Below the pieces are notes generated by a model. That model saw nothing but the letters and a program-made list of their open reading frames with translations, ran no database searches and had not been told where the DNA came from. DNA of 64,000 bases from Branchiostoma floridae (Eukaryota; Chordata; Leptocardii; Amphioxiformes; Branchiostomatidae): assembly GCF_000003815.2 (NCBI RefSeq), contig NC_049989.1:18008684-18072683 (forward strand). The letters are read 5' to 3'. Each line of letters starts with the position of its first letter. Position 1 is the stretch's first letter. This document shows, piece after piece, positions 1 to 64,000 of the stretch. The position numbers and the translations under genes are program-made.

Positions 1-31
1 GTTCTTTTCTAGCCTCCTTGCTTATACTGAG

Positions 32-144
32 TAGCCTGGAGTCCAGCCTTGTTTGCTTTAGTCCGCTCCCGAACGTCGCTGTTGGTGGTTTGTACTTGGC
101 CTTTCGGGAGCGGACTAAAGCGAACAAGGCTGCACTCCAAGCTA
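32..144. repeat. Long hairpin-forming inverted repeat (MITE-like)
   Basis: Two 42-bp arms (32-73 and 103-144) are reverse complements at 39 of 42 positions and are separated by a 29-bp loop. This is the form of a palindromic non-autonomous element. No target duplication was identified, and it is not linked to any gene seen here. Confidence 0.8.
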
Positions 145-3100
145 ATAGTAATACTGAGGAGATGTCTGTATGAAATTGAGCAGGCCATGTACAAACCTGC
201 CTAAGAAGACCACCCAGTGGACCAGTAAAATCTGGAGTATGTGAACAGGTGGTCGCTGAAGACAGGATTCTTAATGTTTGTATCAAAGGTAAAAATTATC
301 TAAGGGACTACCAAAAAGTGGTCACATTTGTCAGGTGGTCCTTGTACAGGCTATAGAAGTTTTGTACAAGTTTTCACTGCTTTTACAAAGTTTTGTTTCT
401 TTATAACTTTATAAGAGCTTTGTAGGAATAGTCCTGTCACTCCTGTGTTGGGTTCAGACGCTGTGGGACTAAGATTTCCCTTTAGTAACAAAGTTTATGT
501 TGTGTGTTCTTTGCTGTTCTTGCATTGCTTGTAACAGAAAGTGTTGTGAATTTCACACTAAAAATCTTATTCATCATAATGTCATAGACATCGTAAAGGT
601 AGAAGACTGGGTGCCATTTAAAAAGCAGGGGCATGTCCAGACAGGGAAACCCGATGACTCGCTGAACAAACTTCTCGGGTAACATTCTTACCTAGCCATG
701 CTGTAACCCGATTGGCCAACGTGTTGTTTCGACAAAGAACACACCTTGCTTGCGGTGACAATTACCTCCTTGTATGCCCACCTCACTCAAGGGGCTCGGA
801 TGGTCACCAAATAAGGAAGTTGTTGAATATTCATGACGCAAAAGCTGCTACCCTCAGCAGTTAGGATTTAAAGGGAAACTGGGCGGTGAAGTTGATTTTT
901 CTGTGGTCACAGATTTGGATTACTGTTTGTTCGGAGGTCTCTTTTGTAGCCATAGCAAGGCAAGAAATGACCTTTACATATAAAAGGCCACAGGATGATG
1001 GTGAAACTGTTTTTTTAAATACCCACCTGAGCGTAGTCATTAGTTGCTTTGGCTGGTCCCATGGGCATTAAGAAGAAAGCTTTGTTTGAGCTTCTTGAGA
1101 TTTCTTGTGGTTTCAGAGACTCATGTCAGTTTAAAGTGAACCATTTGCATTTGTGAAGGGACTGTGAGTGATACTGTTATGAAGACAAACTTTAAAAAGT
1201 TTACAAAAGACAGACTCACACAGAGCTTTGTGGATTGTGATACTTGTAGATCTCTTTGTCTTCTGATCTGAGATTTTTGCTGATATGATTTGTTTTGTTT
1301 CAAAAAAAAGTTTTGTTAAAAGTTCGTAAAACCTCATGTATTTAGAAAGAAATAATACTGGTTCTCTGGCTATAGATCGCTTCCAGATGATTAATATGAT
1401 TATGATAAGATTAAGAATAGGGGTCCTTCCAGGTGTGATCAAATAAATCAGCTTTTACTGTATACAAACCTGGTGATGGTGTGTTATATTACATCACAAA
1501 GATGAGTTAGTTTACTGGATATGCAATACAACCAAACCTTGTCCTGTCTTTCACCTCAAGTTGGCAGCTATCCTCAAGTGACCCTGGGGTCAACCTTGTT
1601 TTTCTCAGTAGAGTTTTTATCCACCATGCCAAATTTTAGATTGATGTTTTAGCAACCTAGATGTATGGACAGTGGCTAATGCAAGAACAAGTCAGGCCCC
1701 CAGGATACTAAAAACAAAAACTTCACTGTGGCAACTTAAATAGAATTCAAACACTTTGGTCCAAAATGCTATTATCTGACTGCCAATCTGTTTCCCCACA
1801 CCACAGAATCCATTGTAAGAATTTTCCACAAGATTCCGTTTAAAGGGCCAGGACGTCATTCTACCTCACCAGGTGCTTTCAGAAAAGATGTTGCTGATAC
1901 AGCAATTTCTCATGCCCACCTGATTTCATGCCCGAGGGAGTAATTTGGGCCTGTCAATTAGATAGAGGCTCAGCCTGCTGAAAAACAACTCTCAATCTTC
2001 TTTCCTATATGGCAGAATGGGACATTATGCATAATGAGCACCAGAGTGAGGCTGTTATTCTCCGCTGACCAAGGCTGTTGCTGGGCAGATTTGGGTCTAA
2101 ATAGATAGGGAGGCTGTGTAAGGGGGTTAGGAGTAAACCTGTAATGCTTATTGATGCCTACAGATGATTTGAAATACTCGAGTTTTTAATCTCAAAGGTT
2201 ACAGATGTTTAGGACTTTTAGTGTAGATAATTTTGAATTTTTTTATTGCAATTTAAATTGAATAATTTGTTATTTTTTCCTCATGTGGAATTCCTTTGAC
2301 TAGCCTTACTTTTAAGATTAGAGGTTTTGGAACATATTATTTACAGAATGGTGAAGATGATAGAAAAAGGGGACTGTTCACCCATGTTTTGTGACATGGA
2401 AAGTAATAATTATTGTAATTTGTGGCATCTGTTCATCAATATGATTATCGACAAGGCCCTCTGATGTAGCTAAACCATTGTACATCACTTGTCTTTGTGG
2501 ACAAAACAAAAGATGATCTTATAAGTACTGTTTTCTATCATAATGCCAATTTCCTCCATTACCTTTATCAAGTTGAATTTAAAAAAAAATGTATACTATC
2601 CAGTATCCTGTTACAGCTTTAAGAGACCCAAGAAAAAATTAAACTGAAAACAAGTTTGAGTTGCAAAAACAGGTGGTATACCAATGAAACATAACAATGT
2701 CGAAGAATGAATTATGAAAAAGATTAGACTTGGTCCAGTACATGTTGATGGTTCTTATTCTTGAAAGTTGCATGACAGTCAAGTCCCATAAAATTAAGCT
2801 CCTTCCACATGTGAGGCCTGACAGCTAGAGACTGTGTAGCACAACCTCCCTGACAGTCCAACTTCTCCAACATCTCTCTCACAAAAACAAATCTCTCTCA
2901 CAAGTGTCATTTTCCTCTAGTCCAGCCTGTTATTGCCTCTAGTCCCTGGACACTCTTGTCAGTCCTGGCTAGAGTCCAGAGACAAAACTCTACACTTTTG
3001 TTTACCTACGATAACATCTACCTTTCGGCTGCCCAAGTATTGCCCATAGCCAGATAAGCAGGCTGGCCAGGCCTGTGTTGTTGTTTGCAGTGCCTACAAC

Positions 3101-4828
3101 CCTCCCCCTGAGCTGTCCAATGGGCTGACAGAAACCCTGTAAGGCAATCTCACCTGTCAGAATTAAGAGCCCCAGTCTGTGGGGCCTCTCTTGAGTCACT
3201 CACCTTTCAACACTTAAGATCACAAACTGACTTCTTGTTTACCTTTCGAGGTAACAGACCCTTCAAGGTCTTAAGAACATATGTGTATGCGTTCCTTTGT
3301 ATCCCGTAGTTACTAATCGATGAAGTTGACTTTTTGTTCTCTTAATGTTTGCTGCATTATGATGTATGTTTCTTGATATATATATATTCAAGAAAGGCCC
3401 CATCATTCCCTCTGTTAGAAGTTTGCAAAGTTTTCACCTTGTTTTAAAGGGTTTATTTGTTTAAAAAAAAGGTTCTGTCCTTTAACTCTTTAAACTTTGA
3501 TTGAGTGTCTTGATGTCCAGCAACCTTGGCAAAACTGAGAGAAGGCTGCAGAATAAATACAAAACAGAAGTTTCTTAGAAGTAGCCTACTGTCTGTGTTG
3601 GGTTTGTGCAGGTTATTTGGTTGAAGCAAGAAGTAGCCCCAGTGCCAAAATAATAAGTTCTGCCCCAAGCCCCTTGAGGATCTGCCCTAAGTCATTTTTC
3701 TTCCCTGACAGGCCAGGGTGACAGTTGGTTTCTCTGTGGGATCTAAACAGTTAGTCCCAGGGATAATCTAATCTTGTTTATCTTCTCCATGTGTGACTGA
3801 TGACTGATAGGCACATGCTGGACTGTAAATCAGTATGCTGTAATTTAAAAAGGCTCTTCCTCTTGGACATAGCCAGAGTGCATGTAGTTATATAATACCA
3901 GGGCTTTTATAGTAATAAGTAATAGCCTTTATTGCGCATTCATGCCCTCAGATCGGGCCTAGTACAGGCATATAGATACAAAGGGTAGTAATACAGTACA
4001 CATGGCTTCTAAAGTTCTAATACTAATCTAAAACATGGATTCTAAAACTAGTCTAGTACATTTGTTCGGCTTCTTCTCGTTTCTTAGTTCCCTGTAAAGT
4101 TCTCTGTCTCTATAATGTATTGTACAAGATTGTGTAAATCTGTTCTGTAAGGCACTTGGACATAACCAAAGTGCTATGCTAGTGTGCTACGAGTACAGTG
4201 GTTTGAAATCGAAGGGAGATGGGTATCTTACTTGACTGCAGTACGTTGGCGCCTGTTGGCCTGATAAGGCGAACATACAGTGAATAGGCACCATTGCACT
4301 GGCGCCAGCACTTGCCAATGCACCACCTGATTTCTTTTAAAAGTTTGGAAAAAAAGGTGGCAAATTGCCATCAACTTGCCTGCCAAAAGTAACCACAAGG
4401 TTAGCACAATAGCACAGGGTACTATGGGAGTCTCGGTGAACACAAAATGTTTTCAACTACATCAATTTCTGTTAAATGAGAAACAAGCTATCAACATAAT
4501 ATCTGACAGCACAGGTATATTGGAGTACATCTAGCGTACTGAATTTCCTGCGGAGCCGTGGTGTGACAGCACCTGACCAATCCCCTTCCTCGTAAACAAT
4601 TTAGTATTTATTTATGCAGAACGGTCCGCTTTTGAGCCCAGTGCTTGCTCAATGGAGTGACGAATACGCATCGCGAAAGTAGGTCACATTGAGTGGCAGT
4701 CGATTTAGCATGTTTTGAGCAACTTTTGCATTACAATCACACTGTACTGTTTTCGTTTGTCGGGGAGTTTAATAGATGCTGGGTTAGCTGATTTTTCCTG
4801 GAAACTGATAAGCCTGTTTGGACAGTGA
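145..4828. other. Intergenic or upstream-intron DNA without recognisable genes
   Basis: I find no open frame here with exon-like composition and no SLC43-type N-terminal exon. The stretch at 301-350 (a 'gggaccaccaaaaagtggtc'-like motif) recurs near 10854 and 49419, so it is a dispersed repeat. The block 3908-4160 resembles the 3' end of an old interspersed repeat but cannot be classified. The rest is AT-rich single-copy-looking sequence. Confidence 0.5.
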
Positions 4829-5290
4829 TTGACATGTCTCAGGCAGGCAAGAAGCAAAACAGTTACCTGAGTACCCACTTCAAGCGCTTCCAACTGATTG
4901 GGTGGCAGTACAGAGGCGACACAGTACAGAAAGAAATGGCCAGCAAAAGTGTATTATGAGCCAAAAAAAGACAGAAAAAGGCCCGGAGAGCCTGCTATGG
5001 AGGCTAAAACAGTTAAACCTTGATACCCATTTCAATTTGCGTTACTTCCTCAAATTTCCTGTTTTCCATCTTTCCTCTGATACCATTGTGTTCCAATCCT
5101 GAGTGAAGAATTACTACCCATATGGTGTACCACTTTCTTGACATGTCACAGGCAAGCTAGAAGCAAAAAAAAAAGTTACCTGAATACGACTTCAAGTTGC
5201 GTTTCCCATTTTCTGTCTTTCTTCTGAGACCATTGTGTTCAAATCATGTACGAACAATTATCCTTACAGTTTACCACTTTCTCCTTTCAA
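4829..5290. repeat. Diverged direct duplication
   Basis: The block starting at 4829 (gacatgtctcaggcaggcaa) recurs at 5138 (gacatgtcacaggcaagcta). Text after 5035 (ttcaatttgcg...accattgtgttc) recurs after 5193. This is a decayed two-copy direct repeat with a period of roughly 160-310 bp and no coding content. Confidence 0.5.
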
Positions 5291-6053
5291 CGAATCTACA
5301 TGACTGAACGAACCACTGGCCTGTGCTGTTCATTAGTGAGCCTTCTAATGTCATTCGTAATCGCAAGTGGTTTTTCTTCTTAGTTTGCAAGTGGTAATAA
5401 CATAAAGGTCACCTGAGTTGTATGCCAAAAAGCAGTTACTCAAGGCAAGCAACTGGATATGATTTTGGAAATGGTCAAACGTTTCCACCATCCACCATCT
5501 TTCGTCATTGACGAGTTGTGTTTATATACTATGGTATATATATATATTTATATATCATACTAGCCCCCTTTTCTCAATTGCCAACATGGCACAAGGATAA
5601 TGAATTTACAATTATTTACCCAAACTCTCAAACAGTTAAGTAAAAAAATTGCAGAAACTATGATAAATTCAAGCAGACTTTGTTTTCTTTCCTCTTGAAT
5701 TTCTTGACTGACATGTTTTTCTTCACATCTTGAAATTTCCTTGACCCTAAGAAACAGCAAGACTTGCTCCAAGGTATAAATCTGTGGTGACGTACTTCCC
5801 TTCTTGGCATTTCGCCCACTAGGTTCAGCTGCAACCCTTCTGAGTCGCTCCCCTACAGCTTCTTTATTTGTTAAGCCACCCTCCAGGCTTCAAGAACCTT
5901 TTGTCAGAACGAAATCCTAATGAAACCACATATTGACAATTCCTATATTTCAAACTGAATGCTTTATTGTCCCGTCTGGTAGCTTTTGTGTTATGCAAAT
6001 ATAAGTCCCACAGCCCGTTGGTCATGCAAATGTCCCGTCTACTGCTCTATGGA

Positions 6054-6290
6054 GGACTTGAAGTTCAAGTAAAAGGCTTAGACTACGAAAAGAAACTTGT
6101 GGTTGTGGTTGACTATACTATAATGCATATTAATGCTAATTTGATAAGGCTGGATAACAATGCTACTTTAGGACTTGAAGTACAATGTAAAATTTACGCT
6201 AGACGGCAAAAAGAAACTTTTGGTTGTGGTTGACTATCCTATAATGGATGTTAAGGCTAATTTGATGAGGCTGGATAAGAATGCCTTTAG
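6054..6290. repeat. Two-copy tandem duplication, unit about 117 bp
   Basis: The units begin at 6054 and 6171 (both 'ggacttgaag...'). They share blocks such as 'aagaaact.ttggttgtgg', 'ttgactat.ctataatg' and 'ggctggataa.aatgc'. They are non-coding, about 1.3 kb upstream of the first visible SLC43 exon. Confidence 0.75.
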
Positions 6291-7539
6291 GGCTAACATG
6301 CCACACGCACGTTGTGACGCAAACGAAGTTGGTTGAATCAAATCAGGAAGATTACTTTTTGTACTTCACTGAAAGAGAATTTGTACTTCACTGAAAGAGA
6401 AGGAAAGGTTGTGGTCCTCATTAAAAGCAATGTAGTGAAAGAGGGTCTCTGGATGGTCTTTTTCTGTATGGTGTAACCAATTTTGAGTCCCGTAATTTGC
6501 AGGGAAAGCTGTCTTGAAAGTTGGGTGACCAAATTTTACGTCATTTCCTTTCTTGATTTCAGTGAGATACGTAGAATATTTTTCTGAATTCAGTGTAAAG
6601 CGCTGTCAGAACCCCCCATGCAGACCCTCATGAAGCAGACAGCCTACAAACAGATGCTCTCACCTTATTTAACCTTTCTAATGATTAGCTAATGTGGACC
6701 CTGACATTTGGACACAGTTTGCATCTTTGTAGAAATCAAGAGCATCCCTAATCCCATGTAAAATCCTTGTATCACGAAGCCGACAGAGAGACTCAGACAT
6801 TTGCTACGGACTTGATCATTCTGTTGAAAGTAACTAACATCTGCAGTGACGCTGAAATCAAAGGTTACAACCCTTAACTTCAGGGTCTGCCCTCAGACTA
6901 AACTATTGAGTTGACGAGCTGCCAGATCGGTACAAACCGGAAAATTTGTCACTTAAAAAGCCACTAAAACGAACAAGGTGGATCATCCTCATTGTAGAAA
7001 GGAGTCAGACTTGTTTAAACTTTTGTGCGAGAGTTCAGAATGAGAGGTTTTTCCCTGTCTGGCTGGTGATAATAAGGATCGCTGTTGTCATCAAAGGATT
7101 CTCCATGTTGGAAAAGGAGGATGAGACGGGATCAGGATTTCTAGACATAATTTACCTCCCTGTCAGGGTCATACTTGGCTGTCATGCGTCATACAACAAT
7201 CTGTGCATCGCAAAAGAAGACCTTGAGATTTGGGGCTTCTGTAATTCCCAGCCTTCGTTAGGAAGGACAAAAGGAATTTGATCTGTTATACATCATGGAA
7301 AAGAAATCAATGCTATTCATTTCAACATTTAAATGTTCTGGCTTCTTTTCAAACATGGATTTTCCCTTCAAGTTGTCAAGATTATAATTCAGCCTTGTGC
7401 CACTAGTGTTTTTTAAACCTGTAAGTGTAAGCCATTACTACAATTGCACTTTTTTTTAGATTCTTCATTAGTGTAGTTCTTTCAAAAGTGGGTAGGGGGC
7501 ATCACTAGTAACATTGACCTTTCTTCTCTCCCTCTGCAG
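6291..7539. other. Non-coding stretch before the first visible SLC43 exon
   Basis: Probably intron of the LAT3/4-like gene, because the exon at 7540 opens in mid-codon after a good acceptor. A 'gcatcgcaaaag'-type open frame at 6946-7281 has no transporter character. No splice donor preceded by SLC43 N-terminal coding sequence is visible. Confidence 0.4.
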
Positions 7540-10500
7540 ACAATATTGACTACCTCAACATCACCGATGCCAACATCACCGACAACATGACTGTCATTCT
7601 GCCCATGGAGGAGGAAGGCTGTATCGCTCAGGACGAAAGATTGAACTTGGCCTACACCATCGGATCTTTCTTACTCAGTGGAATGACCTTTCCTCTGGGG
7701 ATGTTCATGGATAAGTTCGGTTCGCGAAACCTCAGGATGGTTGGCAGCGCCATGTTCGGATTATCCAGCGTACTGTTTGCAATTGCATCGAGAAGTAAGT
7801 GTAACTTTTTTTTAAATTCATTTATTTAATAATCTTGTAAGGTAGTCCCTTCAGTTTTCAAAAAAACTGATTTCCAAGGGAGCCTTTGACTAGAGAAGTT
7901 TCTTTTCGGTTCATTTGTAACATGATAGAAGTCGACATGCGGTGGTTGGAATGTCTTTGTACGGACTGATGTTTTGCTTGACTTAAAGTATTCTGTACTT
8001 TAGTATTTGAGGTATGGTCTTTGTGATCCCAAGAAGCATCCAGAAGCATTGCATCTTTGTAGGTTTGTACTCGTATCTAAAGTAATAACTTGATACTTAC
8101 TTGTATACTTTTTTGTCTCTGTTTTCAGCCAAGATGTCCATTCTCCTGTTCCCCGCGGTGTCGTTGAACGGCATGAGCGGTATCGTCCATGTCTTCACTG
8201 GCTTCCAGATCACCAACCTGTTCGGCGACAAGCGAGGGACGATGATGAGCTTCTTTGTGGGAGCCTACGCCTCCTCTGCTGTCGTCTTCCCTGCAATGAA
8301 GGTCAGTATAAATAAAAGTACAAAGTCCAAATATCAACAATTTCAGTGTCCAATAAGTTACTTGTGATAGAAAATCAATTTGCTTTCAAGGACAAAACTT
8401 TGTACCTAATAAAGGAATACTATTAGTTGTCCTTTTAGCAAGTGTAACATTTATTTGATTCATTTGTAGCTACAATTCTATTTGTAGATATGTATAAACT
8501 GTACTACAGTTTTATTTGTAGTTACCATATTTAAAATAGTATCCAGTATTTAATGTAATGATCAATACTAACACTACTTAGCACAATATAACACTTGGAC
8601 ATGACTTGAAACTTCTATAAACCTCTGCTATATTTTTTCCTTCAGGGTCTGTATGATCTGGGCATCCCGTTTGACACCTTGTTCTTCTGCTACGCTGGCC
8701 TGATGGTCTTCGTCATCCTGAACTGTTACTTCAATGTGCCGAAGGAACCCATCCCCGGGCCTGAGGAGATGGACTTCAGAATCAAATTTAGGTAAGTTTT
8801 AATGTAACACTAGTTCACCTTTATCCGCGGGGTAACCTATATCCGTAGTTTTAAAATAGTGCATCAAGATAGACAGTGGTTTCAAATTGAAATAAGAACT
8901 GCAGTTTGAAACCACCATCAGTCTACTTGATATCCATAGATATGCTGTCTTAAAAAACAATGGATATTGCAGTGACCTCATACCACAAAATCAATTGCAG
9001 AGAAAGTACGACCTCCTTTCCCCTCTTAGGCAAAAATAAATGATTCTACAGTACTTTATATGTTTGATAAGTAAAAGACATTACTTGACAACATTGCATT
9101 CTTGTTCCACTTTTACAAGGTAGTTGCCCTCAGTATCAGATTTCTTACATTGTATACTGTGCTTTTTCTTCAGACCATTCGGTGTTCACCACAAGCTGAC
9201 AGGGAAGCACTTCTATGGCATGGTGACCACAGTGGGGCGACGACTGAGCATCGACGAGAAGGGCGGCCCCACCATGACCTCTCACCTCAACCTGGAGATG
9301 GACTACAGTTCTGTGGACAATGGTGAGGGTTGGATAGATCTCATTCCTACATGTTCATGTATATGACATATGACATTGTAGATGCTTCTTGTATCTTTCC
9401 TGAACAACTGAGTTGATTCCAAGATGATCACAACCGATGATGACTTAACCCCAGCCCTAACCCTACCTTTTGACTCACCCTTGTAACTTAAAGCAATCAA
9501 GTTTACATTTTATCTAAAGTCTAGACATAGTAATAGTTGTAGTTTTGTGATTTCATAGAATTGATTTATTAATTAACATTTATTGCCTCTTCTAATGTAA
9601 TGAATATGTGTAAGAAAGTATAATTTGTATCAATGAAATATGAACAATGTGATCACATATGAGCCTCATACCACTCTCTCTGATGTACTCTTAAACTTTC
9701 ATCTTCATTAATTCCTATGTGCACAAATTTTCAAAAGAGCCAATCCTCACTCACTTCATCACTACTTTCATCATTTTTCTAATCATAATTTACCTTAATT
9801 TTTCTTCTACTAATGCTAACACCATGCAGTCTTGAAACAGATTTTTCTGTGTAGCACAAATCATATTCATCCAAGATATGTACCCTTCCCCCTACTGAAG
9901 CAGCCTTAAGTATCAAACATGTTATTTGGTACAAGGTCATGCATTAGGACGAAGGTTAACGAAGTGTATAAAAAAATACACTTACATCATTTAAAACAAC
10001 TTTTTATCTTGTGATCCTCAGCTAGGCACCAGAAAAATCTGTTTCACTACTAAATTAGCCTGGATGCCAAACTGTTTCCAGGGCCTACACAGACCAGCTT
10101 CTTGGCTCCAGAGCCAGCATGCCTCTAAGGAAATTCTGCTATAGCCCCTTGAGTTAGGTCCTAAACTCATGGTGGACTCTGGCAAAATTTTTTGGAGGGG
10201 CATGTTGACCCTGAAGCCAAGGAGCTTGCCTGTGTAAGTCCTGGAAACAACCCAGGCTAGCACAGTAACTGCATACTTATCCATGCTTGGTTTTATTTTA
10301 TTTTCACCTTCCACACTAACACTGGCTCCCTTCTGGCACCTTTTTTTCTGGTCGGCTCTTGTGCTGACGTTAGCCCATCCTGTTGCAGCTATCCCGCCCC
10401 TGTCTAAGAGCATCTGCACCATGGCATTCATGTGGAGCGTGGTCACCATGTGCATCGGACAGCTCAGACTCATCTTCTTCATTGGAGCGCTGAGCCAGAT

Positions 10501-13500
10501 GCTGGGGAGAGTGTCGGGGGCAGACAGCTCCAAAGGTGGGTACTTGCACCATGAACGTCAGAAGATACTAGATGTATTAGCCGCTCCTTATGCTAGGGTC
10601 ACATTTACAAACTGGTGCCGGGGCAGGCAGTTTGCCGGAAAGAAAAGTATGTAAAAGACAAAACGTAAAAAATGACAGCACGCAAAATGTGGAAAATGTT
10701 CAAGAGCATCATCAAGTGCACTTGTATTTTTTTGTTCCTGGTTTGGGCATGTGACCCAATCATTTGCAGGCTCTACGAATCTGGCTTCTGTCCTGTAAAG
10801 CTGTATATACAAAATATATAACTGCACTTCAATTGTAAAATTATCTGTCATAAAGGGACCAACAAAAAGTGGTCCTTCTGTGGAGGTTGTATTTGACAGT
10901 ACAAGTCAACTCCTTTGACGAGACCTTTTTGTAGTACTGATATATGAAAAAGAAGTGGGGAATCTCAGCAGACTGCTGTTTTGATTAACGCATGCTCACG
11001 TAGACCACATCTGTGTTTGTCTTTCATTCCTAAATCAGACTTCATTGTGTAAGAGCCGACCTACAGACAGCCCAACTCAAACAGACCTCATGTTAATTAT
11101 ATAAGAGAACTGAGACATGAAAGATGCCGACTTTCTATCACACACAAGATCATGGCATCTTGTTTACTCTTCCGCCACCTACAAATTACTGTTTCCTCTG
11201 GACTTTGTTCGATTCCTCTTTGAGGCGTGGCAAATGACATGCTTCTAAGACTGCACCTGTCTGCGCTCAGTTTCATTTTAATTACTGTTGTGAAGACAAG
11301 AAATTGGCTGCAGATACCACAAATCTTTAATTTTTCATGGATTTCACTCCACTCATGTGACCACTCCACTGATGTATTACTAATTGTACTACAGAATTAT
11401 TTCAGCTGTAAACTTGTAGACATGCTAAAAAAACTCCTCTTTTGATTTTAATTATGTCTTGGCAAAAACAAATGAATCTACAGTAAAAATGAATCATACC
11501 TCCTGTAAAGATTTTTTTGATGATATAATAATGCAGTCTTTTCTTTACTCTGAAAAGAAGCTTGCATGTATCAAACTAACACTTAACATTACCTTCTCTT
11601 CACCTCACTGTTACCTCATGCTTATGGACTTGAATAAACTATATCTAATTGCCCACATCTGCTTTATCCCAAATGCATGAAATTAAATAAACTTAAATTT
11701 ATCACTTATTTGTTGTGTGATGGTGACTTTAATACTGACTGCTTCTTGACCAGGGCTATAGAATGGAAATTTTCTTCTTGGAATGGATAAAACTTAAATT
11801 GCGTCCATCCAAAAAATCTGATATGAAACTGTTGAAAATGTGTTTTTGTAAGCTGACACATACGAAAACAAAAATCATTATTTGCAAACCCAATCAAAAT
11901 TTGCTTGCAAGTAATGAGTGGGATCAAGGACGTTACATATATCTCATATAACGTCCTTGGTGGGATGTAAAAAAAAAATAAAATGTCAAAACTTGAGACA
12001 ACCCTGGTGTGATCCTTTATTGATGTTGTGTGGGATGGTGGCTTTATCCAATACTGACTGCATTTCTTAATCTCCAAGCAGATATACCAGTGGCAAATGT
12101 GTGTCCCAAATGGTATCCAATTGGTCACAGATTCCTGGCCGACAATTGGATACCATTGTAGCCCTTTGGATACTGCCTTATACCACAAATAAATCTGCTT
12201 GGGGACAATGCTTCTTGACTGTGTCCTTGAATGATCATGCTGTGGTGATTTCTTCATGCCTGACGTTCTAACGATCAATGCTTTCCTTCTACACCCCCCT
12301 CCCCTCCACTATATATGCTGCTTCTGGGCTTGGCGAATCAAAATAGGAGCCCAATATATTGGTAGGTGAAGGGCTCGATCTTAACTTAAATTCTGCACGG
12401 GCTTATCACTTTCATGTACACTTTGATACACACTGCGGAATACTGTATCTGTTATACTCTATAGTATAGCTTGCACTGTATACTGAGATTCCCAGATGCA
12501 CTTTGGCAAACACTAAGAATGCTACCAATGACATTATGTTGAAGATGATGAAATAATGATAGGAATGGCCACTTGTAAATGGCTTTCAACAACTTCCAAT
12601 AAAAAAAAAAAAAAAACTCTGTTAGGGTTTGCTAGTGGGTACCATCTTTACTATCATCCTTTTTAGTATATATACCAACAAATATCACGAAGCATTTAAT
12701 TTTCAACAATTGCCTGTATCATTTTTTTTTTCTTTTTACCTTAGAGATAGATGTTTCTCAAGATTGAGGGGGATTTAAGCCTTGTTTGCAATACTGTTAA
12801 AATCCTTACAAGGAAACAACTCAGAATCTTCAATAAACTACCGAATGCTGACATGTTTTTACTCTAAGACTTCCTTTCTGCATGTTTCTGTGTCCAAAGT
12901 CAACTCACAAGACAAAAATGTAAACATGAAAGACTAACCGTTTTGTCTCCTCTCTGTCCCCACAGTGAACATCTATACCTCCATCTTCGGTATGATCCAG
13001 ATGGCCTGCATCCTCATGGCCCCCCTCATCGGCATCGTCCTCGACTGGAACACCAGGCCGAAGAAGTCCAAGGGTGCCAAGGAGGAACTTCTCGACGACA
13101 CGTGCAATGGGAAGGGCAGCACCTCCAGCGAAAAAAGGTAATTTGTGAAGCTGCTGTGGTTTCATTTCCATGTCAACCTCTCCAATGCAATATTGACACT
13201 GTAATTAAGCATTTGTATCACTACTTCTCAATGACACTTGCACTGGGAAGGGCAGCACCTCCAGCGAAAAAAGGTAATGATAATATTGTGAATCTGAACA
13301 TGAATGTCCGCAGTTTTATTTCTATGGCGAAAAAAGGTCATTGTGAATCTGGACATATCCGCATTGGTTTTATTTTCATGTCGATCCCTCCAATGCTAAT
13401 TTGTGACAGCACAATTTAATGTATCATTTACTGCTGTACTACACTATTGTTTTAAATGCTATTTTGAATCACTAAAAATCTTCCTTCCCTTTTACTGTAA

Positions 13501-15435
13501 GATAAATGAATCTTAGATATTAAAAAATCTTTTAAAAGATTATTGAAAGGATTATTTTCATAGTTTTGTGTATGGGGACTGGTCTTACAAGAAAACACAT
13601 TTGTCAATATTATGCTTTGAAGCTCTTAAACTAATATCAAACATTATAGCTCTAAACTCTTCAGGAAAGTAAACAAAGACAATGAAGCTTTATACTCAAA
13701 ACCTGATTGTCCCCTGTTTCTGCAGTATCAGCGTGACCCTCAGCAAGCAGAAGCAGCAACAGAAGGTGAAGCTACAGAAGATCAGTAACGTGATGAAGGC
13801 CTTCGCTCTCACCAACGTACTCATGATCTTCTTTGGTGTCACTGTCCTCATCCCAAGTCTGGAGCTGCAGGTGAGAAGATGTGCAACCTACTGTCAGTCT
13901 TGAAAAAAAGTGGAAGTGATCTCAATCAGTGTAGTCACTGAAGGGCTACTCTACCACTGCTTGTAAAAGAGACAGACACTCTTTGATATCATACATAATG
14001 TGTCAATACTAGCCTGCATACCAGACCAATTTCCAAATTATCCATGGTGTGGACCGACCTTAAAACTATCTATCATGTCCACACCATAGATATTTTTGAT
14101 AGTGGGCTTGGGTCTGGTATCCAGGCTATATCAACATGTTGTGTAGATTTAAGTATGCTGTTTGAACAAACAGTGAAAAGAAAACTGCTGCAAGGATTTC
14201 AGAGTGTTTGATGGCTGATGTCATTTTGAACTGAAGGAAAACAGTAATTGATGTATTTTGTGTTTTCTTCTCGCAGATCCTGACGTTCTTGCTTCACACA
14301 CTGATCAGAGGGTTCATCCATTCAACAGTCGGTGCCATGTATGCCACTATGTAAGTTTCCACTCCATGTGTAAACTTATTACTAGATTGTAAGAATCCGT
14401 AACAAAACATACTGATACTAAATTCACATGTGCTGCATTAAAACAAGGAAATACTTATTTTTGCACTGCACGCACACACTAATTTAAAGGTCAAATTGTT
14501 TGTAAGACTAAATTAGCGTACTTTATATTAGGGACAAACATGTTCGATAAAATGTACCAAAAGATGTAGGAAAATGCCCTGGAATGACACCTAGACGTTG
14601 CATAATGCAAAAAATTGACTCTCCAGTTTTTAGTCTCTCTCTATTACTGATAAAATTGTGTTGTTTTTCCCTCAGGTATCACCACACCCACTTTGGCACG
14701 CTGACAGGGTTGCAGTCGCTGATCTCTGCAGTGTTCGCCTGCCTACAGTACCCCATCTTCACCATTATCAATGGGCCGCTCAACGAGGACCCCTTCTGGG
14801 TACGTGGATTATTACAACTGTACAATGCGAGCAATCGCTTTTGTTTATATCCAGGGTATTTGACGGCTGGCGACTATCAGGACATCAGTGGACTGGATTA
14901 AAAATGGATATGTAAATTAGCAGATCAAAACACCTGCTTTTTGCCCACCTCTGTGTCACCGTGACATCATTGCAATCACTCATATGGGGGACACCAAAAG
15001 TTATAGCTCCAAATATCTTATCATTGACGCAAGCATAAGATTCTGCCTACATGGCAACTTGTCTTCCTATCTGCCATTCAAAAGATGAATAAAAGTGGAC
15101 GGAGAGTAAGTGGTATACATTTGAGCCCCCTAGCAGCTTTTTTTTTAAATTGTAGGTGCTTATTTTGAAGGAGACTTTGAAGGAAAGAATAACTCATGAA
15201 CCTACTTTTCTCCCCACTCCAGATGAATGTTGGCTTGCTGGTTCTCACGTTCTTCAACTTCGGTCTGCCAGCCTACCTCTTCCTCTACGTGAAGAGACTA
15301 CGAGCCGAGCCAGAGGTGGGCAAACCAAAGACGTCGGTTGTATCGGTCGACCTGCCAAAGAACATGAGCTCGAAAGCCCTGATAACGACGATAAAGGAAG
15401 AAGAACTCGACAACGACGACGTGTTCATGGCCTAA
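7540..15435 (+). CDS. SLC43A1/A2-like: SLC43A1/A2-type (LAT3/LAT4-like) amino-acid transporter, 5'-incomplete
   Basis: Ten exons join in frame: 7540-7794, 8129-8301, 8646-8791, 9174-9322, 10389-10535, 12966-13137, 13726-13870, 14277-14350, 14676-14799 and 15223-15435 (stop TAA). All have AG/GT borders and matching phases, giving 532 codons. The protein is a major facilitator with many hydrophobic helices; the loop '[10 protein letters not shown]' is the MFS motif A between helices 2 and 3. Fragments such as '[18 protein letters not shown]' and '[20 protein letters not shown]' resemble, from memory, human LAT3/LAT4 rather than SLC43A3. Family members carry out sodium-independent facilitated diffusion of large neutral amino acids at the plasma membrane; the substrate here is inferred. 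The exon encoding helix 1 and the first extracellular loop is missing and probably lies upstream of the window. The cytosolic tail is acidic. The last exons run toward the heat shock gene. The 3' border of the 12966-13137 exon has been duplicated downstream. Confidence 0.88.
8808..8960. repeat. MITE fragment related to the element at 41974
   Basis: The sequence 'actagttcacctttatccgc' followed by a 'taacctatatccg' block matches the left end of the complete palindromic element at 41974-42157. An internal palindrome is also visible ('gtggtttcaaa' / 'tttgaaaccac'). The right end is degenerate. It lies in an SLC43 intron. Confidence 0.6.
10056..10259. repeat. MITE with 'tagcctgg' terminal inverted repeats
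   Basis: The left end (tagcctggatgccaaactgt, then ttccagggcctacacag) is complementary to the right end, which finishes 'cccaggcta' at 10259. The terminal repeats are about 40 bp. A decayed relative lies at 45115-45274. It is inserted about 130 bp upstream of the exon at 10389. Confidence 0.7.
11927..11962. repeat. Small perfect hairpin
   Basis: 'caaggacgtta' and 'taacgtccttg' face each other around a short AT-rich loop in the intron. Isolated, with no associated coding feature. Confidence 0.6.
12066..12205. repeat. Palindromic element of the 'ctccaagcagat' family
   Basis: The ends 'ctccaagcagat' and 'atctgcttgggg' are complementary at 11 of 12 positions. An inner palindrome (aatggtatccaattg / caattggataccatt) is nested inside. 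The same termini flank the larger element at 60135-60437. Intronic. Confidence 0.6.
12599..12616. repeat. Poly-A tract
   Basis: A run of A residues in the SLC43 intron; it may be the tail of a retroposed sequence, but none can be recognised. Confidence 0.6.
13104..13420 (+). repeat. Tandem duplicates of an exon end and its splice donor
   Basis: The end of the exon closing at 13137 (..gggaagggcagcacctccag.. then gaaaaaag|gtaat) recurs at 13227-13279 with the potential donor after 13273. A third, shorter copy starts near 13327 (gcgaaaaaaggtcattgtga). Shared intronic text such as 'catgtc.a.c.ctccaatgc' shows that the duplication included intron sequence. The second donor is 136 nt downstream and a TAA lies immediately after the first donor, so using it would truncate the protein. 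Confidence 0.8.
14010..14128. repeat. Palindromic MITE, 'tagcctg.ataccagacc' type
   Basis: The left end 'tagcctgcataccagacc' pairs with 'gggtctggtatccaggcta' at the right end, and a central 'ggtgtgga' / 'tccacacc' palindrome adds stem. Intronic, 119 bp. Confidence 0.75.
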
Positions 15436-17480
15436 AGGAGTCGTGTAAGGACAGAAGTCATTCTCTTCTAACCACAAGTTTGAAGGGTGACAATTAGAAT
15501 TCATTTCAAGTAGTGTCGCAGCGTCTTGTACAAAGTTGAAGAGCCGAGAGCAAACAGAACACAAACCTAGGCAAGCCATGCTGGTTATGGTGTAATGTTT
15601 AAGGTGTTCAGACAGAAGTGTGAAAAATTTACCACTAGAAGGATGGTAAGGAAAAGACTATGTGTAATACAATGTATTCCTTCACAGTTTTAAAAAGCCA
15701 GTTTGATTTTTAACCAGGTGGAACCAAGTTTTGCCATCTGGAAGATGCTAGGAACAGCTCTTAATTGTGAATTATACGACTTCTGGTGTTGTTGATTTGT
15801 ATTTGTTGTCAAGAAAGGGTAACCACTTCACCACGAGGATTAGTAGAGCAAGACGTAGTTGTTGTTATACGGTGCTGTTGAGACGCAATGAACAAAGCCC
15901 AATGTGCAATACCATCTTTAGTTATTGCTGGATACATGTACAAACATTTCTTTCGAGTATCATATATTGGTGGGGGTCTGGGGGAATAGCCTAAGTTTGT
16001 TACTGCTCTCACAGAGTGCATTGTTTTGACACCTGGTACAGTGTAACATAGTCTTTCGTTGGAAGATGGATTGTGCACTTACTGTAGGCCATTATCACAA
16101 ATATGTATATTTAACAAAGTCACTTGTTGAGATGCCAGTGTATGCAGTTAAGTGATTTGAGCTTCTGTTTAGATACTGCTGTATATGAAGTTTTGTTTGG
16201 TATGTTTGTATATTCAGGCATTGTCCAGTATCTAATTCTAAGACAAGACTCTGATTTCTAAAGACAATTAGTCAAGAAACCTGAAATTCATAAGAAGTCA
16301 ACCTGTTGTTTCATAAGAATGAGATTCTGGAGGCAAATTTGATACCAAAGCCTTTCTTTTTGTGTCAGATATCTACATACTTCTTAACCAGAAGGGTTTT
16401 TAAGATATGAAAGAATCCAAAGAATTTGATGGTCAGATTTTATCCAAACCAAAGGGATGGTAAAGTTATAGGTTTCATAGTTTTTTTTTACTGTATGATA
16501 GATAGGAACATAAGAAACAAGAAAAAGGAAGTGGTATAACTTGATGTTGGTAAAGTTCTCACCTACATGTAACTTAAATAGAAGACTTGTTCTGTTTCAT
16601 CATTGTCTAACAGTGGAAGGTGTACGTGTTGACATCTTAAACTTAATGTTGTATCGTTAAATCTTTTCCTAAGATAGTAAGTTTTCTTTGTTTCTAAAAA
16701 AAGTCTATATTTGGAAAAAGAACAAAAATATATACTATTACTCTATTGATTGCTATGTGTCTGTACAAAATGATATTTATGATGCTGGCTTGTTTTAAAA
16801 AAAAGGGTGAAAGAAGTTTTTATGCCAAACCACTGTTGTAACAAAGTTACTTGGGGTATAGTTACTGGTATAATTACAAATGTGGTGTTGTGTATTATCT
16901 CACCTGTTAAACATGTATCTTATAGGACTGTGTCAAATTGGAAAAAGGCATTCAAAAAATGACGTGAATATGCACCAACCAGTTCCAATTTGTCTCCAGA
17001 AATTACATTTTATGTCTTTAAAGTAAAATGAATTGGGAATGGACCAAAAGTGGTGTAAAATGAGGAACATCCTGTAAATCTCTTTTTAATGAGGTTTTAA
17101 TCATTGTGCATTGGTTTCATATTCAGAGACGACACTGCAAATTATCGTGAATCAAACCTATGAATATGGCATGGCCATTTCGATTCAAAGGACATCACAT
17201 GCAGATGCAAAAATAACGAAAATTGGCAAATTTTGCTAGAAAATTGTACAAACTTTGTGAATTCTCGTCAATTTTTCCTTTCAACTTTCTAGCACAGTTT
17301 AACACAGTCCAGTAAGATACCAGCTTTATCAGAGCAGTGGAAGAGGCAATATTTATGGAGCTGACAGATCCAGCCTGAGCACCCGGCTAACGATAACATC
17401 AATGTTGATCATTGACCAATGAGGGGAGGACGCCAACCTCCCAGTACTGTTGTATTGTAAGTTTTCTGATTCTGAATAAA
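15436..17480 (+). other. Probable 3'UTR of the LAT3/4-like gene
   Basis: About 2 kb of AT-rich sequence without coding character follows the stop codon. It ends at a canonical AATAAA (17475-17480) followed by a GT-rich stretch (tttgtgtggagtgttttgtgg), the usual arrangement of a polyadenylation site. No other strong candidate lies in between. The length is inferred; an earlier cleavage site cannot be excluded. Confidence 0.5.
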
Positions 17481-17654
17481 TGGTTATAACAGAATTCGTT
17501 TGTGTGGAGTGTTTTGTGGAGTGTTTCAAAACTGTTGTCATGTAGCTAATTTTAAAACAATGTCTTTCTACATATATACAAATATGCACGAGTTACGTCG
17601 AATGCTTTTCTCCTTAATGCCGTAAGTATGATAGTATAAACTTATTACAAATAA

Positions 17655-17660
17655 TTTATT
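17655..17660 (-). terminator. Candidate polyadenylation signal of the minus-strand locus
   Basis: The plus-strand TTTATT reads AATAAA on the minus strand. It lies about 175 bp from the plus-strand signal at 17475, consistent with convergent ends of the SLC43 gene and a minus-strand transcript. The hexamer alone is weak evidence. Confidence 0.25.
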
Positions 17661-17719
17661 ACATATAACTTATTTCAAAAACACATCAGTGACTTTAAAT
17701 GGACTTACAGCTTACAGTA

Positions 17720-17850
17720 CTTGACTTGTAGTGATGTCACCCAGTCAACAGACTAGCCTTTCTTGTGCTTCATGCAACATGGTCGGTCGGGACGAACGCA
17801 TCATTTGCCTTACACTGACCGCTGCAAGAAACAAAGGCATAACCGTTAAC
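17720..17850 (-). pseudogene. Exon-like module 3 of a triplicated family, frame broken
   Basis: On the minus strand a 'ttgtttcttgcag' acceptor precedes sequence homologous to the modules near 20560-20647 and 20882-20977. The shared core is 'gatgcgt.cgt.c....ccgacc' and the shared end is 'ctgttgact.ggtgacatcac'. In the frame used by the other two copies a TAA comes at the fourth codon, so this copy is decayed or non-coding. Confidence 0.4.
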
Positions 17851-18689
17851 GGTTGTTCAGTGCCAAGGGGCAATATGGCTTGCAATTGCGACCGTACAGT
17901 GTTTCCAACGTCACTATTTACGGCATGAAATGATATGTACAAAACATGTACAGTGGTTGCCTCGGAGAAGCTGAAAATGTTGAATACTTATTATACTTAA
18001 TGTTATATAAACTATTGAAACTATATAATATATTGATTGATATTGTATATAATAGCATTAACGTATTTATGACTTAAAATGATATCTTTATTTGCATGTT
18101 CTTATTTGATAGTACAACATGGGATACGAAAGACTAGATACTATTACAGGTTGTGTTACAAGGGAACAGTTGAATAGACCATACATCTGGAGCTAAGCTA
18201 TCACTATAGCTATTGTCTACACGTCATCTTAAAATAAGTGTACGTAAATGCAACTGTAGTTGGGATAACATTACGGAAAGAACTAAAATCTGGTTACTGT
18301 CTAGCTCACACCTGTATACACTACATGTAGCTACATGTATATAGTATATATAGTATATACATTTGCAACCAAGGCTGACGACTACAAACAAATCACTGGT
18401 GCTATCTATTCTGACTGAACGAGCTTTTTGTCCATTTTAATGTACAACAAAGTTCACATTCAAGTACATTAGGCACTAGGTATCGTACAAGTTGTAAAGA
18501 TAGACTGATTTCATCAGTATATGCCTGTCCAATTTACATCCTAACAAATTCCAATATATCAGTACAATTGTCAAAATCGTTTCATCACCCTAGCTTACAC
18601 TTCAACTTCATCTTATTATTTCCAAGAAGTACCCAAACAGTAAAGATCAACTTTATTACAACGTTTATTACCTGGGCGATATATTATAT

Positions 18690-20020
18690 CAAAGCTGTGC
18701 AGCCATATTCAGCGAAAAAGACCTTGGCTCTCAATGGCACTTTTATTCAAGTATTTTGCTGCCATTCTAGGACAATGTGGCCACTATTGTACAAGAATGA
18801 AGCGAAACACAAGAAATGAAGGCAGAGTGAGAGCAAAAGGCTTTTATTCACTGCTTATAATGTAAAGGATTGGACACGAAACAAGCATTCATTTATTTTC
18901 AGTTACAGTGAAACAAAGTTCTCCGCCTGCGAACAATCGTAGATACTGTCAGAACAAGAAAACAGTTCACTGCCGTCTCTACACACAATACTTGAATCAG
19001 GTACATGGAGTAATTCGAGCTCGAAGTAACGTTTTTCTTAACAACTATACAACATTTAGATACAAGCAGGAAAGATTACTGCTTATTATACGACTATGAT
19101 CGGGATGAAAATTAGCCTCTATGGGCGGCACAAGGAGCCACTAATATATTCAAGTATATCAGCAAATTACAACGTTCTGAACACACCACATAGATAGGAA
19201 ATCAGTAAATATAGTAAAATACTACAAAAAATAGTAAAATACTACAAAACTTCATTGCTAAAAGTACAGAACTGTCGATTACTAGTAAAGCTTACACAAG
19301 TATATAAAAAGCAAATTTGAGAAGAAAGACCTTTACTCTCAAAGCTCATGTATTCACATGATTTGCCTCCATTGTCGGACAAAAGTGGCGAACAATCCAG
19401 GATCAGCAAATGTTGACATCGTCAGTGCATTGGTGGAGGCAACCTGAAGCCCTCCGTACTTGGAAGTCCCGCGGAAAGTTATTTTGCTGCTGTAAGAAGG
19501 CCAAGACGATTGTTCTGAGTGTTGGTGTATTGATATGTTACTGTGCTTCGTGATGTTAATGTGCAAAGTACCAGTGCTAGATGTTGATGTGAAGTATCAG
19601 TGAATACTATGTGTGTGTGCGCGCGCGCGTGTGTGTGTTAGTACGCGATATTAAGTGTCAGAACTCAGAAAGTAAGCCTAAGCCTTCAGCAGCCAACTTT
19701 CCACAGGACTTCAAGTACAAAAGACCCCAAGCTACCTCAAAACCAAATACACCGGCAATCATCAACATTTGCTAAATTCTAAACCGTTGACCGCTCTTGT
19801 ACAAGAACGGAAGCAAAATATGTGAAACAAAAACGGCTTAAAGTGAGAGCAAAAGTCTTCACTAACATGCGAAGCGTGGAAACGGCAAATTTACAGCCAA
19901 CCACCGAGAGTCCTGTACTGAATAGCTTGATACATTTTGGAAAAAGAAAGATGCTAACAAAAGTCTGCTGAAAGAAGGTCTGCATCATAATTATAAAGTG
20001 TGGTCCGGTTCAGATAAAAT
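18690..20020. repeat. Approximately 1-kb-spaced degenerate duplications
   Basis: 'tgtacaagaa.g.agc.aaa' with 'gtgagagcaaaag' recurs at 18788-18845 and 19797-19855. 'ccattctaggacaatgtgg' at 18760 pairs with 'ccattgtcggacaaaagtgg' at 19369. With the exon-like modules this indicates stepwise internal duplication of the 17.7-21 kb region. A (GT/GC)n tract sits at 19612-19640. Confidence 0.45.
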
Positions 20021-20159
20021 TTACTGATACACTGAATTCAAAATAACTAACTTACGTATTACGCTGAAATCAACGAAGAAACTACTCATGACGTGTTGTA
20101 TATGACGGCTTTCTCTACGAAACGTCTGTCCATGCTGTACATCACGAAAATACAATTAT

Positions 20160-20394
20160 CACTTGAGACTTCTACCGGGTCCTCTGGCAGGGCACCGACT
20201 GTTCTCGTATGGAGATGGCGTTCTTCTAGGCACTGGACAGCCCCTGGAGAAGTCCGCCATGAACGTTGAAGTATTTGTTGGGATCCTCAGTGCTCGATGA
20301 CGATGAAGTCAGCAACAAGAACCGGTGCCCGTAACTGGTGTCTTGATCGTACGTGGAAGCTGCTGAGTGATGTCTTCTTCCAGCTTCTTGTCAC
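20160..20394 (-). other. GC-rich exon-like block, function unknown
   Basis: In an AT-rich neighbourhood this stretch is GC-richer. On the minus strand a good acceptor (tgattttactttattgtag) precedes position 20394. One minus-strand frame stays open for 27 codons with codon use like that of real exons and ends in two cysteines before TGA. It could be an exon of the candidate locus ending at 17.65 kb. I do not recognise it. Confidence 0.25.
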
Positions 20395-20543
20395 TACAAT
20401 AAAGTAAAATCACAGGCAATGAGAACGAGAGTGTCAGGCTTCATCCTAAAATATTTGTTCTGATCATATTAACTTGGCGAAACGTGTTAATTGTCAGCGC
20501 CGAATTAAAATACGTTGAAGCCAATGAAGAAGAAGCTACTCAC

Positions 20544-20647
20544 AGTATTGGTGATGTCACCTAGTCAACAGTCGCCGAGTCTTCCACTATTTGTCGTGCA
20601 TACGACAGGGCAGGTAGGTACGCACGCATCACCTTCCTCACGAAACG
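20544..20647 (-). CDS. Exon-like module 2 of the minus-strand candidate locus
   Basis: After the acceptor 'ctttgttttttacag' the module encodes, in phase 0, RFVRKVMRAYLPALSYARQI and eight more residues, then TAG. A donor-like GTGAGT follows about 15 nt after the stop. It aligns with the module at 20882-20977 (MR.Y.PAL.YA). The conserved peptide pattern suggests coding, but the protein is not recognised, and the stop-before-donor arrangement also fits a non-coding RNA exon. Confidence 0.3.
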
Positions 20648-20881
20648 CTGTAAAAAACAAAGGTCTGTCAATGGCACGTCACATGAAATAGCATTGAGAC
20701 AGTCGTCTAAAGTCTTGTTGTTAAAGCTTCGTCCTCGACAGACAACAAAGACATTAAAAGACGGCCCGGCTATTACGCCTTTTTTGTTGAAAGCTTTGTC
20801 CAAATGATGTTATAACTAAGTGTAAAAAGAACTAGCGAAAGGTTGGAGCAGGTTGCATAGGGTCGACTCACCGAGGTGACT

Positions 20882-21508
20882 TTACTCAGTCAACAGTCGA
20901 GAGTCTCTGAATTGTTGTTCTTCGGATACTGCATAGAACAGGGCCGGTCGGTATGGACGCATCTTCTTCGCCCACCGCTGCAATTAAGAAACAAAGGCTT
21001 AAAGTCAACGATTGTTCAATGGCAATTGGAAATGGCTTTACAATGACACCAACATCACTACCTCATAGAAAGAAGGTACACGAAGAAACATGTACAGGGG
21101 CGGCCTCGGGCCAGAAGCGCATATGATAAGCGGAACACAAGTGCGGGAAAAAAGGCCTTGGATAAAATTCATTTTGAGACGGAAAAGCCTTGACGGAAGG
21201 ATAGAAAGTAAAGTAGCAAAGAAAAATAAAATGCCCATTCTTTCAATGAACCAAATTTTCTCAAGTAAACCGCTTTTGCGACTTGAAGCAAAGACGTCTT
21301 GAATCACATGTTCCATTCCCCACATGGCTGTCTGTCTCACCTTGTGGAACACCGCAGGTCTCCTCGTAGAACGAGCCAGAAAGTTGTCATGGCTCCTCGG
21401 GTAGCAAGACAGTTTGGCGATGCTCTGGAGGTTGTCGTGGTCGTGGACGGGACGGTAACTCAAAGAACTTCTTCCCAGGCCCTTGAATCTCTTCCCGACG
21501 CCACACAT
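20882..21508 (-). CDS. Candidate novel two-exon gene, about 88 residues
   Basis: Exon A (21508 down to 21341) starts with ATG (G at -3, in-frame TAA just upstream) and runs 56 codons with marked C/G third positions to 'CACAAG|gtgaga'. Exon B (20977 down to 20882) begins after 'cttaattgcag' in the matching phase, encodes RWAKKMRPYRPALFYA plus an acidic/glutamine tail, and ends in TAA. The product would be small and basic, without a signal peptide or membrane segment. No family is recognised. Upstream lies a cluster of seven CCAAT boxes. Two paralogous second exons (20544-20647, 17720-17850) suggest alternative or decayed 3' ends. Codon bias, splice sites and phase agreement support it; without homology it remains a hypothesis. 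Confidence 0.35.
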
Positions 21509-21672
21509 TTCGGCTTACGGCGCGCTGCCGACATGTCCGTGAGAAAAAACGGAGTACGGTCTTTACAGGTTGGTTGAGCGACCGTGAATGACAGAACAAT
21601 AGACTGGCATCAGCTAAAGGTGTGCCCGTACCACAGGTGCAAAATTTGCCACCTGAAACCTGCTGGTCTCCC

Positions 21673-21879
21673 ATTGGTCCATTTTGAAAATCTTGGCCCG
21701 TCATTGGTCTGAAAAATGCAGCCTTCACGATTGGTTGGCTGTCCTAATTGTATCTAAGCATTTACTAGTTTTCGATTGGTCCATCGGGAACAGAGTCCTG
21801 GCGTGTCATTGGTCAAAAGAATGCACTTCAGAACCGTCCACGATTGGTTATCAACCTAATCCCTGCAAGTTTTGATTGG
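21673..21879 (-). promoter_or_regulatory. Seven same-orientation CCAAT boxes
   Basis: ATTGG occurs on the plus strand (CCAAT on the minus strand) at 21673, 21703, 21730, 21775, 21808, 21843 and 21875, mostly 27-35 bp apart. All face the minus-strand candidate gene starting at 21508. NF-Y binds CCAAT, and multiple boxes about 30 bp apart are known from cell-cycle and histone-type promoters. No TATA box is seen toward 21508. Confidence 0.6.
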
Positions 21880-21923
21880 TCAAGGAAAATGATCTGATAT
21901 GGGGGCCTATTTGGAGGAATCCC

Positions 21924-21982
21924 GACAGGACTTATCGAAAAGACATACTATAATTCCGTGTGTCTTTTCGATAAGTCCTGTC
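21924..21982. repeat. Perfect 22-bp inverted repeat
   Basis: Arm 21924-21945 (gacaggacttatcgaaaaga, then ca) is the exact reverse complement of 21961-21982, with a 15-bp loop. It lies just beyond the CCAAT cluster. Confidence 0.85.
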
Positions 21983-22040
21983 TCATCTTAGCAAATAAGG
22001 CTATTTTAGCACTTGCTCATAAGACCCTAGTTTGCATATA

Positions 22041-22102
22041 ATGATGTTAAACCTTATAAAATTTTCAAATGCTTTTGAAAAATTTATAAGGTTTAACATC
22101 AT
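22041..22102. repeat. 29-bp inverted repeat with 4-bp loop
   Basis: Arms 22041-22069 and 22074-22102 (atgatgttaaaccttataaa... / ...tttataaggtttaacatcat) pair almost completely around 'tgct'. This is a second tight hairpin 60 bp from the previous one, unrelated in sequence. Confidence 0.85.
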
Positions 22103-22339
22103 GTACTTTTGTGTCCAACAGACTCTTATGTTTTTCTCTTTGAACATCGCACGCACACGCGAATGTCATTGACAAAACCTAGTCAACCTATTATAAAGCC
22201 CGAAGGTCTAACTTGACCCAACAATAAAATGAAAATCGTGAAAAGCAATCGATATACTTTTGTTAATGTTATTATCATCATTTTCTTTTTTAAAAGAGAA
22301 AAATACACCTAACGTTATAACGCGTGATGTGGTCGTATA

Positions 22340-22960
22340 ATACGGCGGTGGTATTATGTACGTTTCATGCATGCAAAACAATGTTCGCGAATATTCGAAG
22401 GGGTCAGACTTGGACTTGTTTCTAATTCCAAAGTCTATAACGTTACATGACACGACTCAGTAATGACGTTTCTAGTACATTCTTGCAGCGGTCAAAGTAA
22501 CATTACCTAGGTTGAATGCTAAACAAACTAAAGTTCAACGTTATATGTTGAAGTTGAAATGTTGACGAACCGGCAACAACTTCGCGAACATTCGACAGAT
22601 TTTTCGGAACGAATTGAAATTATTTCTAAGTCGACTGAGTTTACATTAACTTCTTTGAATAAAGTGTGACTCATGAGATGTATTTCTAACACATTCCAAC
22701 ACTTGTATTGTACAAAGATCAGACAATGTTTCAGGATAAACTTGAATACGTTAATCAATAAATAAGGATGCAAGATCAGACATTCAGTTGACAAAACTTG
22801 CAACAAGTTCGCGAAAATTTGACATCGCAGAATGTTACTGGATCCAACATATTATCATTTCAGGCACGACTGAAGCTCTTGTTAAGTCTGCACATGCCTG
22901 ACCATGACTCAGTGAGTGTTTCTGGTATATTCCTGGCTGTCACGCGAGAGAGATACACTC
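22340..22960 (+). promoter_or_regulatory. Three diverged upstream repeats, each with an HSE and a TGACTCA-like site
   Basis: The pattern TTCGCGAAnnTTY appears at 22384-22396, 22581-22593 and near 22809-22821. The first two are perfect three-unit heat shock elements. After each comes a 'tgactca'-like motif (near 22453, 22669, 22909) followed by 'tttct.gtacattc'-like text. The period is about 200-240 bp. They lie upstream of the small heat shock gene and read as a duplicated enhancer module. Confidence 0.65.
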
Positions 22961-23005
22961 AATGGGCCGGGCGCATATTCTAGTACGTGCGAGGGCGCTC
23001 GGAAC

Positions 23006-23047
23006 TTCGAGAACGTTCAAAATGGGGGCGGGTCATGGGGTATAAAA
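23006..23047 (+). promoter_or_regulatory. Core promoter of the small heat shock gene: HSE, GC box, TATA box
   Basis: TTCgaGAAcgTTC (23006-23018) is a perfect HSF-binding trimer. 'gggggcggg' at 23024-23032 is a GC box, and TATAAAA sits at 23041-23047. Transcription would start near 23070, about 110 bp before the ATG. This layout is that of a classic heat-inducible promoter. Confidence 0.85.
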
Positions 23048-23183
23048 CCCGATATGGCTTGTGGCTGTCTGCTCAGACCCGGGTAAAGTTACAGCACAGT
23101 TGATCAACGGCTAGTGAAGGGAAGACGGTGCTCCATCTTTGTTGTGAAACTTTGAGACTGGGAGGCGGTTGTCGGCTTTGACG

Positions 23184-24537
23184 ATGGCAGGGAAAGACGA
23201 AAGAACAATTCCTCTCTCCTTCTCCTCCTTCGGAGGATTTTCGGAGGAGTGGAGGAAGAGGATGGCGGAGCATCACCGCCAAATGCTGGAGAGGCTGGAG
23301 CGGCCGTTCGGCGGCTTCCCAATGTCAGACGACTTCGAGAGCCGGATGTTTTCGAGCCCGGCTATCTCCTGGTGGCCTGGGTACGGACAGCCACCCCCGG
23401 GGCTGGCCATCTGCCCCCCGGGACCCACCAGCCCGACCCCGGGGATGCCTATGTCGCCGTTCCCCTTCCCAGGCCTGCCGCCGAGCCCGGACTCGCGTCT
23501 CGAAGTGGACGACAAGAAATTCAAGGTCATGGTGGACGTGAACCAGTTCTCTCCGGAGGAAGTCAAAGTGAAGACGGTGGGGAACTACGTGGTAGTTCAC
23601 GCCAGGCACGAGGAGAAGCAAGACGAGCACGGCTTCATCCAGAGGGAGTTCACCAGGAAATACATGCTGCCAGAGGGAGTCGACCCCGAGAAGGTGAGAT
23701 ACAGCATCCGATTTCTTTCTTTTTATAATTCTTCGCCAAGAAGTTTAGAATGTTTTTGTTCGCGTGTGTGTGTTTGTGGCAAGGTTATCAGTGGTTGATT
23801 TGTGTACAATATAAACTCGAGAAGTTGATCGATATCTATGATATTAGGTAGCTGGGAGGGGTCGCCGGTTGGGTTATTGAAGGTCAAGTTCGATATTGCG
23901 CCTCCTAGTGGCTTTCTATGGTAACTGCAGTGGAACGTCAGGTTTTGATACCTGGTGTTCTGGACTTTGAGTGGTAACGCTATATACTCTTGGGACAGAG
24001 AGTAAGAAGTGTAGGATTGGACCAAGGGCATTGTATGAAAAGGATTGGACTCCCTAACGGCTCTATTTTGAGCTGCAGGGGCTGATTTTGGGTAAAGTCT
24101 GCTAACCTGTCCTATTTGTCTTTGTTTTGATTCGCTTTTGAATGGGACCATTGTTTAATGCATAAACTTTCCTGGGTGGGATTGGTTGTAACGTTAAGTT
24201 AATTTTGTAATAAATTTAATTGTTATTCAGTAACGTTAACGTTACACTTGAAGTTTGAATCCATTCCAAAGCAAACAACAAATATCATAAATTTGACCTG
24301 GTCACCAGGATAGGCACCTTACAACAGCCTAATTAATCAGATGGGATTTCCTAATACAACAAGGTGAACAAAATCATTAGATTTTCCCCTTACCTTTCCC
24401 AGGTGACCTCTTCCCTGGCCACAGACGGAGTGCTGACGGTGGAGGCGCCCACACAGAAGGCCCTGGAGCCGGCCGGACCCGAGAGGAGCGTCCCCATCAA
24501 GAAACAAGACAAGCCAGCCGTCGAGGGGAAGAAGTGA
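23184..24537 (+). CDS. Small heat shock protein (alpha-crystallin / HSPB type)
   Basis: Exon 1 is 23184-23693 (170 codons) and exon 2 is 24403-24537, joined in phase 0, giving 214 residues. The N-terminus is arginine/phenylalanine-rich with a WW-x-GYG segment and a proline-rich linker (residues 70-104). The alpha-crystallin domain spans about 106-189 (LEVDDKKFKV... to ...ATDGVLTVEAP). R158 in 'REFTRKY' occupies the position of R120 of vertebrate alphaB-crystallin. The tail carries the V-P-I (IxI/V) motif at 200-202 and a KPAV block as in alphaB-crystallin. Such proteins form ATP-independent oligomeric holdases that bind unfolding proteins. The start ATG was chosen because it is the first after the TATA box; the upstream in-frame TTG is unnecessary. 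The promoter has HSEs, so heat induction is expected. The nine tail codons plus 3'UTR are amplified downstream. Confidence 0.93.
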
Positions 24538-25855
24538 TCGATTCAAAAGTAGATTTCCCATCTAACCTGTTAACTACCACTATAGGCTAGTTCACAGTTG
24601 AAAAATTGTAAACAAATGTCTTTTTTTATGACAAGCCAGCGGTCGAGGTTAAGAATTGATCGATTCAACAGTAGATGAAGCAGATTTCCCCTCTAACCTG
24701 TTACCACTATACGCTAGTTCACAATTGAAAAATTGTAAACAAATGTCTTTTTCAAGATTAGACAGCGGTCGAGGGGAAGAAGTGATCTTTTGGACTGTCA
24801 CAGTGTCAATGAAACAGATTCCTCCTTCTAACCTGTTACCACTATAAGCTAGTTCACCATTGAAAAATTGTAAACAAATGTCTTTTTTTATGACAAGCCA
24901 GCGGTCGAGGGGAAGAAGTGATCTTTTGGACTGTCGATGAAACAGATTCCTTCTTCTAACATGTTACCACTATAAGCTAGATCACAGTTGAAAATTGTTA
25001 ACAAATGTTTTTTTCAAGACAAGCCAGCGGTCGAGGAGAAGAAGTGATCTTTTGGACTGTCAAAGAAACGGATTCCTTCTTCTAACATGTTACCACTATA
25101 AGCTAGTTCACAATGGAAATATTGCAAACAAATGTCTTTTTTTTATGACAAGCCAGCGGTCGAGGGGAAGAAGTGATCTTTTGGGCTGTCAATGAAACGG
25201 ATTCCTTCTTCTAACGTGTTACCACTATAAGCTAGTTCACTGTTGAAAAATTGTAAACAAATGTCTTTTTTTATGACAAGCCAGCGGTCGAGGGGAAGAA
25301 GTGATCTTTTGGACTGTCAATGAAACGGATTCCTTCTTCTAACGTGTTACCACTGTAAGCTAGTTCACTGTTGAAAAATTGTAAACAAATGTCTTTTTTT
25401 ATGACAAGCCAGCGGTCGAGGAGAAGAAGTGATCTTTTGGGCTGTCAATGAAACGGATTCCTTCTTCTAACGTGTTACCACTATAAGCTAGTTCACTGTT
25501 GAAAAATTGTAAACAAATGTCTTTTTTTATGACAAGCCAGCGGTCGAGGGGAAGAAGTGATCTTTTGGACTGTCAATGAAACGGATTCCTTCTTCTAACA
25601 TGTTACCACTATAAGCTAGTTCACAGTTGAAAATTGTAAACAAATGTTTTTTTCAAGACAAGCCAGCGGTCGAGGGGAAGAAGTGATCTTTTGGACTGTC
25701 GATAAAACAGATTCCTTCTTCTATTAAACATGTTACCACTATAAGCTAGTTCACAGTTGAAAAATTGTAAGCAAACGTCTTTTTCAAGACAAGCCAGCGG
25801 TCGAGGGGAAGAAGTGATCTAAACAACTATAGATGAAACAGATTCATCCATCTAA
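24508..25855 (+). repeat. Eleven-unit tandem array built from the HSP tail codons and 3'UTR
   Basis: Units begin at 24508 (the real gene end), 24630, 24756, 24892, 25018, 25147, 25275, 25403, 25531, 25657 and 25788, with a period of 122-136 bp. Most contain 'gacaagccagcggtcgaggg', then 'gaagaagtgatc', i.e. DKPAVEGKK plus stop, followed by about 90 bp with 'gttaccactataagctagtt' and 'ttgtaaacaaatgtcttttt'. The real gene has GCC where the copies have the silent variant GCG. The array lies within the presumed 3'UTR. Confidence 0.92.
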
Positions 25856-26139
25856 CACTGCATTAGCAAGGTTGAGAGTAAAGGCCCCTATGAACGTGTA
25901 AAGTCTGCTTGGAGATTAATGTTCCAAAAGGAGTTGGCCAATCTGACGTTATGTTAAAATCTAAGTGTGTAACATGTAATTGGTAAATACGTACATATGT
26001 ACTAGTACTGACAGTTGCAAATGGTTAGTTTTGTAAGTCCCGCTGGGCCAAAATGTTACATTTGTAAGACAATGGTGCTCTAGTTTTGTTTCTTTAGTAT
26101 AAGATGCTCAATTTGTATAGATTGGTTCAAGGCAACGTG

Positions 26140-26145
26140 AATAAA
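26140..26145 (+). terminator. Polyadenylation signal of the heat shock gene
   Basis: AATAAA 285 bp beyond the tail array is followed by 'tgtacatgttgtggagtttctttg', a GT-rich downstream region. If used, the 3'UTR is about 1.6 kb and contains the whole array. Confidence 0.5.
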
Positions 26146-26169
26146 GTAGCGAACTACAGAAATACACAT

Positions 26170-29100
26170 TGTACATGTTGTGGAGTTTCTTTGACTGAGG
26201 CAGTCTAGCTAGTAGGTACAATTTGACTAGTCATCCCAACCAGTCACACACCAAAAAGCAGTTATACTGGCTGTAGAGACACAAGCTTGTGTGTTGCGCT
26301 GTAAGGTGGTTATATTACATGTACATGCATACCAATATATAACTAGTACTAGTAATACATGTTTATGATGAGTGCAATCAGCAGTTTTCATACCATCTAA
26401 TTTGTAGCTGGAGGACCATGGCGCTCACATTTATCGTAGAGTAAGAGACTAAAAATGACTGAAAAAGGTGATTTGAGATTTTTTCAATTTTATTGGACGA
26501 AGCAGTTGAACAGTTTCAGCATATCTCAGAGAATCATACAACCCCAGAATATATTGCAATCACTACAATGTGATATACTGGCATAGTGGTCATGTGTAAT
26601 AACATATGGTAACAAAGTTTAGAACATTAAAGGCCTCCATATCCACAAAATAAATCATTTTCCAATAGTTCCTTGCTATACATGTATGCAATAAAATAAA
26701 CTAAAATCACCTAGTACATGGTATTGAAACCAAGGCAACTAGTTATCAAATAGGACAGCAGCCTTGTTTTTTGGTATTAGTGACAATCAAAATTAGGACT
26801 ATTTATAAAACTTTTGTTATAATAACATATAAACAATTCAATAGTGGCACAATAATCCAATATATGGATTTGAATATACAAATGCATGATAGAAAGCAAA
26901 AATTTTGCAAACAAACAATACGTGAATGTGAAGAACACATACAATCATGATAACAAATTTATTATCATATTAAACAATAACTATGCTGTATATGTGCACT
27001 TATCCATATGTCATAGAAGCATTCTTTGATTGCTCATTCATTGAGAATGACTGCAGTAACTGTTGCATGGACAGTAAAAAAATTGGGCAAGTCCAATTTT
27101 TGTGTTTGAAACTACATTTTGATCCCGAATGACATATACTACAACACAGATGAACTTTCAAGTTAATAATTTAAAAAAAAGAAAGTTACTGAAAATAAAT
27201 TTGGAACATTTTCACTGGACTGATCTTTGCTAATTGTGATGACTGTATGCATAGTAATAAATATGCTTCATGTATACTTTAAGGCCTAACGAAATGTGAT
27301 CATTTGGGTAAAACACAAACAAAAACAACTGTTACGTATACAGTATCTTTGTTCCCATACTACATCACAACAGAATGCCCAGATAGCATTCTCTTCTGAC
27401 AACAGTAATTTGAGGTAGGACAGAACTTGTTTTTTCTTTCATCACTGGCTTTTTCAATACTAACAGGATTTTAGTACAATTAGCCTTTAGACAGCCTTCC
27501 TGGCCAATTCATAAGACTTCTACATTCACAACTTCTACATTCGAACATCCATTTCAAGGAACTGTTTGACAAAGAACGGTAAACAATATCATGGCACTTC
27601 AGCTACATGTATAACCTTCCTCTGAAAATACATATAAGTACACATATTCAATGTTTTCATGGCTTTTCTAGTAAAAAAAATGACTCAATTATACTATTAT
27701 TGCCCACACTCTGTACCAAGGACTATCATCAGTATGTTTTGATATATATCATGTGTTAGATACTATTAAAGACAACATATTGGGTAGTAAACAATGGTTA
27801 TTATTGTAACAATAAGTTCTCCTTCACAGTGGCAAGAGTTTTTATCAACTCATAATGCTCCATGGGCACTGTTTGGTAGCACATTTGCATTTTCATTTAT
27901 TTTTCAGAGAGGTGCTACAAATATGTGTCCATTTTGTCATGGTTCATTTAACCTCCTTGATTTATTCAAGTTATTGACTGGTATAAAGATTTGTTAATGT
28001 AACTCTATAAACAGATTGTGCATCAATTACATGAAGATAGAATTTGAAAGTCAAGTTATACTTTTACTACTGCAACTACTACTGTGTGCAACAACACAAG
28101 TTAGTAACAACTTACTTCTGGATCAAATGAACTGTAGTTTCCAAGTCTAACACAAAAAAATGGTTTTACCCAAAGTCTTGACTGTCCAAATCCAGTTTTT
28201 GTCAAGGAATGACCAATCCACTGTTTCTGTGACGTCATGTTACGCAGATAGAAAATGCTATGCAGTAGATCGCTCATTCCTTGACAAAGACTGGAGTTGG
28301 ACATTTGACAATTTGGTAATTTCAATTTATGTGTTGGAAATTATAGTTCGACTGACTACGAACACAGATGAACTTTAAAGTAAACTGACATACTTAATAT
28401 AAGTACTTCTGAACATTTCAATATTACAATATTGCAGTATAAATTCTTTAAGCAACATCTTAATACTTTGGTTGTAAGAAAAAGTGAGTTAATTCTCAGT
28501 GCAAGTATATAGTGGTACATGTAGTAGTTTAATTCAATATGGATTCACTTTTTCATCTTATTTAATAAATTTCTGCAACTTCAAAAGTAATCTTTTGTCA
28601 AAGACAAAAAAATACGAAACTTAAATTTTTTTTAGTTCATTTTGTTCAAGTTTATTTTACCACAAACATGTGCATGTATAACCACAATGGTATGCACAAT
28701 ATCAAGTACTGCACAAGTACATTTTTTATCTATAGTATTTCTTGGCATAGGCATAATTGAGCTATCTAAATCTACACAAAAATAGCAATTTCACTTTTCA
28801 GATTCAAATTATTATTATCAATAAACAAAATCTTTACATGGAAGACATTTTGTGTTCCTAGGCGCCCACTGCATTCAAAATTTTTAAGGTTCCACCAATT
28901 TTCCCTCTTGCTTCATGGTTTAAGAATTTAACAATTTTCCCTCTTGCTTCATGTTTTTTTTAATGTAGGTAACACCATATTAATTTGGTTCTCAAATAAA
29001 AACAAACAAATTTGATTTGTTGAAAAACAATAAAAGAAAACCTGAGGACCAGGTTCATACCTTGGAGCACTCAGTTTTATGGAGTAAATAATGTCATAAA

Positions 29101-29332
29101 GATGTTTTCCTCCCACAATGTACTTTTATCATGACTGCCTGCTATATTTTCATCTTAAAATGTCTGACAACCAAGAAAATAAATTGCTATGGCTTACAGA
29201 CCACCAAGAAAGGTGCTTCTAAACATAAAGTCAGTGGTACTAGAGATTCAACATAAAATACATACCCTGTAGGTCAGTAACTGATCTATTTTTCCCAAGC
29301 AAAGATCCAACAAACACGACGGATCAAATTTT
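26170..29332. other. AT-rich intergenic DNA between heat shock and SLC43A3-like genes
   Basis: No exon-like sequence was found on either strand. The distal part probably contains the 3'UTR of the minus-strand transporter; the nearest minus-strand AATAAA is at 28651-28656. The only structured feature is the palindromic element at 28128-28353. Confidence 0.5.
28128..28353. repeat. Palindromic MITE-like element
   Basis: The inner arms pair closely: 'tttttgtcaaggaatga' on the left with 'tcattccttgacaaaga' on the right, and 'actgtccaaatccag' with 'ctggagttggacat'. Weaker pairing continues outward (gaactgtagtttcc / ggaaattatagttc). About 225 bp in total. Confidence 0.65.
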
Positions 29333-30177
29333 CTATATGGTTGAAACTTGGTCGACCACAAGGAGGTTTTCATCCTCCATTCGGCGCGGTTTCTTCACCG
29401 TCTTCGGCCCGTTCTCGCGATACTGCTGGTCGAGCCACTTACAGTGGAAGTACAGGTACACAGGGTGGATGACGGTGAGAGCCGTCAGCACCAATAGGAT
29501 GATGTTTACCTGGGAGGAAGGATTTACAAGTCACTGTTACACCTCACCTTTTATGTCGTCACTTCTGATTGGTCAACTGAAAAAGGCCATTACTTGCAAA
29601 CATTATGATCCTAAAGTAATTAATTTTAAGATACATGCACCACATAAAAATTACAGAATGCACATAGATAATGCTAAATAGTAACTTAAATGATATTAAA
29701 GATCGAATTCATTTTGTTTACCAAGTGTCCTCACGCATTTCAGTTTACTTTGTTCAACTGTATTCAAATATGTATCAACAGAGTTTTGGCCAGCCTAAAA
29801 AAATCACAACAACAAAAAACAAGGACTGAAACAGGAAATACAACATTTTTTTCAAGGCCTTATAACTCACACCATCACCCTGGCCATAAATCTACACCAT
29901 TTTCACCAAAGATCTTACTGGTGTAGCATTGCCTCCGAACGTGTCAACAGTCAACATGAACAGTGGGAACTGCAGGATGAGAATGACGCCTCCGACGCCA
30001 TAGTTTGATCCTAACATCTTACCAAAGTGTCGTGGAGGGTAGCTGCGGAAAATAAACTATCAAATTCTGCTTCAGGACAAAGAAGGGGGAGGGAGACACA
30101 ACATTCCAATACCCCAAACCCAGTGTTCTCGCCAGGATTTTTTCACAGCGTCGGGGCAGGGGTTCGGGGGCCGCCGA

Positions 30178-30209
<32 letters not shown>

Positions 30210-33200
30210 TTTGGGGGGACCCAGGGGGCGAAGCCAACCCGGAAGCTCTTGCATTTTAGGCTATTGAGAAGGCTTATTTCATCATTTTTTAGGGCCATAT
30301 CTACGATAATCGCAGCGGTCATTTAACTTCTCTTCAGCAGTTTGACGTAACAATATTTCGGGTCAAAGCTTCAAAGACAACTAAAAACTCATAAACGACA
30401 AACTTTACTCAGCTCAACGGTACTTAAAAATATTGTCCTGGTTGCCATCCGAAGTTGAAGCGCTTATTTATAGCGCTAGTATCTTCGCTGTTAGCCGCCG
30501 TGCGACCCATTCTTTAAAACACGTGGGACTCAGTGTTACAGTCTAATAAATATTTTGTCGAAGCACCGCTGTGGGAAAGAAAGTCCAAGGAATGTAATAT
30601 AACGTAGCATGAAGTTCGCTGTAAACTTGCACACGGCACATGACTGAAACTGTAAACAACAGCCACGTTTGATTGATAGCCGGCGGCCCTTTGATGAAGT
30701 CGGAAAGGTGCCGACACTGCCCTGGCGGTTTGTGGGCGGGGCCACATGGCGAGGCTTGCCGGCGAAAGTAGCGCCCCGGCTTTTACATACAAACTTACGA
30801 TGGTTTGTATCCTACGGTTGCCGAACCAAAGAGCTTCAAATTTAGAACAGAAATTTTGGGAAAGCGACCCGCTCTTGCTCCAGAATTATGTCGGAAAAAA
30901 TTGATTCTATTTCCCGCGCTGAAATAAAAATTACGCAACTACCAGTAACAGCCTATGTTGGTCAACCCAGCTCCCCAAATAAGGACATTCCCCGGGAACT
31001 GGCTGTTCCAGGCAGGGATCCCACCCCACTGATCACTCGCAGCAAGGCCCACTCGTACTCGCTACTCTTTTTACATTTTTTTTTGGCGCGAACGCAGTGC
31101 GGCACATGCAAAATTTAGAACAGGAAATTTGGAAACGCGACCCGTTCTGGCTCTATAAATGTGTCAGAAAGAATTGATATTTTCCGTACTGAAAAAGAAA
31201 TGACGCAAAGTACTACTAGTAACAGAAATAACGTCCTTGGTAACAGCCTCCCCAAATAAGGACATTCGCGGGAAATCTTATACACATTGGCTGTTCCGGG
31301 AAGGGATCCCACCCCGCTAATCACGTGCGGGCAAGGCCCTCTCGCCACTCTGTTTACATTGGATTTCCGCGGGAACGCAAGGGTGGTCCCGGGTGGGAGG
31401 GGCTGCGAGCCAGCGGTACGGCGGGCCGGTGCTGTAAAACACCTCCCATCGAGTTGATAACTTCCTGAAGCAGCGAAGGCACGTGCTTGGCGCGTGCCTA
31501 TGTATTTTTACTACAATATTTTTCTTTTTTTCCCCATTTTCTTGCCGCTACGCTGGATGAAAAAGCAGCGTAGCGGGCTTTTTACAGCGTCGTTTTTCCA
31601 GCCCACAGCGTATCGTCCCGCTATGCTGAAAAGGCCTGGTGAGAACACTGAAACCTGACAGGTACTGGAACGTAAGATACATGGAAAACTCATCTTCAAT
31701 CAGGGAAAATGATTTTCCAAAAGCTGGCATCACTTGGTTTGAAATGGCTTGGCCAACTTGTCTGCGAGTGCAAAAGGACATTTTGGGCAGCAATACGTCT
31801 TCTTGATCAATGCACAATTTTTAAAGATCAGCCAATGTCTGCAGCTTGCCGAGCCTTGTTCTATGTGAAAGGTAGATTTTCTGGTGCAAAAAATGCTTGA
31901 ATCTCGATTTTGAAACTAAGTGACTTTCTGGCGATCGACATATTCGTTGAAGTTGTGATGCCGGCTTCATTTGTACCTCATTTTCCCCCATACACATTGT
32001 TGTGCCTCTGTTGCAGTCTTCTGACAGGGCTGTTTTTTTTTCCTTTTTTTTGCGCTGGTTCTCGATTTTCAAAACGAGGCGAAACTCCCTTCCACGGCAA
32101 ACTTCCTACCTTGGCAAACTTCCTTTCCCGTCATAAGAGAACCTAGCCAACGCTGAAAATCACAAACTAGCGACCAAAAAAAAAAGCCCAGTTCGTAGAC
32201 TGCAAAGGAGGCTTACACATCCTAGTAAAACACTTACTGGCATAGGGTTTCCCTGGAATACGTCCTGGGTTAGAATGAAGAGGGGGTACTGGAAACAGCT
32301 GAACACCCCGCCTATGAACATGTCCGCACCAAACATCTTACCAAAGTGGCGAGGGGGATAACTAGTGCCAGAGGAGAGAGGAAAGACGTGTTAGTTCACC
32401 AAAGATTGCGTGCATGCTGCCATCACCTGTAAAGAGCCCCTTGGCTGCCCCTGTACACAACTGATTATGGAATGCTTGAGTTGGTTGTATGTGCAAGTCG
32501 ACTATGAATTTTGACAAGTCAAAGCAGGGTTCGAAATACACATACTAGTACTTAACTTGCAAATTGCACATAATTTTCGAGATTTGTAAAAATATTCTGA
32601 ACTTGCAATCTTGCATGTTGAAAATACCTGACCTATAGTAAAAATACTGAGGAATTAGACACCCTACTCTTAGACATAACAACATATGGACGTCTGTCTT
32701 TTTTCTTTTCTTGTTTTTGCTTCACTAGATGTCATCAAAATTTGCTGATTTAAGCCCTCGTCGCGATCGCTGCCAAGTTGTATTTTGCATGTAAAGTTTT
32801 CAAATTGCACGTAAAATGTTTGCCAACTTGCAATTTGCATGTAGCAAAAAAAAGTATTTCGATCCCTGCAAAGTCGGGTAAGACATATTCTGCTTAATAG
32901 ATGTGATTAGAGGAGCTATAATAGGATGGATTCCAGACTACTCCCTACCCAACCCAGCACTGACCTTATAATTAATTGGGGAGTGGCTGGGAGCAAAGTC
33001 ATGGCTATGTGTGACAGGGGCTGAAGGATAGGAGTGTACTGTTTTCCAACAGTTGTACAATACAATTCTATACATCCTATTAATGAATGATGATGTGTAG
33101 GTATTTCTGGTATCACAGGATGTCTATTTGATACTGCAATCAATGTTAGAAATGACCCATAGAAAATTGTTAAAGATACATTTTGGTTCTTAATGACAAT

Positions 33201-36200
33201 TAGATAATAAGTATATTTTTGGTTTCAAACACATTATTGTACCAAAACCCCACATTCAGTTTGATATTAATAGAATGTATGAATGTTAAATCCCTTGATT
33301 CTTTGGCCAGTATCTGGTTATAAATCTCTCTCTATATATACTCAAGTTTCATATACATTATCATATGAAATACACTATATAAAACATGAAAATAGAAATA
33401 TTTTCCCCAACATTATAGACTAAATTTTACACAGTAAAATACACTGAACCATAAGGGTAGGCATTGCATATTATACGATACCTATTGATACTATTACACA
33501 ATGATTAATTCACAAAAAGCTGAATTTTACATCTCAAATCGTGCAATGAAAAAAAATGTATACTCAAAACAGAACACAGAAATTAAAGTACACATCTCAA
33601 ATCAACAACTTCTCAACATGTACAACTGTTACTTACCCTACTGCAAAAAAGGTAGCATTTCCACCGTACAGGAAGGACCTAAGTATGACTTGTAGAACGA
33701 AGGATAGGTACTGGATGGGTAGGACTGGTATGACCACACATACGGAGAATAGCACTCCCAGAAACGTGGTCAGGCTAAAGGCAACCACACAGGACCGCAG
33801 GTCCAAACTAGCTTTCGTGTAGGCTGACTCAACACCTGGAATAAAAAGAATGTAATTTGTAAATTCATCAATTTTCATGGTGACTTGATGGTCAAGCTAA
33901 CGAGGAGCTGGACAAATGTATTAGAATAGTTTTAGAACCCATGTTTTAGATTAGTCTTAGAAACCATCAATGTCACCATGTGTACTGTATAACGACCTTC
34001 GTACCTATATGCCTTACTTACCCCAATAGGGCATGAATATGATTGAATATGAATATGAAATTGAATGTGTTTAAGTTTGCAGGTGAAAAATTCTGAAGTG
34101 CAGTAGAAACACATTGGAAATGCATAGTTGCATTGTCTTTCATCTACAGTGGACATGTTACCACCAAAACAGACCTACTGAAAACATTTCAAGAGGGTAA
34201 CAATAAATTACAATTCCAGTTGTATTCTGATGCTCTAATGCATTATCTGTGTAACTTTGGAATGTTCAGAATCCTTATTTCAACACAACTGTTTTTTTTT
34301 TTTTTAAGTGGAAAAAGACGAAACCAAAGTAACAATGAGTCAGCACACAGTCTTTGAAACATTTTCGAAACTTTTTAGTTTCAGTCTTCATACAACACAA
34401 TAAGATTCAAAGTTTTTAACAAACATGGTTCCTACCTGCTTGCTTGTCCTGCACCATTTTCTTGGTGACGTATTTGCGGTACGTGTCCATGATCAGTCCG
34501 TTCATGGGGGCGCAGAAGACCCCGAAGAGCTGCGTGATGGCAAAAGCCTCTGTGTATCTAATGACTGGGGATTTAAGAACAAGGAAAAAGGGCATCAGGT
34601 CCGAGAAGATCAGAATTTTTCAAATGCTTAACATTTTTCAAGAACAGTCAGGATATAGAGTCATCTCAGTGTTTAAGCATATTCAAGACTCGTAGAAGCC
34701 ATTCTCTGGGTAGATCAGGGCTTTAGCCAGCTCGAATTTTTTTTCCGTCAGCCAATTCCAATCGTGGTGAAAATCGCGAAAATTAATTTTTCCTATGACA
34801 CTACAAAGTAGTAAATGTTGCCATTGAGACCTTGAAAAACCGGTTTTAATGAGATTATCGTATGCGAAAGAGCGCCGACACACATTGTCAACAATCATAA
34901 CAATAGCAAAACAAACAGTGTGTGGCTTTTACAGCCATGGACAGCGTCCCCAAGCCGCCTGTAGCTTCCACCTAGGATTTTTGTCCGTCAAGGTTGACGA
35001 ATTGGTTTTAGAATTTTTCCGTCAGACACAGTAAATTTCCGTCAATTGACGGAAAAACGGACGCTGGCTAAAGCCCTGGGGTAGATGTAGTTAAAATCTT
35101 AGACTAATGAGACAATGCAGGGTGTAGACCTTCAGATTTGGACAAAGAAAAGATATGCCCACATGTATTTTCAAGGAAAAAGATCTTGACCTATTTTCTT
35201 TTATTCTGTGAGGACCCCTAGTTTGAAATGGTCAAACTCTAGCCAGATACCATCTCTTTCGAAATACAGCTTACCACAACAACACAAAAATATATATAAC
35301 AAGTTATTGCAAAAACACAAATACAAACTGACAAAAATCCCTCCTCATGAATTAGTGGCTTCTTCTATTTTGATATTGAATTGAAAAAAATGTGTACTAT
35401 ATTTCAATCTGGAAAATACAGTCACAGTGCTGTCCTTTACCATTAGATTTTCCTTCCATAACTCATGATATTACAACAGCACAGAAAAGCATCCACCTAC
35501 ACAACCATTGGAATCTGCTAGCTTGGTCATCTAGGGGTTAAATGTTCAACAGAACAGAAAGCACCCACCTACACAACCGTTGGAATCGGCCAGCTTGGTC
35601 TACCAGGGGTTAAATGTTCAACAGCACAGAAAAGCACCCACCTACACAACCATTGGAATCAGCCAGCTTGGTCATCCAGGGGTTAAAGGTTCCCATGAAG
35701 AAGTAGTTCCTGAGCTGGATGACGGAGAACCAGAAGATGTGTGTGTAGAACATGCCAGACTTCAGTCCCTTCTTAAAGGTAGGGTAGTACAACTCGGGTG
35801 TGCTGATCTCTTCCTCCTCATCTTCTTCAGCTACAGGTGAGAAAAGTGAGAGTGATATCGAAGCGGACTATCTCTGTAGATCAGCACCATCTTGATAATT
35901 CAGGACTGGTTATGACAAGGATGCTTAATATATGGCTTCAGTTCTGTGTATTTCACATAGTCATTGTACCAGGAAAACTCTTTTTGACAAGTATGATGAA
36001 GAGTGTACTACAGCTTAAGGTCATGTCCTAAGGACTGAGACCCTTTCCAGTTTCTTGCATGTTAGCTGAGTAAGAACAGCAAGTGAATCGAGTTCAATCT
36101 CTTGGTCTGGGGAGCAGGGTCTTTTTATTTTTCAAGCCAACAACCTTAAATTCAACATAGAATTCTAGGACACAGTCCAAAATACAATCTGAGATACGTT

Positions 36201-39200
36201 TATGGAAATAATGGATACTGTGATATAGTTTCTTACTTTGCTGTGCATTTCCATTTGACATTAAGGCCTCCTGCTGCAGTTCCCCTGCATCATGGTTATT
36301 ATGGTTCAGTTCTACATCACCCGGGGGTCTCCTGCCGGTGTTCTTGCCCCTGCAGATGCCGTAGTTGTAGTCCTGCGGGAGGGGCCAGGGGAACTGTTTG
36401 TTCGGCAGCAGGAAGAGCGAACGCAACAGCAGCAAGGACGTCGCCACAGAGAAGAACAGGAAAATGACCTTGAAACTCACGCCGCCCTCGTAGATTTTCT
36501 GTGGAGAGAAGAAAGGGAGAAATTTGCAAACGTTGTACAGTTTGTTGTGATAGTGTTTTGACAGACAACAAGAGGCTGATAAAGCTTAGATTAGAATCAG
36601 AGATGCTGGTAAACTTTAAAAATTGTGAAATGTTGGGGTGGTTATATTTTTGCAGTTTTAGCAATGACTGCTCCAATACAGATTCATCACACAGTGAAAA
36701 GGTAAACTGTACTACAGAATTGCAGTCCAAGTCCCAGTGAAAATAAATGGTGTGACTAAAACTGTCACCTGGCTATCTGTGCAAAACAACAGTTTTAAAA
36801 AGTGTGGGCAAATGGGTGAAAGACACTGCAGAGGTGCTAGATCTTGATTCTAATAAGGAAAAGAGGTAGGAGTGAGGGAGGTGCAGAAGGTGTGAGAATA
36901 GGGAGATGGGAGAAGATGAAATTTTCTCTCACAAGATGGAAGTGACATCATATTGTTACTGCCAAGATTCAAGTTTGAACTGTCAACTGAAAGGAAGAAA
37001 GATGGATTTTACAATGCTGAGACTAGACTGAGGGTTATTCCTTCCACAAAATATTTGAGATGACAAGAAGTACATGACTTTGTGAACTTGTAGAGGACTA
37101 AATAAAAATCCTTACAATCCTTGCAATGAATTAAGCCTGAAATGTACATGGATTACAGTGCTCATGTAACCAAAATTCAATATTTCTTAATCCAGGGCTC
37201 GAAATACCCACTTGAAAATGCAACCACATTTTGCTTTGCGCAACCTAATTTTAAACCCAGGTTGCACACTGAGCAACCTGAAATTTTGCAGTTGGAACAC
37301 TGCTTTTTCCCCACCTACATGCTTAAGCTTTTGTCTTTATTTTTTGATAACATAAAACATATTACACAGTTACATATAACCGGAAGAAAAGATATTGGTT
37401 AAGTAGCTGATTTGAAGAAAGTAACAATTTGAAGGTGGGGCAACCTGAAATGTTGATGGCGCAACCTGGCTTTTGACTCGGGTTGCCACTTGGACAACCT
37501 GGCTGAAAAAAGGATTTCGGGCCCTGTTAATCACATTCAGCTATAACTGTTACAGTAACTGTGTTTTTCAATGAACATAGACGTTTGATAATACTTACCA
37601 GGACAACAAGGAACACAAAGGAAGAAGAGTCGAAGGCTCCGTTCACCAGAGTGATGACAGTGGATCGCTTGTCTCCAAACAGGTTTCCAATCTGTGAAGG
37701 GAAACAAGGAAAAAATTTTAAACTCTGTGGACTGTTATTGGCAAACATAGCAAAGCTACATGGAGGAAATGGGTAAAGAATTGTAAGGTGGAGGTCATTT
37801 CAATTTCTTTGTTTAAGGAACTGCTTGTTTGGCTATTAGTACAATTTATTATTGTCTTGTTAATTGAAATCATTGGGATACTACAGTACTAGGAGTTCAG
37901 CTGAATTGAATTAGTTTTTTTCTGACAAAAAGGGAGTTCTAACAAAAAGGGAGTAGGGATAGGCACACCCTGTTTAATGACTTCTACTTCCTCCATCTAC
38001 ATTAACGTTTATGCTGTCTATTTTGAAAATCTAGATATCTTGTTTTTGTTTCCTTTTGTCATTTTATTTGGAGTCTGCAAGGCATGCCATCCATAAAACA
38101 TACTTGCTATGGCCTAAGGTAAGTCAAATTTAGTACTCTTAAGAAGTTCTACCATAAAATATACTTTTAGTGGCTTAAAGTCTTGGGAGAGTCAAATTTT
38201 GTTCTCTGTAAAAGTTCTACACCTTACAGGTGAGGTCAACGACCTTGCTTTGTACCTGTGTTCTTAAGGCATTCTGTAAGGAGGTCAGTTTGTGTTCAAT
38301 ATTGACCATAAAAAGAAGAGGTCCACACCTGTACAAACATGCGCTATGTACCATGCCCCCTAGTTGGGGCCAACAACCTTAGCTAGGCTTGTGTCCAGGG
38401 TATAGACATGTCAGGGTATAGAGACTTAGGGTCACTGTAATCTGGCAGAAATATCACCAAGCTCAGTAGGGGCATCTTTGCTGGATAGTTTAAAAGAACA
38501 CTTGCAGATAGATGTGCAAAAGTTAGGTGTGACAGGTCGTTCAGCGTAATAGAACCAGCTCCTGCTATGCTACTCGCCTGCGAAGTTGGTGTGTTACGCC
38601 GAAGGTTATACTGGCTATATACAGATACAGAATTGCAGAATCTACCAGTAGAGGTTGTGATAGAGTCTGTGAATAGAAACTCTGATCGGAATGGTAGAAA
38701 TGGGCTAGGGAGATCTCTGATTAATAGTGAGTCAATCAATGGATCTAAAGTGATAAGAATAGAAGTTGAAAAGTTCTGTCTGTTAATTTTAAATTACCTT
38801 TGAATTTACACATTCTCCTGGCAGCCTCTAACTATATATACAACATGTAGAACCAAGGTCCCCAAGTTAACCAGCATATACAAAGTACACTTAAGCTGCC
38901 AATAGACAGCCTTGAAAGGATGTTTGACCATTTGTGCATGTGCATGCTATCAGTTTAGGGACACATGTTAGTCACCTGGTAAGTGTCAACATGCAGATAA
39001 TGTTTTTGGTCTGTCCTTTTGTGTTTATGAATATTTTTTGGTCAGTAATAACTTTGGAAAAATTATGATGATATTTGATATGTGGGTATGGCTTGGGAAG
39101 ACAAGATCAAGGTCGATTTTCGGCTTCCTAGTACTATAGCAGAAATTTTCTTTTTATATATATTTTGGCTTGGAAATGCTATGGTTTACCACAGAGGATG

Positions 39201-41796
39201 AGCAGCAGTTATACGACACCCAGAATAAGGCACTCGGGCTGAAGGACTTTAAGTTATCACCAGTAGTACTCCAATCTGTCCCTCCCTCTTCCCACAAGTC
39301 AAACAGTGAGATCTGATAAGACTGACCATTGCTATGCCAAGTACCCCTGGCAAGACAATGAAATGTAAACAATTATTGAGTTTCACAGCACAACTGGCTG
39401 GTATGGTTGGCAAGCAGACTTGAGAATCTAACTGATTCCCTAGCCTGTAGGTGTTACTGAATATGTATTTGTTACAGAGTACGGCAACAACTTGAACAAG
39501 AGGAGGCTTAAATCATTAAGATGAGACTCTTCAACACACTGTAAAGTCATTAGAAAATCAAAGGAATGCATTGTAAAAAATTTTCTGCAAGCACTGCAAG
39601 TGTGCTGGATATAAAAATCTCCATTGAGATTGACATTGCAACTAATTTTCAAAACATTCATGTCATTTTTTCATATCTCAAGCGTTGGGAAAAAAGTTTA
39701 AGTTCCCTATTTTTCAGTAGTGTGCTTAAAAAAGGACTACATGTACCAAAGAACGTAAAGAGATACTAGATGTTCTATCTACGGAACAAATGTTAGCATC
39801 ACAGCATATCAAAAGTGCCCCCTATTTCATCCATGGAGCATTACAGGTACTGAAACACAAAACTCCACTGTTACGGTACAACACTTGAAAAACAAAGCAC
39901 ACATGCACATACAGTAGAAGCCGCTTAATTGCACGGCCTATTTGACAGTGAATTTCGTGCAATTATCTGGATGGTGAAATAATGTGAAGTTATCCAGCTA
40001 GACCGCACCGGTTTGGGATTTTGGGATTCCGTGCAGTTAAAAGAAGAGTGCGTTAATCCGTTGTGCAATTAACTGGCTTCTACTGTATTTGGTTAGACAA
40101 TTAACCTGCTGTTGTTCACTTCTAAACAGATAGGTGGCGCTTCTTACCTGCATGTTGGTGATGAGCAGATATCCTCCAGAGGCAGCCATAATGCACATGG
40201 AGGCAAACAGCATCTCAGATGATGCTGAATGGAACACACATGTAGAGGTTCAGTAATTGTGATGTTAGGCTTTTGAGTGGTGATACTGTCAGGGTCGGTC
40301 AAGTCCACTGGCCAGTCCAGGGCAAGTAAAAGTGCTGATCGGGCAAGTAAGATTTTTCCACGAGTGAGACTTATTACTTTTCAGTCATGGTATCAAGCAC
40401 TGGTCAACACAGAAAAATAGAGCCAATAATAAAAGGATTCCATTGCTGGAGGTGAAAATATCTAGAGATACGTTACTTAAATGTCGAGCAAGTGAAAAGT
40501 TAGTTCGGGAAAGTAAATTTTCTACAATGTCAATTTTAGAAAACTTGCCCAACACTAATGGTTCAGTACCAGCAAGGATTTGGGGGTGATTTTAATTTCA
40601 CGGTTTTTGTATTGATGCTGTGGGTATGCACGTCCAATGTATTACTATTGTACTTTCGTGTACAGATGAGATGTTGAATGTTTTTCCAAAATTCTTAGAT
40701 TAAAAACAACACTTGTATACCCATATATCCAGCTATAGTTTACGAATAATGATAAAATTTGTGTTGTTGAAGGGTCTTACCTACTGTTGTGAAGGCTGTC
40801 ATCAGCATAGCGATGGCGTACGTCACACTGTGTGATGGACAAATGTCAAGAAATCAGTATAGTCATTTTTTACCAAATGGAAAACTTCCACAGTAGTGTA
40901 TAACAAGCCAAGATAGGACATATGTAAAGCTCGTCTACTCTAAATACCAGATAATAGGACAGGAGCGTACACTTGTTTGTAGAACACAAAAAGTATAGGG
41001 ACAGTATTCAGGCTATACAAAATGTAGGTACCAATAATTAGTAAGTCAGGTGAAAATAGTTGGGGCTATTCCATCTGAGAAGTCAATGTGGGAGGTATAC
41101 ATTAGTAATATTTCCTTAAGTGTTTACATGTTATCTTTGACCTCATCCATGCGCAGTCGAAACCAGCCTATTGCTACCTAATTACCTGTTCGAACTAGCG
41201 CTTGAACCAATCAGAGCCCTTGTCCAAAATATGGATTCCAGAGATGTCAAGGTTCCAAGACAGAACAGGCAGAGAAGCAACTGTATATAGTGTATAATAA
41301 ACTTCAGAGCGAACTATTATCGAGATTGTACCCAGGCTATGCCACAAATGTTAATGTTACCTTACCTTGCCACTATCCTGGTTTTCCTGGTTCCAAACTT
41401 GTCATACAGGATACCGTTGGGAAGCGCCATAAAGCTGAGGCACGCACTCGCTATCGTGAACACGAGCGACAACTGTTCGTCCTGATACGTGCACCCGACA
41501 CTCGGGGCGGCACAGGAGTCAACGTCAGACGCGTTCGACAATCCTTTTGGCGAAAGCGTTGTGAATTGAGTCTCGTTTGAAAATATGACCAGCGTCACCG
41601 CCATATTAACGCTGCTGTTCGAAAAGCCGTTTTCTTGGCCGTTGACGGCAGAAGGACAGTTCGAACTGAAGAAGTTTTCTGACTTGAGGACGATGACGAG
41701 CGAAGCCCAGCCAAAAATGAGTCCACCAAACAGAAGGCACTCCAACACTCCAGTCACAAAGGTGATCCATTTCTTGACTGGAGGAACTTGCGACAT
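29333..41796 (-). CDS. SLC43A3-like: SLC43A3-type (equilibrative nucleobase transporter-like) MFS protein
   Basis: Exons in transcript order: 41796-41366, 40827-40781, 40224-40148, 37691-37599, 36498-36237, 35830-35642, 34564-34436, 33835-33637, then 32361-32238 or 30042-29919, and 29509-29333 (stop TAG). Phases match throughout, giving 575 residues with either alternative exon. Helix 1 is at about 11-36. The extracellular loop has NxS/T sites at N60, N74 and N88. MFS motif A is '[10 protein letters not shown]' (128-137). '[16 protein letters not shown]' and 'NGAFDSSS' strongly resemble mammalian SLC43A3, which transports purine nucleobases by facilitated diffusion; the substrate here is inferred. 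A glutamine/glutamate-rich cytosolic loop (about 260-315) joins the two halves. The ATG exon begins at 41807 after an acceptor, so a non-coding first exon lies further upstream (not located). Exon 6's end is duplicated in its intron. Confidence 0.93.
29919..30042 (-). CDS. SLC43A3-like: Alternative exon 9b of the SLC43A3-like gene
   Basis: Acceptor 'ttattttccgcag', donor 'CCA|gtaaga', 124 nt, entered in phase 2 and left in phase 0. It encodes [20 protein letters not shown] followed by a hydrophobic helix and 'GGNATP'. It matches exon 9a in length and phase, with 24 of 41 residues identical. It introduces an N-x-T sequon (NAT) absent from 9a. Confidence 0.85.
30121..31650. mobile_element. Probable hAT-like non-autonomous element, about 1.5 kb
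   Basis: The terminal repeats are 'cagtgttctcgccagg' (30121) and 'cctggtgagaacactg' (ending 31650), 15 of 16 paired. 'aaacc' lies outside both ends, too short to be a clean 8-bp target duplication. Inside are a GC-rich block (30145-30240), a direct duplication of about 270 bp (30838-31109 / 31110-31380) and a palindromic GC-rich segment near 31545-31620. No transposase frame is recognisable. It occupies most of the intron between exons 9a and 9b. Confidence 0.6.
32238..32361 (-). CDS. SLC43A3-like: Alternative exon 9a of the SLC43A3-like gene
   Basis: Acceptor ends 'ctag', donor 'CCA|gtaagt', 124 nt, phase 2 to phase 0. It encodes [20 protein letters not shown] and then '[18 protein letters not shown]'. 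The 'FS.FQYP' stretch is closer than exon 9b to the equivalent 124-nt exon of the LAT3/4-like gene (14676-14799), so 9a may be the ancestral form. Confidence 0.88.
32525..32868. mobile_element. hAT-like element with 'cagggttcgaaatac' ends
   Basis: The left end 'cagggttcgaaatac' and right end 'gtatttcgatccctg' are complementary at 14 of 15. 'caaag' flanks both sides. Internal text repeats 'aacttgcaa.ttgca.gta'. Intronic. Confidence 0.6.
34716..35078. mobile_element. Non-autonomous hAT element with perfect 8-bp target duplication
   Basis: Ends 'cagggctttagccagc' and 'gctggctaaagccctg' are perfect inverted repeats. 'gggtagat' occurs directly outside both (34708-34715 and 35079-35086). An 8-bp duplication with CAGGG-type termini is diagnostic of the hAT superfamily. 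No coding capacity. Located in the intron before exon 7. Confidence 0.88.
35474..35700 (-). repeat. Three tandem copies of an exon end with its splice donor
   Basis: A unit of about 72 bp (start points 35474, 35547, 35619) contains, on the minus strand, 'aacccctgg.tgaccaagct', then 'tgattccaatggttgtgtag|gtgg'. The copy nearest 35642 is the real end of exon 6. The other two carry a TAG inside the former coding frame (tggtag; ccctag), so they are not used in frame, although their donor-like GTGG persists. Confidence 0.85.
37193..37526. mobile_element. hAT-like element with 'cagggctcgaaatac' end
   Basis: The left end 'cagggctcgaaata' and right end 'ggatttcgggccctg' are complementary apart from small changes. 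'ttaatc' lies immediately outside both ends. The interior repeats 'gcaacctg' motifs. Intronic; relatives are at 32525 and 54850. Confidence 0.65.
38092..38220. repeat. Two-copy tandem duplication, about 70-bp unit
   Basis: 'ccataaaacatacttgctat' (38092) and 'ccataaaatatacttttagt' (38152) begin two similar units that share 'gtcaaattt' and 'agttctac'. Intronic, no coding content. Confidence 0.5.
39912..40085. mobile_element. pogo/Tigger-like MITE flanked by TA
   Basis: Terminal repeats 'cagtagaagccgcttaattg' and 'caattaactggcttctactg' are complementary with few mismatches, and a TA dinucleotide sits on each side. CAGT-type ends with TA target sites are typical of pogo/Tigger MITEs. 174 bp, ending about 60 bp from the donor side of exon 3. 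Confidence 0.75.
40290..40557. mobile_element. Decayed hAT-like element
   Basis: The left end 'cagggtcggtcaag' and right end 'cttgcccaacacta' are partly complementary, and the interior repeats 'gggcaagtaa'. No clear target duplication. Confidence 0.4.
41160..41341. repeat. Dispersed repeat ending 'gtacccaggcta'
   Basis: Its right half (gaag.aactgtatatagtgta, then taataaac and 'gtacccaggcta') matches the right half of the element at 42845-42971. The left end is degenerate ('ccagcctattg'). Confidence 0.5.
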
Positions 41797-41973
41797 CTTG
41801 GAAGTTCCTGAAATAAAAGTGACGGGACATGAGAAAAATCAGGAACCATACATATAAACAGTATCTCTAGTCTAAATTGTTCTGACATTATAAATAAACC
41901 ATCTCACAAAGAAGCCTGCATTTGGGTGGCCCTGTGTAAAGATGTTAATGTCAGGAAGGTAGTGGTTTTGTAT

Positions 41974-42157
41974 TAACGCTAGTTCACCTTTATCCGTGAG
42001 GTAAACTATATCCGTTGTATCTAAAATCACGGTATTAGACAGCAATACTTTGCAAATGTTGCTATTTAAAACCAATGTCTGTCGACTTCATATTCCTGAA
42101 TACCCCAATTTTAAATACAACGGATATAGGCTAACCCGCAAAGGTGAACTAGTGTTA
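41974..42157. repeat. Complete MITE with about 50-bp terminal inverted repeats
   Basis: 'taacgctagttcaccttta' at the left faces 'aaaggtgaactagtgtta' at the right. Pairing continues through 'ctatatccgttgtat'. 'tat' flanks both sides. A truncated relative lies at 8808. It sits about 170 bp upstream of the coding-start exon of the SLC43A3-like gene. Confidence 0.8.
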
Positions 42158-42844
42158 TATCAAATATACGTATAATGTACTACGTTGAGTATGAACGGTA
42201 TGGCTATGAATTACATGGAGTTGAAATGGCACCTAAGAGAGCGTGCAATTTTGGGGGCAACTCTTGAGGTGACTAAATGAAAGCTGTGTGAAAAATACAC
42301 GTATCACAGCTGTTTCTAATGAGGTAAGTTAGAGTTGCAGCCACATCTGGAATTAGCCCCATTAGCTGTAGGTTAGATAATGGGAAAAGGATAGCGCCAG
42401 TGATGTCAGGTGGTTTCTCACATGTCAGTTTTAATTATGATAGTCGTTATCACATACTGAGGATTTGCATGGAAATCGAAATGTTGTCAAAAACACAAAA
42501 ATGATATGTATATGGTGTGCTTGTGCATTTTACATCTGATTTGAGGGATTTAGAAAATCTTTTTTTTTATATATTCTTATATTCTTTCAAACTTTCTAGA
42601 TTAAATGTTCCACTGCCAAAATTGACTTTACGGTAAGCTAAACCTTAAGAGCACCCTAATGACCTTTTCACTGCAAATTCACTGCGAATATGTGTTTCCA
42701 AAGTATTACAACTGTAACTCTACTGAAAATTGTGTCAACCACAAACTTAAAACACTGTGAAACCTGGCCCTCTTTTCCCTTCTACTGCAAAATAAAATCC
42801 ATGCAAATATATACATATATATATAGTAATCTTTGGCATATTGC

Positions 42845-42971
42845 TAGCCTGGATACCATCCAAGTAGTAGTAATTCACCCCTATGTTCCCTTCTGAAATA
42901 GCAGAGAAGAGACTGTATATAGTTTTTAATAAACATTGGAGCCAACAACTACCCGTATGGTACCCAGGCTA
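42845..42971. repeat. MITE with 'tagcctggatacca' termini
   Basis: 'tagcctggataccat' at the left and 'atggtacccaggcta' at the right form an inverted repeat with one mismatch. The internal right half is shared with 41160-41341. Confidence 0.7.
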
Positions 42972-43499
42972 CCATATTGCAAGTCATTGAAACTTCAGTG
43001 TAAACCGGCAGTTGTGCTAATGCAGGATAACAGTTACATAAGCAATTGGATAGATTTTCAGAAGGTCTTTCATCAGTGACTTTTTTTGCGACCTGAAACG
43101 TCAGACTGTTCACAAAATTATCCAGCTGCTTGAGTAACTGTTGTCTCAAGTATCCTACTACCTGGATGTCTTACCATCATCAACAAAGCAGTTAATATAC
43201 AGTTGTAGAAATATGCTATCTATCACAGCTTACCTGTTTTCTATGCACAGCTTGGAAACAAATTTTCAGTCCTGTAGACAGCTGTTACTGTAGATGTTCT
43301 GGTATGTGTATGTCAGCTGTGCAGGGACGGCAGTGGAAACTCTGGTGGAAACCCAAGGGACTAACAGGAGGCGCCTGAAAAACAGGGTAATTAGGAGTTA
43401 ACGATCTACGTTGTCTCCAAAGGGTAGGTAACTGTACTCATAGATAATGTAAATATTCTATCATACATTCATAGTCAGTGGCAAATACCCCTATGTTAG

Positions 43500-43820
43500 G
43501 TATCTTAAAAAAGAGAAAGTTGAAGTCCTTCCAGGAAGTTCCACATCCAGTACAAAATGGTGTAGATGGTGGTGCCCATCTCCATTTCTGTAGCCTTGGG
43601 CCACACAGCTTTTTGTGAAATCACTACAGCAGGGGGCTAGTCCACTGGCAATGGTTTGTGTGTTCAAGTACCATATCTTTCCAAAATGCTGAGTGCTAAG
43701 CAAAGAAAGCAGCATGTACCATTTTAAAATTCTTTGGAATGACTTGGCCGGGACTTGAATTCACGACCTACCCACTGCGAAGTAGACACTCTAGTACTCT
43801 ACCCACTTGACCATTGCACC
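43500..43820 (-). mobile_element. tRNA-derived SINE
   Basis: On the minus strand the head (43820-43745) carries an A-box-like 'tggtcaagtgggtagag' and a B-box-like 'ggtcgtgaattcaagtcc', as in a tRNA. It is followed by a long non-tRNA body down to about 43500. The anticodon arm and discriminator end do not fold as a functional tRNA, so this is a SINE and not a tRNA gene. Confidence 0.6.
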
Positions 43821-43978
43821 AGTTTGGAATAAAGTAGAATGTCAGCAAACTTGGCAATTAATACAGTTTTGAGCTTTGTGTATCTGTCAATACCTACTGC
43901 TCTTTAGCATGTGTGAGTTAGTGCATGTGCATGCGTGTTGGCAGTGCGCATGCTAACACTACTTAGTAACGTTAGTAC

Positions 43979-44411
43979 TAGGGGTGGGTACCGGTACAGA
44001 AAATTCAGGTCCAGGTCCGGTTCAGGTCCAAAGGATTAGGTCCAGGTCCGGACCTGAACCTGGACCTGATGCAGTATGACTCATACCAATGGTCCATTTT
44101 CCTACAAAGAAATCTGTTTGGTGGAGTATTAGACTCACACTGGCGCTTTAAAATTATACAACGCTAACTGCACCGGTACGATTGGCTGTAAAACTTGGTA
44201 GAAATTATTATAAACTCTACTCTACTTCACTCTTGTTATTTTCTTCCATCTACAAGCGATAAAACGTGTGAATGCCTGATAAAATAATCTGTTAATTTTG
44301 TAATCGGTCCAACATTCGGTCCACCTAATTTTTTCAGGTCCGGTTTTTCTGGACCGGTCCAATACGAAAAACCGGTTTTGTACCGGTACGCTGTACCGAT
44401 ACCCAGCCCTA
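43979..44411. mobile_element. hAT element 'taggggtgggtaccggtac' with perfect 8-bp target duplication
   Basis: The left end 'taggggtgggtaccggtac' faces 'gtaccgatacccagcccta'. 'gttagtac' flanks both sides exactly (43971-43978, 44412-44419). The interior contains a 'caggtccaggtccgg' palindrome. TAGGGG ends with 8-bp duplications are classic hAT. A decayed relative lies at about 56450-56870. Confidence 0.88.
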
Positions 44412-45114
44412 GTTAGTACTTTTATCATGGCTACTTGACTGCCACAATTAGTGGATTAACTCTTTTGCTTCATACAGTACGACAGTAAAGATTTTTTACT
44501 TGTAGTGTAAATCTTGAAATGTTCGTGAAATTAAGTCCCTGCTGAAATAAATGAATATACAGTATGCATCTGGCAGATAGTACATTTTCAAAAATACATT
44601 GTGAGACTTTTCAATAAGATACATAATGAAGTTCTTGTTTGAACACTTTTGACAATAGCAAGAATTGTCTAACACTTGAAATGGTGGATATCATCATATT
44701 AAAATTTATCTAACTCTAACCTTTCCATATTCCATAACCAGTTGTGCAAGAATTACACATAAGAGTTGGCGACGCACAAGCTTGTTTACAATCGGTATTT
44801 TTGGGTGACCTTCACCTCAAAGCACTGCTGTCAAATAGTTGTATATCATCGTGTTGAGAAATCTGGCAGAGTAGGCTCTTTTCTAGGGTGACAAGTTGAC
44901 AACTCTTAACACAGTCACGGTATACAGTTCTCTACTAACAAACTGGCAGTGACATTTTCACAAGCCAACACTAAAGTTGCTGACAAGGTTTAGCACGTTT
45001 TGGCTGTCACAAGACTGTGTGCACATCGTCCATCTCAAAATAGCCTGCAGGCATTGGTAGAATTTCGCGTGACCTTAAACTTGGATCAAGACTGCCTGGC
45101 TCCAACTATAATGT

Positions 45115-45274
45115 ACTAGCCTAGTACTAGTAGTAGGGAACACAAAGATCTTTGAGACAGTGGCCTAGAGTCGAACTCAGGGGGCCTGTTGTAGAATTTC
45201 CTTGGGGGCATGTTGGACATAGACCCAAGGAGATGGCCTGTGTAGGCCCTGCAAAAAGTTTGGAATCCAGGCTA
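45115..45274. repeat. Decayed MITE related to 10056-10259
   Basis: The right end 'tttggaatccaggcta' and the inner blocks 'gggggcatgttg', 'ccaaggag' and 'gcctgtgtag' match the element at 10056-10259. The left end is damaged. Confidence 0.6.
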
Positions 45275-48200
45275 GCACTTTCCAGACAAAACTTGAGACA
45301 TAATGTGAAAGAATTAGAAACCTGTACTCTTGCTGTCTGATAAGAAAGATGGAGTATTTGCAGTATTTCCACACAGCACACATGGTCGACAGTCTGTCTA
45401 TGTTTGCTTGCAGTCTGATGATTGAACAGGACATATGCAGGGTCAGAGTTCAACATTCATGTCTGGATTTCTTGAGCCCACTTTTGTTCTTTAGGAAATC
45501 TTGAACTTAGTTGAAGTCTTAACCAACACAAAAAGTAAAAATGTAAATGTAAGAACGTGTTCGGCTTTCAAATAGAGTTCTGTTTTGATCCATACCTACA
45601 AATGTATCACCTTGAATCAAAGGTCATTGGACAATAGCTTCAATGTCCATCTGCTGGAAAATTAGCCTAGAACATGCTAACTGTATATACATGAACCACA
45701 ATATGAGAGTTAAACATTTGGGGTCTACCTGTCCTCTTTTTCTGTACAACGTGCTTAGAAGTTGTAGGACATAGCAAAAAACATTTTCTGAGCCACTGGT
45801 CAATTCATATCATTTCATGTGATCGGAAGATATTTGCATACTTATGCCAGTGACATTATACCTCCGCAGTTCTTTTCATAATTGTTCTCGATTTTTTCCC
45901 TAAGGTGTACTGAACCGAGGCGCCAACATGCCAACTAATGAGGATAAAAAATTATGTTACCTTTGAATATGCTGCAGCATTATCTACTAACTTAGTAAAC
46001 CTTGAATAGTTTGCAGTGGCTCCATTTCTGCCACAAGGACTCTTCATTGCAAATTCATAACATTGTGAACATGTATTTCCAATGTATTATCTGAACTAAG
46101 ATTAAGAACGAGGGAAAACCTCCTCGCACTTTTTACTGCGAAATTCAGCCGTGAAAATAATTTAATCTACCATACTCACTGCGTGATATCAGGTCAGAGC
46201 AAACAACTCCTGTTATACTTATAGTATGCAAAATAGCTAAGTATCCAATAAAACCATCTTGCTAGCTATTTTGAATTTGATACTACACGACAATGGCTAT
46301 ATCACAGAAGTGAATGCATCCTTGACACAGCACATTGGCAAAGCCGCCAATCTAAGTAAACAATAGATTAGATATCAAGAGAAATAAATCTATGCCCAGT
46401 TACCGGGTAGCTAAAGATAGATGTCACAGACAAGCCTGCATGTCACTCAAGACACAGATACATTATTGGCTGAATCTTTGTCTTGGCACGTATAGGAACG
46501 TTCTGAAAGCTATACTAGTACTTTACCTTCTATCCTGAAGGTTATACCAGTTGGACGGCGCTCAATCTGGCAACTGTGTCCACGAGGAAGCCCCAGACAG
46601 CTATGCCATGTGGTACAGAGCACCAGGACTGAGATATGTGACCTGGTATCTGAACCGCATTCTTTATTTGGCACAGATATGCTCCTCGTGCATTTCCGTT
46701 TTACAAGTCATAATTTTTCTTCTTCATTTGAACATAGCTTGGGTACCATCTTCCATAGTATAACTGCTGGTTCAATACTTCCATTTGCTAACCACAGAAA
46801 ATTATTGCAGATTCGTGACACCACAAAAAACATTTAAAAACCAAAGTTCTGCTGCGGTACTGTAGTAAGCCATTAGGGGACCCATCATTAAACTTGACCT
46901 TTGTTTTCCAGACCCCTACCCACCTATCAACTGTTGTGCTTCTTAGCTTTTCAAATGGACTCAGTCGTAGACACTCAGTTGTTGCTATAAAGTCTAATCT
47001 GATACATCAACTACTATAAGTATATACTAGTAAGGGTCATCCTCAGCTTCTCATGTAATGTTTTCCACAGTGAGACAGAAAGACTAACACACAAATGGTA
47101 CTAAAAGCAAAAGGTGATGACATAAAACATACAGACTTACTAAAGAGGCAGCCAGCTAGCAAAGATGTGGCAAATTGAACAGCATGTGACTGTGAATACA
47201 AATTAGACTACCTGTCATCAAGGAAACAATGGTGACTTCTCAACTTGACAAGCCTTCAAGAGAGAAAACATACCCGGTAAGGATTCAAAGGTTAAGGTGA
47301 TAAAAGGGGCTTCTGAATGTCTGCTTCAGCAATACTTATCCTGCCCTTGAGTCAGTGATGAGGGGGGTCTACTAGTCTGTGTACTAGTTGCACAAACTCT
47401 GCTGTCCCGGGCTGTAACTGGCCCCTCCCAGCAGAGGAGGACGGTGGATTTTGGGCGGGCTGCTATAAGCGAGATTTAATCAGGCTAGGGGTCTATAGCA
47501 AGGAAACTTGCTGCCCTGTGTGCCACTAAGCACTACAAGGGTTACAACAACAAAATTGATAACCAAGTTGCTAATACCAACTGTAATAGTCTAATGTCTC
47601 CGTTGGGAAACATATTCAACAGAACTCATCAACATGCTTGGATAGAACATTGATTTATGATTTATGATACATGTTCCGTTTCCAGTCATAACCGACCCAG
47701 GCAAACTTTAAATCTGACATCTGAGTGATGACAGTCAAAACAGACTTATTGATCTTTGCAATCTGTAACTCTGTTAACAGTTTTGGGCTTTGAACAGTTG
47801 ATGCAAGAATGTGCAATGAACATTGTAAAAGTGTAAACATGTATACTTGAGCTTGAACAATGTATATTACATGTATCTGTATAATGTCAATATGATGTTG
47901 AAAATACCATCACCTGATACATTTTAGTTTTACATAGTTTTTAGACAAGTAAAATCAAATTAAAAGGATGCCTACCTACCGACCCTATCTTTCTCAGGAC
48001 TGCAACTAAACCAGAAATGCAGCATGATTTTTGCCTGGCCTAACAATAGATGTTGTTGTAGACACATCATTTACATGTGTATCACTGATAATTTCTTTTG
48101 TTTTAATCTAGTGCAGTAATCCCCACTGAATCCAACCAGACTAGCCAGTTGCTCCACAGATTAATCTAGAAGCACAGCCCAGAGATTACATTGTGTACAT

Positions 48201-49472
48201 CTATGGAGCAGCTCTATAGAAATGAATCGACTATGAGTATGAAAAAAGGAGCAACATGGAAAGGATTTATACACACTGATACTGATCTTTTCTAAGCCTT
48301 ACTGGTAGGGAAAAAATGTTGTGTTTCCAGTTGTCCAACTGACCATCTAGCAAAAACCTGCAGACCCTAGTCTTTTTTCCTCCTTTAACTTTAAGAAAGA
48401 TAAAATGTCTGATCTGGCATCTGAGAGATTTTCAAAACAAGCTGAGCATACTTACACAATTAATAGATTAGAATTGATGTAAGAATATTAATGTGATATC
48501 AATAGACTTGTCCAACGTATATGTGTATAACTATACAATATGAATGATGTTGAAAACTATTAGTGCCTGATGGATTTAAATTTTACTTTGCTAAAATATA
48601 CTTGTTGGATCCCTTCGGCTGATATCTAAAATGGCAAAAATGAAAAACAGACCCAACCCCTAATTTCTAAGGCCTAATATCAATACATGTATACAATACT
48701 AAACACACCTTTGTGAAGGCTACTTCTATTCTCACTCACTCTACTTAAAAAAATCCAACATAGCAAGACATCTACAGAATACCTGAATAGATACTAGCTG
48801 GGGAGTGGCGCAATGTATGAAGAGAAGATCTACTGGGACATGTCACATTGTCAGTCACAGTAACTGGAGAGTCTTCCTAAGTAGAAGAAGTATCCACTTG
48901 TTCTGGATGATCTAACAACTGGGGCAGCCAAGTAGGACATGTGGTTTTAGCTAATCTAAACACTGTGGCCATACGCACATTCTTCTAGAGCTTAGGGATT
49001 AGTCTGATAAACTATGATTTACCAAGATATACCAGATGGAGTCCACTCTACCAGATGGATTCCACTTTGTGGCAGATTTATTTTTATGTTTTCTACCGTG
49101 ACCTCATCAGTATGAAGTTCACCTCAACTAACCCTTGACCAATTAAATGAAATGAAATGTATGGGTCATTGGGGCACCATGACTCCATCCACTATTCTCC
49201 TCCACCTACTAGTATCCTCCAATGTGTCCTCCAACGCTCTTATGGCTTTGTATATACATATTTTTGTACTCAAACCAGTCCATTCTCTTATTATTTAGTT
49301 ATGACACTAGTACTACAAATGTGCATCTCTATTGTATGATTTATAACTGCACTACATAAAAATGTTTTAACCACAAACTTGAAACACTTATGTCAATGTA
49401 AAAATCATCTACTAAGTAAAGGGACCACCAAAAAGTTGTCACATAATCTGGCCAGGTGGTAGTACAGGTTCA
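45275..49472. other. Intergenic DNA, no genes seen
   Basis: AT-rich sequence with no exon-like frame on either strand. The stretch 46845-46920 (ctgctgcggtac... then 'cttgacctttgttttcc') belongs to a dispersed family also seen at 54236 and 61060. Otherwise nothing is recognisable. Confidence 0.5.
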
Positions 49473-49608
49473 GCCCTGGAGACTCTGTATATGGGACGTT
49501 TCTGCAGTCTACTAGTATCTTTTAAATGTCCACCAAGGTGTCAAAGGTGGACTATGCTGTGTAAAACATACAGAAGCAGAAAACACACATACAGAGTCTC
49601 CAGGGCTA
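49473..49608. repeat. Palindromic element
   Basis: 'agccctggagactctgtat' and 'atacagagtctccagggct' form perfect 19-bp inverted ends. It is embedded beside a 'gggaccaccaaaaag' repeat also present at 301 and 10854. Confidence 0.75.
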
Positions 49609-50089
49609 GTCCAGGTTGTATGTGCAATAAAACCTTTATAAGTGACAAAACAAATATCATCAATCAAGAACTCATGTATACAACTTATGATTTCACTGAC
49701 GTAGTCATGTTATTGAGAAACCTATGACGAAATGACATGTACTTCCGTTCCCGTTCAAGTTATAAAATTTACCGCGCTTTTCCACCTTCATATCTCAAAG
49801 TCCGTCGTCAAGAAATGTTTATTCCACACAAAAATACATAATACACTGACCTGTCGTGATAGTTCAGCGAGATCTACACATCCCTTGTTTGAGGAAAAAA
49901 AGTTCCAGCACGCCAAAAAAACTAAAACTAGAAAGGCCGACATTTGCTTGAGAGCAAATACAGCATATTTCAGCCATCTCCCTCCCCATGCAACAGTAGA
50001 CAGTTCTAAAATCACCCATGTGTGAAAACGGAACACTTCTGCTTAGAAAAATCACTTTTACTAAGCACAGTTTAGTCCAAAAAGGAATC

Positions 50090-50640
50090 TTAAAAAAATA
50101 CCCCGTGCAAGAATGGACTCTTTCAGTGCACCCCATTGGAGTTTTCACAATAGACCAGTCTAGAAATGCTCCCGCTGAAAACATGGCCTTTGAATCAGAA
50201 ACCCAGTTCAAAATTAGACTCAGCAAAAGAGTCCCCCCGTGCATGAAAAGGTAAAATAGACCAGTCTAAAAACACTTCAATCTGCTAAAAATAAAATTTT
50301 GAATCATCACCCATCCATCCTGAATTTGAAAAAATCCCCCTCCGTCCAAGAATGGACACTTCCTGTGATACCCCTATGTAAAATGGACCAGTGCAAAAAT
50401 ACATCCTCTAAAATAGGACTTTGACATAGTCATGGAAGTCCAAAAATTATTCCTTTTGTAAAAATGCCCCCCTCCATGCAAGAATGGACTATTCCATCAT
50501 ATCCCATGTAAAATTGCAAAATAGACCAGTCCAAAAATACTCCCACTAAAAGACTTTACATAATTATTGGTCCAAATATGAATTTAAAAATAAAAATTAA
50601 CCCCTCCGTGCAGGAATGGACTCTTCCAGATATATACAGG
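50090..50640. repeat. Degenerate tandem array, about five units of 111-133 bp
   Basis: The motif 'cgtgcaagaatggactc' and variants recur at about 50104, 50231, 50341, 50473 and 50606, each followed by 'aaaatagaccagtc.aaaaat' blocks. Frames inside are not conserved, so it is non-coding. Confidence 0.65.
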
Positions 50641-50729
50641 CTCGCTGATTGGCTGCCGTAACCTACTCAGAATATTAAATCAGCCTACACGAATGGTTGC
50701 CAAATAGGTCTTGTATAGACATGTACACG

Positions 50730-51470
50730 TGCAGATTGCAGGTGGAGGGTCAACGACCTTGAGGTCATTGACCTCTCTGGCCATTTGAAAATGACCACAA
50801 AATCCCAAAATATATCATTTTGAAGTGGTTTATGCCAAAAATTATACATAGGTCATTTGGATAAATATCAAGAGCACCCCTTTACCAAATTTCAGGTCAT
50901 TTGGTTGTGAAACGGGGGTACAGGAGCCAAAAATGTCCTATTTTTGACAAAAAATGGCCAAAAAATCGCAAAATTAAGCATTTTGTTGTACTGTATGCCC
51001 AAATTGTTGTTGAATCCATGTGCGCATATGTAAAGGGCACTCCTATACAAAAATTTAGGTCATTTGGTTGTGAAACGAGGGTACAGGAGCCAAAAATGTC
51101 CTTTTTTGTAAAAAAAATGACCAAAAGTCACAAAATTAAGCAATTTCTTGTACCATATTCCAAAACTGTTATTGAATCTATGTGGGCATATTATTAAAGC
51201 ATCTCTTTACCAAATTTTAGGTCATTCGACTGTAATACCAGGGTACAGGGAGCCAAAATATACATAAAAATTGCCAAAAACCTCAATAAAATCATTTTAA
51301 AGGCAGATATGAAAAAAATGAAAAAAACGTCTAAGGGTATTAGCCCACTCTACCTTTGTGCGAAATTTCAGGTCATTCGGTCCAGGAACGACAGAGATAA
51401 CGTGTTCCGAAGATTTGACAGGAGAAAGAAGAAAGAAGAAACATTACGAATACAATATATTTCACCATAC
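50730..51470. repeat. Degenerate tandem repeat, unit about 160 bp
   Basis: 'aggtcatttggttgtgaaac' occurs near 50893 and 51057, and weaker copies ('aggtcattcgactgtaa', 'aggtcattcggtccagga') near 51219 and 51369. Each is followed by 'gggtacaggagccaaaaatg'-like text. No conserved open frame. Confidence 0.65.
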
Positions 51471-51783
51471 CTATGGTATGGCTGAAATATAACTACAAAA
51501 CACTTTTCCCTTCCCCAAAAAACAGAACGTGCCTCGCGGCAGATCCTCTGGATGACCTCAAATTGAACCCCTCGGAATATGCCATTTAGAGGTATAACTC
51601 TTATTTTAGCAAATTATTAAAACTTCTAGAACAGATGTATCATCCAAAATAATACATTTTTGGCACTAAACCTATACTCTTAATTGTTATTGAATGTATA
51701 ATAGTATTAATGTACTTACTTTGATGAATCAAACAGTTCAAAAATGTTTTTATGACACAACTTTCCTCCCCTTAAATTGTAAT

Positions 51784-51893
51784 CAACCAACCCACATCTC
51801 GCGTGTCTTTGGAACGAGATCTGAACGAGACTTCCGAAAGAATTCAAGATGGACGACGCCTAGACAATGTTTTTTCATTTTGACGAAAAATAG
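51784..51893 (+). other. RNF20: Candidate non-coding first exon of RNF20
   Basis: The RNF20 start codon lies in an exon that begins at 52706 after an acceptor, so a 5' exon is needed upstream. This block ends in a good donor (AAATAG|gtaagt), contains ETS-like 'cttccg', and holds a four-codon upstream ORF (ATG...TAG). Position and donor fit; nothing proves transcription. Confidence 0.3.
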
Positions 51894-52730
51894 GTAAGTA
51901 TTGCCCGAAAGGGGCCAGGTAAAGAAATCAAAAACACGTGATAGTTTCAAGTACCTACCTATGGTATGTCTGAAAGTCACAAATGTAGGATTGGAAGGAA
52001 TATGCTCTGTATACGAGGGATCAAACAAAAGGGGAGGGGGGCGAATATCTTCCCATCCTATATTTTTTTGACAATCAAATTCTGCCCCACTACTGTAGTG
52101 TTAGTGATACGTATGCCAGAGTTTTATTACCAATTTGTCTTTATAGTACTCATTATAGCGAATAAACTGTACAGAAAAGACCCGAACTCTTTCGTACGAA
52201 GTCTGCCTGTTCAAATAATGCATACCTACCATTCTGACAGATGACTTGTGACAAGGGAAAAAGTAAAGTCTATGTTTTGCTGAGTTATACGGAACAAATT
52301 TGAATAGTCAGAATACTAGTATTAAAGCGTCATCCATTGGTATTTCAAGCATAGTAAAGGGGAAGGGATGGCCACCTTATGTGTAGTTGCCAGTCGACGC
52401 TACAAGGTAAAAGTGTCACGATACACAGTATTAGCTGTGTCAAGTGTCAAAAGAGCAACAGGAAATGTAGGTGATATATCAAAGGTGAAGTCCCAGAAAA
52501 AGAAAATGGTCCTTGTTTCGACCATTGTTTCAATTCGCTTAGCAATGTCCACACGGGTTTTGTTTTCATCTTCCGGGCCTTTACCTTTGACATTTTACCT
52601 ACAATTCCTGTCACCGCACATGCGTCCTGATCTCTGTGAAATGGCTAATTACATATCATTGTATTCCATTATTAACTGACTCGCACCTTACTTCTTGTTT
52701 TTCAGTTAGGACGTGTAACCACAGGACAAG

Positions 52731-55700
52731 ATGGCCACCAAGCGGTCGCTCAATGAATCTCCCAGCACGTCGGCGGGCGCGCCACCTGCCAAGAAGTCCA
52801 TCACGATCCCGTCTATCGTGTTTGAGCCCGTGCGACTGGACAAGATGTCCTCACAGGTGTTCTACTCATTCGCAACGTTTTGATTATACTTTTGTCAAGA
52901 AGGCTATGTCTTGAGTGTCTTTTGTCTGCCTGCCTATGCTTCTGTTGCAACCATAACTCAAGGAAATGTGGATGGATCCTTATGATATTTTGTAGGCTGG
53001 TAGGGGTCTGGTAAACAAAGGTCAAGTTCAACAATGCGTCTCATACTTCTCTAGTTCTGGTAGTTCTCTACAGTGCAGCAGCAGAAGGTCCGGTTTAGAT
53101 ATCTCTGATGTTCAGGACATGCTTTGGTCATGATTTTTTGAATGGTAAAATTCTTAGGACTTATCCCTATATACAAAATGTACAAATTTTGAACCTAAAT
53201 CTGAATTTGGAAGATGCACTGGTGTGTTATACCTATGGCAGTTGACTGATTTTTCAAAATAAACAAACAAACAACTTTAAACCATGATTTTGTGTCCCCT
53301 TCCGACACTACAGGAGGAACTGGACCTGAAAGTGCTGCAGTTCCAGAACAGAAAGCTAGCAGAACGTTTGGAGCAGCGCAAGGCGATCGAAGATGAGCTC
53401 AGGGAGAGGATTGAGCGGCTAGAGAAGCGGCAGCTCGCTGACGAGGGTGCGCTCGGACTGGTCAACAGATACTGGACACTGGTCAGTAACAGAAACAACT
53501 GTTGATGTCAATACGGTTAGGCCTAGGAAAAAAATGTTGTGTTTCCTGTTTCCCGACCAACCTTAGAAAAACCTACTTACCCTAGACTTTGTTGAGTGGT
53601 TGGACATAGTTTTCATAGTTTTCTTTTTTCCTGTCAGTTGGATGAGGACTTGAGAGTGATGTTGCAGAGGTTCGACCACACTGGAAACAAGGAAAAACCT
53701 GGGACTGAAGAGGAGGGACAGGCAGACAGCAAAGATACTTCCACTGGTATGGAGTTTGTAGTCTGTATTAGAACATTGATATCAATTATACATGTTGCAC
53801 TCATTTACTCAATCTGGCTATTTCACTGTGTGGACAAAATTCTGTGGATCTGTGAACAAGGGTTCGACCACAGCTTTTATATGTGGTAAGGGATAACATA
53901 TACATGTACATTCGTAATTTTGGATGGTGACATAAAGTCGGCGGCCCCGTACATGTTTATTAACTCCTTAAAGTCAAAATTGTATCTGAGATGATTTTTA
54001 TCCATATTCTGAAATTGTAGTACACTATATATAGTATATATGAAAGAATTCTATCTCAACAATATACTAATAATACTAGCAATACACATGTAGGTACTTA
54101 AAAAAGCCTCTCTGGCTATGTTTTGCTCTCTGTTAACGCCAAAATTGCATGTGATATAAAATTTGTCCCTAATTTCTAATTATGGTATGAATTTTATCTT
54201 AACAAGATCATAGCACGTCCAAGTCAAAAAATACAAAAATGTTCTGCTGCAGTACCAAGGTCACATACTAGGGGGCCCAAAATCGACCCTGACCTTCGTC
54301 TTCACAACATCTACTCACATACCAAATATCATTGTAATCCATCAAGAGGTTCTTAAGTTATGTTGAAACACAAATAGACACACAGACACACACAATTTCT
54401 CCATTTTCATGGAGATAAAAATGTTGCTTTCTGGTCATACAGAACCACTGCAGGAAGGTGACCAGCTGACCAATGAGGCGGAAGCCAAGCCCCAGCTGGC
54501 TGCCGGACCCATCGACATGGAGGAACAGCCCACATCCAGCTCCTCCCGAGACCTCAGTACGCCCTCCCCCGCGCCGTCCAGCGAGGGCACTGGGATCTTC
54601 TTATCTCAGCTCACAGGTGGGGGAGGATGCTTTGTTGCTGTTGCTGTGGTTCTCCTTGTAGTGCCTAGTGGTGATTTTGGATGATACATCTGTTCTAGAA
54701 ATTTTAATATTTTTCTAAAACAAAGTTATTAAAAAAACAAAGAGATCTCAGTACGCCATCCCCCGCACCGTCCAGCGAGGGGACGGGTATCTTCCTGTCT
54801 CAGCTCACAGGTGAGCCAGGATGCTTTGTTGTTTTTCACTATTGAAAGCCAGGGCTCGAAATTGATTTTTGGGATTAGGTGCACTGGTGCACCCAGCTTA
54901 AAAAATTGGGTGCACCAAAAAGTTTTGGGTGCACCACTTAAATTTAAGTAATAACCTAATAATATAACTTAGTTACAAGCTATCAAATTCTGAAACAAGT
55001 ACCATGACAGACATTTCATTATCTTTATAACACTTAGATGTCAAGAATATGATGTATACTTGTATACTTTGATAAACCTAAGAAAAATTTACCCTGTGCA
55101 CCCACAGAAAATAATTGGTGCACAGCTCCAATTTTGGGTGCACCTGGGTGCACATGCACCCAGTATTTGGAGCCCCAAAAGCTCATTATGTTATCATTAA
55201 GACCAGGGCTGTCTTCACCTCAAACGTTTTTTCTACCCCACTCAATGTTTGGTAGCCCATGTTGTTGATTTTCCTGGTAAGATATCATTTTAAGCGTATG
55301 AAAGTACATTTTCAACAGTTTCATGTCATTTTTGGGACGGAAGAGGTCTTTTTTTCTGTCCCAACAAGCAAATTTCCATCCTGGAACAGAAGGACAGTTC
55401 TGGGAGACAGCCCTGGTTCAGACCCCTGTAGTAACTAGTAGCACATAGGTCAGCAAGTTACCTTGCTGTTTCAGTAGCAGGGTATATTTTTACAGTGAGG
55501 GGTTGCTACATGGGATCCCATTTTTTGTGCCTTTCAGAGGACAGGTGCATTCGTCGTATCGTCGTCGTATCTATTTTTGATTATACTGCTGCTGGGATCC
55601 CTGTCACAGGGGTAGGCAGCAGGTGCTTCCATGCGGCTGATCCGTCCAGTGAGTCCAACTCTGGGCTTCAACTTCATGGTTTGCCTCGATGGCCGGACCC

Positions 55701-58700
55701 TACCTTCCGCACCCGCAAGTTAGCCAAGCCCACGACACTACCGGCTTAATTTCCTTTTTTGGGTTGCCTACAGGTACTGGAGATGATGAGGAGCTGGAGC
55801 AGCACCTGAAAGAGAAGGTGCAGTTCTCCCTGGATGCTGTGGCTAAAGTGGTGAAGGCCTTTGACAGGGTCCAAGGAGAGAAGAACAAACTGGCACAGGC
55901 CATTCATGGCGGAGGTAAGAATCCCAGAATATCCCAATATATCCCAATATATCTCATTTCCTGTCTTGAATTTCATGATTTGCACATGCCTGTTGCCTTT
56001 AGACCTTGTGGGAGAAATGTATTAGACACAATCAGCTGGAAATTTACAACATTGAATAAAAGAAGAAATTTTTAGAAACTATCAAAATATTTCATGGAGG
56101 AGTGAGCTCTTCAATTTCTTCTCCTTGCGAGTTATGTATTATATATTTCTAATGTAAACCATTGTTTGGAATGTATTACCATGTTGACGTGATTGACCAC
56201 ATACAGAGCATGCTTTGTGAAGCTAGCTAGTAATTACATATCTTTACAGTCATTGGAAAAATGTTGATTTATTTTTCTGAGTAGAAGGTGCCCCCAGTCT
56301 GGAGGATGAGCTGAAAGAGGAGAACAAGCGCCTCATGGCAGAGAACCAGGAAGTGCAGTCTCTGGTGGCTACCCTGCAAGCCAAGCACCATGCAACAACT
56401 CTCAAGGTAGAAATATATCCTATCACCTACTGTGAATCTATTAGTAGTAGTATTGGATGCTATGTCAGGTCCAGATATGTTTCAGGTCCAGAGGATCAGG
56501 TCCCGGTCTGGACCTGGACCAGTTTGTCTTGAAAACTTGTAAATGGGCAATGGTCCTAATTCACTACAAAGGTGTCTATTTGGTGGAGTATCCAACTCCC
56601 ACTGGCATTTTAAAATCCTGTCTCTATGTAACCTTGTCTTCAGCTCTGTAAGCTTGACTGCAGAAACTTTGTACAAATAACTATACTAACTATATTCTAC
56701 ACTATTTTACTCTTGTTATTTTCTTGACTGTTAATCGACAAAACAGTTAAACCCCTGCTAATGTAATCTGATAATTTTCTAATCGGTCCAATGTCTGGTC
56801 TACTGTCTTTTTTTTTTCATGTCCCTTTTCTATCAGTACAGCTTACCGGTATCAACCCCTAGTTGTGAATAAGGAACTTGATATACCAACCTGTTGACAC
56901 TACTCATGGATTCTTGTCATCCACAGTTCACTGACCTCCAGGACAAGCTGGGTGCGTCGGAGATCAAGATTCCGGAATTGAAGAACACGATTGAGGACCT
57001 TCAGTACGACAAGGACAAGCTGCGCCAGAAGTGCGAGAAGCTGGGATTCCACCTGGCCGAGCTGGTGGAGAAGATGAAGTCAGGAGCGTTCCATTCCGTC
57101 ACATCTTCGGGGGCCAAGGAGCTGCCCAAGGGACAGGTAGGAGTGGAGCATCTTTAACCCTAGAAGTGTCAAGGCGGGTAAGATAGGACTTAAGATTGAA
57201 ATAAGTCTGCAAAAACTTGCTGTTGTGTGGGACAGAGGTCTAATACACATATTGAACATGGTTCTGATTCACAGCTTGGTATGGTTCCAGTACACATGCA
57301 AAATTCCAATTTGACACTTCGAGGGTTAAAGGACAAGATTGGTACATGAGTGGAGAGTCTTTAACTCTAGAAGTGTCAAGGCGGGTTAGATGATACTTAG
57401 GATTGAAATAAGTCTGCAAAAACTTGCTGTTGTGTGGGACACTATGACAGAGGTGTAATACACATATTTAGTATGGTTTCAATTCACAGCCTTTATGTGC
57501 TTCCAATACACATGCAAATTTCCAATTTGGCACTTCGAGGGTTAAAGGACAAGATTGGTACATGAGTGGAGAGTCTTTAACCCTAGAAGTGTCAAGGTTG
57601 TTTAGATAAGGCTTAAGATTGAAATAAGTCTGCAAAAACTTGCTGTTGTGTGGGAGACTATGACAGAGGTGTAATACACATATTTAGTATGGTACCAATA
57701 CACAGTCTTGATATGGTTCCAATACACATGCAAATGTGCAGTTTGACACTTCTACTAAGTTCTAGGGTTAAAGGATCAGATTGGTACATCAAGTGCCAGG
57801 GTAGTGGAAGGTTAAACCTTTTGAATCAGATCAGTTGGGTTGTCAGGAGTGCAGTATGTGTGTTTTACAGTGTCTGCTAAATGTATGAGATATGAGCACA
57901 ATGTGTATACTTTTCATTGCTCCATATCATTATAGTATAATTTATACAGTTTCGTGATGAGTCAGTTATCTTACATTGTCGCCATTCCTCTTGTTTGTTC
58001 TGTCCTGTTTCCTTTTCCCTCTGAAGATTAGGCCATGTTGATTCGTTTATATGGATGACATCCTCGGGAAACTCAAAAACTTATAGGAGCATGTGAAACA
58101 AATTGCAAAAAAAGTTGCTTTCATAATGAAATATAAGTAGTCAGGAAGGGTGCACGTGAACAAATGACTAAACACACAAAGCATGGCTTACATAACAATA
58201 TATTCATTTTTGTTCTTGAACATCTCTTTTGGATTTGGGCATTGTACGACATAAGTATCTGTTATCCAAGTTTTTCTGCAACTTATTTCACACATTTTCT
58301 CAATTTACAGTATAGTCTAAAATCTTATTTTCAACTCAGACAAAATTTATGCAAGCATGGATGTCATCCATATAATATATCAAATCAACATGGCCTAAGT
58401 ATATAGAAGAATGAAAGCTATGCCCTCCCTTAATGCCATTTTCCATTTGAATGTTGCCCATCATCATATTAATTTAATACTTATTCCAATTCATTTGCAT
58501 TTGTAGATTTGTTAACTACTTTAGTCTGTATTCCATTTCATATGTGGGGGGAAATGTGTGATAAAAAAAGGGACTGTAGTCTATCATTGTGTTGTTATAA
58601 TTGTGATTAACAAATAACTGTAAAAGCATTCATAGATCTGTGTGTTCCTTTGTGTTCCATTTCATATATCACCATGTCCAAACAACCTCTTTGAAACTCA

Positions 58701-61700
58701 GATTCAAATCAATGTGACACAATTTTTAATATGAAACAACCTTTGAAAAAAAGCTGGTATCTTCCTTTGTAGAATTAAAATTGGTGGGTTTGCCTTGCCA
58801 AATTTCAGACCAGTCACCTCGTAGTGCCTTGTGGCAAGCCCTTTCCCTTTTACGTACTTGAGGCACCATCTCAAACACGGGACCTCCATTTCACATCACT
58901 TCTGAAAGATGGGTGCAGCCCCAACTGAATGCCCTCCCCATGATTGAACCAGGATCTCCTGGAACCATGAGCTCAACTGTTAGGCTGTTACCAGTTGTGC
59001 TACAAGTACAGGAACATCCTTTAGATAAACTTACTGGTCCCATGGGGGACAGAGGCGTTTGGAAGGAGAGAGTGGACCTGGTCCGGGCAAGTAGCCCGCG
59101 ACGATGATGATGACTGGTCCCTAGCTTGACTGGGGGTTAACTAAGCTGATTCAAATCTGAGGTTTGAAGAGGTTGATTGGACAAGGTGGATAGAGAGAAA
59201 GAGAGAGAGAGAAAGAGTGGCTGGTAAAAAAAAAGGACCTTGACCCATTTTCCTCTTGGTCTGTAGTTTGAGATGATGAAGGCGGACCTTGGTGGACAGG
59301 GAAGCCTGGACAACAACCCTCTGGTGACTATTACCTGACGTTACAGCATCCCAAAATATCCTCCGCTACGCTCCTCTTACTCTTGCTGTTCCTTAAGCTA
59401 AACAGTAGATTTAGGAGAGTTGACAATACGTAACAGTAAAATTCAGGAAGGCTGGAAGTAATGGTAAATTTGAAAGAGCTGGCAACAATAACAAGTAAAT
59501 TCTTGAAGGCTTGCAATGCTTAATGGCTGACAGCTGTGTATGGGCTGTACCACTCTACTTTCAGGAAGGGGGTGTTGACATGTAAGGCTGCACTACCTGA
59601 AAATACTTTTAAGGGGCCATGTTTCTTTAGGACCTCAGATCAGCTGCTTATCCACTATCTTTTCTTCCAGTTACATATAACTACTTTAATAAAAAAAAAA
59701 TGTTTTATCTTATCAAGACATAAGAATGAGCTTATCCACGTATGTGGCCGAAAAGCCGTGTTCACTGCAAAATTTCACAGGGTGCACTGCGCTACCTAGG
59801 TTTAAAATTAAATTGTGGCAAGCAAAATGTGTTTGTATTTGCAAGTATACAAGTCTGTATTTCAAGCCCTGCAGTGCAACAAAGTTTAAGTCCACACAAT
59901 CCACCAAAAGAAACTTGAGTTATAGGTGCAAACACAGCCATAAACAATACGGCAGTTGGAGTTGAACCTCCGTCCTGGAGGTAACAAAGTTGGACTGGAT
60001 ATACTGGGGTGCTGTAAAGTCCTGTGTGAACAAGAATGACTCCTGGTAGGGGTCTGAAAACTTGTAGCCATCCCAATTTTGTACAACATTATTTTTTTAT
60101 GTGTGTCTCCAGATGTTTAAGTGATACCTAGAGATAATCTCCAAGCAGATCCTAAGGGAGCATAAGATAGTATCAAAGGCTGCTAGAAGGAGTGAAGCCA
60201 GCCTAGGAGTGTGTTTGGCTACCGGAGTGGCTGATGACTCCCTTTGGCCAGCTGTACTCCTTAGCCAGCTTTGATACTATCTTAAGATAATATCAAAGGC
60301 TGCCAGAGGAGTGAAGTTGGCCTAGGAGTGTGTTTGGCTATAGCTACCAGAGTGGCTGATGACTCTTTTTGACCAGCTATACTCCTTAGCCAGCTTTGAT
60401 ACTATCTTATGCCACTGGTAAATCTGCCTGGATATTAAGCTAGAGACTGAAGTGTGATGTTTGTTTGTTTGTTTGTGTGTGTGTCCTAGTTGGAGATGTT
60501 GAAGGCAGATTTGGATGAACAGAGAGAGCTGGCCAACAACCGGCTGGCTGAGCTGGAGAAGTTGCAGCATGAACATCAGGTCCTGATGAAGGAGACGGAG
60601 AAACTCAAGATGGATGTGAGTTTTGCGTTGTTAAGTTGTTTATTTCTGGAAATAGTTTCATCAGGTTGGTAGTATATAGGATATAGGAGAATTCTTTCAC
60701 ACAACCAGCAGGTACTTACATTTCTTACGTTTCGACGTCTCTCAGACACCTTTGTCAGAGCTTCTATCTGGAGTTCTGTTTGGGATTGTTTTCTCACAGC
60801 GAAAGCATCACCTATATCGGCTACATACTGACAAGGGTGTCTTAGAGACATTGAAATCTAGGTACCTGCTGGTTGTGCAAAAATAATTCTCCTATATCCT
60901 AAGAAGTAAGTTGTTTATTATTGCTTCTTTTCTTAATACAAAACAAGCTGCTGGGGGTCTCAAACCTACACCACTTCTTCTTTACATCAAAGTCCATATG
61001 CCATACAAAAATCAAGACCATACCTTGTCCTTGATAAAAGATGCAAAAACATGAAGTTCTGTTGGTTGATGCAGTACCAAGGTTACACACCAGAGGGCTA
61101 AAAATCAAACTTCTTCTCAAGACCTACATGTACGCACATACCAAATATCATTGTAATCCATCCGACAATTATCTGGAAACACACGAAAACACACAGACAC
61201 ACAAAAAATTAACAAAACAAAACAAAACGAGACTAGCATATGGTTCATTGGTTGTGATATTTTGTGGTCTGTTTCTTTGTCTGTGTTTGCAGTTATATAT
61301 CAACTTGATATACAACTGAAAACACACAGACAAACAGACAGACCAGGAACAATGGTCTGAATTTGATCTTCTATGTGCTCGCTGATCTTGCTTCACAGCT
61401 GAAGAATCTGCCAGACAGCGTGATAAACGAGACTTCGGAGTACAAGTCCCTGCAGTCACAGAATAGAATAAAACATAACAAGAGTTAACATGTGATTGAT
61501 ATATATCTGCAAACACACAGACAAACAGATATACCAGATTTACAGTATATAACGTGCCCTCTGACCTCACCCGTGATTTTAGACTGTATTCGTATGTAAG
61601 TCTAATCTGTACTTGAGTGGTTGTTATTGTATCTGTTTATGTATTTGTATATACTGTGTGTATTTTTATTTGTATGAACCCTGGAAGATTAGCTCAATCT

Positions 61701-63645
61701 GAGCTAAAGGGCATCTCAATAAACTCAAACTCAAACCAGGAACAATGGTCTGAATTTGATATTCTACCTGCTTGCTGGTTGGATTCACAGCTGAAGAATC
61801 TGCCAGACAGCGTGATAAACGAGACTTCGGAGTACAAGTCCCTACAGTCGCAGTACTCGGTCCTGTACAACGAGAGTGTGCAGCTGAAACAGGCGCTGGA
61901 TGAGGCTCGCGTTCTGCTCAAGACCACGAAGAACACGCACCTCCGACAGATAGAACAGATGGAGGTGGGTACCAATGCCTCATCTAGAACATTGTGTTTA
62001 TGAGGATTTAAAACTCGTTTGGACTATACTGTAAGTTCATCAATACTATGGTTAACCTCTAGTTCACATCTACCCTATAGCATTACATGTGTCTTAAGAG
62101 ACATATTCCTGAATGACGGTCTCTGCCACATACAGTACATCTTAGATTTTAGTTGTACTATATAATCTTTAAACTTTCCTAGTGTTTTAATGATGGATGG
62201 AAGAAGGGATCATCCCGGATGTCCCTGCAGCTCAGCTGGTAGCAGCCTTGCATTTGATTTCCTGATCCCAATTAGTGGTAACTGGGAGATTCCGTTTCAA
62301 TCATGTGAAGGGCATCTAGGTTGGGGCTGCACCCGTTTTACAAACTTCTTTTAACTTAGATTCTCCTGTGACACATAGGGCATCCAGCCTTTTCCACTCA
62401 GGGCCATTTTGGGCCAGAATTTCCACTTCCTTGAGGCTAACCCCCAGTTAAAACAGGGGTCCCATTTTAAGGAGGTACCTCCCTGTAAAAGTACACCCTG
62501 CTGGAAATTTGCTTTCTTTTCCCTCCCCCAGAGTGACGAGCTGTCGTGTCAGAAGAAGCTGCGTACTGAGGTGATCCAGCTGGAGGACTCGCTGGCGCAG
62601 GTGCGAAAAGAGTACGAGATGCTGCGGATCGAGTTCGAACAGAACCTAGCAGCCAATGAGCAGGCAGGTAGGTCAAAGGGCAAGCCTCTTCTACTGTCTT
62701 CAAGACCCACTCAATACCAGCATTAGATAAGATGTCTAGTTGTGAGAGGAGAGAGAGAGAGAGAGAGAGAGGCACAGAGAGAGAGAGACAGACAGACAAA
62801 CAGAGACAGAGAGACAGTGAGACAGAGAGAGAGACTTTCTGGTAAATTTTACTGTGGAAAGTAGCCAATGACCTCTTTTGTGTGTGTGGTATGTGATCCC
62901 ACTTCTTTACCATAGAAGTCAAATTCTGTGGATCTGTGATTGAGGGTTCAATCCCAGTTTGTAAGGGATTACATGGATTATTTCAAATGGTGACTTGAAG
63001 CCAACAGTCCTTTGTATGAGAGAACTTCAAGTGCTAACCTTAAGTGTCAAATGTCTATAAAGAATTCAATACAGGTTTGTCCTGGCATGCTGTGCTGAAT
63101 ACAGGCCTTATAGCCACATTATACCTCTAGCTACTTGAAGGAGTACAATTGAGAAGAAGAAGAAGTAGCCAATGATGGTATTTTAGAGATGTCACTCTTC
63201 TATTCCCATGTACTACAGCAAATATTTTGTTTTTATCCAGGACCAATCAACAGAGAGCTCCGTCATCTAATCACTAGTCTACAGGTAAGACAGCACTGTC
63301 TGACAACATATGTTTATCAACAAACTCTACTGTTTTTGAAGAACAAGGAAGAAGGAAGAAAACAGTTTGATGTATTTTGTTTGGTGAACAGGACAAGTCT
63401 CAGTCAGGTCCTGTGTGAATTGTTGGAAGACCTGTGCTATCTCAACATCTCAGAAGTTCAACTTTCTGCATTGTCATATTGGAGTGTATATTGTACAGTT
63501 ATGCATCAAATTATGACTATTACCTCTTGTTTTTATTGTTAATCTATTATTGTGCTGTCACACATAGAACCACAACCAACAACTGAAGGGAGAAGTAGCT
63601 CGCTACAAGAGAAAACTCAGAGAAGCCCAGACAGAAATACAAAAG
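52731..63645 (+). CDS. RNF20: E3 ubiquitin-protein ligase BRE1 (RNF20/RNF40 family), 3'-incomplete
   Basis: Twelve exons join in frame: 52731-52856, 53314-53481, 53638-53746, 54443-54616, 55774-55914, 56285-56406, 56927-57136, 60490-60615, 61791-61964, 62532-62667, 63241-63284 and 63568-63645, giving 536 codons. The exon at 52706 supplies 25 nt of 5'UTR, and the ATG is the first in it. After a short basic start, almost the whole product is heptad-rich coiled coil ('[20 protein letters not shown]', 'GLVNRYWTL', '[20 protein letters not shown]'), matching BRE1. BRE1 with the E2 RAD6/UBE2A-B monoubiquitinates histone H2B in transcribed chromatin; the N-terminal coiled coil is the E2-binding region. 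The C-terminal RING domain lies beyond the window. Three exon-edge duplications (54745, 59267, 61399) lie in its introns. Confidence 0.93.
54236..54400. repeat. Dispersed repeat 'accaaggtcacatactagg'
   Basis: The block ending 'ataccaaatatcattgtaat' plus 'ccatc' and 'acacagacacac' is shared with 61060-61205; its first part is shared with 46845-46920. Related text in the opposite sense seems to occur at 23846-23950 and 52945-53090. This is an interspersed family of unknown class. Confidence 0.5.
54745..54810 (+). CDS. RNF20: Possible duplicate of RNF20 exon 4 (66 nt)
   Basis: This block encodes the same peptide ([20 protein letters not shown] plus LT) as the end of exon 4. Every nucleotide difference from exon 4 is silent. 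It is bounded by an AG (weak polypyrimidine tract) and a good donor (cacag|gtgagc). Phase is 1 at both borders, so inclusion would add 22 residues in frame. Transcript evidence is needed. Confidence 0.4.
54850..55176. mobile_element. hAT-like element with 'cagggctcgaaattg' end
   Basis: The left end resembles those at 32525 and 37193. The right end 'tatttggagcccc' is its decayed complement. The interior contains a repeated 'gggtgcacc' palindrome, and 'aaagc' lies on both sides. Confidence 0.45.
55204..55415. mobile_element. hAT-like element with 'cagggctgtct' ends
   Basis: 'cagggctgtct' and 'agacagccctg' are perfect inverted ends. The flanking octamers 'attaagac' and 'gttcagac' agree at 6 of 8 positions, as a decayed 8-bp target duplication would. 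Intronic in RNF20. Confidence 0.6.
56450..56870. mobile_element. Decayed relative of the hAT element at 43979
   Basis: Shared interior: 'caggtccag', 'ggatcaggtc', 'tctggacctggacc', 'cactggc.ttttaaaat', 'ttgttattttctt' and 'taatcggtcca'. It ends 'accggtatcaacccctagtt'. The left end is degraded. Confidence 0.55.
57143..57790. repeat. Three tandem copies of a roughly 215-bp intronic unit
   Basis: Units start near 57143, 57350 and 57568, each with 'agtggag...tctttaaccctagaagtgtcaag', then 'attgaaataagtctgcaaaa' and a 'gacacttc.agggttaaagg' end. The array starts about 7 bp after the donor of RNF20 exon 7. Confidence 0.8.
57791..58900. other. RNF20 intron, nothing recognised
   Basis: AT-rich sequence between the tandem repeat and the SINE. 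No exon-like frame and no structured repeat were seen. Confidence 0.5.
58900..59015 (-). mobile_element. tRNA-derived SINE head
   Basis: On the minus strand 'tagcacaactgg' (A box) and 'ggttcaatc' (B box) are tRNA promoter motifs. The following 'gttggggctgcaccc' tail is shared with the plus-strand SINE at 62221. The remainder toward 58700 may be its body. Confidence 0.6.
59267..59338 (+). pseudogene. Diverged copy of RNF20 exon 8 with an early stop
   Basis: After a proper acceptor (tcttggtctgtag) the sequence encodes [18 protein letters not shown] and then reaches TGA after 23 codons. It resembles the start of exon 8 at 60490 ([18 protein letters not shown]) and enters in the same phase. An AATAAA occurs at 59688. 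Either a decayed duplicate or an alternative last exon that truncates BRE1. Confidence 0.5.
60135..60437. repeat. Palindromic element with internally duplicated palindrome
   Basis: The ends 'taatctccaagcagat' and 'aatctgcctggatatta' pair, as in the element at 12066. Inside, a palindromic unit (gatagtatcaaaggctg ... cagctttgatactatc) is present twice in tandem (about 60167-60285 and 60286-60415). It ends about 50 bp before RNF20 exon 8. Confidence 0.7.
60677..60901. repeat. MITE with about 38-bp terminal inverted repeats
   Basis: 'taggatataggagaattctt' with 'cacacaaccagcaggtac' at the left faces 'gtacctgctggttgtgc' and 'attctcctatatccta' at the right. Located about 60 bp after the exon 8 donor. 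Confidence 0.8.
61342..61471 (+). pseudogene. Partial duplicate of RNF20 exon 9 with its acceptor
   Basis: 'ccaggaacaatggtctgaat' and the acceptor (cttcacag) precede 21 codons (61399-61461) equal to the start of exon 9 (61791). There are only two differences, both silent. The copy then leaves the exon sequence, reads nine more codons (a tail ending KHNKS) and meets TAA. AATAAA overlaps it at 61467. It could be a decayed copy or a premature terminal exon. Confidence 0.6.
62221..62420 (+). mobile_element. tRNA-derived SINE
   Basis: 'cagctcagctggtagcagcc' is a clear A-box region and 'tccgtttcaatc' a B-box-like motif. The downstream 'ggttggggctgcaccc' tail is shared with 58900-59015 in the opposite orientation. 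Confidence 0.6.
62741..62840. repeat. (GA)n-rich microsatellite
   Basis: Long purine runs of GAGAGA interspersed with GACAGACA, about 75 bp after the RNF20 exon 10 donor. Confidence 0.9.
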
Positions 63646-63861
63646 GTTTGGAATAAATCAAGTTTTATATCTTGGCAAACGTCTGAATGTGGTACTGAAA
63701 ATTTTGAAATGTTTGTGATGATTTTTACTTTGAACTCACAGTTTTTCTTATATGACCTCCTTGCCATGAAATCATGATGTGGTGTTGAGTATATGCCTGT
63801 GACAGATGCCATGTACATTGTACAGTATTTACAAGTTCATTGTAACAGGGAAATTCCCCTA

Positions 63862-63964
63862 GCTCGTATGAGGTACGTATGAATATAAACTCCCAACCTC
63901 TTGGTCCATAGGAAGGGTTGCACTCTTAGTCCAGAGGCAGAGTCGCTAACCACTGGACCATACG
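63862..63964 (-). mobile_element. Possible tRNA-like SINE
   Basis: On the minus strand 'ggtccagtggttagcgactc' resembles a tRNA 5' half with an A box. The B-box region is poor, so the assignment is tentative. Confidence 0.35.
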
Positions 63965-64000
63965 AGGGGCATTCAATAAGTAATGCCCCTGACCCATTTC
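63965..64000. mobile_element. Edge of a mariner-like element, cut by the window end
   Basis: 'aggggcattcaataagtaat' with 'gcccctgaccca' after a TA resembles, from memory, terminal repeats of mariner-type transposons in marine invertebrates. Only 36 bp are visible. Confidence 0.45.

Follow-up and report, generated by a model that had tools for sequence, protein, structure and literature searches.

Tandem duplication of exon 9 in an SLC43A3/ENBT1-like gene of the amphioxus Branchiostoma floridae, with mutually exclusive splicing of the two copies so as to retune a single transporter, is very probably the explanation for a pair of homologous exons, 9a and 9b, found in the window (the whole stretch of 64,000 nucleotides that was analysed). 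When the gene was rebuilt from its splice sites and open frames, position 9 was present twice among the ten coding positions (Table 1). Judged from the sequence, exactly one of the two exons is probably used at a time, and one gene likely gives rise to two transporters that differ in a channel-lining helix.

The SLC43A3-like identity of the gene, proposed in an earlier sequence-only reading of the same DNA, was borne out by comparison with ENBT1 and LAT4, LAT3 (SLC43A1) being absent among the PDB matches. Human ENBT1 (SLC43A3, PDB 9l38) was matched over its full length with E-values of 8.5e-107 for the protein carrying 9a and 1.1e-103 for that carrying 9b, far better than LAT4 (SLC43A2, 9jbs), for which the corresponding values were 4.9e-63 and 2.9e-59. 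Membership of the major facilitator superfamily is indicated by a match to Pfam MFS_1 (E=6.4e-17). By homology, the gene is SLC43A3/ENBT1-like and related to the human purine-base carrier, with a predicted role in transport.

A second SLC43 gene, whose exons span 7518-15435 on the plus strand, lies in the same window and is LAT4-like (2.5e-100, versus 3.9e-42 for ENBT1, both with a partial protein); a match to its first exon falls just upstream of the window, at C11:18008485-18008622. The two genes are arranged tail to tail, separated by an open frame that encodes an Hsp20/alpha-crystallin domain (23148-23798, plus strand; Pfam PF00011, E=2.6e-18). In human, too, SLC43A1 lies next to SLC43A3, so the linkage of SLC43 genes may be ancient.

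Table 1. Coding exons of the SLC43A3/ENBT1-like gene, the intron between 9a and 9b, and the corresponding exon of the neighbouring gene, in window coordinates
Feature	Position	Strand	Evidence
Exon 1, coding part; TM1 and extracellular loop 1	41366..41796	-	ATG start, donor gtaag; aligns to human ENBT1
Exon 2	40781..40827	-	splice sites, open frame
Exon 3	40148..40224	-	gene rebuilding
Exon 4	37599..37691	-	gene rebuilding
Exon 5	36237..36498	-	gene rebuilding
Exon 6; 3' end repeated twice in next intron	35642..35830	-	gene rebuilding, repeat search
Exon 7	34436..34564	-	gene rebuilding
Exon 8, shared upstream exon	33637..33835	-	gene rebuilding
Exon 9a, 124 nt; TM10-TM11 loop, TM11, start of TM11-TM12 loop; closer to family members	32238..32361	-	
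Exon 9b, 124 nt; homologous alternative to 9a	29919..30042	-	
Exon 10, shared downstream coding exon; TM12, C terminus, stop TAG	29333..29509	-	
9a-9b intron, 2195 nt	30043..32237	-	
Homologous exon of LAT4-like gene, 124 nt, phase 2 to 0, found once	14676..14799	+	

The exon pair and its reading frame

Both copies of exon 9 are entered in phase 2 and left in phase 0, and each completes a glycine codon, GG/N, that is split at the end of the common upstream exon 8 (GTA GG/gtaagt). The acceptors read cactag in 9a and ccgcag in 9b, the donors gtaagt and gtaaga, respectively; CCA precedes both donors, CAG being the common sequence at this place. The two exons share 24 of 41 residues (25/42 with the split glycine) and 74 of 124 nt, with differences at 14/41 first, 9/41 second and 27/42 third codon positions. 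The sequence-only reading had given the coordinates, lengths, phases and identity count of the pair exactly, and it was also right that the variable part is a late transmembrane helix, namely TM11, which the pair swaps; the opening nine residues, YPPRHFGKM, are identical in the two copies.

Used as a query within the window, 9a found 9b at E=1e-14, followed by the corresponding exon of the neighbouring LAT4-like gene (at 14677; 7e-7 with 9a, 0.003 with 9b), after which the next matches scored 0.47 with 9a and 0.013 with 9b. When the 49 differences were placed at random 20,000 times over the 123 bases of 9a that lie in frame, at most 22 residues were kept, and 31% of the placements remained open. 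Neither a third copy of exon 9 nor a second exon 10 was found within the window.

A single gene thus contains two homologous internal exons that are next to each other and share their phase, and computation of the frame consequences indicates that no normal protein results from including both or skipping both. With either exon alone the protein has 575 residues. Inclusion of both leads to a stop within 9b once 524 residues have been read, with 100 nt still to go to the junction between 9b and exon 10, and such an mRNA is expected, by the usual rule, to be a target of nonsense-mediated decay (NMD). When neither is included, a stop arises at the junction of exons 8 and 10 after 476 residues; this stop lies in the apparent last exon, and the double-skip mRNA may therefore escape NMD. 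The claim that skipping or keeping both exons disrupts the frame accordingly stands, qualified by the possible survival of the double-skip product.

Two details of the earlier proposal need amendment. The glycosylation sequon ascribed to 9b is present, as N-A-T-P in the final four residues, yet it is weak and its use is doubtful, given its place in a short loop between TM11 and TM12 with a proline directly after it; and the junctions listed for checking omitted 29919-29509, which joins 9b to exon 10.

In the mechanism proposed here, an ancestral SLC43 exon 9, encoding the TM10-TM11 loop, TM11 and the start of the last extracellular loop, would have been copied in tandem, and the gene would yield alternative mRNAs in which exons 8 and 10 are joined through either 9a or 9b. 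Exclusivity would be enforced at least by the reading frame, 124 being 3n+1: the double-inclusion mRNA would encounter its premature stop and be degraded by NMD, and the double-skip mRNA would encode a protein lacking TM11-12. Of other ways in which exon choice could be imposed, steric exclusion of 9a-9b splicing is ruled out by an intron that is too long, and incompatibility of U2 and U12 sites was rejected, both exons having, by eye, ordinary-looking GT-AG sites. A repeat search, run without a control, gave 12 inverted pairs as candidates for competing RNA structures, one of which (I4) has an arm in 9a and none of which ties both exons together, so that no convincing structure emerged; counts of a few splicing-factor words, likewise without a chance control, gave nothing notable in the introns.

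Repeats were observed in two introns of the gene. In the 9a-9b intron (30838-31324), direct repeats that have diverged from one another are spaced by about 280 nt (68 nt at 82%, 37 nt at 89% and 28 nt at 89%), possibly a duplicated fragment of a mobile element. Further upstream in the gene, a 73-bp unit present three times in tandem with 89% matches (window 35474-35692) carries two more copies of the exon 6 end, 5' splice site included, into the intron that follows; use of the later copies would, by eye, meet a stop.

Origin and divergence of the two copies

Genome searches in which the best candidates were scored placed matches to the exon at the ENBT1-like gene, at the neighbouring gene and at four other loci, on C2, C10 and, twice, C17. 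The last four correspond to further SLC43-like genes at C2:18.72-18.73M, C10:10.30-10.31M, C17:4.56-4.57M and C17:7.86-7.87M; a match on C19 (E=5.8) was rejected as an SLC43 gene, the stretch around it giving exon-10-like matches only. A profile of exon 9 was then applied to 2982 open segments, each bounded by AG and GT, 100-160 nt long and running from phase 2 to phase 0, drawn from the window and ten fetched 10-kb stretches around the matched loci and C19. Eight of the tested segments had been used to build the profile and so match by construction; the C10 exon stood outside it and was found at E=0.0003. The exon-9 unit was present in 5/5 of the other SLC43-like genes found, with lengths of 124, 124, 124, 118 and 121 nt and always from phase 2 to 0, and none of these genes had a second copy within the fetched stretches. 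Across the window and the ten stretches, two separate exon-9 places occurred only in the window's ENBT1-like gene, longer, shorter or shifted variants at one place being left uncounted; three segments with different donors, of 118, 127 and 148 nt, were available at the C17:4.57M gene, and the shortest was taken.

Because the unit is found singly in these five genes, it looks ancestral to SLC43 and duplicated in the ENBT1-like gene. A tree of nine rows and 41 columns, in which gaps were placed by hand for the C10 and C17:4.57M rows and true letters were used for the first five residues of the C17:7.87M exon (filler in the profile), grouped 9a with 9b with support of 95/93, the only strongly supported one of six inner branches. 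The tree thereby dates the duplication to a time when the lineage of this gene had already parted from human ENBT1 and from its SLC43 paralogues in the genome. The branch to 9b measured 0.51 and that to 9a 0.26; the C10 copy is highly divergent in TM11, with a branch of 1.59. No retrocopy with a spliced junction was evident, none of the 19 genome matches to a protein query at E<=0.01, again with the best candidates scored, being longer than about 145 residues.

Between 9a and 9b, synonymous divergence is saturated and non-synonymous divergence is restrained, pS being 0.778 (22.8/29.3 sites) and pN 0.279 (26.2/93.7 sites; Fisher p=1.7e-6), and a long-dead second exon is therefore unlikely. This comparison was extended with a rough binomial model of equal rates, in which about half the synonymous distance is expected at non-synonymous sites if one copy is unconstrained. 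Under a neutral 9b the observed non-synonymous count had a probability of 0.05 at a true pS of 0.55, 0.004 at 0.60 and 6e-5 at 0.65, and was compatible with neutrality at 0.50 (P=0.23); the synonymous count itself had a probability of 0.006 at 0.55 and 0.001 at 0.50. For this single genome, most plausible values of the synonymous distance speak against long-term neutrality of one copy. Positions at which 9a and 9b agree also tend to fall in the better conserved family columns (Mann-Whitney p=0.012; borderline under a stricter cut, Fisher p=0.050). On the other side, each copy keeps the usual residue at just 7 of 15 well-conserved columns. At the 17 sites where the copies differ, 9a carries a residue found in other family members at 12 and 9b at 5, by which measure 9a is the more conserved copy and 9b the more derived. 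The faster change of 9b would also fit relaxed constraint, perhaps recent, a recent relaxation being conceivable because 9b is faster and each copy is off-consensus at about half of the well-conserved columns.

These observations bear on three other explanations of the pair. That 9a alone is used, 9b being a decaying or dead duplicate, is improbable: such an exon could well show the longer branch of 9b and its smaller share of relatives' residues, but 9b has stayed open across 41 codons without an indel, and has kept both splice sites and the correct phase at a saturated synonymous distance as well as the same YPPRHFGKM start as 9a, and its neutrality since the duplication is rejected at a true pS of at least 0.60 and borderline at 0.55, a recent loss of function being conceivable. 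Less probable still is that the second exon acts mainly as an expression switch, in which mRNAs with both exons or neither reduce the dose of transporter and the protein difference is secondary. The NMD predicted for double inclusion and the truncated protein from double skipping would suit such a switch, yet a poison exon needs no complete, in-frame, homologous TM11, and it would leave unexplained why pN is far under pS and why the residues in common fall in conserved columns. An assembly artefact, for example an exon misplaced from another SLC43A3-like gene, is the least credible of the three; other SLC43-like genes do exist in the genome from which an exon could have come, but a search of the genome's DNA with 9a matched only itself, the paralogous exons found are less similar to 9a and 9b than these are to one another, and a single exon 8 and a single exon 10 flank the two copies.

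Predicted consequences of the TM11 swap

The accessible part of a structural study of LAT4 (PMC13269557) assigns TM11 to the wall of the central cavity and to the gates, naming S478, F481 and S483 at the cytosolic gate, T485, Q488 and S489 in the pathway or at the substrate, and L497, Q499 and Q500 at the extracellular gate; mutation of T485, Q488 or Q500 lowered transport. All nine residues align inside exon 9, by alignment numbering. Among the positions named in that part of the study, 9a and 9b are identical at 3/3 of the cytosolic gate (Pro, Phe and Lys, with Phe alone as in LAT4 and Pro and Lys replacing Ser), differ at 3/3 of the pathway and substrate positions (Phe/Leu, Asp/Asn and Met/Tyr), and differ at 2/3 of the extracellular gate. 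Human ENBT1 has the residues of 9a, Phe and Met, at the positions of T485 and S489. The differing sites, 13 of the 23 in TM11, show no preference for a helical face (p=0.67).

Under the tandem-duplication mechanism, the isoforms would share a cytosolic gate and be altered in the substrate pathway and extracellular gate. A functional difference between them, as suggested by these TM11 positions, is plausible only, because the set of positions is small and the differing sites show no helical face; most likely the isoforms would differ in substrate affinity, substrate range or turnover, rather than in topology. A more specific proposal, that the choice of exon switches substrate selectivity, with splicing controlling it by tissue or stage and an ENBT1-type purine-base carrier becoming a transporter for a different base, nucleoside or amino-acid-like substrate, is tentative and somewhat doubtful. 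If it were true, the changes responsible would be Met to Tyr at the S489 equivalent, Asp to Asn at the Q488 equivalent and Phe to Leu at the T485 equivalent. The pair would amount to an experiment set up by nature on the SLC43 transport pathway, in which only the version of TM11 varies from one protein to the other.

Relation to known mutually exclusive exons

Tandem-duplicated mutually exclusive exons are already well known; for SLC43, no case was found in the literature searched. Searches covering papers outside subscription, without supplements, returned for SLC43 or SLC43A3 with mutually exclusive exons only papers that seem unrelated by title or abstract; Branchiostoma with SLC43A3 gave no paper, and amphioxus mutually exclusive exons gave none on SLC43 by title or abstract. 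The sequence-only reading, which knew of no description for SLC43 genes, is in agreement with this outcome. Nor do we know of a TM11-swapping variant of human SLC43A3/ENBT1 or SLC43A2/LAT4, which are full-length homologues (9l38 and 9jbs) with the same TM11 segment.

The pairs of SLC25A3, SLC39A14 and SLC12A1 (NKCC2) alter part of the membrane domain and transport, and they belong to different transporter families and affect different helices. Human tandem-duplicated mutually exclusive exons have been surveyed by Hatje 2017 (PMC5740500) and Martinez-Gomez 2022 (PMC9741552). In the accessible text of the former, lengths are not divisible by three in 377 (60%) of 629 clusters, and pairs encoding transmembrane helices are held to be hardly possible as cassettes; SLC43 does not occur in that main text, and the single SLC term in the accessible text of the latter is SLC12A1. 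As far as these accessible texts describe the human pairs, the amphioxus exons resemble them in being adjacent, homologous, internal and of equal phase, in breaking the frame when included jointly, and in swapping residues within a folded domain; unlike the surveyed pairs, 9a and 9b are known here from genomic sequence alone. SLC25A3, SLC39A14 and SLC12A1, on the same partial sources, are likewise solute carriers with mutually exclusive exons, and the pair described here would add SLC43 to the transporters whose membrane domain is retuned by tandem exon duplication.
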